From a virus, in the IMG/VR virus record IMGVR_UViG_3300045144_000032, positions 1 to 42,011 of that record: a stretch of DNA of 42,011 nucleotides. One strand, 5' to 3'. Below, piece after piece: positions 1-42,011 of the stretch. The notes beneath the pieces were generated by a model. It saw only the letters and a list, made by a program, of their open reading frames with translations. It was not told the DNA's origin and did no database searches. The position numbers and the translations under genes are program-made. Position 1 is the first letter of the stretch; each line of letters starts with the position of its first letter.

Positions 1-91
1 GAGGTAGCCAGTTAAACAGAATTAATACACCAGCGACTATAGCTATAATACCTGCGACCACGCTACTTATGGTTATGCTTTTCTTCGCCAT
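1..91 (-). CDS. small membrane protein, 5' part only
   Basis: An ATG at 91 on the minus strand opens a frame that runs off the window edge. The 30 visible residues begin MAKKSITISSVV and continue as one hydrophobic helix (AGIIAIVAGVLILFNW), so this is a membrane protein N-terminus or signal anchor. It starts 10 bases outside the left transposon end and points away from it. It probably belongs to the DNA flanking the transposase-bearing copy rather than to the phage. The family is not recognised. Confidence 0.5.
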   Translation of the reverse strand, partial: MAKKSITISSVVAGIIAIVAGVLILFNWLP

Positions 92-100
92 ATAAAATAA

Positions 101-125
101 GGCAACTATCCCTTGACACCACGTA
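101..125 (+). repeat. left terminal inverted repeat of the IS
   Basis: It matches the reverse complement of 3480-3504 at 21/25 bases, with the first 12 identical. Unlike the right end it contains a consensus -35 box. Confidence 0.75.
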
Positions 126-141
126 TTGTTTGTGATATAAT
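113..141 (+). promoter_or_regulatory. consensus sigma-70 promoter for the transposase
   Basis: TTGACA at 113-118 and TATAAT at 136-141 are separated by 17 bp. The -35 box lies inside the left inverted repeat. The expected start is near 148, followed by the Shine-Dalgarno GAGGGGGA and ATG at 162. Confidence 0.8.
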
Positions 142-161
142 ACGTGTGTGAGGGGGATAAA

Positions 162-1034
162 ATGAACACACCAAATCGAACCCAAATAGCCAAATACACA
201 TACAAGGATTTTGAAAGCGAATTTCCAGATAACGATGCCTGCCTTAAATGGCTTAAGGACTATCGATTCCCTGATGGCATTCGCTGCCCCGTTTGCGACA
301 AGATAACTAAACACCATAAGATAACCAAACGACCTTGTTTTAAGTGCGACAATTGCGGGCATGAAGTTTATCCCCTTGCTGGCACGATATTTCATAAGTC
401 TGCCACACCACTTAAGACTTGGATGGAAGCTATCTTTTGGATGGCTACTACTCGTTCTGGGCACTCTGCTAAAGAACTCCAACGCCGAACGGGTGTTACA
501 TATAAAACTGCTTGGAGAATGTTCAGGCAAATAAGATCGCTGCTCGGCGAGAATACCCCTACACTTATTGGCGAGGTGGAGGTTGATGAAACTTACGTTG
601 GTGGAGTCAGACGTGGCAAAAGAGGTAGGGGAGCCGAGGGCAAGGTTTCTGTTATTGGGGTAGTCCAAAGACAAGGAAAGGTCATAGCTACCGCTGTTCC
701 TAATGTCAAGCGGTCTACCATCGTTCCTTTTGTTACAAGCCATGTAGCTCCTGATGCTGTTCTTTATACTGATGAGTTTCCGAGCTATGACCATATAACC
801 CGCTTCGGCTATAAGCATCACAGGATTCAGCATAGTGCCAAAGTCTATGTTGCCGGTCGAGTTCATACCAACAACATCGAGAACTTCTGGTCTCTGATTA
901 AGCGTGGCATCAGTGGCGTTTATCATGCTGTATCACCTAAATACTTACAGTCCTACCTTAACGAATATGCCTTTAGATATAATCACCGCAAAGACGAAAC
1001 TCCTATGTTCAAGTTGTTTCTGAATCAGATTTAA
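162..1034 (+). CDS. IS1595-family transposase
   Basis: A 290-aa DDE transposase expected to cut and join the element ends. The N-terminus carries a zinc ribbon (C42xxC45, then C62xxC65) of the kind found in IS1595 transposases. A helical DNA-binding stretch with AKELQRRTGVTYKTAWRM follows. The catalytic domain shows VDETYVGG (D142), YTDEFPSY (D204) and HTNNIENFWSLIKRG (E240 or the preceding Asn). The ATG at 162 is preferred over the in-frame GTG at 144 because GAGGGGGA lies 5-6 bases upstream. The gene is full length with no visible lesion. Its last 26 bases are shared, antisense, with the end of the methylase gene. Confidence 0.92.
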   Translation: MNTPNRTQIAKYTYKDFESEFPDNDACLKWLKDYRFPDGIRCPVCDKITKHHKITKRPCFKCDNCGHEVYPLAGTIFHKSATPLKTWMEAIFWMATTRSGHSAKELQRRTGVTYKTAWRMFRQIRSLLGENTPTLIGEVEVDETYVGGVRRGKRGRGAEGKVSVIGVVQRQGKVIATAVPNVKRSTIVPFVTSHVAPDAVLYTDEFPSYDHITRFGYKHHRIQHSAKVYVAGRVHTNNIENFWSLIKRGISGVYHAVSPKYLQSYLNEYAFRYNHRKDETPMFKLFLNQI

Positions 1035-3405
1035 GTTCATTGCCTGTTGGTTGTTTTATGGGCTGTGCTGCTTTCTTAACAATGGTATGGAACTGGTCTC
1101 TGGTAATGCCTTCTTCACTGATAGTATTTTCCTCACCCATGTAACGGTCTACGTATTCATCTATATTCTTTTTCACCCTATTGACCTCCGTCGCATATTT
1201 GTCTAAATCATTCTCAAGGGATACTAAGCTTTCGATGTCTGAGTCCGATGGCTTCGGGGTTTTTATTCTAGTTAATTCAGTATAAGGTAAATTAGCACGT
1301 GCAGAACCGAGAGAGTAATTCATTATCACCCTAAGGTATCTTTGGCTTTTTAACAAGGATTCAAGGTATGGAGCGGGATAATCACCAGAGATGGGGCGAA
1401 ATACTACATATGCAGGACTGACAAGCATACCATCTAAATATGATGGTACTATGCCGATGCTACCAATATTGACCCTGTATGGATTGTAAACCAAATCACC
1501 CTTGCGTACTCTCTTATATTTCTGAGTAAACTCATAACCTAGAATCATATCATCAAGAAATACACCATTTTGAGATACTTTCAATACTCCCCACAATTGG
1601 TCTGGGCTATTTCTAGGGTCAACCTTATCTTTTACTTCCTTAATGATGCCACCACTTAACTGACTGAGGTCTCCCCCAACATCAGGGATATCTTCCATGT
1701 AATAGAAAGGTCGTAGATTCCATTTACCACTTGCCTTTATGACATCTCTATCAACAATATTGACTTGGGCCTTAATAATTTTTGGTTCATCATATTCACT
1801 GAGTAACTTCTTCAAATCACTATCGCCTGGCTTCGGTTTTCTCCTGGTATTCAATTCAAAACCATCATTGTATACTACAAAGAAATAGACATGCTTAAAT
1901 TGTCCACCTTTCCTAAAATAGATGATATTGGTTTTTGTAGGTGTATAAGGCATAAACACCCCACGTGGCAAGGAAATGACGGAGAACGTTTTTGCATTCT
2001 GCATTATCATTTCTCTAGTCTTGCCAATAACCCCACCATCATAAAGGAATGTTTCGGGGACAATCACTGCTGCTCTGCCATCGGGTTTTAAAGCTCGCCA
2101 AATGTGCTGTATGCAAACCGAATCAGCATTCTTGGTGGGGATGTCATAATACCCCCCAAACTTAGTTTCTTGTGAATATGGTATATTCGATAGGATTACG
2201 TTATACTTATCATTTACAGGATTTTGAAGGCTATCTATCTGGTCAATATTTGAATGCCCATCTTCAAATAAAATCATGTTCATCCGAGCGATGCGTGCTG
2301 TTGATGTAAACTCTCGTCCAAATACTGTTCGTTCCCTTAATGTCTCTAAAACTGTCGGGTTTTTAATGTCAACTCGTAGAGATAAATATTTGAATGCCTC
2401 TAACAGAAAACCACCTGTCCCGCAGAATGGGTCGTAGATTGTTTCTCCATACATGGGTTTTACCAAATTGACCATTGTCCGCACAATATGCCGGGGTGTG
2501 AAATATTCACCCAAATCCTTGTTGCCATGAGTAACACTCTTAAGGAAATATTCAAAGGCATCACCCTTTATATCTGTATCAGTAGCCAAGAAGTTTATTT
2601 GACCAATCGTTTTGACAATTTCCTGCAATGTCGACGAGTTGCGAATTGCTAATTGGGGGGAGAATATTTCACCATATTGTTCTGTTATTTTCGGCCAGAC
2701 TGAATCATGCACAAAGGTATACAGTTCATCATTACTATTCTCATACTTCTCGCTGAAATAACTCCAACAATATTTCTCATCAATTTTTCTTGGTATGCCA
2801 CGATGCTCATTCAGCCTTTCTGATTCATCAAGTAACTTAAGAAACAGGATTTCAGCAAAGGCTGAAAAACGCTCGTAGCCAAATCTTAAACCCTCTTCCC
2901 GCAATAGATTATTTGTGGCTTTGAAAATGGCTAGTAATTCATCACGTGTGTATTTAATGCCCTTAGGGGCTGACAGTAGTTCTGGGCCTTCTCTAATAAA
3001 CCGCAATGCTAGAAATTGATCAATAAAATCTTGTATTTCTTCACCATCAATTTTTAGCGGTCTGTCTTGGAATATATGCTTTGCTGTAACAAATGTATCA
3101 TTGAATGCGAAGGCTAATGGGGCATTTAGTGGTTTCGCATAGCGTTCAACGGCTTGTTTCATTGCAGTATCAAGGTCTTCGCCTGGACGCTTAGCCTCAA
3201 TAACGCCTAAAGGGTGTGTGGTATTTGTCTCATATAGAACATAGTCTGGCTTTTTACCACTAAATAATGCATTCTGTTCATCTGTTCTGGCTTGTCCTTG
3301 TGTTACATCACATGTTGGGTCTTTCTCATTGAGATTCCAATGTAGATTCATCAAGCGGATGTTTATCTGGGTACGTGTGTGTTCCTCAAGTGGCGGACGA
3401 ATCAT
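1009..3405 (-). CDS. single-chain HsdR_N / N6-adenine methylase / specificity protein
   Basis: A 798-aa protein from the ATG at 3405, which has GGAGGGGG seven bases upstream; an in-frame ATG at 3462 lies in poorer context. Residues 1-140 resemble the type I restriction R-subunit N-terminal nuclease fold, with PD at 53-54 and EAK at 70-72 (PD-(D/E)xK). Residues 170-560 are an HsdM-type methylase: motif I DPFCGTGG at 325-332 and catalytic NIPY at 407-410. Residues 590-760 look like one target-recognition domain (GVLKVSQNG, YNPYRVNIGSIG, LPYTELTRIKTP), followed by a helical tail. The order is that of a type IIG-like enzyme. Whether the nuclease is active is not known. It lies inside the IS, convergent with the transposase. 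In the partial second copy at the window end the C-terminus reads through into the inverted repeat instead of ending SDSETT. Confidence 0.85.
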   Translation of the reverse strand: MIRPPLEEHTRTQINIRLMNLHWNLNEKDPTCDVTQGQARTDEQNALFSGKKPDYVLYETNTTHPLGVIEAKRPGEDLDTAMKQAVERYAKPLNAPLAFAFNDTFVTAKHIFQDRPLKIDGEEIQDFIDQFLALRFIREGPELLSAPKGIKYTRDELLAIFKATNNLLREEGLRFGYERFSAFAEILFLKLLDESERLNEHRGIPRKIDEKYCWSYFSEKYENSNDELYTFVHDSVWPKITEQYGEIFSPQLAIRNSSTLQEIVKTIGQINFLATDTDIKGDAFEYFLKSVTHGNKDLGEYFTPRHIVRTMVNLVKPMYGETIYDPFCGTGGFLLEAFKYLSLRVDIKNPTVLETLRERTVFGREFTSTARIARMNMILFEDGHSNIDQIDSLQNPVNDKYNVILSNIPYSQETKFGGYYDIPTKNADSVCIQHIWRALKPDGRAAVIVPETFLYDGGVIGKTREMIMQNAKTFSVISLPRGVFMPYTPTKTNIIYFRKGGQFKHVYFFVVYNDGFELNTRRKPKPGDSDLKKLLSEYDEPKIIKAQVNIVDRDVIKASGKWNLRPFYYMEDIPDVGGDLSQLSGGIIKEVKDKVDPRNSPDQLWGVLKVSQNGVFLDDMILGYEFTQKYKRVRKGDLVYNPYRVNIGSIGIVPSYLDGMLVSPAYVVFRPISGDYPAPYLESLLKSQRYLRVIMNYSLGSARANLPYTELTRIKTPKPSDSDIESLVSLENDLDKYATEVNRVKKNIDEYVDRYMGEENTISEEGITRDQFHTIVKKAAQPIKQPTGNELKSDSETT
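1030..1143. repeat. direct repeat, first copy
   Basis: These 114 bases are identical to 41898-42011. They cover the 3' end of the methylase gene. The copy at the window end stops exactly where the window stops, so the repeat may be longer, or it may be an assembly overlap. Confidence 0.9.
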
Positions 3406-3458
3406 AGAGACACCCCCTCCCTCCATGTCATTTGCTAGTGCTGTAGTGATATAATCTA

Positions 3459-4400
3459 TCATAGCACTTTTACCTTATGTACGTGTAGTGAGGGGATAGT
3501 TGCCAAAGTGTTATAATCAGGGCAAAAGTCCCGCACTTCACAGAATCTTGTGCAGCGCCGCCCATCCCAGCGTTCCTCTTTATCGCAAATGGGGGGTAAT
3601 CCCTGTTTCTCTAAAGCGGTTAAAAGTTTCTCTCGTTTAGCATGAAAGTAATCCCGTATCTCATCATCGGGTAATTTCTTTATGGGGATTGTGTAAAGTT
3701 TGTTTGTAATTCCCCGCTTTTCGGCAACCTCCAACCCTCCGTCTCGGATATAAATTCTTAACAATAAAACGTCTACGGGGAAGGTGGCATCTTGCCAGAA
3801 CAGTCTATATCGGTTGAGTTGCAACTTCTCATCCTTTAGGTCTGCCATGTCGGGATTAAATCCCCAAATCGGTATCATTTTCGGGGTTCCAGCCTTTCCC
3901 CAATACCCAGAGGTTTTATAGACTTCCCCTTCGGGGTCTGGCTTCTTGCCCACCATGACAATCCCCAAAGCTCTGGCGGCGGCATAAGAACCCCAGAATT
4001 TATAATCTGACAGGACATGAATACCATCCTCGACTTCGTAATTGTCCGATAACCCTGTCATCTCCTCATCTTCTAAAAACTGTTCCAAAATACTGTGCTT
4101 CGTATCAGCACCTTCCAGTTTCTTGTGCCCCTTTGTCCCAGTGAACATAAAAACAAGGTCTTCGGGAGATACAAAATAGTCCTGCGTTAGTCTTAAATAA
4201 GCTATCCGTGTCGGAAGGATTAACTGGGTCGTGGACGGCTTCCCTTTCCATTGCCTGACCTGTGCCATCGCCGACATTTGGGATAACGTCCCGCAGCGGC
4301 GGACATTAAAGCCATTAACCTGAATAGGCTGGCGGCATTTAGTCAGACATTCCTCATGCCTTATCTTTTCACCATTAGGGCAGATAAAGCCTACTTGCAT
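3459..4400 (-). CDS. Cas4/RecB-like PD-(D/E)xK exonuclease, 3' end replaced by IS end
   Basis: A 313-aa protein. The ATG at 4400 is chosen over the TTG at 4406 because GGGGAGG lies 8 bases upstream. An N-terminal cysteine (ICPNGEK, then C..C) and a C-terminal cluster (CDKEERWDGRRCTRFC, then DFCPDYN) fit the iron-sulfur cysteines of Cas4/AddB-type nucleases. Between them, the sequence around HVLSDYKFWGSY gives the D..DxK nuclease signature. Such phage enzymes usually process DNA ends in recombination or replication. The last residues (ATIPSLHVHKVKVL) are encoded by the transposon inverted repeat, so the natural C-terminus was lost just after the last cysteine; activity may survive. It overlaps the preceding gene by 10 bp, as in an operon. 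Confidence 0.6.
   Translation of the reverse strand: MQVGFICPNGEKIRHEECLTKCRQPIQVNGFNVRRCGTLSQMSAMAQVRQWKGKPSTTQLILPTRIAYLRLTQDYFVSPEDLVFMFTGTKGHKKLEGADTKHSILEQFLEDEEMTGLSDNYEVEDGIHVLSDYKFWGSYAAARALGIVMVGKKPDPEGEVYKTSGYWGKAGTPKMIPIWGFNPDMADLKDEKLQLNRYRLFWQDATFPVDVLLLRIYIRDGGLEVAEKRGITNKLYTIPIKKLPDDEIRDYFHAKREKLLTALEKQGLPPICDKEERWDGRRCTRFCEVRDFCPDYNTLATIPSLHVHKVKVL
3463..3504 (-). repeat. right terminal inverted repeat, 42 bp
   Basis: It is the exact reverse complement of 41857-41898, with identity ending sharply on both sides. The outer 25 bp are the right end of the IS. It replaces the natural 3' end of the Cas4-like gene, whose reading frame runs through it. Confidence 0.9.
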
Positions 4401-4966
4401 TCCCAATCCTCCCCATTCCAGACCTTGTTATGTTTCTCCATCATCACAAAGGCAAGCCAAAGTTGTTCCATTGAACCAAAGACACCTATCGGAGTAACGG
4501 AATCCTTATACTCCCAATGTCTACGAATAAAAGCATCAAACCTTTCAAGTAGATGGTCTAAATCGCTCGTCCCCTTAACCATCCCCTGTAAATCGTCTTG
4601 GCGGGGCAGCCAAGTACATTTTTCAATTTCTTTCCACTCCTCATCTTCTACCCTACCATGATTTAGCCCAAACTCAACCAACATTCTTGATTGGGGATAG
4701 GTTGAATCTGTCTTAATGTGATGTTCTTTGTCAATGCTATGGTTTATAAACGTAACTCCCCTAATTCCCTTGTTGGCTGCCACCCAACTGGGGTTCTCAT
4801 CTTTATAATTATGTTTACTATATACGCTAGTATGGTCTGATTTGCATTTCCGCCTATAAAAAATGAAGTCGGGTATATAAGCCAAATCACCTTTTTGCGG
4901 CAGCCATATCCTTTGTATCTCAATTGCCTTCTCGCACATCTTGATATAGATTTCTGAAGTGTCCAT
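4391..4966 (-). CDS. conserved phage protein of unknown function
   Basis: A 191-aa soluble protein beginning MDTSEIYIKMCEKA with IWLPQKGD, later WLPRQDDLQGM, and ending SMEQLWLAFVMMEKH plus VWNGEDWE. The repeated WLP.. and the terminal LWLAFVM-NGE pattern recalls small proteins found in many phage early regions (from memory; no search done). No catalytic motif is evident. The start overlaps the stop of the upstream gene (TAATG-type coupling), and its end overlaps the nuclease gene by 10 bp. This places it in the recombination/replication operon. Confidence 0.6.
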   Translation of the reverse strand: MDTSEIYIKMCEKAIEIQRIWLPQKGDLAYIPDFIFYRRKCKSDHTSVYSKHNYKDENPSWVAANKGIRGVTFINHSIDKEHHIKTDSTYPQSRMLVEFGLNHGRVEDEEWKEIEKCTWLPRQDDLQGMVKGTSDLDHLLERFDAFIRRHWEYKDSVTPIGVFGSMEQLWLAFVMMEKHNKVWNGEDWECK

Positions 4967-5250
4967 TATAGTATCCCCATTTTCCGCAGAAATTCTTCGG
5001 TTAAACTTGTTTTTACTCTAACTCCATAGTTGTACCCCGTCCACCACGCATCTTGCCTTATTTCCTCTATCCGTTTCTCATACCAAGAGGGAATTAAACC
5101 ATACTTTAGTCTCCTCCATATGGTTATGCAAATTCTAACCACCACATTGAGAATAATCGGATAGCAAACACCCTGCCCAGTAGCATGTTGCCAATAGGTT
5201 AACCCATACCATTTGGGCATCTTATCATACTCGTTGATTATGCGCTTCAT
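4966..5250 (-). CDS. small hypothetical protein
   Basis: 94 aa, rich in Trp and Tyr (WYGLTYWQHATG, WWTGYNYG), with one moderately hydrophobic stretch near residues 31-44 (ILNVVVRICITIW). This could be a membrane-contacting helix or a buried core. It is not recognised. The ATG overlaps the end of the upstream gene by 4 bases and its stop overlaps the downstream ATG, so it is co-translated in the operon. Confidence 0.55.
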   Translation of the reverse strand: MKRIINEYDKMPKWYGLTYWQHATGQGVCYPIILNVVVRICITIWRRLKYGLIPSWYEKRIEEIRQDAWWTGYNYGVRVKTSLTEEFLRKMGIL

Positions 5251-5732
5251 TTCCCTTCTTTATCAGCGTGTGTTGCCATTAGTGCCACGAGTAATTTGTC
5301 ATAGGTGTCTGCCACGCACTTTACCGCCTCGGCTAATCCCATTTCGGGGTTCATGTAAAACTTGGTTAAATCCACAGCTTGCATTAAACAACACCGCCTT
5401 GTCGTCCATACTTCAGCATCCCATGTGTTGCGCTGCACAGGCTTTTCACTCTTTTGCGGAGTTTCGCTAGATGGTGAAACAGGACTGGGGGGTGAAATTA
5501 TCTCCACTTGTTTGAGATTCCAGAACTGTCCCTCCTTTTCTAACTTCACCGAAAGGGTTAATTTCTTTTCAAAAGCCCATTGAATGCTCTTTTGCAAATC
5601 GGGGTCAAATATGCTCTGTTTTGATTCCTTTTGATTCTCGGTATCCACCAAGACGGCGGATAAGTATTCTTTAGACCCGTCTTTGGTGTTTAGCCAATCA
5701 GCACTTTTTACAGTTACTTCTCTTGTTATCAT
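5247..5732 (-). CDS. possible single-strand DNA-binding or OB-fold protein
   Basis: 161 aa. Residues 1-75 alternate short beta-type stretches (REVTVKSADWLN, YLSAVLVDTEN, LTLSVKLEKEGQFWNLKQVEII) typical of an OB fold. A Pro/Ser-rich linker (SPPSPVSPSSETPQ) follows, then a helical C-terminus with MGLAEAVKCVADTYDKLLVAL. No acidic SSB tail is present. The position beside a Cas4-like nuclease fits an annealing or ssDNA-binding role, but that is inference. The Shine-Dalgarno AGGAGT precedes the ATG. Confidence 0.5.
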   Translation of the reverse strand: MITREVTVKSADWLNTKDGSKEYLSAVLVDTENQKESKQSIFDPDLQKSIQWAFEKKLTLSVKLEKEGQFWNLKQVEIISPPSPVSPSSETPQKSEKPVQRNTWDAEVWTTRRCCLMQAVDLTKFYMNPEMGLAEAVKCVADTYDKLLVALMATHADKEGK

Positions 5733-5741
5733 TTCTTACTC

Positions 5742-5936
5742 CTAAAACGGCAAGTCTTTGGATGGAAGGTGGTAGATGAAATGCCAAGTCATAATATTCT
5801 TGCCATCTATAAAAAATTCAACCCTATCTAGTTGTCCTTGAATATCAAGTTGCGGTAGATTCATCCACTTTAGAGCTTCTTGTGGGTCTTCCCCCTCAAT
5901 CTGAATCTTGCCATGTTTTATGTAATCTATTATCAT
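5742..5936 (-). CDS. small hypothetical protein
   Basis: 64 aa from the ATG at 5936 (MIIDYIKHGKIQ), which overlaps the upstream stop as ATGA. The longer frame to 5981 would run inside the previous gene and is rejected. The sequence shows KIQIEGEDPQEALKWM and a strand-rich end (RVEFFIDGKNIMTWHFIYHL). No family recognised. Confidence 0.5.
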   Translation of the reverse strand: MIIDYIKHGKIQIEGEDPQEALKWMNLPQLDIQGQLDRVEFFIDGKNIMTWHFIYHLPSKDLPF

Positions 5937-6220
5937 TTCAGTCCTATCTCCTCTCGACATTCTGCCCAACATTGAGAGCACCTGCGTCGTTTACGGCGGG
6001 ATTTATGAACAATCCCACCACCAATCTCAGCAGGAAATTCTATTTCATTATGTTCAGGATTATCACAATATTCATCTCCCCATTTAATTGCAGCATCAAC
6101 GCCTTCTTGCCAAGCCTCACCATCTCGTTTGAGCCGCTTGGCAGTTAGTTCGGAGAGATGCCCGTGTGTGGCAATGGCAAGTTCCTCAAACTTCTTGAAA
6201 TATGGATTCTCATGTTTCAT
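5933..6220 (-). CDS. small zinc-ribbon protein of the MKxENPY family
   Basis: 95 aa. It starts MKHENPYFKKFEELA, has AWQEGVDAAIKWGDEYC in the middle, and ends with a CxxC..C motif (CSQCWAECREEIGLK). A paralogue sits at 37075-37332 with the same start, the same AWQEG.DAAIKW and the same CREEIGLK end. The 29 bases at the 3' end are identical between the two loci. Function unknown; possibly DNA- or RNA-binding through the cysteines. Confidence 0.6.
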   Translation of the reverse strand: MKHENPYFKKFEELAIATHGHLSELTAKRLKRDGEAWQEGVDAAIKWGDEYCDNPEHNEIEFPAEIGGGIVHKSRRKRRRCSQCWAECREEIGLK

Positions 6221-6221
6221 T

Positions 6222-6449
6222 TCAAACCCCTAACGGCTTGTGCCATTCTCCAACTGTTTGTTCGGCATCTTCTCTGCCAGCTTCATACCCAGCCTCATAG
6301 AGTTTATGGAGTTTATTCTTGACCTCGGCGAAGTTAATGGACTGAGGCAGGGTTGGTTTAGTATCAGCAATCCTAGCTACTAGCCAGTAAAGCACCTCAT
6401 CGGCGGGATGTAAATCCCTGATTCGGGATAAATTAAATCCTACGGTCAT
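6222..6449 (-). CDS. small hypothetical protein
   Basis: 75 aa (MTVGFNLSRIRDLHPADEV...), mostly helical, ending EAGYEAGREDAEQTVGEWHKPLGV. It has GAGGTGAG upstream. It directly precedes the MKxENPY-family gene with one base between stop and start. No recognised motif. Confidence 0.5.
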   Translation of the reverse strand: MTVGFNLSRIRDLHPADEVLYWLVARIADTKPTLPQSINFAEVKNKLHKLYEAGYEAGREDAEQTVGEWHKPLGV

Positions 6450-6463
6450 TATTCAACTCACCT

Positions 6464-6616
6464 CTAAATGTAATAAATTACAAGACAGGCTATTGCTAAT
6501 ATGGTTAGCCAAGACGATGCCCAAATAGTAATAAAATGGTTATCCATTATGCCTAGGATAAGCGATGCAATTCCAATACCTAAGCCCATACATATTAAAG
6601 GGTAAAAATAGTCCAT
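6464..6616 (-). CDS. 50-aa two-helix membrane protein
   Basis: The ATG at 6616 opens a 50-codon frame ending at TAG 6464. It encodes MDYFYPLICMGLGIGI followed by two hydrophobic segments (residues 6-23 and 31-49) around a short polar loop DNH. GGAGG lies 12 bases upstream. It fills the gap between the ribbon-helix-helix gene and the 75-aa gene with operon-like spacing. Function unknown; small phage membrane proteins of this kind may be holin-like or act on the host envelope. Confidence 0.5.
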   Translation of the reverse strand: MDYFYPLICMGLGIGIASLILGIMDNHFITIWASSWLTILAIACLVIYYI

Positions 6617-6622
6617 CTTTTC

Positions 6623-6805
6623 TCATCGCCTCCAAAATCGAAATTTGCGGGTGTATTTGCGTATTACTAAATCGATAGCTTCCCGCAACAAATCCGATTT
6701 GCTTTTGTTTTCCCTTTTCGCTAATTCCTCAAACTCATTAAGTTTCTCAAAGGTAACGGCGGTGTTCAGAAAATGTTCGCTTCCGTGTTTGAAATTTCTT
6801 GACAT
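6623..6805 (-). CDS. ribbon-helix-helix DNA-binding protein
   Basis: 60 aa with the CopG/Arc pattern: a short strand (LNTAVTFEKLNEFEELAKRE) then KSKSDLLREAIDLVIRKYTRKF. It is basic at both ends. RHH proteins of this size usually act as dimeric repressors. It has its own promoter (6826-6854) and the strong Shine-Dalgarno AAGGAG, so it may head and autoregulate the 6.8 to 3.5-kb part of the operon (inference). Confidence 0.65.
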   Translation of the reverse strand: MSRNFKHGSEHFLNTAVTFEKLNEFEELAKRENKSKSDLLREAIDLVIRKYTRKFRFWRR

Positions 6806-6825
6806 TGTTCTAATCTCCTTATATA

Positions 6826-6854
6826 GAATAACACCATTGTTTGATATTTGTCAA
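6826..6854 (-). promoter_or_regulatory. sigma-70-type promoter upstream of the RHH gene
   Basis: On the minus strand TTGACA (6854-6849), 17 bp, TTATTC (6831-6826); an 18-bp reading gives TATTCT. It is followed by AAGGAG and the ATG at 6805. Confidence 0.5.
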
Positions 6855-6904
6855 TAGGTTTTCCGCTAATTTTACAAAAAATTTATGGCGGCTTCTTTGC
6901 GTGG

Positions 6905-7990
6905 CTATTTGGGGGGTGAATCCCCGCTTAGTGGGGTGGGCAGAAAATTACGGTCTGTGTGTAGGTGATATTCCCAAGTACGCCCGTATGTGTTATGAAC
7001 CCCACAAGTTAATTGAACAGGGCTAGAAGCCCGCCCTATGACTTCCAATGCCCATTCATCACCCGTAACTAATGGTGGGCACATTGTGTAGTCGGCTATC
7101 GAGTTAATGTGGTCTTTCCCCCCAACGTGCCAGTGCCCGTTATAGGCATAATGGAATCCGCCAACGTAGGCGTAATATTCTTGATACTTTCGGCGTAGAG
7201 CAAATAAAGGAACGCCCTGATTAGCCCTCACTTGGTCGCCATGAATCAAAAAGAAGCGAAACCCACGGATGGTAATCAGTTGGTAGAAATCGTCAGTTAC
7301 GTGAATCTTAATGTTTCTCTGATTCTCCAGTTGTTTCTCTAGTGCTTTGTAGAGGAAATTATCCCAATTGGTTCTAGGAACTGCGGTCTTATCATATTTG
7401 CCATGATTCCCCCTCACACCATACCAATCTATCTGAGATACACCCTGAGACAATGAGATTAGAAATTCGCTTAGTATTGGTACAGCGTGGTCGTGTATTT
7501 GCCCAAAAGCCCCGACTTTACATTCCTCAATATGCCCGCCCTTGTAAATAGATTCGCCATGAACCATGTCACCCAAGGCGAACACATGTGCATTTCTGAT
7601 GGGGCGGTGAAGATTGATAATTGTTTCAGTGGAATCTAAAAGATAATCCATGCGGGCTTTGTAAATGGTGGGGTTGTAGGTTGTGGTTTCTCGCCCTACA
7701 TGGTGGTCGGAAAGAATAATAACAATATCTTCTTCATCTCTTTGTTTTTTCATTGCCTTGAAGGGCTTGATTTTCAAGTCGGGATAGGGGATATACTCTT
7801 TTGCTGATTCGGCTAGTGGTGGGATTATCCCACCATTCCGCTTTATACCCCGTTCACGCATCCGCTTTTCATAGCTGGGCTTTTCCATGCCTAATTCCCC
7901 AGCTCTCTTTTCCCGCCATTCGGGGGTAGAGGATAGATATGCCTTAACTTCAGTATCCCAGTCTTTTGTCCCTAATTTTGGTATTGCCAT
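6905..7990 (-). CDS. calcineurin-like metallophosphoesterase with N-terminal HTH-like part
   Basis: 361 aa. The metal-binding set of the metallophosphoesterase fold is complete: SDHHVG near residue 94, ALGDMVHG, GVRGNHGKYD, LIHGDQ and NGHWH. Residues 1-60 (ELGMEKPSYEKRMRERG) look like a small helical or HTH-type part. Relatives include SbcD/Mre11-like nucleases and small phosphatases. No cap domain is obvious, so the substrate (DNA end, nucleotide or phosphoprotein) cannot be told. It sits at the end of the DNA-modification genes. A basic or Pro-rich tail (LPTPLSGDSPPK) ends the protein. Confidence 0.8.
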   Translation of the reverse strand: MAIPKLGTKDWDTEVKAYLSSTPEWREKRAGELGMEKPSYEKRMRERGIKRNGGIIPPLAESAKEYIPYPDLKIKPFKAMKKQRDEEDIVIILSDHHVGRETTTYNPTIYKARMDYLLDSTETIINLHRPIRNAHVFALGDMVHGESIYKGGHIEECKVGAFGQIHDHAVPILSEFLISLSQGVSQIDWYGVRGNHGKYDKTAVPRTNWDNFLYKALEKQLENQRNIKIHVTDDFYQLITIRGFRFFLIHGDQVRANQGVPLFALRRKYQEYYAYVGGFHYAYNGHWHVGGKDHINSIADYTMCPPLVTGDEWALEVIGRASSPVQLTCGVHNTYGRTWEYHLHTDRNFLPTPLSGDSPPK

Positions 7991-8023
7991 AATCCGTAAC
8001 TCGAAGCTACTTTACCTCCTTTT

Positions 8024-8039
8024 TGCGTGGCGCTACACA
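8024..8039 (-). repeat. 16-bp near-palindrome, copy 1
   Basis: TGTGTAGCGCCACGCA on the minus strand, 4 bases after the methylase stop. Confidence 0.5.
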
Positions 8040-8043
8040 TTAT

Positions 8044-8661
8044 TTATATCTTTAGCTCCATAACTTCCTGATAGCATCTTTTGGCTGCGATTTCACAATA
8101 CTTTTCCTCAATTTCGATTCCAATAGAATATCGGTTTAATTTCTTGGCACAGTAACAGGTTGTGCCTGAGCCGAGAAAGGGGTCAAGAACTAAGTTGTTT
8201 TCACTTGTAAACTTTTCGATTAAAGCCAAAGATGGCTCAATTCCCTGTTGCCATTCATGGCTTATTTTTACCCGCTTGCTTTTTATAACATCAGGACACC
8301 ATCTGGTTTTATTCGCCTCACCGTTACTGAAGACAACAATGGGTCGCCAACGTGAGTGGGTATTTGTCTTAAAATATCTTAAATCACTACTGAGTTGTAA
8401 TACGCAATAAATCCAAAAGTAATGCCATCTCCTGAATGAATAAATAATACTCGGTACAAAATTGCTGCCACCATATATAGCAATAAAGCCGCCTTCTTTA
8501 ATAACTTGAATAGTGCCAAGATAATCATAAAATTTCTTTGCAGACTTATTCCACGGCGGGTCGGTCAGCACCAAGTCCACCTTAACATCCAACTGTGGCA
8601 ATATCTCTTGGCAATCACCGTGATAAATTGTTACCCATTTATCCTGATAGTAGGGTTTCAC
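8044..8661 (-). CDS. DNA adenine (N6/N4) methyltransferase
   Basis: 205 aa with a GTG start at 8661, supported by AAAGGGG just upstream. It begins KPYYQDKWVTIYHGDC, carries catalytic DPPW (TDPPWNKSAKKFYDY) near residue 35 and the SAM-binding motif DPFLGSGTT near residue 160. Motif IV before motif I is the beta-class order (Dam-unrelated, N6_N4_Mtase family). The target is unknown. The start overlaps the stop of the SemiSWEET-like gene. Short sequences matching its N-terminus recur at 41533-41583 and 35736-35783. Confidence 0.88.
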   Translation of the reverse strand: MKPYYQDKWVTIYHGDCQEILPQLDVKVDLVLTDPPWNKSAKKFYDYLGTIQVIKEGGFIAIYGGSNFVPSIIYSFRRWHYFWIYCVLQLSSDLRYFKTNTHSRWRPIVVFSNGEANKTRWCPDVIKSKRVKISHEWQQGIEPSLALIEKFTSENNLVLDPFLGSGTTCYCAKKLNRYSIGIEIEEKYCEIAAKRCYQEVMELKI

Positions 8662-8936
8662 CCCTTTATTCCATTTCGGTATCTCAGTAATAAAAAAAGA
8701 ATCGCCGCATTCGTCAGCAAGTTAGCTGATTGTGCAGCGATAAACACAGGTGCTTGTATATAAATTGCGTGGTATAGATAACATGACAAAGCACAGAATA
8801 AGAACACATATGTCCATATCGAAACTTTAGTATGCTTATGTTTTAGGATGGAATATAGCTGGGGAATCGGAACGCAGATACCTACCACAAGCCCCGCATA
8901 TCCGACAATATACCCGAAGGTTAGATATTCTGGCAT
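8658..8936 (-). CDS. SemiSWEET/PQ-loop-like membrane protein
   Basis: 92 aa with three predicted membrane helices (residues about 7-24, 38-57, 65-84). The first helix ends in the PQ motif (CVPIPQLYSILKHKHT), as in SemiSWEET half-transporters, which dimerise to move sugars or similar small solutes. The length matches SemiSWEETs. Such a gene is unusual in a phage; it might alternatively act as a small envelope effector. It is led by a promoter (8956-8984) and coupled to the methylase gene by overlapping codons. Confidence 0.65.
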   Translation of the reverse strand: MPEYLTFGYIVGYAGLVVGICVPIPQLYSILKHKHTKVSIWTYVFLFCALSCYLYHAIYIQAPVFIAAQSANLLTNAAILFLLLRYRNGIKG

Positions 8937-8955
8937 GGTAATTTTTATGAAAATG

Positions 8956-8984
8956 ATTATTGTCTATTATACACCCCATGTCAA
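8956..8984 (-). promoter_or_regulatory. possible sigma-70 promoter before the SemiSWEET-like gene
   Basis: Minus strand TTGACA (8984-8979), 17 bp, AATAAT (8961-8956). A TATAAT also lies only 7 bp from the TTGACA and would need a different -35. The ATG follows at 8936. It separates the lysis-like block from the modification block. Confidence 0.4.
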
Positions 8985-9053
8985 GTCTTGGCTATTCTTT
9001 AGCCGTCTTTCGGGCAGCGGTCTAGTTTTGTGGCTTTACTCATAAAAACCCCT

Positions 9054-9596
9054 TTATGCCTTCTCAGGATGATTACATGACTTTGTGGGGCATTGTAGGG
9101 CTACTTGAGAATCCTTGTCTATAAGATAATTTAAGGATAACTCTCTAGGCTCATCTGCCCGATAAACTGTTTTGATTTTATAGTGCGGGTTTGTGCCAAT
9201 AGCCCATATATCATTATTCTGTGGTTCTGCCTCGAAGGCGCCATTGGGTGTTAGAATAACTAGCCATGCGTGATAGCCTTCAGTAGTTTGTCCCCAGACC
9301 TCAAAACAGCCATTAGCCTGATATTTGATGAAGGCTTTATCACAAGCATGGTGAGCGAACTTATCGCAATCTATACCCCTTTCGGTTGCTGTGATGGGTT
9401 TATAAGCTGGCATCTCGGCATGTGCCTCTGTTATGATGTCTATCCAGATATTTTCATCAGGGAACCAGAAATAATCATCCCTGAAACCAATGGTGCATGT
9501 TACGCCAGCAGCCTTGAATATATTGGCGACTTCAATAGCAGAAAGCACATGCCAAGTTATAGGCGTTTGAGGTTTAAAGTTAAACAATTTGCACAT
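9054..9596 (-). CDS. Cys-His papain/transglutaminase-like protein B
   Basis: 180 aa, no signal peptide. Candidate catalytic residues sit in GIDCDKFAHHACDKAF (Cys), GYHAWLVIL (His) and FEAEPQNNDIW. The same three blocks occur in the upstream neighbour (QCDSFA, GGHTAVAF, IEPQND), so the two genes are diverged tandem paralogues. The order Cys, His, acid/Asn fits a papain or transglutaminase-like fold. The setting next to holin-like genes suggests cell-wall or host-protein cleavage, but this is inference. Its ATG overlaps the upstream stop as TAATG. Confidence 0.5.
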   Translation of the reverse strand: MCKLFNFKPQTPITWHVLSAIEVANIFKAAGVTCTIGFRDDYFWFPDENIWIDIITEAHAEMPAYKPITATERGIDCDKFAHHACDKAFIKYQANGCFEVWGQTTEGYHAWLVILTPNGAFEAEPQNNDIWAIGTNPHYKIKTVYRADEPRELSLNYLIDKDSQVALQCPTKSCNHPEKA

Positions 9597-10165
9597 TACT
9601 TAAACACCCGTATTTTGCTTATTGTGAAGGGGATAGTCTCACAGAAATTGGGAGTGCAGATGATGGGATGCTTGCCAACTTCGAGGTCTTTGTATTCCCC
9701 GTCATTCTGTGGTTCGATATACATCATCTCGACCTCGCCATCCTGACAAATCTCAAAAGCTACGGCGGTATGTCCGCCGCTGGGGTCTTCCGCAACGTTA
9801 ATTACCACAAGCCAAGCGGGATAACCAGCCTGCCAAGCGTTATGAATTAGGTCGGCAGCGAAGCTATCACATTGGTAATCTACAGTGTAGGGATTCTCGT
9901 TGGTCTTATCTGTCTCCAGAAAATCGAGTATTGTTTGACGTTCTGGATACAGAACACACAGGTCATAATCTATCTGGCACTCTAGGGCATCCTTGAAACC
10001 CACTGTATAGCCGATATGATAACTTGTGTCTAAGGATTGCTCGTTTAGCTTGATAGCCCCATATCGCCCCTCGGTAAATCCCCTATCATAACAAGCCCAA
10101 CCAATCAGGATACAGAAGATGAGTAGGGCAAGTATAATGGCGAAAAGGGTAATCGGTCTTTTCAT
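9596..10165 (-). CDS. membrane-anchored Cys-His papain/transglutaminase-like protein A
   Basis: 189 aa. Residues 5-24 form a signal anchor (LFAIILALLIFCILIGWACY), so the body lies outside the cytoplasmic membrane. Possible active-site blocks are VDYQCDSFAADLI (Cys), SGGHTAVAFEI (His) and YIEPQNDGEY. They are shared with the downstream paralogue, which lacks the anchor. With the preceding holin-like gene this could be an anchored endopeptidase acting in lysis. A sequence search is needed to tell transglutaminase-like, NlpC/P60-like and unrelated folds apart. Confidence 0.5.
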   Translation of the reverse strand: MKRPITLFAIILALLIFCILIGWACYDRGFTEGRYGAIKLNEQSLDTSYHIGYTVGFKDALECQIDYDLCVLYPERQTILDFLETDKTNENPYTVDYQCDSFAADLIHNAWQAGYPAWLVVINVAEDPSGGHTAVAFEICQDGEVEMMYIEPQNDGEYKDLEVGKHPIICTPNFCETIPFTISKIRVFK

Positions 10166-10891
10166 CTAATCGCCCCAAAACTCAGCGTATCTTCCGTTTA
10201 AGTATGCGCCTACGTTTTCCATCCAATCAAGGGCTACGCCGTAGTTCTGCCTACCCATGTAATCGGCTTTTTGTCTCAGGCTTGTCCATTTACAAGAAAG
10301 TGAAGTTTCACACGTAGTGCAACCCTTATCATCGTTCAAATGTTCGGCAGCATAGAGAACGGCATCCTTTTCCAGGAAGTCATCCAGCTCATTCTTTAAG
10401 CCCCAAATGGACGAGAAATAGCGATTGACAAGTTTTTTCAGGTATTCTCCCCATGCTGGGTCTTGCCAACTATACCGTCTTGCTCCTCTGTTCCATGCGT
10501 GGTAAAACTTTGTAGCGGGGTTGTTGACCGAGTAGACACCTTCTACAGATGATTCGATTTCAGCATCAAAGGCTGTTTCATTAAAGGGTTCTTTGATTAC
10601 TTTCTCCTCAACTATGTCTGCGGACACTGTAGTATTATCTACCGCAACCGCAGTATTTTTTACTACCTGCCCGCCGTTAACTTTTGGGGATTCATCCTTT
10701 TTGCTGGAGCCGTTGAAGTTAAAGTTCTTTACAGCTGTATAGCCAAACCAGAATAAGAGAACTCCACCAGCCAGAGCAAACATTTTGTCTTGGTCATAAT
10801 TGGCAGATGCTAAACTGAATAGGATTATCACAGCTATTACGGTAATCATCGGTTGCATTAAGCCCTTTATGAAGTTAAGTATCTTATCCAT
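10166..10891 (-). CDS. holin-like membrane protein with soluble C-terminal domain
   Basis: 241 aa. Two hydrophobic segments (residues 13-30 and 38-55: MITVIAVIILFSLASA, ALAGGVLLFWFGYTAV) separated by DQDK resemble a class II holin. A flexible linker of 60 residues follows, then a helical domain with a CTTCETSLSC cysteine cluster and Trp-rich ends. The extra domain is unusual for a holin and could recognise the endopeptidase or the wall. AGGAGG precedes the ATG. Function is inferred from position and topology only. Confidence 0.5.
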   Translation of the reverse strand: MDKILNFIKGLMQPMITVIAVIILFSLASANYDQDKMFALAGGVLLFWFGYTAVKNFNFNGSSKKDESPKVNGGQVVKNTAVAVDNTTVSADIVEEKVIKEPFNETAFDAEIESSVEGVYSVNNPATKFYHAWNRGARRYSWQDPAWGEYLKKLVNRYFSSIWGLKNELDDFLEKDAVLYAAEHLNDDKGCTTCETSLSCKWTSLRQKADYMGRQNYGVALDWMENVGAYLNGRYAEFWGD

Positions 10892-10916
10892 TTTTACCTC
10901 CTATTTATTCTATATC

Positions 10917-11142
10917 TTAACTGGTTTTCTCCAGATTGTTGCTGCTCATTTTGTTGAACTCATGCTCATTTTGTGTAGCGGTGCACAAATGTTCGGCACG
11001 TTGCCGATAAACACAGCCTTCGATAGTGCATTTCCATATAGACCAGACAGGATTACCCGCATCATCTCGCTTTGTTATAACTCTCTTTAGCGGGACTTTA
11101 TGTATTTGGCAATAAAGTTGATATGGTACGAAAACTCTCCAT
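10917..11142 (-). pseudogene. frameshifted small Cys/His protein gene
   Basis: An ATG at 11142 follows the upstream stop, but its frame closes after 14 codons. Removing one G from the GG at 11138-11139 gives MRVFVPYQLYCQIHK and an open frame to TAA at 10917 of about 74 codons, with KCTIEGCVYRQRAEHLC. The C..H..C..C pattern suggests metal binding. It fills a gap that otherwise has no gene within a tightly packed operon. The shift may be a real lesion or a one-base sequence error. Confidence 0.45.
10972..10987 (-). repeat. 16-bp near-palindrome, copy 2
   Basis: TGTGCACCGCTACACA on the minus strand, inside the frameshifted gene of the lysis block. Confidence 0.45.
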
Positions 11143-11151
11143 GATTTTAAC

Positions 11152-11361
11152 CTACTTCCCTAAACCCAAAACTGGGGAAACATATCTGACAAATTCCTCT
11201 CGTTGCCCTGAGTTCCATAAATCACAGGCTTTTTGTGCCCATTCATTGCCCTCAATAGCGCAAGAGGCGCAGGCTTCAAGCGCCTGAAGCACATCGGGGT
11301 TCAGCCCCAGCGCCAGATGCCGCATCTTCTGTATTTCGTTTTCAGTAAACATTTGCTCCAT
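11152..11361 (-). CDS. small hypothetical protein in the lysis block
   Basis: 69 aa, helical and acidic (MEQMFTENEIQKMRHLALG ... LEACASCAIEGNEWAQKA). The ATG overlaps the TAA of the XhlA-like gene. Not recognised. Confidence 0.55.
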   Translation of the reverse strand: MEQMFTENEIQKMRHLALGLNPDVLQALEACASCAIEGNEWAQKACDLWNSGQREEFVRYVSPVLGLGK

Positions 11362-11552
11362 TAACTTAGACCCCTGAAAAATAAGGCAACCAATCCAAGC
11401 AAAATAGCGGATACAAGACCTAAAATTATCTTAGTTCTCTCATCAAGGCGGCTAACCTTTTCATAAAGACATTTCAAGTGATTGTCCTTGATGTCAAAAA
11501 CCATACCCTTTAATTCTTGTATCTCATCATTTTGCGTTCTTTTCTTTGGCAT
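11361..11552 (-). CDS. XhlA-like lysis-associated membrane protein
   Basis: 63 aa. A charged coiled-coil-like N-terminus (EIQELKGMVFDIKDNHLKC, EKVSRLDERTK) is followed by one membrane helix (IILGLVSAILLGLVALFF) and a short tail. This is the layout of the XhlA haemolysin-related proteins that work with holins in phage lysis. It directly follows the tail genes. Confidence 0.55.
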   Translation of the reverse strand: MPKKRTQNDEIQELKGMVFDIKDNHLKCLYEKVSRLDERTKIILGLVSAILLGLVALFFRGLS

Positions 11553-11567
11553 TGGAATATCCCTTTC

Positions 11568-14420
11568 TTAAACGTCAATTAAGTATAAAATTTGTTGAAA
11601 TCGTTCCCAAACTCCCCCCGCTACATTATAGGTAAAATCATAACCCGATACTCGATAATTTCGGTCTATCCCACAAGTATCATCTTTAATACTATATACA
11701 TCCCATTGTTCCAACCCACAATTAGGTGGGGTAACTATCGAACTTAATTTTTGTTCCCGTTTAATTTTGGTGAGTAATCCATCTGCTACACTTTGCATAC
11801 TCTCAGTGATATTAGAAGCAGAAAGAATTTGAAATTGATAACCACCCAATGCAATTTGCGTATTATCGGTAGCATCGCCATATATCGGATTGCCATCATC
11901 ATCTTTGCCGATTGCTGCTATAAAGTTAGGTCGTAGCCCTGTGCCATATTTGCCAGTTAAAATATAGTGAATAGGCGCAGCAATCCGATAACCTCTATCT
12001 GCGGTGGAAGTCTGTGAAGTCGCCCCCGTCATACTAACCACGCATTTAAAGTACCGCCCATTGCCAGTACTGGGCGCACTTGTGTCATTAAAGGGGTCAG
12101 TTACAGCGCCACTTATATTTGAATAATCGGCATCTGAATCGGCAGCAGACCTCTGCCATTGATAAGTCAATGTGGTAGTTCCTTTATATCCCGTGTCAGT
12201 TGAACTATCCGCACTATTGCCAGTATCATTAAAGGCAACTACCTTGTAAGTTCGGGAACTGCCATTAGAGGCTGATTCCCCACTTAGGCTTAATGTAACA
12301 TAGCTATACGAAGTACCATCGGAAGCCGCAGCCGTACCAGGTGTGATTGTTGGTGCTGAGGCAGCAGTATCATCATAAGTAGCCACATTCCCCAATGTAT
12401 CAAGTAGATTACTACCTTCATAAACTTTATACCCCGTTGCGCCTGTGGCTTTAGTCCACGTTATAGTTACCTTATTGGAGTAAGTCCCGTCAGTGGCGGC
12501 TACGTTGGTTGGGGCAGCAGGCTTAGTTAAAAAGGTTACTTCTGCGCCTTCGCCTGTTCCAATGGCGCTTGTAGCATAAGCTATATAATATATCGTAGTC
12601 CCCGTAGGGAGGGAGGTTAGACTTAGGGTATATGTTCCAATCCCAAAGTCGCCATCTTCATAAACATCGTTGCCATAAACCCCAGTACTTGTTCCCCACT
12701 TAAAACCCCGTCTAGTACAATTCCCCCCACTCCTCAAGTCCACTATTTCGCCATTCCCCGTAGCGGTGGTAGCTTCTATACTGGTTGCGGCATCAGTATC
12801 CACATCGGGGGTAGCGATTCGATAACCCCTATCAGCAGTCGAGGTTTGCGGGGTTGCACCTGTCATGCTCACTACACATTTGAAATATCTACCACTTCCA
12901 TCGCTAGGTGCCCCAGTGTCGTTATAGGGGTCGGTAGTCCCGCCATCTATGGCTGAATAATCAGCATCGGAATCAGCAGCAGACCTTTGCCATTGGTAAG
13001 TTAGGGTAGTAGTACCCCGATAGCCTCGGTTATAGGCGGATGTAGCTTGTTCCGCACCTTCCGCATCTAAAACACATTTGTAATATCTACCCTCTCCATT
13101 AGAAGCAGTTTCCCCAGATAAACTTAAGGTTACATATGATTGAGAAGTACCATCGGAAGCCGCAGCTGTACCAGCCGTAATAGTTGGTGCTGGGGCAGCC
13201 GTATCGTTATGAGTGGAAGATGTAGCCCCAACTATATTAGAGTAATCTGTATTGCTATCAGCTGCGCTTTTTTGCCACTGATAAGTTAAACTCCCCACGC
13301 CACGATAGCCTGCATTGGTAGAGCTATCGCTACTATTACCCGTGGCATTGAAGGCTACGACTTTATATGTCCTAGATGTACCATTATTGGTAGATGTTCC
13401 ACTTAAAGATAGGGCGACATGGGAAGGCGAATCGCCATCAGTAGCCACTGTAGACCCAGCCGTAATAGTTGGTGCTGGGGCAGCCGTGTCATTATAAGTA
13501 GCCACATCGCCAAGAGTGTCAAGTAAATTGCTTCCTTCGTATACTTTATATCCAGTAGCGCCAGTTGATTTTGTCCATGTTATAGTTACCTTATCGGTAT
13601 AAGTACCATCGCTCGCTGCCACGTTGGTTGGGGCAGCTGGTTTGGTTAAAAATGTTACCTCATCGCCATAACCCCAATTGCCATTATCATTTTCGGCGCA
13701 AGCCCTAACATAATATGTAGTTCCTGAATTATAAGTACCAGCATCATAATCAAATGTTTCGGCGATAAAAGTCCCTACTTCAGTCCAATTATTCGCATAT
13801 CCTGAAGATGCTGGAGCCACATTGCCTGGGTCGCCATGACTTGAAGTATCCCAAACAAAACCCCGTTCGGTAATATCGGTATCATTGATTGTCGTTACTT
13901 CGCCATTCAGTGTGGCGGTGGTAGCTTCAACGCTGGAAGCAGCGGCAGTATCTAGTATGGGGGCGGCTTCTTCAATACCCCAACCAGCCGTCAGGTCATA
14001 ATAAAAATTATCTGTTGTTAGTCCCGTTGGGGGGTCATTAGCGGAAAAGGTAAAGGTTGCATATGTTGCCGTTTTATACCTATAGGCGTGAGCGGCTGTA
14101 CCATATTGTCCAACATTGGCATTATCGAAACAAATCCCCAGCCAATAGTCGGTACTTACTGTTATAGGGGTCGAGGTGAAAGTTAATGTATTTGCCCCGC
14201 TAGAGACAGCCTGTCCCGTTTCCATTGCGGTAATTAAAGCGCCTGGTGCGCCTGAGTTATCGGCGTATAGGGCACATTTAACATTCCCTGAAGCCCCTGC
14301 CACAAATTTAAACTCAGTCATATTGCCAGTAGCTACGGCTGTCCATTTAGTTAATCTAAAAAGACCCGCTATCTCATTTGAGCCAGAGGAAGCATCACTA
14401 CCGAGAAGTTTAATTGTCAT
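11568..14420 (-). CDS. FN3-repeat tail adhesin with hub-like C-terminus
   Basis: 950 aa. Residues 1-150 are a beta-sandwich (EFKFVAGASGNVKCALYADN, DYWLGICFDN) resembling carbohydrate-binding or anchor domains. Residues 155-800 are a run of FN3/Ig-like modules. KPAAPTNVAA and KVTITWTK..GATGYKVYE occur twice, and LTYQWQ(K/R)SAADS four times. The last 140 residues (IHYILTGKYGTGLRPNF ... FQQILYLIDV) are of a different type and may complete the hub domain begun in the neighbouring 632-aa protein. A role in host binding at the tail tip is inferred. No signal peptide. Confidence 0.65.
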   Translation of the reverse strand: MTIKLLGSDASSGSNEIAGLFRLTKWTAVATGNMTEFKFVAGASGNVKCALYADNSGAPGALITAMETGQAVSSGANTLTFTSTPITVSTDYWLGICFDNANVGQYGTAAHAYRYKTATYATFTFSANDPPTGLTTDNFYYDLTAGWGIEEAAPILDTAAASSVEATTATLNGEVTTINDTDITERGFVWDTSSHGDPGNVAPASSGYANNWTEVGTFIAETFDYDAGTYNSGTTYYVRACAENDNGNWGYGDEVTFLTKPAAPTNVAASDGTYTDKVTITWTKSTGATGYKVYEGSNLLDTLGDVATYNDTAAPAPTITAGSTVATDGDSPSHVALSLSGTSTNNGTSRTYKVVAFNATGNSSDSSTNAGYRGVGSLTYQWQKSAADSNTDYSNIVGATSSTHNDTAAPAPTITAGTAAASDGTSQSYVTLSLSGETASNGEGRYYKCVLDAEGAEQATSAYNRGYRGTTTLTYQWQRSAADSDADYSAIDGGTTDPYNDTGAPSDGSGRYFKCVVSMTGATPQTSTADRGYRIATPDVDTDAATSIEATTATGNGEIVDLRSGGNCTRRGFKWGTSTGVYGNDVYEDGDFGIGTYTLSLTSLPTGTTIYYIAYATSAIGTGEGAEVTFLTKPAAPTNVAATDGTYSNKVTITWTKATGATGYKVYEGSNLLDTLGNVATYDDTAASAPTITPGTAAASDGTSYSYVTLSLSGESASNGSSRTYKVVAFNDTGNSADSSTDTGYKGTTTLTYQWQRSAADSDADYSNISGAVTDPFNDTSAPSTGNGRYFKCVVSMTGATSQTSTADRGYRIAAPIHYILTGKYGTGLRPNFIAAIGKDDDGNPIYGDATDNTQIALGGYQFQILSASNITESMQSVADGLLTKIKREQKLSSIVTPPNCGLEQWDVYSIKDDTCGIDRNYRVSGYDFTYNVAGGVWERFQQILYLIDV
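12361..13660. repeat. DNA-level repeats encoding FN3 modules
   Basis: 12361-12540 and 13481-13660 are diverged copies, 1.12 kb apart, encoding the same FN3 module. Between and around them, shorter copies encode the YQWQ.SAADS block. Such repeats allow domain gain or loss by recombination in an adhesin. Confidence 0.6.
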
Positions 14421-14431
14421 TTGTTTCCTTT

Positions 14432-16330
14432 CTAAGATGTAAAGGCATAAGAATAGGTTGATTCATCGCTTGCTTGGGGATAACTAATCGTTGCATCCGC
14501 CCCGAAAAAGCGGATAACATCGGGGACATATTCAAACAACTGCTTCATAGCATCGCCAGCAGTCCCCCCAGGTCGAATATAAATCGCTGGGGTTAGTGAA
14601 GTTATAAGGCTACTTCGAGATTCATAGCTTAAAGTCCCACCGATTGCCTGAACTAAAAAATCCACCATTTCATAGATGGTATATTGGTCATAGTGGACAT
14701 TCCATTCAACAGTAGATGTAAAGATATATTTATCCAATTTTGCCCAAGCATTAACGCAGAGCAATGCTAAGCGGCTTATCCCCGCCTCTCGGAAAAATTG
14801 ATAATTTTCCAAAAAATACCTTGCTGATTCCGAATATTCATCCCCACTTGCTGTATTATAGCCGATAAAAACATTTATTCGGCTTCCAAGATTTAGAGGG
14901 GTTAAATCCCCCGTCCCAATAGTTGCATATTGCCCCGAACTATTATCGAGAATAAATAATTGACCCGATGCTTCCCCGTCCCTAACCTGCTCAGTAATAC
15001 TTATAATATCCGCCTGATTGATGGTTATCTTATCCCCCGCACCAGTTCCTGCGCTCGGTACTTCCCAGAGATAATGACTGGGCGCTCGCCAAACCTCGGA
15101 AGGTTGACAGGCATATATCCACGTATCATCGGCTGCCAGTGCCATGCCAAAGGTAGCAGTATTAGCCAATACACGGGCATCAGCAAAAAGCCCTTCCTCA
15201 AAAGTCGTCCCTGGTTTCAGGAGATAAAAGTAACTATTCCCATCATGGAATAGCGCCATAATTACTCCTGAATAACTTTTAACAATGAAAACTTGGGCAC
15301 AAAGAATTGTGGTAGGGTGTGCGATTTGGTGGATATTCAAAGTTGGATTATGGGTTACATCGGCAAAGATTCTCGAAACGTGTTTAATTCTAGCCAAGCT
15401 CCTAGTAGCTTCATCTAATGAGGATTGGGTAACTTTACCTCCTGACAAGAATAATAATGGGGATACGGTTTCTGGCGAGGGTGTTCGCCACGATACGGTT
15501 TCTAAATTTATCGTTTCAGGTGTGATAATTTTGGTATCCGTAAAACTTATTTCCTCAATATCCCATATGTTTGTAATATCATCAAAAATCACCGCGTAGA
15601 TATAGGTAACTCCTGGAGCGACATAAGTTAACACTATTATATTCCAATCGGTATCAAAATACATGGCTAACCCACACCAAATATTGCCATCTTCGCCCAC
15701 TCCAAACTCATACCAGTTTCCCCAACTTCCAGAAATCCGCTTTTTTATCGCCAGATAAAATCTCCCCCCCCACCCCAGCATCCCATCAGCCACAAGGGCG
15801 CAATCACCATTGGGTTTATATGCCAATGAGATATATGTCCCCACCCGCCCAAAAGCGGGGGGGACATGGGCATAGAGAGTATAGCTTCCCCAAATTCCTG
15901 TTTGTGTCCAACTTCCCCACGTTGCACCATTGTCTGTAGAGACTTTAATCCCCTTTTCGCAGACAATTAGCATTTCGGTTGTGGCTGGATTAGAGGCTAT
16001 AGCCACACAATTATAAGTTAATCCCGTTTCGAGAATTGTCCATGTAGAGTAATCTGATTCCGTGGTAGGTGTAGCGATTCTTTGATGATACAATTTATTA
16101 TCTGTTCCGATATAAACTCTATTCAATGAACCATCGTTGCCTAGCGCTACACCATGTTGTGAATCAGTATATTCAGTCCCGCCATCATGGAGTTTAAACA
16201 TTTCCAGCCCTGTTATTGCTTCCCCACCCGTAGAAGACGGGTAGCCAAAAGTTTGAGCCTCTAATTTAACAAGTGGTGTGCCATCACAAAGTTTTTGCTT
16301 TTCTAGCAAAGTTTCTGTAAGTGAACGCAT
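14432..16330 (-). CDS. tail protein: beta-propeller followed by baseplate-hub-like domain
   Basis: 632 aa. Residues 1-430 contain propeller-like blades with sialidase/BNR-type Asp-box patterns (VSTDNGATWGSW, GSWGNWYEFGVGEDG, WTILETGL). Residues 430-632 (RINVFIGYNT, ARYFLENYQFFREAGISRL, YTIYEMVDFLVQAIGG, MKQLFEYVPDVIRFFGAD) resemble the hub folds at the tail tip of long-tailed phages. The protein ends one gene before the FN3 adhesin, whose C-terminus looks like a continuation. Likely tail tip and receptor recognition. It follows the adaptor gene with no spacing. Confidence 0.55.
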   Translation of the reverse strand: MRSLTETLLEKQKLCDGTPLVKLEAQTFGYPSSTGGEAITGLEMFKLHDGGTEYTDSQHGVALGNDGSLNRVYIGTDNKLYHQRIATPTTESDYSTWTILETGLTYNCVAIASNPATTEMLIVCEKGIKVSTDNGATWGSWTQTGIWGSYTLYAHVPPAFGRVGTYISLAYKPNGDCALVADGMLGWGGRFYLAIKKRISGSWGNWYEFGVGEDGNIWCGLAMYFDTDWNIIVLTYVAPGVTYIYAVIFDDITNIWDIEEISFTDTKIITPETINLETVSWRTPSPETVSPLLFLSGGKVTQSSLDEATRSLARIKHVSRIFADVTHNPTLNIHQIAHPTTILCAQVFIVKSYSGVIMALFHDGNSYFYLLKPGTTFEEGLFADARVLANTATFGMALAADDTWIYACQPSEVWRAPSHYLWEVPSAGTGAGDKITINQADIISITEQVRDGEASGQLFILDNSSGQYATIGTGDLTPLNLGSRINVFIGYNTASGDEYSESARYFLENYQFFREAGISRLALLCVNAWAKLDKYIFTSTVEWNVHYDQYTIYEMVDFLVQAIGGTLSYESRSSLITSLTPAIYIRPGGTAGDAMKQLFEYVPDVIRFFGADATISYPQASDESTYSYAFTS

Positions 16331-17572
16331 TTATCCCCTCGAACTTCTATATGTGATTCCATCAGCAATCCGACCCATTTTGCCGAGGGCAACTTGGTAT
16401 TGTTGCCATTTCTTGTCTGCCCATGATTGATATGCCCGAACTAGATTATTAACATTGATTGCTTGCTCAGCGTGAGCTATATAGGCTTGCGCCTGGTTTG
16501 TGTAAGTTGCTCCACCCGATAATTCTTGTACGGCAAGTTGAAGGTAATCACTGTTGGTTTTAGCGCTATCAAGATATGACCTAGCTTTATCTAATCTCCC
16601 TGCCCCTTCTTGAACACGAGTCCTTGCCATTTCCACGTAATGCCCTGCCACATCTTCGCCAGGGTTAGGTTGGTTGACATAGGTTATAGCTGAGGTAATA
16701 TGTGTTCCTATGGCATCAAGGGCGGTCTCGACATCTGCCAAAGTATTAGAATATGAAGTCAAATCAGCACCGAGATTAGTACGCCCTGTTGAAAGGTCTG
16801 ATATGGCTTGGGTAATTCTGGCTGAGACATTGCCTATTGCTGTGGCGGCACTGGCTAGTTTGGATGTTATATCCGTCATTTTAAGTTGTGCATAATTGGC
16901 AGCATATTCGGTAGCGGCATGAGCTACCACGCCCAGAATCATTGTAGCGTCATGCGAGGTAGGCAGGTCGGAAGTTGAGGAAACAGTATAATCCCCGCCG
17001 TAAATTATCCGAGCACAACTTAAATAATCACGATATTTAGTTAAGTTAATTGTATCCGCCGCAGTTGATTCTTCAAAGGGTTGGTCTAACGTTAAGGCAG
17101 TATTGCTTACCACCTTAGCTATACAGTAATATTTCGTGCCACTCGATTTACAAATTAAGTCGCCATCAGATAACTCGCTCGCAAAAGCTGTACCCGACCC
17201 CGTAACGCTTCGGCTATTTATTGTGAATGTAACTGTCCCCGTAAGCGTTCCGCTGGTAATATCGGGGATTTCTTCAAGGTCGAGCATTATAGTTGAACCG
17301 AATGTGGTGAATCTACGATAAATAGGCTCGTAGGGGTCATTGCCGACAGGGTATTCCACCCTGATAATATCCCGCATGGTAAGAGGGCTTACATCAATGT
17401 CCTTAGTGTATTGAATGATAGCTAGATTGGCTCTTTTTAAAAGCGGTTCTTCATTAGCCATTTCCCGAAGAACGTTATCGAGGATTGTCCCCAATTCATC
17501 ATCAGTCCATGCGCTTGCTACAGGTTCTTTTAATGCCTGCCTCACGGCAGTTACTACGGCAGTTCTAATCAT
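16331..17572 (-). CDS. head-tail adaptor or tail-tube-like protein with helical C-terminus
   Basis: 413 aa. The N-terminus (VTAVRQALKEPVASAWTDDELGTILDNVLREM) looks like the helical part of phage adaptor/connector proteins. A beta-rich insert (GTLTGTVTFTINSRSVTG, DGDLICKSSGTKYYCIAKV) follows. Residues 215-413 are long helices (LASAATAIGNVSARITQAIS, ADVETALDAIGTHI, RVQEGAGRLDKARSYL). Position downstream of capsid genes and upstream of tail-tip genes supports an adaptor or a short tail tube. The family is uncertain. The TAA at 16331 abuts the ATG of the 632-aa gene at 16330. Confidence 0.5.
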   Translation of the reverse strand: MIRTAVVTAVRQALKEPVASAWTDDELGTILDNVLREMANEEPLLKRANLAIIQYTKDIDVSPLTMRDIIRVEYPVGNDPYEPIYRRFTTFGSTIMLDLEEIPDITSGTLTGTVTFTINSRSVTGSGTAFASELSDGDLICKSSGTKYYCIAKVVSNTALTLDQPFEESTAADTINLTKYRDYLSCARIIYGGDYTVSSTSDLPTSHDATMILGVVAHAATEYAANYAQLKMTDITSKLASAATAIGNVSARITQAISDLSTGRTNLGADLTSYSNTLADVETALDAIGTHITSAITYVNQPNPGEDVAGHYVEMARTRVQEGAGRLDKARSYLDSAKTNSDYLQLAVQELSGGATYTNQAQAYIAHAEQAINVNNLVRAYQSWADKKWQQYQVALGKMGRIADGITYRSSRG

Positions 17573-17712
17573 TTGCCTTTCCTCTTTTTGATTTCTCCAG
17601 CATGGCTTTTGCCACTTTTGTCATAACAAACATGCATATATTTATCATCCTTTAACTTGATTGTCCTAACACGCCCGCCTTCCCTAACGCACCTTTCAAA
17701 ATCTGCTGGCAT
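17569..17712 (-). CDS. 47-aa basic protein
   Basis: MPADFERCVREGGRVRTIKL ... YMHVCYDKSGKSHAGEIKKRKGK, from an ATG at 17712 to a TGA that overlaps the adaptor ATG. It is lysine-rich at the end. Small proteins with a similar CV.EGG.VRT pattern are common in phage and mobile DNA (from memory). Function unknown. Confidence 0.6.
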   Translation of the reverse strand: MPADFERCVREGGRVRTIKLKDDKYMHVCYDKSGKSHAGEIKKRKGK

Positions 17713-17728
17713 TTAAATCTCCTCAAAT

Positions 17729-17932
17729 TTATTCCACATACGGGTTATGCCACCTGCGGGGGTTATCATGCGTTAAGCCATCCAAACACCACGTATAGGT
17801 TGCATTAACTAGGGATATTATCTTTGGAGCAAGACGGTGGCACTGAGGACATGGCGCATTTTGCCTATCCTCGAAGGGTTGCCTATATTCAAACTTCCCG
17901 CAATCGGGACATTGATATTCATAGAGTGGCAT
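17729..17932 (-). CDS. FmdB-type zinc-ribbon protein
   Basis: 67 aa starting MPLYEYQCPDCGKFEYRQPF, with a second pair CPQC: the usual FmdB/CxxC zinc-ribbon signature. The C-terminus (YTWCLDGLTHDNPRRWHNP) is not typical. Probable regulatory or assembly helper. It lies in a cluster of small genes between capsid and adaptor. Confidence 0.7.
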   Translation of the reverse strand: MPLYEYQCPDCGKFEYRQPFEDRQNAPCPQCHRLAPKIISLVNATYTWCLDGLTHDNPRRWHNPYVE

Positions 17933-17940
17933 TTAATCTC

Positions 17941-18270
17941 TTAACTTCCCGTAGGTTTAGTTATTTTTATAAATTGAATATCCCCGCATTTAGGGCATCG
18001 ACAATCAAGGGCATTAAGTTGCATTGCATCATTCCCGCAATCAGGACACTTCATTAGCGAATCCCTTGAAATAGATGGCTTCTTTTCCTCAATGTGTAGC
18101 GCTACGCTTTCAACGATTACGGGCTCAGATACAATCTCCTGTGTGGTCTCTATTTCTGAATCAAGGGATTGGGGAACAACTGCATCGAGATTTTTGGGAT
18201 TTTGAGAACACATATTGATATGCCTGCCATCTATCCCTGCCTTCCCGCAAAATGGACAATCTTGTTTCAT
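17941..18270 (-). CDS. two-zinc-ribbon protein
   Basis: 109 aa with a zinc finger at each end: CPFCGKAGIDGRHINMC (C2HC type) at the N-terminus and CPDCGNDAMQL..CRCPKCG at the C-terminus. A Glu/Ser-rich linker (residues 27-65) joins them. AAGGAG precedes the ATG. The 16-bp dispersed palindrome at 18093-18108 lies inside the linker coding sequence. Role unknown. Confidence 0.6.
   Translation of the reverse strand: MKQDCPFCGKAGIDGRHINMCSQNPKNLDAVVPQSLDSEIETTQEIVSEPVIVESVALHIEEKKPSISRDSLMKCPDCGNDAMQLNALDCRCPKCGDIQFIKITKPTGS
18093..18108 (+). repeat. 16-bp near-palindrome, copy 3
   Basis: TGTGTAGCGCTACGCT, inside the two-zinc-ribbon gene. Confidence 0.5.
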
Positions 18271-18279
18271 AATTCTCCT

Positions 18280-18579
18280 TTACACATAGCCCACTGTAAC
18301 GACACAACTAGTGGTAGATACATCGAGATAGATACCTGTGCCGAAGTAAATCGGTGGGTCAAATACGAAATGTGCAATACTGTCGCCATTGAACTTAATG
18401 CCCCATTTATCCGTGCCGCTATTATTTGTACTATCGTTTAACTCAACCTCCAAGTCGGCTGTATCGCTAACGCTAATCCAGAAAACTACACCTGGCGCAC
18501 TTTTTATTGCCGTGTCTCCAGATACTTTACTCGTTTCACAACACGCCGTGTTTTCCCAGTTGTATTTAGGTACTGCCAT
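18280..18579 (-). CDS. small beta-rich head or neck protein
   Basis: 99 aa, beta-strand and Ser/Thr/Val rich (GVVFWISVSDTADLEVEL, YFGTGIYLDVSTTSCVVTVGY). The composition resembles capsid decoration or tail-associated proteins. No family recognised. Position among virion genes supports a virion role. Confidence 0.45.
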   Translation of the reverse strand: MAVPKYNWENTACCETSKVSGDTAIKSAPGVVFWISVSDTADLEVELNDSTNNSGTDKWGIKFNGDSIAHFVFDPPIYFGTGIYLDVSTTSCVVTVGYV

Positions 18580-18588
18580 ATTAACCTC

Positions 18589-18948
18589 CTATTCTAATTC
18601 CTCGACCTCAAGTTCAATCACTATTCCCTTTTTGACCTTGAGTTTTCTTATATAATGGGTCTGTGAATCAAACTCCCCCGTTATGCCCTCATCATCGTCT
18701 GCGCTAACCACCCCTATAAAATTGACATCCCCAAAATCCCCGCTAAAATCCCCGCTAAAAACCACCTGTTCCCATGTAAGTGGGTCTAAATCTACAGCCT
18801 TATAAAAGGTATTATTGGAAGGTTTGAACCATAGGAATCCCAAATCAACTCCTGAAAAGCCGCTTAGGACAAGGGGTTCACCTTCGATAATTTCTACTTC
18901 TTGTTCTTCAGGCTGGGTTTCACTCACAATAACCTTACATCTAGCCAT
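18589..18948 (-). CDS. hypothetical virion-region protein
   Basis: 119 aa, acidic. The N-terminal third ([17 protein letters not shown]) is strand-like, then [21 protein letters not shown], then a tandem [11 protein letters not shown]. It ends [14 protein letters not shown]. Not recognised; lies between the capsid genes and the small zinc-ribbon genes. Confidence 0.45.
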
Positions 18949-18957
18949 TTTATCACC

Positions 18958-19353
18958 TCATAATTTTTCCCCCAATGCTGCTAGGATTTGGGGTAAATCA
19001 AGGGCGAATAATTTCGCCCCAACGTCATTATTTTTCATCTGCTTAATAATCCAATCATATTCATTATCTTCCAGAATAAGTTTATCCTGGCAATTCAATT
19101 TATCTCGTATCTTAAGAGCTATCTGAATATTATCTATGGTCATCCTATCTCTAGGGTAGGAACGGATTAAAATATTTATAACGTCAATTATCGTGGCATC
19201 TTTGACCACGGGTTCTTCTATGAGTTTCCCCGTCATGTCCCTAATGCCCCGCTTATTCTCCTCCATTATAGGTTCGCCCAAGTCATCATAAGCCACGCAT
19301 TTAATGGGCTTGCCATAGAAATCGGGGATTATTTTTATACATATTTCCTTCAT
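18958..19353 (-). CDS. hypothetical virion-region protein
   Basis: 131 aa. A mixed first half (KIIPDFYGKPIKCVAYDDLGEP) and a helical second half (IDVINILIRSYPRDRMTIDNIQIALKI, YDWIIKQMKNNDVGAKLFAL). This layout fits small tail-assembly or connector proteins but no family is recognised. It begins downstream of a strong hairpin that separates it from the capsid gene. Confidence 0.45.
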   Translation of the reverse strand: MKEICIKIIPDFYGKPIKCVAYDDLGEPIMEENKRGIRDMTGKLIEEPVVKDATIIDVINILIRSYPRDRMTIDNIQIALKIRDKLNCQDKLILEDNEYDWIIKQMKNNDVGAKLFALDLPQILAALGEKL

Positions 19354-19365
19354 AAACTCCTTAAT

Positions 19366-19390
19366 GGCGGTTGATTAAGGCTCAACCGCC
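19366..19390. terminator. perfect 9-bp hairpin between capsid-block and downstream genes
   Basis: GGCGGTTGA (19366-19374), a 7-base loop, TCAACCGCC (19382-19390). On the minus strand it follows the stop of the 303-aa gene and has no T-run after it. An mRNA-stabilising or partial-termination structure is therefore more likely than a strong terminator. Confidence 0.5.
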
Positions 19391-19402
19391 AAAGCCTTTA
19401 GT

Positions 19403-20314
19403 TTATGCGTCAGGTGCGTCTGAATAGGTTACAACATAACGTGCGTTACCATTGATAAGCACCTTAAAGTAACCTGCTTCTGTGTCACCAGAGCCAGTAT
19501 CGGTATCACTCCAAACACCACTACAGGTACTTTGGAGGTCAAGGATAGCACCCCAGTTGACATTACCACCAGCGGTATCAACTCTCAGGACACTCACGCC
19601 ATTGGTGATTGTACCATGATAGTTATTGATACACCTAATGTGGTAGGACGAAGTAACAGTCCTAGAAGTTCCAGAGTCACTACCGAGGTTGATTTCCAAA
19701 CCCTGAGATAGCGTTACCGTACCTGCGGAAGTACCTTCAAGGTCTATTGCTATTTTAACACCGCTGATAGTCCCAGCAGCGATAGCATCAAGAACTTTTG
19801 GTGTAACCTCAATACCCGTCAAGCTAGTAGTGCCAGTTGCCGCCAATGCTGATTTAAGTTGTACCATGATAACATGACCGCTGGTAGCACTATATTCGAC
19901 ATTGGGTAATTTGAGATTACCGAAGGCATAAGTGGGATTGACAAAGGCTTGTTGTGTGGAATTCATTACACCCACACATACGCCCTGGTCATTGGGACAA
20001 GTTGTCCCCTCGTATGCACCCGCCGTGTTGCTGGCAAAAACCCTATCACCTGCCGTAGCCGTACAGGAACTACCGAAGTCTATAACGGCACAACGGTAAC
20101 ATTGGATTTCATTACCACTCGCCGTACATTTTTCGGCAGCTACAAGTTCTGGATAAACCTTTGGAGATGAATTTGTGTCTGCTCGTTTCCAACCAGATGC
20201 GTAACCAATAAGGTCGCCTGCATTACAGGTATCCGTCAAGGTGATTTTGAGAGCGTGTTCAGGGAAACCTGCGATTATTACCCTCCCACCAGTTGTATTA
20301 TCTGCAAAAGCCAT
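19403..20314 (-). CDS. putative capsid decoration/stabilisation protein
   Basis: 303 aa. The N-terminus (AFADNTTGGRVIIAGFPEHAL, AGDLIGYASGWKRAD, TAGDRVFASNTAGAYEG) resembles head-decoration proteins of the DUF2190/gpD-like sort. The C-terminal half (GVKIAIDLEGTSAGTVTLSQG, LEINLGSDSG) is beta-rich and unlike those, perhaps an exposed domain. It lies 12 bp after the capsid gene. Several cysteines (CTASGNEIQCYRC) are unusual for such proteins. Confidence 0.55.
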   Translation of the reverse strand: MAFADNTTGGRVIIAGFPEHALKITLTDTCNAGDLIGYASGWKRADTNSSPKVYPELVAAEKCTASGNEIQCYRCAVIDFGSSCTATAGDRVFASNTAGAYEGTTCPNDQGVCVGVMNSTQQAFVNPTYAFGNLKLPNVEYSATSGHVIMVQLKSALAATGTTSLTGIEVTPKVLDAIAAGTISGVKIAIDLEGTSAGTVTLSQGLEINLGSDSGTSRTVTSSYHIRCINNYHGTITNGVSVLRVDTAGGNVNWGAILDLQSTCSGVWSDTDTGSGDTEAGYFKVLINGNARYVVTYSDAPDA

Positions 20315-20326
20315 TTCTTATACCTC

Positions 20327-21337
20327 CTATGATTGGTCTGAGCAACCAGTTAATACGGCTGCGCATTTCTTGCCGAGCATAACGACCGCACAGTCCCAAG
20401 CGAACCTGTTTCTGTATGCCCTTTTGGTTTCCAATTCGCCCAAGTCCTCATGTTCCATTGCCCCATTCTGAATACCACACACGCCATAGTTCGGGTCGAA
20501 CTTCAGCGCCAAAATCACTGAATTATCGGCGGAAGTGGACGAACGGGTAGCTGATTGGTTGATAGAAGCAATAGTTAGAACACTGGAAGAATTGTCAATA
20601 TGAGTATCCAGCATAAAATCATTGATTATAACTGGAATCTCATTGTATAGTGCGATGAATTTGCCAAATTCATCTTGTCCTGTCCTTAATGGTGAAGTCG
20701 ATGTGGTAGAAGCAATAGTATTGCCCAAATAACGCCTTATCCTTCTATCCATCATTAGAACATCTGGTTTGCCTGGTCGTACTGCGTCAATCGTCTCGTC
20801 CAATTTAGCACGAGATAAAACCGCATGGGTAGCATCATTGGCTATAACCTGGTCATTCTTCCCAGCAGCACCATTAAGGTCAGCTGTAGTAAGAGCAGTA
20901 GTTTCATAGTTTGCAAGCCACTTCAAAATGCCCTTCAATTCCTTTGTCGAGGCAGTTGTGGTGGTTTGCCCGTAGATGAAAGCCCTATCGAACTCATGTG
21001 CCATAGCTTTCGCCTTGCCTTCAATATTAACGGCTCTTATATCGTTAATATCACCCTTTGTTTTAATGGCGAACTTGTCGGTGTCCACATCACCACCCAA
21101 TGTGGTTAAGAGAACACCACCCTGCGCCCACACATTTGCACTTTCAGCCCACGTATCTCCAACGGTATACCAGTTCACCGCAGCCATTGAAGATTCGATA
21201 TTAAAGTAGAAATAGTTGCCAACGTGTTCTTTAAAGGGCAATCGAGCCAATAAAGGGCTTTCTTTAACTATAGTATCCAACACACCCCTAAGAACTTTGT
21301 CATTGGTGAGTGTGGAATACTGAGCTAAAGTATTCAA
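20327..21337 (-). CDS. major capsid protein, HK97-type
   Basis: 336 aa. Features fitting an HK97-fold capsid: an N-terminal arm (TLTNDKVLRGVLDTIVKESPLL), a mid segment with HEFDRAFIYGQ and KELKGILKWLANYE, then DVLMMDRRIRRYLGN and VIINDFMLDTH, and a final strand-rich part (AYRNRFAWDCAVVMLGKKCAAVLTG). It directly follows a scaffold-like gene and precedes a decoration-like gene, the usual order. The portal is separated from it by the large internal protein. Confidence 0.75.
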   Translation of the reverse strand: MNTLAQYSTLTNDKVLRGVLDTIVKESPLLARLPFKEHVGNYFYFNIESSMAAVNWYTVGDTWAESANVWAQGGVLLTTLGGDVDTDKFAIKTKGDINDIRAVNIEGKAKAMAHEFDRAFIYGQTTTTASTKELKGILKWLANYETTALTTADLNGAAGKNDQVIANDATHAVLSRAKLDETIDAVRPGKPDVLMMDRRIRRYLGNTIASTTSTSPLRTGQDEFGKFIALYNEIPVIINDFMLDTHIDNSSSVLTIASINQSATRSSTSADNSVILALKFDPNYGVCGIQNGAMEHEDLGELETKRAYRNRFAWDCAVVMLGKKCAAVLTGCSDQS

Positions 21338-21350
21338 TTTTTACCTCCGT

Positions 21351-22049
21351 TTATTTTTTCTTTTGCGCCTCCGCTAAGCCTTCCCTAATCCAGTCATGGG
21401 GAGCATAATGCGACTTATCTGTAGCCCCCCCAGCACTTAACGGAGATGCGAGTGGGCGTTCGGCTGGTTCAGTTTTTTCAACATCCCCCGCTGTTTCTGC
21501 CTGTACCACCTGTTTGGTTTGATGGTCTAGGGCATACGCCTTCATATCTCGAACATCAGAAAACACCAAGAGTTCATTAAGTTCTATCCCATGCTTAGTC
21601 GCCAATTTTTGAGCCTCTTCTTCCAGTTCTTCCTTTTCGTAACCTTTCAATTTGCTCTCCAATCGCCTGTATTCCTTGCCTTGCCTGACTTCAGATTCGG
21701 TTATAGTAGCTAATTTTCTTAGGTACTTATTAGCCGCCTCTTTGCCATCTTCGGGCAAGCCGTCCTCAATTTCGCCATGCAATTTAGCCACCATTTCCTT
21801 TAACACTTGGGTGTCTTCGACTTGCCCCTCGGCAGTAGCAAGTTCTACTTCCAATTCAGCAACTCTATCCTTTAGTGTTTGATTTTCAGTACGGAGACTA
21901 CTTTGCATTTTGCTGTATTGAGTTTGGGTATACTTAAGTTCCTCTTTGCTTTCTGTCGGAGTTTTGGCTTTCTTGTCCTGAGTTTCGCTCGAAGGCTTTT
22001 CCTGCGAGTTTTCCTGAGAAGTTTGTCTGCCTAACTGCGATTCGTCCAT
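21351..22049 (-). CDS. scaffold protein
   Basis: 232 aa from the ATG at 22049 with GGAGG upstream; the TTG at 22061 would include that Shine-Dalgarno. The sequence is highly charged and helical, with a coiled coil at about residues 45-150 (YTQTQYSKMQSSLRTENQ, AELEVELATAEGQVEDTQ). It ends in a basic helix (EGLAEAQKKK), as in capsid-binding tails of scaffolds. The place just upstream of the capsid gene is typical. Confidence 0.7.
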   Translation of the reverse strand: MDESQLGRQTSQENSQEKPSSETQDKKAKTPTESKEELKYTQTQYSKMQSSLRTENQTLKDRVAELEVELATAEGQVEDTQVLKEMVAKLHGEIEDGLPEDGKEAANKYLRKLATITESEVRQGKEYRRLESKLKGYEKEELEEEAQKLATKHGIELNELLVFSDVRDMKAYALDHQTKQVVQAETAGDVEKTEPAERPLASPLSAGGATDKSHYAPHDWIREGLAEAQKKK

Positions 22050-22105
22050 GTAAACCTCCAAATTTAATTTATTCCCCTTGACAGGGGATGTATAATATAG
22101 GCATG

Positions 22106-22133
22106 ATAATATTCAAAAACTCTCTAATGTTAA
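22106..22133 (-). promoter_or_regulatory. possible promoter for the scaffold-capsid genes
   Basis: Minus strand TTAACA (22133-22128), 16 bp, TATTAT (22111-22106), in the 200-bp gap before the scaffold gene. The same gap has a CCCCT-tgac-AGGGG hairpin at 22074-22087. An extra promoter here could raise capsid output relative to the internal protein. Confidence 0.35.
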
Positions 22134-22252
22134 TCGGTTATGCCCTATTGGGTACATTACTGGCTACGGGTATTACATTGCTATATACCCATTGGTTATG
22201 TATATCCGTTTTTGCGGGGATAGCCGAGAGGTATTATTTGGGCTTTTGTAAA

Positions 22253-25200
22253 CTATTCAGCATCAGGTTTACGCCCCGCCCTTTTCAATATCCGCAACTC
22301 CTCTTGTTTCGCTATCGCTCTTGCTTCTTGGATAGCATTATTAAGAACATCTGCGGACACCTTAGATTTATTGCCAATCACAGAAATCATTTTCTTTTTA
22401 AGTATTTGCCCTGCCAATACCTGATAATTATAGAGTTCCTGCTCATTAAGTTTATATTTTTTCTTGCCATCTGTTATGGAATCGCCCACAAAACCAGGGC
22501 TAACACCAGCATCTGCCATCACTTTAGTAATTTTATCATCCTTTTCCGTAGAATAAGCATAGGGCATTAATGCGGGGGTTTCTCTTGTTTGGGGTTCGCC
22601 AAATATATTTATTTTAGGATTTACTTTCTGAGATAATCCTGGTATGTTGGATTCTATTTGTTCCACAAAAGTTTGGGGGGCACGGACTGTAGTATCAACT
22701 GTTTGCGCCATCAATCTAGCCGTACTACTGCCAGGCATTAAATTGGCGAGCATCCTTTGAAAATACCCCTCACCATATCTATCGGGTTCAACTAGCGCAT
22801 TAAGTGTGTCTGATACGCCTGTCAAGAATGTCTGATTGGTTATATTCTGTAAAATACCGAAGGCAAACCCTTCTGCTAATTCATCCAGGTTTTTATCCTT
22901 ATCGGCTAATGAATCCGCAATAACTGAGGCTTGCAAAAACATTTGATTAAATGGTTCTAACCGCTGATAAGATATCCATTTATTGCCTATCTTTAATGAA
23001 TACGGCTGTTTGCCAAGCCGATAAAACTCATCCCGTTCCCCAACAGTTCTGGGGGCAGCCCCAGTTATCAACCCATCCCTTGCATAGATGGTTACTGCCA
23101 GTGCTACTATTGTCCCCATAGCCCAACGTGCCAATAAATCACTGGCTTCAGGATTCTTTTTAATTAAGTTATTTATTAACTTGGGGTTAAATATTGCCAT
23201 AGGCGACCTTTCAATCCCAAATTTAGCCAAGTTCACGGGGGTTTTAACAAAGGGAATAATAAGTTGAATTGGCTTTACCCCCTTGCCAATTTCAATGTCC
23301 CTTAACTTCATTATTGAATTAGCAAAATCAGATTGCGCCCTAAATAATCGGTATTCCGATATTTTGTTGGCGGATTTGATTAACTCCTCTGGCGAGTCAT
23401 TTATAAGGACATTCAATCTTCCATAAAGGTTATTGCCCCTAAATCCCTCTTTACTAGCCATCCGATATGCCTCTGACCTTATGGCAGCAGATTTATTGAT
23501 GGATTTAAATAATTCATCAAAAGCATACATCAGGTCTGTATTAAAGTTAATTACTCGTCCCAATTTCCCCTTAAAGGCTCTGGGTCTTGTCATTTCAGCT
23601 TTTAATGCAGTCCCTGATATTTGCCCCGATTTCATTACCTCAAGCCATGCCCTTACACCATCTGGTATACCCGTCCAAGCGCCCACCAAATCTTGAACTG
23701 CCTCACCCATAAATCGCTGTCTTGCCCTACCCCCCATTCTCGCCAGGGGAGCTTCCATCATTGCTGCCCCAAACTTTTCTACGGGAGATAAAATAGAGGC
23801 AATCGCATTACCACCAAAATTTACAACATTAGACTTAAGAGATATAAAAGAGTTATAAAGAACTTCAGTAAAATAATCACCCAAACGTGGCTTAGTAGAT
23901 TGGCTAAATATCCCTACAGCATCATAACCAAATACCTTTTTAAAATATTCCCTCTCAAAAGGTCTTGGTATGCGCCAATCTTCAACCAATGCCCTCATTG
24001 CCCTAGCCGCATTTGCCTTTTCCCAGACATCCAATTCGGAGGATTTATAAATCATACCTTCAAGAACTTTGGCATTTTCGGAGGTTATAACCATTTCCCT
24101 TTCGGTTAAACCTATATCGGTAAGGAGCCCCGCCCGTGCCTTGTTTTCCTCCGCTATGCGCTCTATCCCTTCAAACTCCTGTTGCGCCTTCTCCAGACGT
24201 GCTGTTTTCCTCGCAAGTTCTGCCTGCCGCTCCGCAGTTGTGGTTTCCCAAATCTCATCAAATTTTTTCGATGTTGCAATTAAATTATCGACCGCCGCAC
24301 GTTCCTCTGTATTAAATTGCTGTCGGATAATCATTTTAACATTAGAAAGAGATTTCTTTGTATTGCTGGTCAACGAATCAAAAGATGCCACCTTGCCTTT
24401 TTGTGCAGTTCCCCAAGCTGCCCTAACTGCCGCATTTATCTCAATTCCAACTAATCTCGCAAATTCCTCAATTGTTTTTACCCCTGCTTCAATATGCACC
24501 CTTGCAAGTTCGACAAGGGCGGTATACAAATTCGCTTGCTTTTCAGCATTCTCTTTTAAATTGGCGGTTATGCCAGTTTGCTTAAACGCATCCCACGCAT
24601 CCTGTACGGCAGCCCTAGCTTGTTCTTTCTTAATATCGATTTCTGCCTTAATGGATTTTTCTATTATTTCTGCTCTCCCCTTACCCACAACGGCTGCGGG
24701 AGTTTCGGGCGGTTTGGCTTCAGGCGCAACAGAGCCACGCCTTTCAGCTTCCGTGGTAATCTGAGCTTGTCGTCTTTCCACAAATTCAGACTTCTCTAAT
24801 CCACGCTGGACATCATCAGCCAGCCATTTCGCCGAATCTTCGGGCATATCAAGGCTTAAAGTCTTAATTACCTGCTCTTGAGATTCCCCATTAAGAAACA
24901 TCCTCTCAGCAACCAATCTTCGGCTTGCCCTGATTTCGGATGGTACATTTTCAAAAGAGGCGGGCATTTGTCCTGCCATCACCCGCTCGCCTTGTGCGGC
25001 GCTACGCACATAGGTCTTGCCTGTAAGGGGGTCATCATATCGTTCAGGTGAGCCAACATCAGGGATAGCATCCCCCTCTTTTATTTCTCGGAAGGTAACT
25101 TTTCCCGTTTTAGCGAAAGTCCCATCTGCCTGTTTAACCATACCCGCTTCAAATGGCTCATTTGGCTTGGCAACTTTAGTAACGGGTACGGTAACTTCCT

Positions 25201-27043
25201 TCGGGGCTATCTGCCTTTGTAATGCCTTTATAACCCTAGCCTCGGCTTCAGCGATTATGGGTTCTGCCTTTATCCCCAGCTTAGAGGCTTCTTTTCTGGC
25301 GAAAGTTAAGACTTCCTTTCTGGAAGTCCCAGTGATAAATTTAGCCGCTATTTCACCAGTAAGTCTTTCTGTGGGAGTAATAGCTTGGGCAGTCCCGCCG
25401 AATGGAATCCAATTTATAGGATTAGAAATATCAATAATTTCTTTTGCACCGAGAGTATATTCCTTCCCTGGGATTACCCCTGCCGTGGTCATTAAATTTG
25501 TCCAATCTGGCGGCTCCCATAATGTATAGGGTTCATCTCTGAAAAATGAACTAACTCCAAGTCTCCAAACATCAGCCGCTAAGTCATATAAATTCAGGGC
25601 TTCTCGTATCTGTTGGGGAACTAATACTTGCGTGGCAAGCCATTTGCCGATATTTTTAACCCTTTCGGGCATAGAACCCTCTAATAATTTAAAACGTTCT
25701 TCCCCCTGCTGTTTCTCTTTAGCCCAGTATTTCGTGAATGCATCCTCAAATTCTTGCCATTTCGTAGGCGGAGCGTTCCACGGATAGCCAGTTTCAGGTC
25801 TTATCCCAGTTTCTATTTCCTCTGTTGTAGCTGGGCGCATGGAAACCAATCTCCCGCCTTCCCCAATCTCAGCCCCAAGAGGCAAAATAGTTTGGAAATA
25901 AGCCGCTATATCATCATCGGTAATATCGGGGATTAGCTTTTTAAGCGCCATCCTAGAAGTTGGCGTATCCCCCATTCTACGCATAATGCGGTTAAAGGCT
26001 TCTGGGTCATTTGCCACCCCTTCACGGAAAGCCGTAATCCCACTATGGGGAATTGAATTGACAAAATCAGTAAATTCATCTGGATTATCCAATATTTCCC
26101 GTGAGGACAATATTTCACCTTTGGGAGTCTTAAATGTATTACTCGGCAATATTGTCCACCCCCTAACTTCAAAAGCCATGCCCATATTTGTCGCTATTGG
26201 AGTTATCTCTGATGGGATACTAGGTTGAAGTGATTTTGCATAATTCTCCCTAGCTTCCTGTAACCTAGTTTCTATTTCTTCGATAGTATATCTATCAAAT
26301 CTATCCTGTTGCCAAGAGATTCTTTTTTTGTAAAGTTTAGCCATAGGGCTATCGGGTATATCGGGGTCTTCACTTCTTAATTCCTCGTATTTCCGAAAAT
26401 TAGATTGAAAGGTTTCATATCTATTTAGCTCTAATTGCCAGCGCTCTACTTCAAGTTTTTCGGGAGTATCCAATGCCTTTTCTTTGGCAATATCATCTTG
26501 AAGCCCCTGAAAATCTATTATACGAGTAGGGGTATTAGATTGCGCTGGATATTCCGAAACGGAAGGAAGATACCTTTGATTTCTTCCTGCAAAGCTAACC
26601 ATATCCCTAAATTCCTCTGGTGATTTAGCCTTTGCTATTGTCCCATCGGGCATCCAAATTGAGAGGGGAACATTTGAATCAAACCAATCCTTCGGGATTA
26701 AGCCTGGCGACCCATATTGCCCTTCCTCTAGGGGTGTCCATGCCTTTAAGAAAAATTGCTCGTAGGGAATTCCATATTGATTATAGACATCCAGCGAACT
26801 GCCATATTGGGTTTTAATCCTCCTGGGTTCACTGGGCATAGAAAGGTCTGCGGGCTGTTGATAGTGCCATTGAGGACGGCTTTCTGATATTTCAGCCTTT
26901 GGTTCGGGCTTCGCCAACAATGCGGCACGCCTTTCTTCCTCCCTGCGCCGTTCCTCCCCCTTTTTGCGCTTTTCTTCCTCTGATTCCTCTGGGGTTATTC
27001 CCCACGGAAATTTAATTTCTTTACCCAACATTGAAATTGGCAT
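22253..27043 (-). CDS. 1596-aa polyvalent internal (ejected) virion protein
   Basis: A very large, mosaic protein between portal-side genes and scaffold. Residues 15-45 are a Glu/Arg-rich helix. Residues 800-990 are mostly charged helices (AELARKTARLEKAQQEFEGIER). From about residue 1085 a region with LKSNVVNFGGNAIASIL, VIPFVKTPVNLAKFG-like sequence (as IIPFVKTPVNLAKFG) and a hydrophobic stretch WAMGTIVALAVTIYA resembles the large polyvalent phage proteins thought to enter the cell with the DNA. No protease, lysozyme or ART motif could be assigned. It may help genome entry or counter host defences; only composition and position support this. The 16-bp palindrome at 24993 lies inside it. Confidence 0.6.
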   Translation of the reverse strand: MPISMLGKEIKFPWGITPEESEEEKRKKGEERRREEERRAALLAKPEPKAEISESRPQWHYQQPADLSMPSEPRRIKTQYGSSLDVYNQYGIPYEQFFLKAWTPLEEGQYGSPGLIPKDWFDSNVPLSIWMPDGTIAKAKSPEEFRDMVSFAGRNQRYLPSVSEYPAQSNTPTRIIDFQGLQDDIAKEKALDTPEKLEVERWQLELNRYETFQSNFRKYEELRSEDPDIPDSPMAKLYKKRISWQQDRFDRYTIEEIETRLQEARENYAKSLQPSIPSEITPIATNMGMAFEVRGWTILPSNTFKTPKGEILSSREILDNPDEFTDFVNSIPHSGITAFREGVANDPEAFNRIMRRMGDTPTSRMALKKLIPDITDDDIAAYFQTILPLGAEIGEGGRLVSMRPATTEEIETGIRPETGYPWNAPPTKWQEFEDAFTKYWAKEKQQGEERFKLLEGSMPERVKNIGKWLATQVLVPQQIREALNLYDLAADVWRLGVSSFFRDEPYTLWEPPDWTNLMTTAGVIPGKEYTLGAKEIIDISNPINWIPFGGTAQAITPTERLTGEIAAKFITGTSRKEVLTFARKEASKLGIKAEPIIAEAEARVIKALQRQIAPKEVTVPVTKVAKPNEPFEAGMVKQADGTFAKTGKVTFREIKEGDAIPDVGSPERYDDPLTGKTYVRSAAQGERVMAGQMPASFENVPSEIRASRRLVAERMFLNGESQEQVIKTLSLDMPEDSAKWLADDVQRGLEKSEFVERRQAQITTEAERRGSVAPEAKPPETPAAVVGKGRAEIIEKSIKAEIDIKKEQARAAVQDAWDAFKQTGITANLKENAEKQANLYTALVELARVHIEAGVKTIEEFARLVGIEINAAVRAAWGTAQKGKVASFDSLTSNTKKSLSNVKMIIRQQFNTEERAAVDNLIATSKKFDEIWETTTAERQAELARKTARLEKAQQEFEGIERIAEENKARAGLLTDIGLTEREMVITSENAKVLEGMIYKSSELDVWEKANAARAMRALVEDWRIPRPFEREYFKKVFGYDAVGIFSQSTKPRLGDYFTEVLYNSFISLKSNVVNFGGNAIASILSPVEKFGAAMMEAPLARMGGRARQRFMGEAVQDLVGAWTGIPDGVRAWLEVMKSGQISGTALKAEMTRPRAFKGKLGRVINFNTDLMYAFDELFKSINKSAAIRSEAYRMASKEGFRGNNLYGRLNVLINDSPEELIKSANKISEYRLFRAQSDFANSIMKLRDIEIGKGVKPIQLIIPFVKTPVNLAKFGIERSPMAIFNPKLINNLIKKNPEASDLLARWAMGTIVALAVTIYARDGLITGAAPRTVGERDEFYRLGKQPYSLKIGNKWISYQRLEPFNQMFLQASVIADSLADKDKNLDELAEGFAFGILQNITNQTFLTGVSDTLNALVEPDRYGEGYFQRMLANLMPGSSTARLMAQTVDTTVRAPQTFVEQIESNIPGLSQKVNPKINIFGEPQTRETPALMPYAYSTEKDDKITKVMADAGVSPGFVGDSITDGKKKYKLNEQELYNYQVLAGQILKKKMISVIGNKSKVSADVLNNAIQEARAIAKQEELRILKRAGRKPDAE
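24993..25008 (+). repeat. 16-bp near-palindrome, copy 4
   Basis: TGTGCGGCGCTACGCA, inside the 1596-aa gene. Confidence 0.5.
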
Positions 27044-27044
27044 T

Positions 27045-27296
27045 TTATTTCATCGCCCTCTTGCGAAATGGATAATTTCTAGCCAATGGCATTTCGGGCT
27101 GATTTATAGAAGTGGCTATATTCCCCATAGTCGGCTCGATTTCCTTTGGTGCTTTAGTAGCAGGCATAACAGGCGGCAAATTAACATTCTGCCGTGAAAT
27201 CAAATCTAACAGATTGAGCAATTTAGATTCGCCCACGCCTTCGGGATTTATCATATTTTTTATATCCCTGATAATATCCTTTTGTGATTTAGGCAT
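27045..27296 (-). CDS. small hypothetical protein next to portal
   Basis: 83 aa, basic at both ends (MPKSQKDIIRDIKNMI ... PLARNYPFRKRAMK), with ESKLLNLLDLISRQ in the middle. Overlaps the portal stop by 8 bases. Unknown role. Confidence 0.5.
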   Translation of the reverse strand: MPKSQKDIIRDIKNMINPEGVGESKLLNLLDLISRQNVNLPPVMPATKAPKEIEPTMGNIATSINQPEMPLARNYPFRKRAMK

Positions 27297-29055
27297 TTTG
27301 TTGCTCCGCTTGCGTTCTTTGACCTCGGCGCATAGCCGCCTGCCCCATTCTTTCTTCTTGCATACGGGCTAATTTATTGGAATTAGGTTTAGAGGTCTCA
27401 ATCTCAGTTTTCGGTTGCGAGGCGATATTGGGCGGTGATACAATCCCGCTCTCAGTCTGTTCTAATAATCTCCCCAATTCCCTTTTCCCGATTTCATACA
27501 ATAAGTCGTTTATCTCGCCCTGCGCCGCATCTGCATTTTCCGCCCATGATAACATTGCCTTTGCTATTACAATGGCGGGCATCATCTTTTCCAAAGCCTC
27601 TTGTTCCGCCTCACGCATTAAACCTTCAGGATTATCGACATGAAGGATATTGCGCCATGCCCAACTCTTAGGCAAACCATTATCCCTAACAAGCTCAGCA
27701 GCTAACTGGGCATTAGCTATATTTTCCTGTGGGCTCAATGAATCAAATCTAATATTTATAACAAACTTTTTCTCAAAAGCATCGAGTGATTTCTTAAAAT
27801 CATCTTCGGCTATGGAGCTTTCCTCTGATATAGTAGTTTTATAAAATTTATTCCCCATTATCATACGCCGCCACATATTAACTATCTTGCGATATGCGAT
27901 AGATTTATGCCTTCGGCTGGGGTTCACGATTTTGTTTCTATCGCTTTTCAGGTCAGCTATAGCAAGGGCTGATTGCCTTTCCCCCGCCTGTCCGAAATTA
28001 ACACTGGATAGTGTAGCTCTCTCATAGCGGGCAAAAAGTTCTCTAAATAATGCTATAGCAGTGGCGCTCATATCCTTTGTAGGTATAGGTACAAATTTCT
28101 GCCCCGCTTTCAAGGGAATGAGCATCCCGTAACCCCATATATTCACACCCCTCAAATTTGTGCCAGTAGCGTTTTCTAAAGCCATGGGGGTTTCAAATTG
28201 CTGTCTATTCAAGGTTGCCCATATCGAGGCGAACTCATTCATGTCTTTGATTGTTTGTCTAACGGGGGCATAAATATCCTCGCCGTGATATTTAAGGTCA
28301 GTACTGGAATCACCAGAAGTTGTAATTTCATAAGGTACAAGTGGTCGGGGAACTACTTCAACGGGGCAAAAGCCAAAGTTATGTTCATAAGTATACAATG
28401 GTTCTCCAAAAGCCTGATTAAGGGCTGGCGCAAGGAAGATTTTATATGTATTTTCATCCCACCTGCAAACGATGTCCACCACCTTTTGGGCGCCTTTTAG
28501 GGAGATTTTGTATTTTTCTTCGCATTGCGCTTTATCCATCCTGAGTAAATTGGCTGCCCATTTTTGACCCCTTGCTCCCCTATGCCAGTAAAGCCATCTG
28601 GTATCTAGGGGCATGGCTACGGGTAAATAAGTTTCCTTTTTGTCATCATAGTAAATCAATGGCAGGACACCAATCCAGCCTCGGAAGGATGATTGAAAAT
28701 TAAAACAAGTATCCAGCGATTCAATTCCCTGTTCAAATAAAGAATCATCGTTAAGGTAAAGCCAGAATTTCAGCGTATCTTCCAATTTATTTTGTACTGA
28801 GGGGTCTACCCCAGTAATGTCGAGGGTTTGTTTATCTTCCGCTAGAATAGAAAGAACGGCATCCCCAAAAACCCTGGGGTCATTAAGGATAATTTGCGAT
28901 GTGTTGGGCATCTCTCCCCCAGTGCTATCGGCAAGAACTGTGTATTTTTCCAGCCGATAAGTTTGCATGGTTTCATCCATGCGTTGATGCAACTGGGCAA
29001 ATAGATTCATCGCATTGGTATATTCTGTGCTGTTTAAATCGTTCAAATTCTCCAA
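27289..29055 (-). CDS. portal protein
   Basis: 588 aa, the usual portal length, encoded directly downstream of the large terminase with a 13-bp overlap. Typical features are the early helical part, DPRVFGDAVLSIL, a wing region with RWLYWHRGARGQKW, HGEDIYAPVRQTIKDMNEFASIW, the clip/stem-like FRELFARYERATLSSVNFGQ and a helical Gln/Arg-rich C-terminus. No fused MuF domain is visible. It forms the DNA channel at one capsid vertex. Confidence 0.75.
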   Translation of the reverse strand: MENLNDLNSTEYTNAMNLFAQLHQRMDETMQTYRLEKYTVLADSTGGEMPNTSQIILNDPRVFGDAVLSILAEDKQTLDITGVDPSVQNKLEDTLKFWLYLNDDSLFEQGIESLDTCFNFQSSFRGWIGVLPLIYYDDKKETYLPVAMPLDTRWLYWHRGARGQKWAANLLRMDKAQCEEKYKISLKGAQKVVDIVCRWDENTYKIFLAPALNQAFGEPLYTYEHNFGFCPVEVVPRPLVPYEITTSGDSSTDLKYHGEDIYAPVRQTIKDMNEFASIWATLNRQQFETPMALENATGTNLRGVNIWGYGMLIPLKAGQKFVPIPTKDMSATAIALFRELFARYERATLSSVNFGQAGERQSALAIADLKSDRNKIVNPSRRHKSIAYRKIVNMWRRMIMGNKFYKTTISEESSIAEDDFKKSLDAFEKKFVINIRFDSLSPQENIANAQLAAELVRDNGLPKSWAWRNILHVDNPEGLMREAEQEALEKMMPAIVIAKAMLSWAENADAAQGEINDLLYEIGKRELGRLLEQTESGIVSPPNIASQPKTEIETSKPNSNKLARMQEERMGQAAMRRGQRTQAEQQNA

Positions 29056-30383
29056 ACCTCCAGATTAAGAGGGGTAGGCTGTACCGTATAGCCGACAGTA
29101 TTTACTAAGTAATAAATCAACGCTTTGCAAGCGTGGTCGTTTTTATCTTTTGGCTTCAATGTATTCTCATCTCTAAGCCATAAACCGCCACCCTGAACGG
29201 GAGATTTACAGCCGCCCATTTCGCTTATAATCCCGTGGCATTTGTGATTAAAGACTAATTTGGGTTTATATAGCGGTGGAGGCGAAAGTAAAAGTGAGCG
29301 CATGAGATTTATACCATCTTCAACGGGCACGGATTGACAGGCTAGGTAAATCCCAGCCTTTTCTTGCCATACTGCAACTGGAGCCTCCATAGCTTGATGC
29401 TGTTTACCAGCAATGTCTATAGCCCCACTGATAACCTTACCCCACCATAATTTTTGTTTGCATATTTCGATTATTTCCTCAGTCGTATAGCCCTGGAGAT
29501 AAACCTCATCTATCACGGCTATTTGAGATTCTAATTTTTGTATAGCCAAAACAGCATGTGCGCCAGCATAGCCAGGGTCTACTGCAATCTCGACAGGGTT
29601 ATCGGGATTAAATTCATATTCGCCGACATGAATCGGGACAGAAAATTCCGCCATTACCAGATTTGCAGGCTTGCAAGGAACCCCAGCGTATCTTTGCTTA
29701 AAGAAATCTGGTGGGTTCGAGGCTTCTAATTTTAAAATCTCCTCATCGTTACGCCCGCCTGGGAAGATTTTTATATTACTCCATGTGGGGAGTGAGAAGG
29801 ATGCCCCATCATCTTCATTGGGGATTTGCCATTTGGTAAAAAAATCGTTATACCATCCAGAATAATCTTCAAATGTTCCCGTCATTATAAGGGATGCACG
29901 TTTTTCAGCGATTCTCCCCAAAAGCCATAAATAAATCTCGTATTCTAATTGTGCTGCCTCGCAGACAATTATGAAATTTGGTGCCTGCCCACCCAGGGTC
30001 TTGGGGTCGGTGGCAGATTTAGTTTCGATATGGCAACCCGCCTCAGTATCAGCAGTTAAAGACCCCTCCCGATTGGTAGAATAATCCCTTAGAAAACCGA
30101 GAGTTTGCAAGTCCTGAATTATATAATCCCACTCCGCCCCTCGTGGGGTAGCGTATGTCGGAGCAACAATCCAACCTAATTTATTACGTGGGTCGGCGGC
30201 TTTAAGAATAGCCTCCCTTGCCCCCGTGAGGGATTTTCCCGCTCGCCAGCCGCCAGCCACCAATTTTATTCTCGCCGAACTATCGTGTATCCTGGATTGC
30301 TCTGGGGTGGGGAAGTAATTCAACTCCTTGAATATTCTCTCCCGATAATGCCTGAGCGTCATCTTCCTTCCTACCGAGTTCAT
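29043..30383 (-). CDS. terL: terminase large subunit
   Basis: 446 aa. The N-terminal ATPase has Walker A LVAGGWRAGKS near residue 40 and a Walker B-type strand FIIVCEAAQ. MTGTFED is the probable coupling motif. The C-terminal RNase H-like nuclease shows EIAVDPGYAGAHAVLAI, VIDEVYLQGY and GAIDIAGKQHQ. It packages DNA through the portal. An alternative ATG at 30362 would shorten the N-terminus by 7 residues. It overlaps the small-subunit gene by over 80 bp, more than usual. Confidence 0.88.
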   Translation of the reverse strand: MNSVGRKMTLRHYRERIFKELNYFPTPEQSRIHDSSARIKLVAGGWRAGKSLTGAREAILKAADPRNKLGWIVAPTYATPRGAEWDYIIQDLQTLGFLRDYSTNREGSLTADTEAGCHIETKSATDPKTLGGQAPNFIIVCEAAQLEYEIYLWLLGRIAEKRASLIMTGTFEDYSGWYNDFFTKWQIPNEDDGASFSLPTWSNIKIFPGGRNDEEILKLEASNPPDFFKQRYAGVPCKPANLVMAEFSVPIHVGEYEFNPDNPVEIAVDPGYAGAHAVLAIQKLESQIAVIDEVYLQGYTTEEIIEICKQKLWWGKVISGAIDIAGKQHQAMEAPVAVWQEKAGIYLACQSVPVEDGINLMRSLLLSPPPLYKPKLVFNHKCHGIISEMGGCKSPVQGGGLWLRDENTLKPKDKNDHACKALIYYLVNTVGYTVQPTPLNLEVWRI

Positions 30384-30765
30384 CTACTAAGTCTTTATAC
30401 ATCTGCCGCGCCTTTTCTTTTGCAGTAGTATGCACGAGTTCATAAGAAGCTTTAGGGTTATATTTCTCGCCGAGGTTGCCGTTAAGCCACATAGCGAGGG
30501 CTAAAAATTGATTCTTTTTCAATTCAAGTTGCCCCATAGCGGCTTGGTATAAAAGGCTCTCGGCGTTGTCAACGCAAATCTCATGCGCCGCCTTAAACGC
30601 CTCGGCAAAATGGGGGTCTTTCATCCAGTTGCGAAATGTATTCAGGCTGGAAATCCCTATTTGTTGCAGGGCGTGTTGTTTCCCAAAACTTGTCTTATAA
30701 ACTTCCAAAAACGCAGCCTTATTAGCCGCCGTTTCTTCAATAGTCCTTTTCCCCCGCCTACCCAT
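30280..30765 (-). CDS. terS: terminase small subunit
   Basis: 161 aa from the ATG at 30765. An HTH-like start (AANKAAFLEVYKTSFGKQHALQQIGISSLNTFRNWMKD), then helices of the oligomerisation domain (ESLLYQAAMGQ, FLALAMWLNGNLG) and a charged tail. It would bind the packaging site, probably in 30932-31240 just upstream. Its start overlaps the 57-aa gene by 8 bp. Confidence 0.75.
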   Translation of the reverse strand: MGRRGKRTIEETAANKAAFLEVYKTSFGKQHALQQIGISSLNTFRNWMKDPHFAEAFKAAHEICVDNAESLLYQAAMGQLELKKNQFLALAMWLNGNLGEKYNPKASYELVHTTAKEKARQMYKDLVDELGRKEDDAQALSGENIQGVELLPHPRAIQDTR

Positions 30766-30931
30766 CACTAAACCTCTTAAATTTCTTATTCGACCGAGCC
30801 AATTCCAATGGCATAGGTCTAACAGATAGGTCTAACAGGTCTAACACGGGCTGGTTCTTTAATGGCTTTGTAGCTCTCCGCTTTCTCATATATTCTCGCT
30901 GATAATCTGTTTTCGCTTTGCCTTTAAGCAT
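30758..30931 (-). CDS. 57-aa basic protein upstream of terminase
   Basis: ATG at 30931 with GGGGAGATA just before it; stop TAG at 30758. Sequence MLKGKAKTDYQREYMRKRRA is strongly basic, followed by a LDLLDLSVRP stretch encoded by tandem aggtctaac repeats. Small basic proteins with TDYQREYMRKRR are common near phage terminases (from memory). Possibly nucleic-acid binding. Confidence 0.6.
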   Translation of the reverse strand: MLKGKAKTDYQREYMRKRRATKPLKNQPVLDLLDLSVRPMPLELARSNKKFKRFSDG

Positions 30932-31240
30932 TATCTCCCCGAAAGCCTTTTGGGATTTTAAAATCTGGAGGGATAGGTATCTATATATAGCCTACCCGTG
31001 GGGGGCTCTCCCCCCTCCCGCGTGATGCGTGCCCGTTCCCTTTAAATTCCCCACTAAACCATCCCCCCCACTCGTGCGGTGGGGTAGGGATGGGTGGGTA
31101 CATTATATACAAATGGGTAATTGGGGTTTAGATTGAACGTAAACTGGTTCGCAGAATTGACCATTGTGCGAAGTAATTAGGGCTAGGGGATTCTTTTTGT
31201 TGCAGCAATAACTGTCAAATATCCCCCTTTACGTCTTTAG
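30932..31240. other. non-coding region upstream of terminase, candidate cos/pac
   Basis: No credible gene is seen in either strand over about 310 bases. It holds two G/C-only-type hairpins: GGGGGG-ctct-CCCCCC (31000-31015) and CCCCAC-7nt-GTGGGG (31066-31084). An AT stretch and long pyrimidine/purine runs lie between. The place next to the small terminase gene, and at the turn between transcription units, fits a packaging start. Confidence 0.4.
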
Positions 31241-31275
31241 GCGTAGGGCATATCCTGAATGGGGATATGCTACGC
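31241..31275. terminator. long hairpin at the 3' end of a small minus-strand gene
   Basis: GCGTA (31241-31245), two unpaired G, GCATATCC (31248-31255), loop tgaatgg, GGATATGC (31263-31270), TACGC (31271-31275): 13 paired bases. It overlaps the stop codon of the small gene at 31270. No T-run follows on the minus strand. It may be a weak terminator, a stabiliser or a protein-binding site. Confidence 0.45.
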
Positions 31276-31433
31276 AATATCAAGAGACTCTATAAACTCC
31301 ATGACTTTTGGGGATAGAGGGGAAGCTTTAAAGCATTTTTCGATAAACTCTAATTCCTGGCTGAGTTCTGTAAAGAATTTCAATACCGGTACATACTCCC
31401 CGAGCCATCATCGTATCTAATTATTTTCCGCAT
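31270..31433 (-). pseudogene. small gene with one-base frameshift
   Basis: The ATG at 31433 has AGGGG nine bases upstream and starts MRKIIRYDDGSG, but this frame stops soon. Adding one base to the C-run at 31398-31401 (GGGG on the coding strand) joins it to an open frame EYVPVLKFFTELSQELEF ... SPKVMEFIESLDIA that ends at TAG 31270, 54 aa in all. The downstream part is convincingly protein-like. It starts 4 bases after the stop of the 43-aa gene. Real lesion or homopolymer error cannot be told. Confidence 0.5.
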
Positions 31434-31437
31434 AGGA

Positions 31438-31569
31438 CTAAACCCCTGATTCTTTATGGTTTATTTCCTTAATGGGTTCTACAGATACTATTCCCCGATT
31501 TTGAGGTCGCCCCGCTTTCAGTTTGGGTAGCGCTGCACAACTCTTGGGCGTATTGAAACTCAGCTGCAT
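31438..31569 (-). CDS. 43-aa hypothetical protein
   Basis: MQLSFNTPKSCAALPKLKAG ... IVSVEPIKEINHKESGV from ATG 31569. The start has no clear Shine-Dalgarno, and an upstream in-frame extension is possible. It is the first gene of the leftward unit and lies divergent from the plus-strand promoter at 31640. Confidence 0.4.
   Translation of the reverse strand: MQLSFNTPKSCAALPKLKAGRPQNRGIVSVEPIKEINHKESGV
31524..31539 (-). repeat. 16-bp near-palindrome, copy 5
   Basis: TGTGCAGCGCTACCCA on the minus strand, inside the 43-aa gene. Confidence 0.5.
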
Positions 31570-31639
31570 AGATTCTAATATGCAATCCCTTATCCTGTCA
31601 AATCCTATAAAATTTTTGTGAAAAACCCGCCAAAACCCC

Positions 31640-31668
31640 TTGACAACCTTGCAACAATGTGTTATCAT
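31640..31668 (+). promoter_or_regulatory. near-consensus promoter of the plus-strand operon
   Basis: TTGACA (31640-31645), 17 bp, TATCAT (31663-31668). It drives the nine small genes 31737-33673. AAAGGAGAT precedes the first ATG. Confidence 0.7.
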
Positions 31669-31736
31669 GAGGGTGGAGGCTAAACGAAAGCACCTTAACA
31701 ACTGAATAGTGGGCGGGTAGGAAAGGAGATAGAGTA

Positions 31737-31946
31737 ATGCCTATCGGATTTTGGGCGATAAGTCGGAATGACTTAAAAGAACTTTGGGAAACCAAAAACG
31801 AGCTTTACCCAGCAGAGAAGGTTACCTATACCGAGCATGACCTTGATATGCTAGCTAAAAACTTACCCGAATGCTTAGATGCTGTGGTCGATTTGGAGCT
31901 TGGGGTGCAGAGAGAGCACCGCAGAATACAAAATAGGAAACATTAA
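31737..31946 (+). CDS. small hypothetical protein, first of the plus operon
   Basis: 69 aa, MPIGFWAISRNDLKELWETK ... EKVTYTEHDLDMLAKNLPEC, helical and charged with a basic end (REHRRIQNRKH). A strong AAAGGAG lies 8 bases upstream. As the first gene after a strong promoter, it may act early against host functions or as a regulator; there is no motif to decide. Confidence 0.6.
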   Translation: MPIGFWAISRNDLKELWETKNELYPAEKVTYTEHDLDMLAKNLPECLDAVVDLELGVQREHRRIQNRKH

Positions 31947-32009
31947 ATAGGAGTTTACCCGCTCACTATTCAGGGGTTAAGAGATAAAATAAAAACAGGA
32001 GTGGGGTAG

Positions 32010-32177
32010 ATGAGCATACAGGTTAAATGGGAAGACGCTATATTAAAAACTGAAAACGCCGCCCTATTTCAGCACAAGAAGGATTGGCTAGTATTGGTTA
32101 AACGAAATGGTCTTACCGAAGGTATATGGTGGGATACAAAACGAAGTGCTTTGCGGTTCTACGAATCGGTAAAATAA
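32010..32177 (+). CDS. 55-aa hypothetical protein
   Basis: MSIQVKWEDAILKTENAALF then DWLVLVKRNGLTEGIWWDTKRSALRFYESVK. Pattern of alternating strands and a final helix. The ATG follows GGAGTGGGG. Second gene of the plus operon. Confidence 0.5.
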   Translation: MSIQVKWEDAILKTENAALFQHKKDWLVLVKRNGLTEGIWWDTKRSALRFYESVK

Positions 32178-32193
32178 CATAAGAGGTAAAGAG

Positions 32194-32421
32194 ATGGCAA
32201 GTAAAGCATTTCTAAGATTAGCTGACAATGCAAGGTTCACAGTCAATACCTTTATACCTAATTGCCTATTGTCCAGAAAGGAACAGCCACACACCTATAG
32301 CCTAGCCAAAGCTGTAAGTTTCGTTATGACAAGACTACAGAAACACAATATCAAAGGGTATTCTAAAGAGTATGTCAAGCAACTACTACGCAAGGAGTAC
32401 AAACACTTAATAGGAGGTTAA
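32194..32421 (+). CDS. 75-aa basic hypothetical protein
   Basis: MASKAFLRLADNARFTVNTF ... AKAVSFVMTRLQKHNIKGYSKEYVKQLLRKEYKHLIGG. The C-terminal half is a basic helix pair that could contact nucleic acid. AGAGGTAAAG precedes the ATG. Next gene begins 4 bases after the stop. Confidence 0.55.
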   Translation: MASKAFLRLADNARFTVNTFIPNCLLSRKEQPHTYSLAKAVSFVMTRLQKHNIKGYSKEYVKQLLRKEYKHLIGG

Positions 32422-32425
32422 GGAA

Positions 32426-32620
32426 ATGGAAAAAGATGGCTTTGAAAACTTTGAGTCTTACTATGGAGGGACTGATATAAAGGCACTTAAGGAATATGCT
32501 GAGCAGTGTAAAAATGAGCCTGAGAGGCAGGCGATGTTTCTTAGATTAGTTGAATTGAAAGAATCAGGGGTCGTTTATACTCCTTCATATGAAGGCGGAA
32601 AGTTACATTATAGTAGGTAA
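32426..32620 (+). CDS. 64-aa acidic hypothetical protein
   Basis: MEKDGFENFESYYGGTDIKA, helical middle (LKEYAEQCKNEPERQAMFLRLVELKESG). The Shine-Dalgarno TAGGAGG lies in the end of the upstream gene. A hairpin follows before the next gene. Confidence 0.55.
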   Translation: MEKDGFENFESYYGGTDIKALKEYAEQCKNEPERQAMFLRLVELKESGVVYTPSYEGGKLHYSR

Positions 32621-32638
32621 TTTCCCTTATACCTCACA

Positions 32639-32669
32639 CAGTTCAGAAGATTCGACCACTTCTGGACTG
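32639..32669 (+). promoter_or_regulatory. intra-operon hairpin
   Basis: CAGTTCAGAAG (32639-32649), 9-base loop, CTTCTGGACTG (32659-32669): an 11-bp stem with one G-U pair, no T-run. It may be a processing or attenuation site that splits the plus operon into 31737-32620 and 32700-33673. Confidence 0.45.
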
Positions 32670-32699
32670 TAGGGGATTAAGGAAAGGAGAATAAGGGAA

Positions 32700-32864
32700 A
32701 TGAAAAGGCAAAGAACTACACCACAGATGACACGAAGATTAGGGGAAAGACTGCCGTTTAATCTTTGGAAATGCAAAAAATGCGGCAGAGAAAACTTACA
32801 AAGGTATATAAAGTGTCCTAAATGTGAAACTCAGAAAGAGGAGGAGAGAAATGAACTACACTAA
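32700..32864 (+). CDS. 54-aa zinc-ribbon protein
   Basis: MKRQRTTPQMTRRLGERLPF then WKCKKCGRENLQRYIKCPKC: a basic arm followed by two CxxC pairs 12 residues apart. Probably nucleic-acid or protein binding. AAGGAGAATAAGGGAA precedes the ATG. It overlaps the next gene. Confidence 0.6.
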   Translation: MKRQRTTPQMTRRLGERLPFNLWKCKKCGRENLQRYIKCPKCETQKEEERNELH

Positions 32865-33165
32865 AGGGGAATGGATGGCACAATTAGAATCTGATATACA
32901 GGAGATATTAAGACAACTTGTTAAAAACCTTAGTGAAATAAAATCCCGCCCCAATACACCAGATTTCAATAAGGGGCTAGATGCTGTTTGCGATTATGAC
33001 GAAGCTGTAGAAAAGATATTACAGCGTACCGCAGCGCCAGATATGTATGGGGCATTGAAGGGATTAGTAAGAATGGGTATTTTAGAGGAATTTCCTCGGT
33101 ACACGGGTAGGCTATATTTGGAGGGCATACAAAACATTCTAGCTAAAGCCGAAGGGAAGGAATAA
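32851..33165 (+). CDS. 104-aa hypothetical protein
   Basis: From the ATG at 32851 (MNYTKGEWMAQLESDIQEIL), which has GAGGAGGAG just before it; an in-frame ATG at 32824 would sit inside the zinc-ribbon gene without such a site. Entirely helical, with DAVCDYDEAVEKILQ and a final IQNILAKAEGKE. Not recognised. Confidence 0.5.
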   Translation: MNYTKGEWMAQLESDIQEILRQLVKNLSEIKSRPNTPDFNKGLDAVCDYDEAVEKILQRTAAPDMYGALKGLVRMGILEEFPRYTGRLYLEGIQNILAKAEGKE

Positions 33166-33171
33166 AGAGAA

Positions 33172-33354
33172 ATGATAACTGTAGACCTACGTTCTAAGAC
33201 TTTAAAGATAGACCGAGTTAATGAACACCTTGAAATTAAGCACCATCACAGAAATTCGTGTTGGTTACACGCCATAAAAAAACTAATACCGAACGAGCTT
33301 TTGACAGTCATATACAGTAAAACCAAGACACAAACATTCAGAAGGGAGAGTTAA
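33172..33354 (+). CDS. 60-aa hypothetical protein
   Basis: MITVDLRSKTLKIDRVNEHL, with His-rich EIKHHHRNSCWLHAIKKLI and a basic end. The HHH..C..H cluster could bind metal. Starts 6 bases after the previous stop. Confidence 0.5.
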   Translation: MITVDLRSKTLKIDRVNEHLEIKHHHRNSCWLHAIKKLIPNELLTVIYSKTKTQTFRRES

Positions 33355-33356
33355 TT

Positions 33357-33512
33357 ATGCCACGCTATGACAGTCTAAGAAAAGCCAATCCTAAAGAAGT
33401 TCTAAGGTTCATTGAAAAACACCCCGATTGGAGTCTAAGGGAAATCGGGGATAGATTCAAAGTATCGGCTTCCACGATTTGTAGAATAAAACAGAAAGGA
33501 GGAAGGAAATGA
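33357..33512 (+). CDS. 51-aa helix-turn-helix protein
   Basis: MPRYDSLRKANPKEVLRFIE then PDWSLREIGDRFKVSASTIC RIKQK: a clear HTH of the kind seen in small phage regulators and resolvase-type HTH domains. It could control the divergent 31.6-kb promoter or the facing operon. The stop overlaps the next start (ATGA). Confidence 0.65.
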   Translation: MPRYDSLRKANPKEVLRFIEKHPDWSLREIGDRFKVSASTICRIKQKGGRK

Positions 33513-33673
33513 AGGTAATAGCAAGCTGGCTTGACCTCAAAGTTAATCAATATGAAGATGGTAATTTTGAGGCATACGAGGCATTGGGCGATGAGCGTTT
33601 TGAATCTGATAACTGGCAAGATATTCAAGATTGGATTGAAAATATACTTGACCAGATAGCCCAAAAAATATAG
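33509..33673 (+). CDS. 54-aa acidic hypothetical protein
   Basis: MKVIASWLDLKVNQYEDGNF, followed by an acidic helix DIQDWIENILDQIAQKI. Translationally coupled to the HTH gene. GGAGGAAGG precedes the ATG. An acidic partner of a basic HTH protein is conceivable but unproven. Confidence 0.5.
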   Translation: MKVIASWLDLKVNQYEDGNFEAYEALGDERFESDNWQDIQDWIENILDQIAQKI

Positions 33674-33674
33674 T

Positions 33675-33690
33675 TGCGTAGCGCTGCACA
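33675..33690 (-). repeat. 16-bp near-palindrome, copy 6
   Basis: TGTGCAGCGCTACGCA on the minus strand, one base after the last stop of the plus operon and just before the terminator. Confidence 0.55.
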
Positions 33691-34077
33691 TCAAGCCCCG
33701 TCAGAAATGGCGGGGCTATTTAATATCTTCAGCATATTCCACAAAACCCCGTCTACCCTACTGCCCAATTTTTCCTCGTTCAACATAAAATAACGGATTA
33801 TGCATTTTTGGCGTGGCGTTAAGCCGAGGTCATGTATCAATTTCCTTAATTTGGGTTCAGTTATCGCCACGCTGATTTTAAGCCAGTTGTCGGGATGAGC
33901 TGTATCTAATTTACTTAATGCCATATCCACGTCTGAAATCCAGATAGCTGCCGATTCAAAGGGCGAACGGTGGGATTGCCCCACCCTGGCATTGTTATCC
34001 AATGGGATATGCCCCTCTCTCAGGAGCCAGTAATTATCAAGTATGTAAATTAACTGTCGGCGAGAATATCTTTCCAC
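33691..34077 (-). CDS. sigma-region-4-like late transcription regulator (ArpU-like)
   Basis: 128 aa, GTG start. YSRRQLIYILDNYWLLREG at the start, and LRKLIHDLGLTPRQKCIIRYFMLNEEKLG near the end resembles the HTH of sigma region 4 and of ArpU/RinA-type phage late activators. It is the last gene of the early operon, which is where such activators often lie. The assignment rests on this pattern only. Confidence 0.45.
   Translation of the reverse strand: MERYSRRQLIYILDNYWLLREGHIPLDNNARVGQSHRSPFESAAIWISDVDMALSKLDTAHPDNWLKISVAITEPKLRKLIHDLGLTPRQKCIIRYFMLNEEKLGSRVDGVLWNMLKILNSPAISDGA
33694..33717. terminator. bidirectional terminator between convergent operons
   Basis: AGCCCCG (33694-33700), 10-base loop, CGGGGCT (33711-33717), followed on the plus strand by ATTTAAT. 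It lies between the plus operon and the last gene of the leftward early operon, and overlaps the 3' end of that gene. Confidence 0.6.
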
Positions 34078-34247
34078 TTCTTTAATTCCTTTTCGGGGTC
34101 GAATACTATTAACTTACCAGTGATATGATTCCACCTTCTGCCACAAGCCAAACAGACTGATTCCGACCACGTAATCATGTCCAGTGTTCCTGTGCGGCGG
34201 CACACAGGGCACGGCACAAATGGCTCGGTTAGGATTGGAGTTTGCAT
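34050..34247 (-). CDS. 65-aa zinc-ribbon protein
   Basis: CPVCRRTGTLDMITWSESVC LACG: a four-cysteine zinc ribbon with GRRWNHITGKLIVFDPEKEL following. Overlaps both neighbours. Unknown partner. Confidence 0.55.
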   Translation of the reverse strand: MQTPILTEPFVPCPVCRRTGTLDMITWSESVCLACGRRWNHITGKLIVFDPEKELKKWKDILADS

Positions 34248-34543
34248 AACGCCTCCCTTAATTTTTTATCTAAATTCTGCGGATAGCACTTGATTCTGGT
34301 TTTATCCCTCAAAACTATTTCATAAGTTGGCGGGGTAAAGTGAACATACCTAATTAAATATCCCCGCTCAATTAAGGTCTTTATGCAGAACCCACATAAT
34401 TTAAGCCCATCGAAACTGTAAAGCCGTTGCTCTAGGCGGTCTTTGGTTATATCTCCAGATTTAAATATGTCTAATCCTAAACTAAATTTAGAAATTTTAT
34501 ATTTCCCGCCGACCTGAATCCCACAAGCTTGGCATTTAGCCAT
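34229..34543 (-). CDS. 104-aa double-CxxC protein
   Basis: CQACGIQVGGKYKISKFSLG at the start and LKLCGFCIKTLIERGYLI in the middle give two CxxC pairs. A basic end (NLDKKLREALCKLQ) follows. Probably a zinc-stabilised small protein. Overlaps the next gene by 19 bp. Confidence 0.5.
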   Translation of the reverse strand: MAKCQACGIQVGGKYKISKFSLGLDIFKSGDITKDRLEQRLYSFDGLKLCGFCIKTLIERGYLIRYVHFTPPTYEIVLRDKTRIKCYPQNLDKKLREALCKLQS

Positions 34544-34570
34544 TATACCCCTAACTCCATAACTTCTTGG

Positions 34571-34798
34571 CTACATCCTTTGCCATATCTGAAATAGTCC
34601 ATCAACATAACATTCATAACAAATAGCTATATGGCATTCACCTTTGCCATTGGAATATTTTCCTAACTGTCTATTAACATAGGCGATATTTTCGGGTGTT
34701 TTCTGTACATCAGCGAGATTAATATTCACATCTATACCCCTGAATATGCAGTTTTCATCTTTATTATCCATATCTTTGCCACATTTCCAACATTCCAT
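34571..34798 (-). CDS. 75-aa Cys-rich protein
   Basis: CWKCGKDMDNKDENCIFRG at the start and HIAICYECYVDGLFQIW at the end. Two CxxC pairs likely bind one zinc. Directly follows the radical SAM gene with 3 bases between. Confidence 0.5.
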   Translation of the reverse strand: MECWKCGKDMDNKDENCIFRGIDVNINLADVQKTPENIAYVNRQLGKYSNGKGECHIAICYECYVDGLFQIWQRM

Positions 34799-34801
34799 AA
34801 T

Positions 34802-35743
34802 TCACTCCTTATTTTCTTGACTACAGCGCCTAGCTGTGATTTTGCGGTGTATCATTTGGTTAAATTTATGAAATTTATCATTACATCCAGTCACACAATG
34901 TGGGTCTTCCCCTGGTTTGCCAGGGGGTCTTACATGGTCACGAAATAAATGCGAACAATAAAATTCCTGCCCGTATTCATCATAGAGCCTTTCTGTCATT
35001 GACAGATAACACGGTATTCCAATATTTTGTGGGAAGTAATTTCCATTACGATTATGTGTAGTATCAAAAATATGCTTTGAAACAGGGTCTAGTTTTTCAG
35101 AAGCAACAAATAATATATCCACATCATTTTTAGTTAATGCCATACCGCCATCGCCCTTGAAAAAGGATGCACTAACTGAGTAAAGATTAGGAAAATTGTC
35201 CTGACAAAATTCTATAAATCCACTGAATCTGTGGGCGTTTTGATGTGTAGCTGTATATGACACTGAGACGTGCTGGACATATTTTGTAGCCTCTTTTATA
35301 TTGGACACGACCTTATTGAAATAATTACCACCGACTGTTTCATTCCACCTAGTAGAGTCAAAGTCATCAAGTGATGTCTTTATTCTGAACAAGGATTCAA
35401 GGGCTTTACGTTTAGGTAAATGGAGCAAGTTGGTATTTAACGCCATTTTAACTTTGCCTCGCTGCTTATAAATCTCATCATCTAGCCACTTAACACAAGT
35501 TGGCTCTCCGCCTGTAATATGTATAATTCCATTTCTACCTGCCCGTTCGCACAAGGATTGAAATAACTTCCTGTCCATCACTTGATTGCCCTTAACCTCG
35601 TGGCAGTAAACACACCTCATATTACAACGATTTGTTAGGTGAATTGCAAATCTAATCACATCGGGAACCTGCCCCCGTTTTAATGCAGCAATAGTTTCAT
35701 TCGCCCGTTCTTCAATTCTATCCCAAAAAATATTGTCAATCAT
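34802..35743 (-). CDS. radical SAM enzyme
   Basis: 313 aa. TNRCNMRCVYCHE (CxxxCxxC, 4Fe-4S ligands) near residue 40 and the SAM-binding HITGGEPT near residue 75 define the superfamily. Beyond the barrel core, PCYLS, EFYCSHLF and HCVTGCNDKF supply four to five cysteines suggesting an auxiliary cluster as in SPASM/twitch proteins. No peptide substrate gene is evident nearby, though the adjacent Cys-rich 75-aa and 49-aa proteins could be partners. Substrate unknown. The ATG at 35743 lies inside a short methylase-like leader (35736-35783). Confidence 0.85.
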   Translation of the reverse strand: MIDNIFWDRIEERANETIAALKRGQVPDVIRFAIHLTNRCNMRCVYCHEVKGNQVMDRKLFQSLCERAGRNGIIHITGGEPTCVKWLDDEIYKQRGKVKMALNTNLLHLPKRKALESLFRIKTSLDDFDSTRWNETVGGNYFNKVVSNIKEATKYVQHVSVSYTATHQNAHRFSGFIEFCQDNFPNLYSVSASFFKGDGGMALTKNDVDILFVASEKLDPVSKHIFDTTHNRNGNYFPQNIGIPCYLSMTERLYDEYGQEFYCSHLFRDHVRPPGKPGEDPHCVTGCNDKFHKFNQMIHRKITARRCSQENKE

Positions 35744-35783
35744 AGATTGTTATCCACTTGTCTTGATAATAGGGGTTAGCCAT
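35736..35783 (-). pseudogene. 15-codon leader resembling a methylase N-terminus
   Basis: ATG at 35783 encodes MANPYYQDKWITIYD then TGA. NPYYQDKW.TIY matches the first residues of the methylase at 8661 (KPYYQDKWVTIYHGD). The radical SAM ATG is embedded as tATGa in its last codons. Either a relic of a replaced methylase gene or a coupling mini-ORF. Confidence 0.5.
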
Positions 35784-35925
35784 ATTTCTCTTTAAACTCC
35801 GCATCGGTAAGTTGCATCAATTCTGCAATCTCATCCAAGTCCTCGACCTCGGAAAATTTGGAATCGGGGTCAGTCCCCAATTCCTTAGCCAATCCCCGCC
35901 ACTTGTCCTTAGATTCTTCTGTCAT
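35776..35925 (-). CDS. 49-aa acidic protein
   Basis: MTEESKDKWRGLAKELGTDP, then an acidic helical tail SEVEDLDEIAELMQLTDAEFKEKYG, from ATG 35925 to TAA 35776. It sits 5 bases beyond the 160-aa gene and overlaps the leader before the radical SAM gene. Unrecognised; could be a small partner of either neighbour. Confidence 0.5.
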   Translation of the reverse strand: MTEESKDKWRGLAKELGTDPDSKFSEVEDLDEIAELMQLTDAEFKEKYG

Positions 35926-35929
35926 TAGT

Positions 35930-36412
35930 TCATAAAATGTCGGCATCTTTTCTTACCCATTTACACCCTGAAATCTCGAAACCGCAATGAGGGCATCGCA
36001 CCGAGTAATCCTGGTTGTTTTCATTAAACTTATGACCCAGTGCACGGCGCAATTCCCTAGTAGAACCAGTCTTAGCTATTTCCAATAAATCTAGGGTTAA
36101 ATTACCCCGCCTAATTACAGGCAATAAAGTCTCGGCACAAGTTACACCCATTTCGATAACATCATCTTCAGTCAAGACCTGCGTAGCGACACACTGAGCT
36201 ATATCAGCAAGGCGAGCCAATTTTGACCTAGAGGCTATCCCCAAACTTTCAAGGTAGTTGCTCCATGAATCATACCCACATTGACTCCAATAAGCATTAA
36301 CAAGGTTTTCGTAAAGCAATTTGCCTACTTCCAGAAAATTAGATTTAATGCTATGACATAATTCAATGGTTCGGACAGTATTCTGTTCGGCTAGAGTTAA
36401 AACTTCAAACAT
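35930..36412 (-). CDS. 160-aa helical protein with C-terminal zinc ribbon
   Basis: Helical body (TVRTIELCHSIKSNFLEVGKLLYENL, SWSNYLESLGIASRSKLARLADIAQ) resembling phage DUF3102-like or ParB-type HTH proteins, then RCPHCGFEISGC KW. The SRSKLARLADIA part could be an HTH. Candidate DNA-binding regulator of the early operon. Contains one copy of the 16-bp palindrome at 36180. Confidence 0.45.
   Translation of the reverse strand: MFEVLTLAEQNTVRTIELCHSIKSNFLEVGKLLYENLVNAYWSQCGYDSWSNYLESLGIASRSKLARLADIAQCVATQVLTEDDVIEMGVTCAETLLPVIRRGNLTLDLLEIAKTGSTRELRRALGHKFNENNQDYSVRCPHCGFEISGCKWVRKDADIL
36180..36195 (-). repeat. 16-bp near-palindrome, copy 7
   Basis: AGTGTGTCGCTACGCA on the minus strand, inside the 160-aa gene. 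Confidence 0.45.
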
Positions 36413-36468
36413 TTATCTTTAAAATAGGGCTTCGTGCCCAATCCCTCATAAAAGTTCCCCAATGCCCC

Positions 36469-36816
36469 TTAAATCGAACTACACGGCTCAGGGGGGTCGT
36501 CCTCGTCTTCACCCAATACTTCACTGGGGTTTATTAGCCAGCTCATTTCAAGTTCCTTTCTCAAAAAGTTGGAAAGTGCGGCATTTTCGCCTTCCCTTAT
36601 CCAGCCAGTAGTGAGTACAATCTTATCATCCGCATAGGTGGCAAAGCCCAACTTCCTTAACCACGCCCAACTCAATTTATCTATATTCTCCAAAAGGGAT
36701 TTCAGCATGGCATCTGCACCAGCCTCAAAACATTCATTTGGATTTAGGAACGTTAGATTTTTAAATACTTGAACATCCCTATATTTGCTATCCCAATTTT
36801 CAGGTCGCCAACTCAT
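36469..36816 (-). CDS. 115-aa hypothetical protein
   Basis: From ATG 36816 (MSWRPENWDSKYRDVQVFKN) with AAGAGG upstream. ADAMLKSLLENIDKLSWAWL and an acidic end EDEDDPPEPC. Similar NxCFEAGADAML wording occurs in small phage proteins (from memory). No function assigned. Confidence 0.5.
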   Translation of the reverse strand: MSWRPENWDSKYRDVQVFKNLTFLNPNECFEAGADAMLKSLLENIDKLSWAWLRKLGFATYADDKIVLTTGWIREGENAALSNFLRKELEMSWLINPSEVLGEDEDDPPEPCSSI

Positions 36817-36817
36817 T

Positions 36818-37078
36818 TTAAACCTCTTTCTTGAATTGTTGCCACCAAGATTCATCAAGACATCTAATTGGTTTGCCTATATCCACCCCCTTTTGTGGGT
36901 CTAATACCGCACTGTGATTTTCAATTTCATCTATAAGTTCCTGTCTCTCAACTCGCTTCTCAGCCTCGGCATCTTTGCAGTCTTGGTCTAGCTGAGTTTG
37001 GGCAACCTGATGCCATATTTCGCCACCATGATACTGCTTTCTTATATTTAATATCTGTTCGTCTGTTAATCGTTTCAT
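36818..37078 (-). CDS. 86-aa helical protein, family of LDQ..KDAEAEK
   Basis: From ATG 37078 (MKRLTDEQILNIRKQYHG). QTQLDQDCKDAEAEKRVERQ is shared with the truncated gene at 41580-41857 (QAQLDQNLKDAEAEKQAERQ), so they are paralogues. A mobile coiled helix plus WWQQFKKEV end. ATGA overlap with the upstream gene. Confidence 0.55.
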   Translation of the reverse strand: MKRLTDEQILNIRKQYHGGEIWHQVAQTQLDQDCKDAEAEKRVERQELIDEIENHSAVLDPQKGVDIGKPIRCLDESWWQQFKKEV

Positions 37079-37332
37079 TTCAGTCCTATCTCCTCTCGAC
37101 ATTTGGGACAGAGATGACGATGCTCTCTGAAATGGCATGGTTTCTTCTGAAAAGCCACAAAACACCTGTCGCAGCAACATAAACCCAATTCCCGCATTGT
37201 CATAGGATGCTCCTTACACGGTTCATTTAGCCACTTAATAGCAGCATCAAAGCCTTCTTGCCAAGCTAACCTCTCTGTCTTGAAGCCGTCACAAGTAGTA
37301 TTTATCTTCATATATGGATTCTCAGGTTTCAT
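37075..37332 (-). CDS. MKxENPY-family zinc protein, second copy
   Basis: 85 aa from ATG 37332 (MKPENPYMKINTTCDGFKTE). It shares AWQEGFDAAIKW and the terminal CPKCREEIGLK with the copy at 5933-6220, and has extra cysteines (LCCCDRCFVAF). 37075-37103 is identical to 5933-5961. The pair marks a duplicated or exchanged segment 31 kb apart on the window. Confidence 0.6.
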   Translation of the reverse strand: MKPENPYMKINTTCDGFKTERLAWQEGFDAAIKWLNEPCKEHPMTMRELGLCCCDRCFVAFQKKPCHFREHRHLCPKCREEIGLK

Positions 37333-37333
37333 T

Positions 37334-37648
37334 TCAAACCCCCTTCGACAGCATAACATCTATGTTATATTTCCCCTTTAACCAGGCTAATTTAGTTCTG
37401 AAATCTCTAGTTAGTACGCCCTTCGTGTCCTCATAAATTCTATCCCCGTTCCAATCATAGGCAAAGTCTATCGATATTGTTACTCTTGGGTTTTGGGATA
37501 AAACAAACTTGACTTGATATTCCAAATTAGAGATTTCGCCTACCCGCTCCAGTAGAGCCAACTCCTCGCCACGGATGGCTTCAGCTTTAGAATGAAACCA
37601 CCTATCACAAAGAACACTGAAGGTTCGCTTTGCTCCATACTTGTTCAT
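37334..37648 (-). CDS. DUF1064-type PD-(D/E)xK nuclease
   Basis: 104 aa. Starts NKYGAKRTF; FHSKAEAIRGEELALLERVG, ISNLEYQVKF, SIDFAYDW and YEDTKGVLTRDFRTKLAWLK follow in the DUF1064 order. Likely metal ligands are E (KAEA), D (DFAY) and the E-x-K-like EDTK. Members are thought to serve as small phage resolvases or endonucleases in recombination. Family length is normal. Confidence 0.75.
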   Translation of the reverse strand: MNKYGAKRTFSVLCDRWFHSKAEAIRGEELALLERVGEISNLEYQVKFVLSQNPRVTISIDFAYDWNGDRIYEDTKGVLTRDFRTKLAWLKGKYNIDVMLSKGV

Positions 37649-37825
37649 TTAGCCCTCATCAAATGCTGATATGGCAGCCCCGACAATTTTACCCACATTT
37701 TCTAAAAGCCATTTCACACAACAGTCCTCTACCCGTTCACTGATATTATCTATGACCTCGATATGCTCCTCGGCGGGTAGGGATTCATGGAGTATTCTTT
37801 TGATGTCTTCTTTGAGTTCTGTCAT
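37649..37825 (-). CDS. 58-aa acidic helical protein
   Basis: From ATG 37825 (MTELKEDIKRILHESLPAEE) with AGGAGG nine bases upstream; the longer frame to 37927 overlaps the ATPase gene and is rejected. Ends CCVKWLLENVGKIVGAAISA. Unknown role between replication ATPase and nuclease. Confidence 0.5.
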   Translation of the reverse strand: MTELKEDIKRILHESLPAEEHIEVIDNISERVEDCCVKWLLENVGKIVGAAISAFDEG

Positions 37826-37839
37826 ATCATTTTGCCTCC

Positions 37840-37855
37840 TGTGCGCCGCTACGCA
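37840..37855 (+). repeat. 16-bp near-palindrome, copy 8
   Basis: TGTGCGCCGCTACGCA, immediately after the stop of the replication ATPase gene. Confidence 0.55.
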
Positions 37856-37856
37856 T

Positions 37857-38855
37857 TTAAAATATCCCCTTATCAACTTTGCCCAATCCGTTACATTCCC
37901 CACAGACCTTGCCATGAGAGTTCCCAAGACCCCTACAGACGGGGCATTTTACGACCTCACGGAAATTCATTATCTTCACCCCGTCCGCAATTTTATAGGC
38001 GAACATACGTCCAGAAACAGGTCTTTTATATTCCTTTACCTTGCCCACGGTTAAAAGAATCTCATCGCCATCAAATTGGTCTAGTAATAGCTCGCAATCG
38101 GCAAAGTCCTTTGTAAATTGTCCGCCACGTCCAGCACTTTCGCCTTCTTTTTTCTGAATCGCTATAATGGCTATTCCCCGCCCCAGTTCCCGCTTAATCC
38201 CTTCCATAACCGCCGAGATTCCGTAGAGCATATTGGCATCCAAGTTTATCCAGTCGATGATGTTTATCCTATCCTTAACAATATGCTCAGCGTAATCCTC
38301 TCGGACAGGCAAAAGGGTAAACTTATCCTCCCCCAATTCATCCGCCCATTCAACCCATTCCATGTGGTCAAGTCTCGATAAAAACCTCGGCATGGGTTCA
38401 TTATCTATTGAGGTATATTCATTCCCCATCAAGACGGGGTGCGATTCGATATTTTCTCCACAAAAGTTGATGCACAATGCGGTCTTACCCTTGTTGCTCT
38501 GCCCCGACAAAAGAATCAAATCCCCCTCCCTGAAAATAATATCTTGCGCAAATAGCAATTCCTCCCCTGTGTCCTGAGTTCGGGGGAAGCGTATCGTTAT
38601 TGGAGACTTACGTTCCCTGCCATAAACTTTGACAGGGTTTACTCGTCTAATGACCTTATAAACCCCATCCTTTCTGCCAGATGGCACGACAAGTTTTCTC
38701 GCAACCATCGTGGTCGCCATCTGGACACGCAGGTTTTGGTCATCCTTACCGCCTGGCTCTATTTGTAAAAACGCCCTAATGTCCCTTAACTCAACCTGCC
38801 GCCCAACGGCTGTGTTTAAATAAGCCTCAAGTCTGTCAATTAGCCTCTCTGCCAT
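37857..38855 (-). CDS. RecA/DnaB-like replication ATPase with DnaJ-like cysteine tail
   Basis: 332 aa. Residues 1-70 look like a winged helix (RDIRAFLQIEP, VARKLVVPSGRKDGVYKV). Residues 100-290 are a RecA-fold ATPase: Walker A GQSNKGKT at 118-125, a hydrophobic Walker B-type strand GIAIIAIQK and the DLILLSG entry strand, as in RepA/DnaB-type helicases. Residues 304-327 (CPVCRGLGNSHGKVCGECNG) form CxxCxGxG repeats like the DnaJ zinc centre, unusual on a helicase. The iteron array lies directly upstream, so it is likely the replication initiator/helicase. Confidence 0.65.
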   Translation of the reverse strand: MAERLIDRLEAYLNTAVGRQVELRDIRAFLQIEPGGKDDQNLRVQMATTMVARKLVVPSGRKDGVYKVIRRVNPVKVYGRERKSPITIRFPRTQDTGEELLFAQDIIFREGDLILLSGQSNKGKTALCINFCGENIESHPVLMGNEYTSIDNEPMPRFLSRLDHMEWVEWADELGEDKFTLLPVREDYAEHIVKDRINIIDWINLDANMLYGISAVMEGIKRELGRGIAIIAIQKKEGESAGRGGQFTKDFADCELLLDQFDGDEILLTVGKVKEYKRPVSGRMFAYKIADGVKIMNFREVVKCPVCRGLGNSHGKVCGECNGLGKVDKGIF

Positions 38856-38869
38856 AAACTCCTAATCCC

Positions 38870-38998
38870 ATTAACACCATTAACAGTATTAACACCATTA
38901 ACACCCATTAACAGTAATTGAACGTAGCCATTAACACCATTAACAGTAATAGCTACGTTTTAACACCTCTATATATAGTGTATATATAAGATATACGT
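38870..38998. other. candidate replication origin: iterons plus AT-rich tract
   Basis: Seven copies of ATTAACA(CC/GT) at 38870, 38879, 38888, 38897, 38907, 38930 and 38939, and a variant (TTTAACACC) at 38959, in near-perfect 9-bp phase. AACGTAGC (38921-38928) and GCTACGTT (38952-38959) form an 8-bp inverted repeat around the last two full copies. An AT-rich tract (38968-38998, alternating TA) follows. The order iterons, AT-rich tract, initiator ATPase gene is that of iteron-controlled origins. Confidence 0.6.
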
Positions 38999-39003
38999 GA
39001 TTC

Positions 39004-39234
39004 TTATTCATAATGTTTATAGTTACGAGATTTATGTTTAACATTCTCTTTATTAGAAAGGATAATACGCCGATATTCACGATTCTCTGCCTCAAGTTTA
39101 GCGATTCTGTCTTTTAATGTCTTGACTTCGGGGCTATCCTCTGTGGGGTCTTCTAGGGGCGGGAAATAGGCATCCCCTTGTCCGTAATATCCCCGTCCCG
39201 TACCGACAAAAGTTGGCTTTGTAAGGTCTCTCAT
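39004..39234 (-). CDS. 76-aa coiled-coil protein
   Basis: From ATG 39234, overlapping the stop of the beta-helix gene as ATGA. N-terminus MRDLTKPTFVGTGRGYYGQG is Gly/Tyr rich; a coiled coil follows (VKTLKDRIAKLEAENREYRR) and a basic Lys/His tail. Unknown function. Confidence 0.5.
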   Translation of the reverse strand: MRDLTKPTFVGTGRGYYGQGDAYFPPLEDPTEDSPEVKTLKDRIAKLEAENREYRRIILSNKENVKHKSRNYKHYE

Positions 39235-40172
39235 TCTTTCCCCTCTGGTTTCTGATAAGTAGCTACCATCTCCACAAAAGCTCGGTAGATAGGATATAAC
39301 TCTTTTCTTAAACCGAGTTTTACCGCCATCCCAACATCTACTGCAAGCCATTCGGTAATAGTTTTCACCTCACAGCCTATCACGATTTTATCATCATTGA
39401 CTGTAGCTGTGTATTGTAGTCCATTGAAGGTTACACCATTAAGACTACAAGGTACTTTTGTATCGGGTAATATTCTAGCGTTCTGCCCAATTCTAGCGTC
39501 CTGCCCGATTACAGCGCCCTGTCCAATTATAGCGTCCTGCCTAATTGTAGCGTACTGCCCAATTACGGCGTTCTGCCCGATTATAGCGCCCTGCTCGATT
39601 CTGGCGTCCTGCCCAATTACAGCGTACTGCTCGATTACAGCGTCCTGCCTAATTGTAGCGTACTGCCCAATTACGGCGTTCTGCCCGATTACAGCGTTCT
39701 GCCCGATTCTGGCGTCCTGCCCAATTACAGCGTACTGCTCGATTACAGCGTACTGCCCGATTATAGCGCCCTGTCCGATTACAGCGTTCTGCCCGATTAC
39801 AGCGTACTGCCCAATTGTAGCGTACTTCCCGATTACAGCGTACTGCCCAATTGTAGTGTACTTCTCGATTACAGCGTACTGCCCAATTGTAGTGTACTTC
39901 TCGATTACAGCGTACTGCCCAATTGTAGTGTCCTGCCTGATTATAGTGTCCTGCCCGATTATAGCGCCCTGTCCAATTATAGCGTTCTGCCCGATTATAG
40001 CGCCCTGCTCGATTCTGGCGTCCTGTCCAATTATAGCGTTCTGCCCGATTACAGCGTTCTGCCCGATTATAGCGCCCTGCTCGATTCTGGCGTCCTGCCC
40101 AATTACAGCGTACTTATCACGCCAAAATTCTACCCTACTACCATCTGGATTCGTGCGTTCTACTTTTTCCAC
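39231..40172 (-). CDS. hexapeptide-repeat left-handed beta-helix protein
   Basis: 313 aa. Residues 22-237 consist of 36 uninterrupted hexapeptides of the form A(V/I/R/T)IGQ(N/D/G/Y), exactly the left-handed beta-helix pattern (Ile inside, then Gly or Glu, two polar, small, any), equal to 12 coils. N-terminal cap MEKVERTNPDGSRVEFWRDK. A C-terminal domain (residues 238-313: VPCSLNGVTFNGLQYTATVN, then helices EWLAVDVGMAVKLGLRKELY) resembles conserved C-termini of phage early-region proteins. No acyltransferase catalytic His or loop insertion is seen, so an enzyme is unlikely; a binding or decoy role is possible. AGGAGG precedes the ATG. Confidence 0.65.
   Translation of the reverse strand: MEKVERTNPDGSRVEFWRDKYAVIGQDARIEQGAIIGQNAVIGQNAIIGQDARIEQGAIIGQNAIIGQGAIIGQDTIIRQDTTIGQYAVIEKYTTIGQYAVIEKYTTIGQYAVIGKYATIGQYAVIGQNAVIGQGAIIGQYAVIEQYAVIGQDARIGQNAVIGQNAVIGQYATIRQDAVIEQYAVIGQDARIEQGAIIGQNAVIGQYATIRQDAIIGQGAVIGQDARIGQNARILPDTKVPCSLNGVTFNGLQYTATVNDDKIVIGCEVKTITEWLAVDVGMAVKLGLRKELYPIYRAFVEMVATYQKPEGKE
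39462..40109. repeat. 18-bp tandem repeat array in the beta-helix gene
   Basis: Thirty-six 18-bp units (plus-strand form like gcgttctgcccgattaca), varying at a few positions only. The array reads open in the reverse direction too, giving a false long plus-strand frame. High identity suggests recent expansion and length variation. Confidence 0.85.
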
Positions 40173-40173
40173 T

Positions 40174-40461
40174 TTAAACCTCCTGTGTGTCGCTACGCAA
40201 ATTGCTTTCTCTTACCCATGAACCCCAATCTTTGACATCCTTAATAGCTTCTAAGTAAGTTTCCCTTAAGGGGGATTTAACTCGTCTGTCTATGATGTCA
40301 TGGCATATAGCGCAGAGGTCAGCCACATTACGGGAGTCATCAATTATCTTTTTCATTCTACCATGTCTTCCGCCCATTTTGCGGTGTAGAATATGGGCTT
40401 TTTGTATTCCCCTGAAATCACCCCCAGGATTAGGACAAAGCGGGTTAATACAAAACTTCAT
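40174..40461 (-). CDS. HNH endonuclease-like protein
   Basis: 95 aa. CINPLCPNPGGDFRG, then AHILHRKMGGRHG (metal/catalytic His block), NVADLCAICHDIIDRRV (C..CH end of the HNH fold). It could be a homing-type or packaging-associated nuclease. Small and probably single-domain. It lies upstream of the beta-helix gene with 1 base between stop and start, and its last codons contain one copy of the 16-bp palindrome. Confidence 0.65.
   Translation of the reverse strand: MKFCINPLCPNPGGDFRGIQKAHILHRKMGGRHGRMKKIIDDSRNVADLCAICHDIIDRRVKSPLRETYLEAIKDVKDWGSWVRESNLRSDTQEV
40184..40199 (+). repeat. 16-bp near-palindrome, copy 9
   Basis: TGTGTGTCGCTACGCA, in the last codons of the HNH gene and just upstream of the beta-helix gene's Shine-Dalgarno. 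Confidence 0.5.
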
Positions 40462-40502
40462 CTTATCCCCAGCCTATACTTTGGTTTACTTTATTCATAG
40501 AT

Positions 40503-41549
40503 TTAACTCCATAACTTCCGAAATACCAAAATATCTTCCCTGTCAATCACAGGCGCATCGGGATATTTCTGTTGGTATATGATTCGCCAAAATGATTGAG
40601 CGGTTAAACGCCGATAATGGCGTTCAATGAGTGTAAATCTTGCCTGTTCGCAAAGTTTGATAGTATCTTCATCAAGCGGTACTATCTTCTTATTGCGGAT
40701 AAAGTTTTTCGTAACTAATACAAGCAATCCACCATTTTTGAGTACCTTAAAACACTCAGAATAGACCTGAAGCATGGCAGAAAGATAGGACTCACCTTTT
40801 AGGTTGCCGATATTGCCAGAGCTAGGCGCATACCCCAATTGACCATAGGATGAAAAACCCCTAGCCCTATGCCAAGTTTCACCTGTTGTTCTGCCGTCTA
40901 TTCTGCCATGATTCATTGCCCGCCACTCTGATTCAGTATATCGCTGACCCTGCCATTCTACATAGCCCTTTGTGGCAAGCTCATTAAGAACCCACTCCTG
41001 AAACTCGGCACGACCTGTTTGCCAATCGCCTATACCCATTTCGGCATAGGGGGGTGAAGTGATGATACAGTCGGGCTGGTAGCCCTTTGAAATTGCTACC
41101 GAACCACCACTAAATTTTCTTTCCCTTTTCTCATCCCACCAAGGTTCTTTTGATTTATCTCGTTTTAGTGTAGCCTCATAAGGTGGGCTGGTTATAATCG
41201 CATCACATAGTATCCCCTCTAAATTCCGTGCATCGCCACGCAGAATTGTAGCCGTTCCCATTTCATAGCCCAGCTCAGCCCCAAATGTCTGAATCTTTGC
41301 CCAATTATCTTCCTGCATACGGACAAACTTCTGCTCTAGTTCAACCAAGATAACGTGTCTTCCCATCGTGCAAGCCACCAAAAGAGTTCCACTTCCCCCC
41401 ATTGGGTCAAGGATTACATCGCCAGGTTTGGTATATCTCTCTATAAGCCAACGCTGGAGAGGAAGCGGCATCTTGGCTGGGTGTGCAAAATGATTGGCTG
41501 TCAAAAACCTCTTGCGGTGTTTTGTGTCGGATTTAAAGATTATTTCCAT
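40503..41549 (-). CDS. DNA methyltransferase, TSPPY type (N4-cytosine or N6-adenine)
   Basis: 348 aa. SAM motif I VILDPMGGSGTLL near residue 48 precedes the catalytic TSPPY (AIITSPPYEATL near residue 120, with a second CIITSPPYAEMG near residue 165). TSPPY is usual in N4-cytosine methylases. A duplicated TSPPY is odd. A central insert (GRIDGRTTGETWHRARGF) may read DNA. Together with the 205-aa enzyme it could protect phage DNA from host restriction. The start lies within a short methylase-like leader (41533-41583). Confidence 0.85.
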   Translation of the reverse strand: MEIIFKSDTKHRKRFLTANHFAHPAKMPLPLQRWLIERYTKPGDVILDPMGGSGTLLVACTMGRHVILVELEQKFVRMQEDNWAKIQTFGAELGYEMGTATILRGDARNLEGILCDAIITSPPYEATLKRDKSKEPWWDEKRERKFSGGSVAISKGYQPDCIITSPPYAEMGIGDWQTGRAEFQEWVLNELATKGYVEWQGQRYTESEWRAMNHGRIDGRTTGETWHRARGFSSYGQLGYAPSSGNIGNLKGESYLSAMLQVYSECFKVLKNGGLLVLVTKNFIRNKKIVPLDEDTIKLCEQARFTLIERHYRRLTAQSFWRIIYQQKYPDAPVIDREDILVFRKLWS

Positions 41550-41583
41550 ATATTACCCAGTTGTCCTGATAGTAGGGTTTCAT
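41533..41583 (-). pseudogene. 16-codon leader resembling a methylase N-terminus
   Basis: ATG at 41583 encodes MKPYYQDNWVIYGNNL then TAA. KPYYQD.WV.Y matches the start of the 205-aa methylase. Its own ATG overlaps the upstream stop (ATGA), and the 348-aa gene starts in its sixth-last codon in another frame. Confidence 0.55.
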
Positions 41584-41857
41584 TTCCCTACCTTCCCTTC
41601 TAAAATCTGCTGTTTAAAATGTTGCCAGTCTTCCTCCTCAATATCATAGTGAATTTGTATCTCAGTTTCACCGTGCCATTCATCGATGTCTCTCTCAATC
41701 CGCCGTTTACATTTAAATAAAGATTCAACGGTATTAACAATCGCCTGTCTTTCAGCCTGCTTCTCAGCCTCGGCATCTTTGAGGTTTTGGTCTAGTTGGG
41801 CTTGGGCAATAGATTTACAAAGAGGTTCAACGCAGACTCCAAGCGGTAAATCATTAG
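41580..41857 (-). pseudogene. 5'-truncated paralogue of the LDQ..KDAEAEK family
   Basis: The frame (NDLPLGVCVEPLCKSIAQAQ...) starts at the inverted-repeat boundary 41857; an in-frame TTG formed by the repeat is the only start. By comparison with the paralogue at 36818-37078, about ten N-terminal codons are missing. The element therefore inserted into, or next to, its start. The C-terminus (DWQHFKQQILEGKVGK) is intact. Confidence 0.55.
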
Positions 41858-41898
41858 GCAACTATCCCCTCACTACACGTACATAAGGTAAAAGTGCT
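41857..41898 (+). repeat. second copy of the 42-bp transposon end, inverted
   Basis: Exact reverse complement of 3463-3504. Here it is fused directly to the methylase 3' end (41898 onward) with no transposase between, unlike the copy at 101-1034. Confidence 0.9.
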
Positions 41899-42011
41899 TT
41901 AAGTTCATTGCCTGTTGGTTGTTTTATGGGCTGTGCTGCTTTCTTAACAATGGTATGGAACTGGTCTCTGGTAATGCCTTCTTCACTGATAGTATTTTCC
42001 TCACCCATGTA
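41898..42011. repeat. direct repeat, second copy
   Basis: Identical to 1030-1143 for 114 bases up to the window end. It encodes, on the minus strand, the methylase C-terminus, which runs into the inverted repeat and ends ELKALLPYVRVVRG. Confidence 0.9.

Follow-up and report, generated by a model that had tools for sequence, protein, structure and literature searches.

Insertion sequences of the IS1595 type are known to carry passenger genes (tIS), as in ISNha5, whose passengers are transcription regulators (Siguier et al. 2009, as cited in PMC11891212), and tIS have also been treated in general (PMC7986276). Single-chain restriction-modification (R-M) enzymes of Type IIG/IIC have been reported as over-abundant on mobile elements (PMC4176335), and R-M genes have been shown to move by way of IS and composite transposons, with retention by post-segregational killing having been proposed (PMC3031569, citing Furuta et al. 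2010). Here we analyze an element at positions 101–3504 of a 42,011-base viral contig (IMG/VR record IMGVR_UViG_3300045144_000032; this whole stretch is called the window) and its relatives. They are like the IS1595 tIS in transposase, terminal repeats, internal passenger gene, and, for the relatives, 8-bp target duplication, but the cargo here is a complete enzyme with restriction, modification, and specificity parts in one chain (R-M-S), and it ends in a tail common to other cargo types. With Type IIG/IIC enzymes, the protein shares the joining of nuclease, N6-methylase, and recognition functions without a helicase; it differs from them in its HsdR-type nuclease, in its single HsdS-like half, and in being carried within a simple IS, not next to one. 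Similarly, the R-M genes of IS and composite transposons are linked to IS mobility but are situated between IS copies or beside them, whereas here the gene is internal cargo, co-inherited with the transposase. R-M-S homologs of Acinetobacter phages (e.g., JX403940, 36%) and of a Geobacillus plasmid (47.7%) have the same domain order and a similar length, but they are without the tail, and no IS1595 transposase adjoins them in the regions examined. We regard a passenger-carrying IS1595 transposon (tIS), with a compact Type IIG-like R-M-S cargo and a shared tail, as very probably the best explanation overall.

The element in the window is delimited by terminal inverted repeats at 101–125 (+ strand; GGCAACTATCCCTTGACACCACGTA, fitting the clade pattern GGNNNNTATCCCYTNACANNANGTA present in relatives) and 3480–3504 (− strand), which match at 21 of 25 positions; in 60 shuffles of both end regions, the best result was 17. 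Between them is an IS1595 transposase (ORF 144–1034, +, starting at GTG 144 or ATG 162), with a zinc ribbon at ∼225–362 (PF12760, E = 9e-10) and a DDE domain at ∼564–983 (PF12762, E = 2.3e-46). The protein also matches NF033547 (E = 3.6e-66), scoring 223 bits for a cutoff of 75. With its ISXO2/IS1595-type DDE transposase, N-terminal zinc ribbon, and enclosing inverted repeats, this is an IS1595 element. A perfect sigma-70 promoter-like site for the transposase is found at 113–141 (+; TTGACA-17-TATAAT with extended −10, 12/12 matches), its −35 hexamer lying inside the left terminal repeat. The R-M-S ORF (1009–3462, −) is convergent with the transposase ORF and overlaps it by 26 bp. The original prediction, of an IS1595-type element with matching inverted repeats enclosing a transposase and, convergent to it, a fused nuclease-like/N6-methylase/target-recognition protein, is borne out by these ends and domain matches. 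No 8-bp target-site duplication is present at the window copy: the flanks (TAAAATAA and AAAGTGTT) differ, possibly because they come from two copies, and the left flank (1–100) has no match in other viral contigs or elsewhere in the window. The remainder of the phage encodes, among other things, two additional DNA methylases of its own (8047–8661 and 40506–41549), a radical SAM protein (34805–35743), and a repeat protein (39234–40172) with units such as IGQNAVIGQDARIEQGAI and strong DNA self-similarity at 39472–40118.

Domain matches describe the cargo as a single polypeptide of 817 amino acids, although an ATG at 3405 (residue 20) is the more likely start, as it aligns with the start of the homolog in L002 (see below) and has a strong Shine-Dalgarno sequence. 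An HsdR-like nuclease domain of the PD-(D/E)xK type (3073–3405, −; HSDR_N, residues 69–125) is followed by an N6-adenine methylase domain (1696–2580, −; N6_Mtase, residues 295–589) with motif I DPFCGTG and motif IV NIPY. The C-terminal part, by domain match and model, comprises one HsdS-like target recognition domain and a long helix, that is, a half-S (1132–1725, −; Specificity_I, residues 580–777). The nuclease residues, for which a profile check had been proposed in advance, are D73, E89-A-K91, Q103, and Y108; across seven homologs, neither the catalytic pattern PD...EAK...QxxxY nor methylase motif I varies. Nearly all homologs have NIPY at motif IV, and L010 has NPPY; the usual form in DNA methylases is NPPY/F, so the NIPY form counts against the Type IIG-like explanation. 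No helicase domain was found in the R-M-S protein. As one chain that unites nuclease, N6-methylase, and specificity domains, it would be a Type IIG-like enzyme; it departs from Type I R-M systems, which have a separate HsdR with a translocase motor and a separate HsdS, in being one gene with the HsdR N-terminal domain only. Against the model for the MAD2 methylase of the MADS defense system (NF047738) it scores 115 bits, the equivalog cutoff being 720 bits. Among solved structures, those nearest to it in sequence and partial fold are HsdM and HsdS subunits and the type IIB enzyme BsaXI; the AlphaFold model is poor (mean pLDDT 55), and only its recognition half and some parts of its nuclease can be used. 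Within the element we found no clear promoter for the R-M-S gene, so its expression may hinge on the insertion site.

Three relatives have R-M-S and transposase genes between inverted repeats, with target duplications outside both genes. The element in a Chloroflexi contig (L029) is 77% identical to that of the window in DNA from end to end, encodes an R-M-S protein 85% identical, and is flanked on both sides by the perfect 8-bp duplication AAATATAA, with bacterial housekeeping genes on either side. In the tail-gene region of another viral contig (L002), the R-M-S protein is 67% identical and the perfect 8-bp duplication is ATTGACAA; in a third viral contig (L010), the IS1595 element encodes an R-M-S protein 43% identical and has the perfect 8-bp duplication TAAATTTA. 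As these duplications show, the passenger has moved with the ends in all three, and the pairing of transposase and R-M-S is real in general. The original prediction had staked itself on homologs of the methylase occurring between IS1595 ends, as they do here. The enzyme also lies within an element in L135, codirectional with the transposase, while L004 is a remnant with the R-M-S gene, one end, and a transposase reduced to its last 41 amino acids. In the R-M-S tree, a single clade (96/94) unites the window, L029, L002, and L004 and lies apart from chromosomal homologs of Kaiserbacteria, Uhrbacteria, Rickettsia, and Sphingobacteriales. The placement of L010 and L135 elsewhere forces at least two label changes, so the tree indicates at least two captures of R-M-S enzymes by IS1595 elements.

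We delimited 57 sister elements from viral contigs and Chloroflexota genomes (median length 2.1 kb, ∼1.2 kb beyond the transposase); among 400 Chloroflexota genomes sampled, 52 gave a transposase match at E ≤ 1e-40. Target duplications matching at 8/8 positions were found in 49 of the 57 elements, a count that is inflated because the search favored duplications. Downstream, the largest ORF faces the transposase (convergent) in 41 elements and runs in its direction in nine. Cargo is present in most, including type II R-M systems and solitary methylases, while the R-M-S cargo occurs in the window, L029, L002, L010, and L135. The element at L144:5935–7947, with ends identical over 26 bp and an 8-bp duplication, carries a C5-cytosine (5mC) methylase and an NgoFVII-type PLD endonuclease, both codirectional and forming a complete type II R-M pair; L146 carries a type II methylase and a second gene. 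Solitary methylases, D12 and N4/N6 (L014/L025 and L091), and SspD-like PAPS-reductase proteins (L075 and L112) are further cargo, as are DUF3800 proteins, trypsin-like peptidases, P63C and Panacea-antitoxin proteins, and membrane proteins. D12-class adenine methylases with a small coupled tail ORF lie in IS1595 elements at L025:4195–5853 and L027:4297–5956, where the ends are near-perfect and there is no target duplication. At L057:1443–3061, the cargo of an IS1595-type element comprises a P63C gene and an antitoxin-like gene with a Panacea domain. Short MITE-like elements at L054:3459–4243 and L007:7680–8427 have IS1595-type ends and perfect 8-bp duplications and are without a transposase. 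Finally, a possible Mom-like or DruA-like gene adjoins a lone IS1595-type end at L028:7196–7812; the likeness to Mom is an impression, the DruA match in Pfam was weak and below cutoff, and PADLOC gave none.

The R-M-S proteins of the window, L029, L002, and L004 have ∼30 final residues that are extra with respect to non-IS homologs, with the core TRDQFHTIVKKAAQP (TxxxFxxLLxKAxxP). In the window, this C-terminal tail is GITRDQFHTIVKKAAQPIK, encoded at 1054–1110 (−), and profile and pattern matches identify it in unrelated cargo proteins of sister elements; it is absent from six non-IS R-M-S homologs. It ends membrane proteins (L073 and L182) and peptidases (L009 and L181), and it stands alone as a small ORF in L007, L021, L066, L078, L161, and L184. 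These small ORFs matched nothing over cutoffs in Pfam and NCBIfam, and no family could be assigned from them. Using HMM profiles built leaving out the tested group, the tail was detected at ≥8 bits in 19 of the 57 elements versus one of 4888 control antisense ORFs, and at 15 bits in 11 elements versus no controls. A weaker variant, NPxHxxDFxxLLxxAA, judged by eye only, is seen in L010, L110, L124, L127, and L137.

The window copy itself offers grounds for a different reading, in which transposase and R-M-S gene are joined merely by misassembly or chance proximity and the latter is a phage gene proper. Besides the missing target duplication, the right end of the contig repeats the right element end (41857–41898), here fused directly to the R-M-S 3′ end (feature 41857–42011): 114 bp (41898–42011) are identical to 1030–1143, and there is no transposase between. 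Two copies may therefore have been merged during assembly to give the element at 101–3504. Moreover, the element truncates an exonuclease-like phage gene, of which the 5′ part lies at 3505–4406 (−; ORF 3462–4406) and the probable 3′ part at 41580–41856 (−); joining 3505 to 41856 keeps this gene in frame and open for ∼91 further codons. The truncated ORF matches PHROG 2139, a hit that the joined sequence did not give, and the joined gene has no homolog among named phages. The same phage is represented by an independent contig, 99.95% identical, that likewise breaks within the R-M-S gene. Nevertheless, L029, L002, and L010 keep the pair, its order, and its orientation between inverted repeats with perfect duplications, which rules out misassembly as the sole cause and refutes this reading as a general explanation; even in the phage copy, element ends flank the R-M-S gene on both sides. 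We consider it very improbable. Misassembly, which the original prediction had named as its own potential undoing, is thus dismissed for the pairing in general and kept as a possible origin of the window's composite. From the open frame alone, we infer that the phage circle would consist of 3505–41856 together with a copy lacking the transposase (end, R-M-S, end), while 1–1029, including the unrelated 100-bp flank, would belong to a full copy elsewhere, merged during assembly via the identical enzyme gene. In the resident phage copy, the transposase has probably been lost, leaving the enzyme, the tail, and two ends. Hence the predicted self-spreading element in a phage holds in that the cargo lies between ends in the phage contig, but the self-mobility of the phage copy is put in doubt by the contig ends, which suggest an absent transposase.

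The function of the enzyme and the nature of the tail also admit other readings. The cargo could be an anti-restriction methylase protecting phage and element DNA, its nuclease domain being a relic. Such a role would suit the sister elements, in which solitary methylases (D12, N4/N6) or SspD-like genes are frequent cargo with no obvious nuclease, as well as the phage, with two more methylase genes of its own. It is at odds, however, with the invariance of D73, E89, K91, Q103, and Y108 in the seven homologs, and with the complete two-gene type II system in the sister element of L144, and we find it rather doubtful. As for the tail, in most elements it is encoded on the strand opposite the transposase gene, within ∼75 bp of the stop codon of the latter, as would be expected if it were a by-product of a DNA-level constraint at the transposase 3′ end (a terminator or antisense reading) and not a protein feature. 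This appears improbable: the tail is 962 bp from that stop in L181 and 166 bp in L009, differences between sequences fall mainly at codon position 3 (e.g., 3/1/12 and 3/5/18), and the methylase elements have it as a separate small ORF whose start abuts or overlaps the cargo stop. A hairpin or other DNA-level cause was also rejected, as the folds had no common structure and the codon-position counts favor protein. To judge from these counts, the tail is under protein-level selection.

Under the preferred explanation of a tIS with R-M-S cargo, the IS1595 transposase would recognize the ∼25-bp ends and move the whole 3.4-kb unit, with 8 bp of target duplicated on insertion, as shown in relatives and presumed for the window copy. 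The R-M-S enzyme, which from its domains would be expected to methylate and cut DNA, is probably dimeric and would mark and cut a bipartite target. The gain for the element would probably be retention in the methylated cell or phage, defense of the replicon against other DNA, or both; immunization of phages and addiction of hosts, as originally proposed, are plausible putative roles. The cargo would remain tied to the element through the C-terminal tail it has in common with unrelated cargo of the same clade. Tentatively, we suggest that the IS1595 clade may possess a small accessory protein (core TxxxFxxLLxKAxxP), and that the tail could act as a cargo tag, for example by binding transposase or ends; diverse cargo would have been repeatedly fused or translationally coupled to it, thus becoming stable transposon parts. 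The simplest guess is that the tail interacts with the transposase.

A literature search whose scope stopped short of Siguier et al. (2009) and Furuta et al. (2010) gave no account of IS1595 elements with R-M cargo, nor any of the tail. Because IS1595 elements with passengers, and R-M genes on IS and transposons, were already described, the novelty of the R-M-S cargo is narrower than had been implied; the tail is most likely the new part. These elements reveal a minimal and recurrent route by which R-M and DNA-modification genes pass between phages and bacteria, inside one simple IS, and they make the idea of R-M enzymes as transposon retention modules testable. If functional, the tail would represent a new principle for the acceptance of cargo by transposons.
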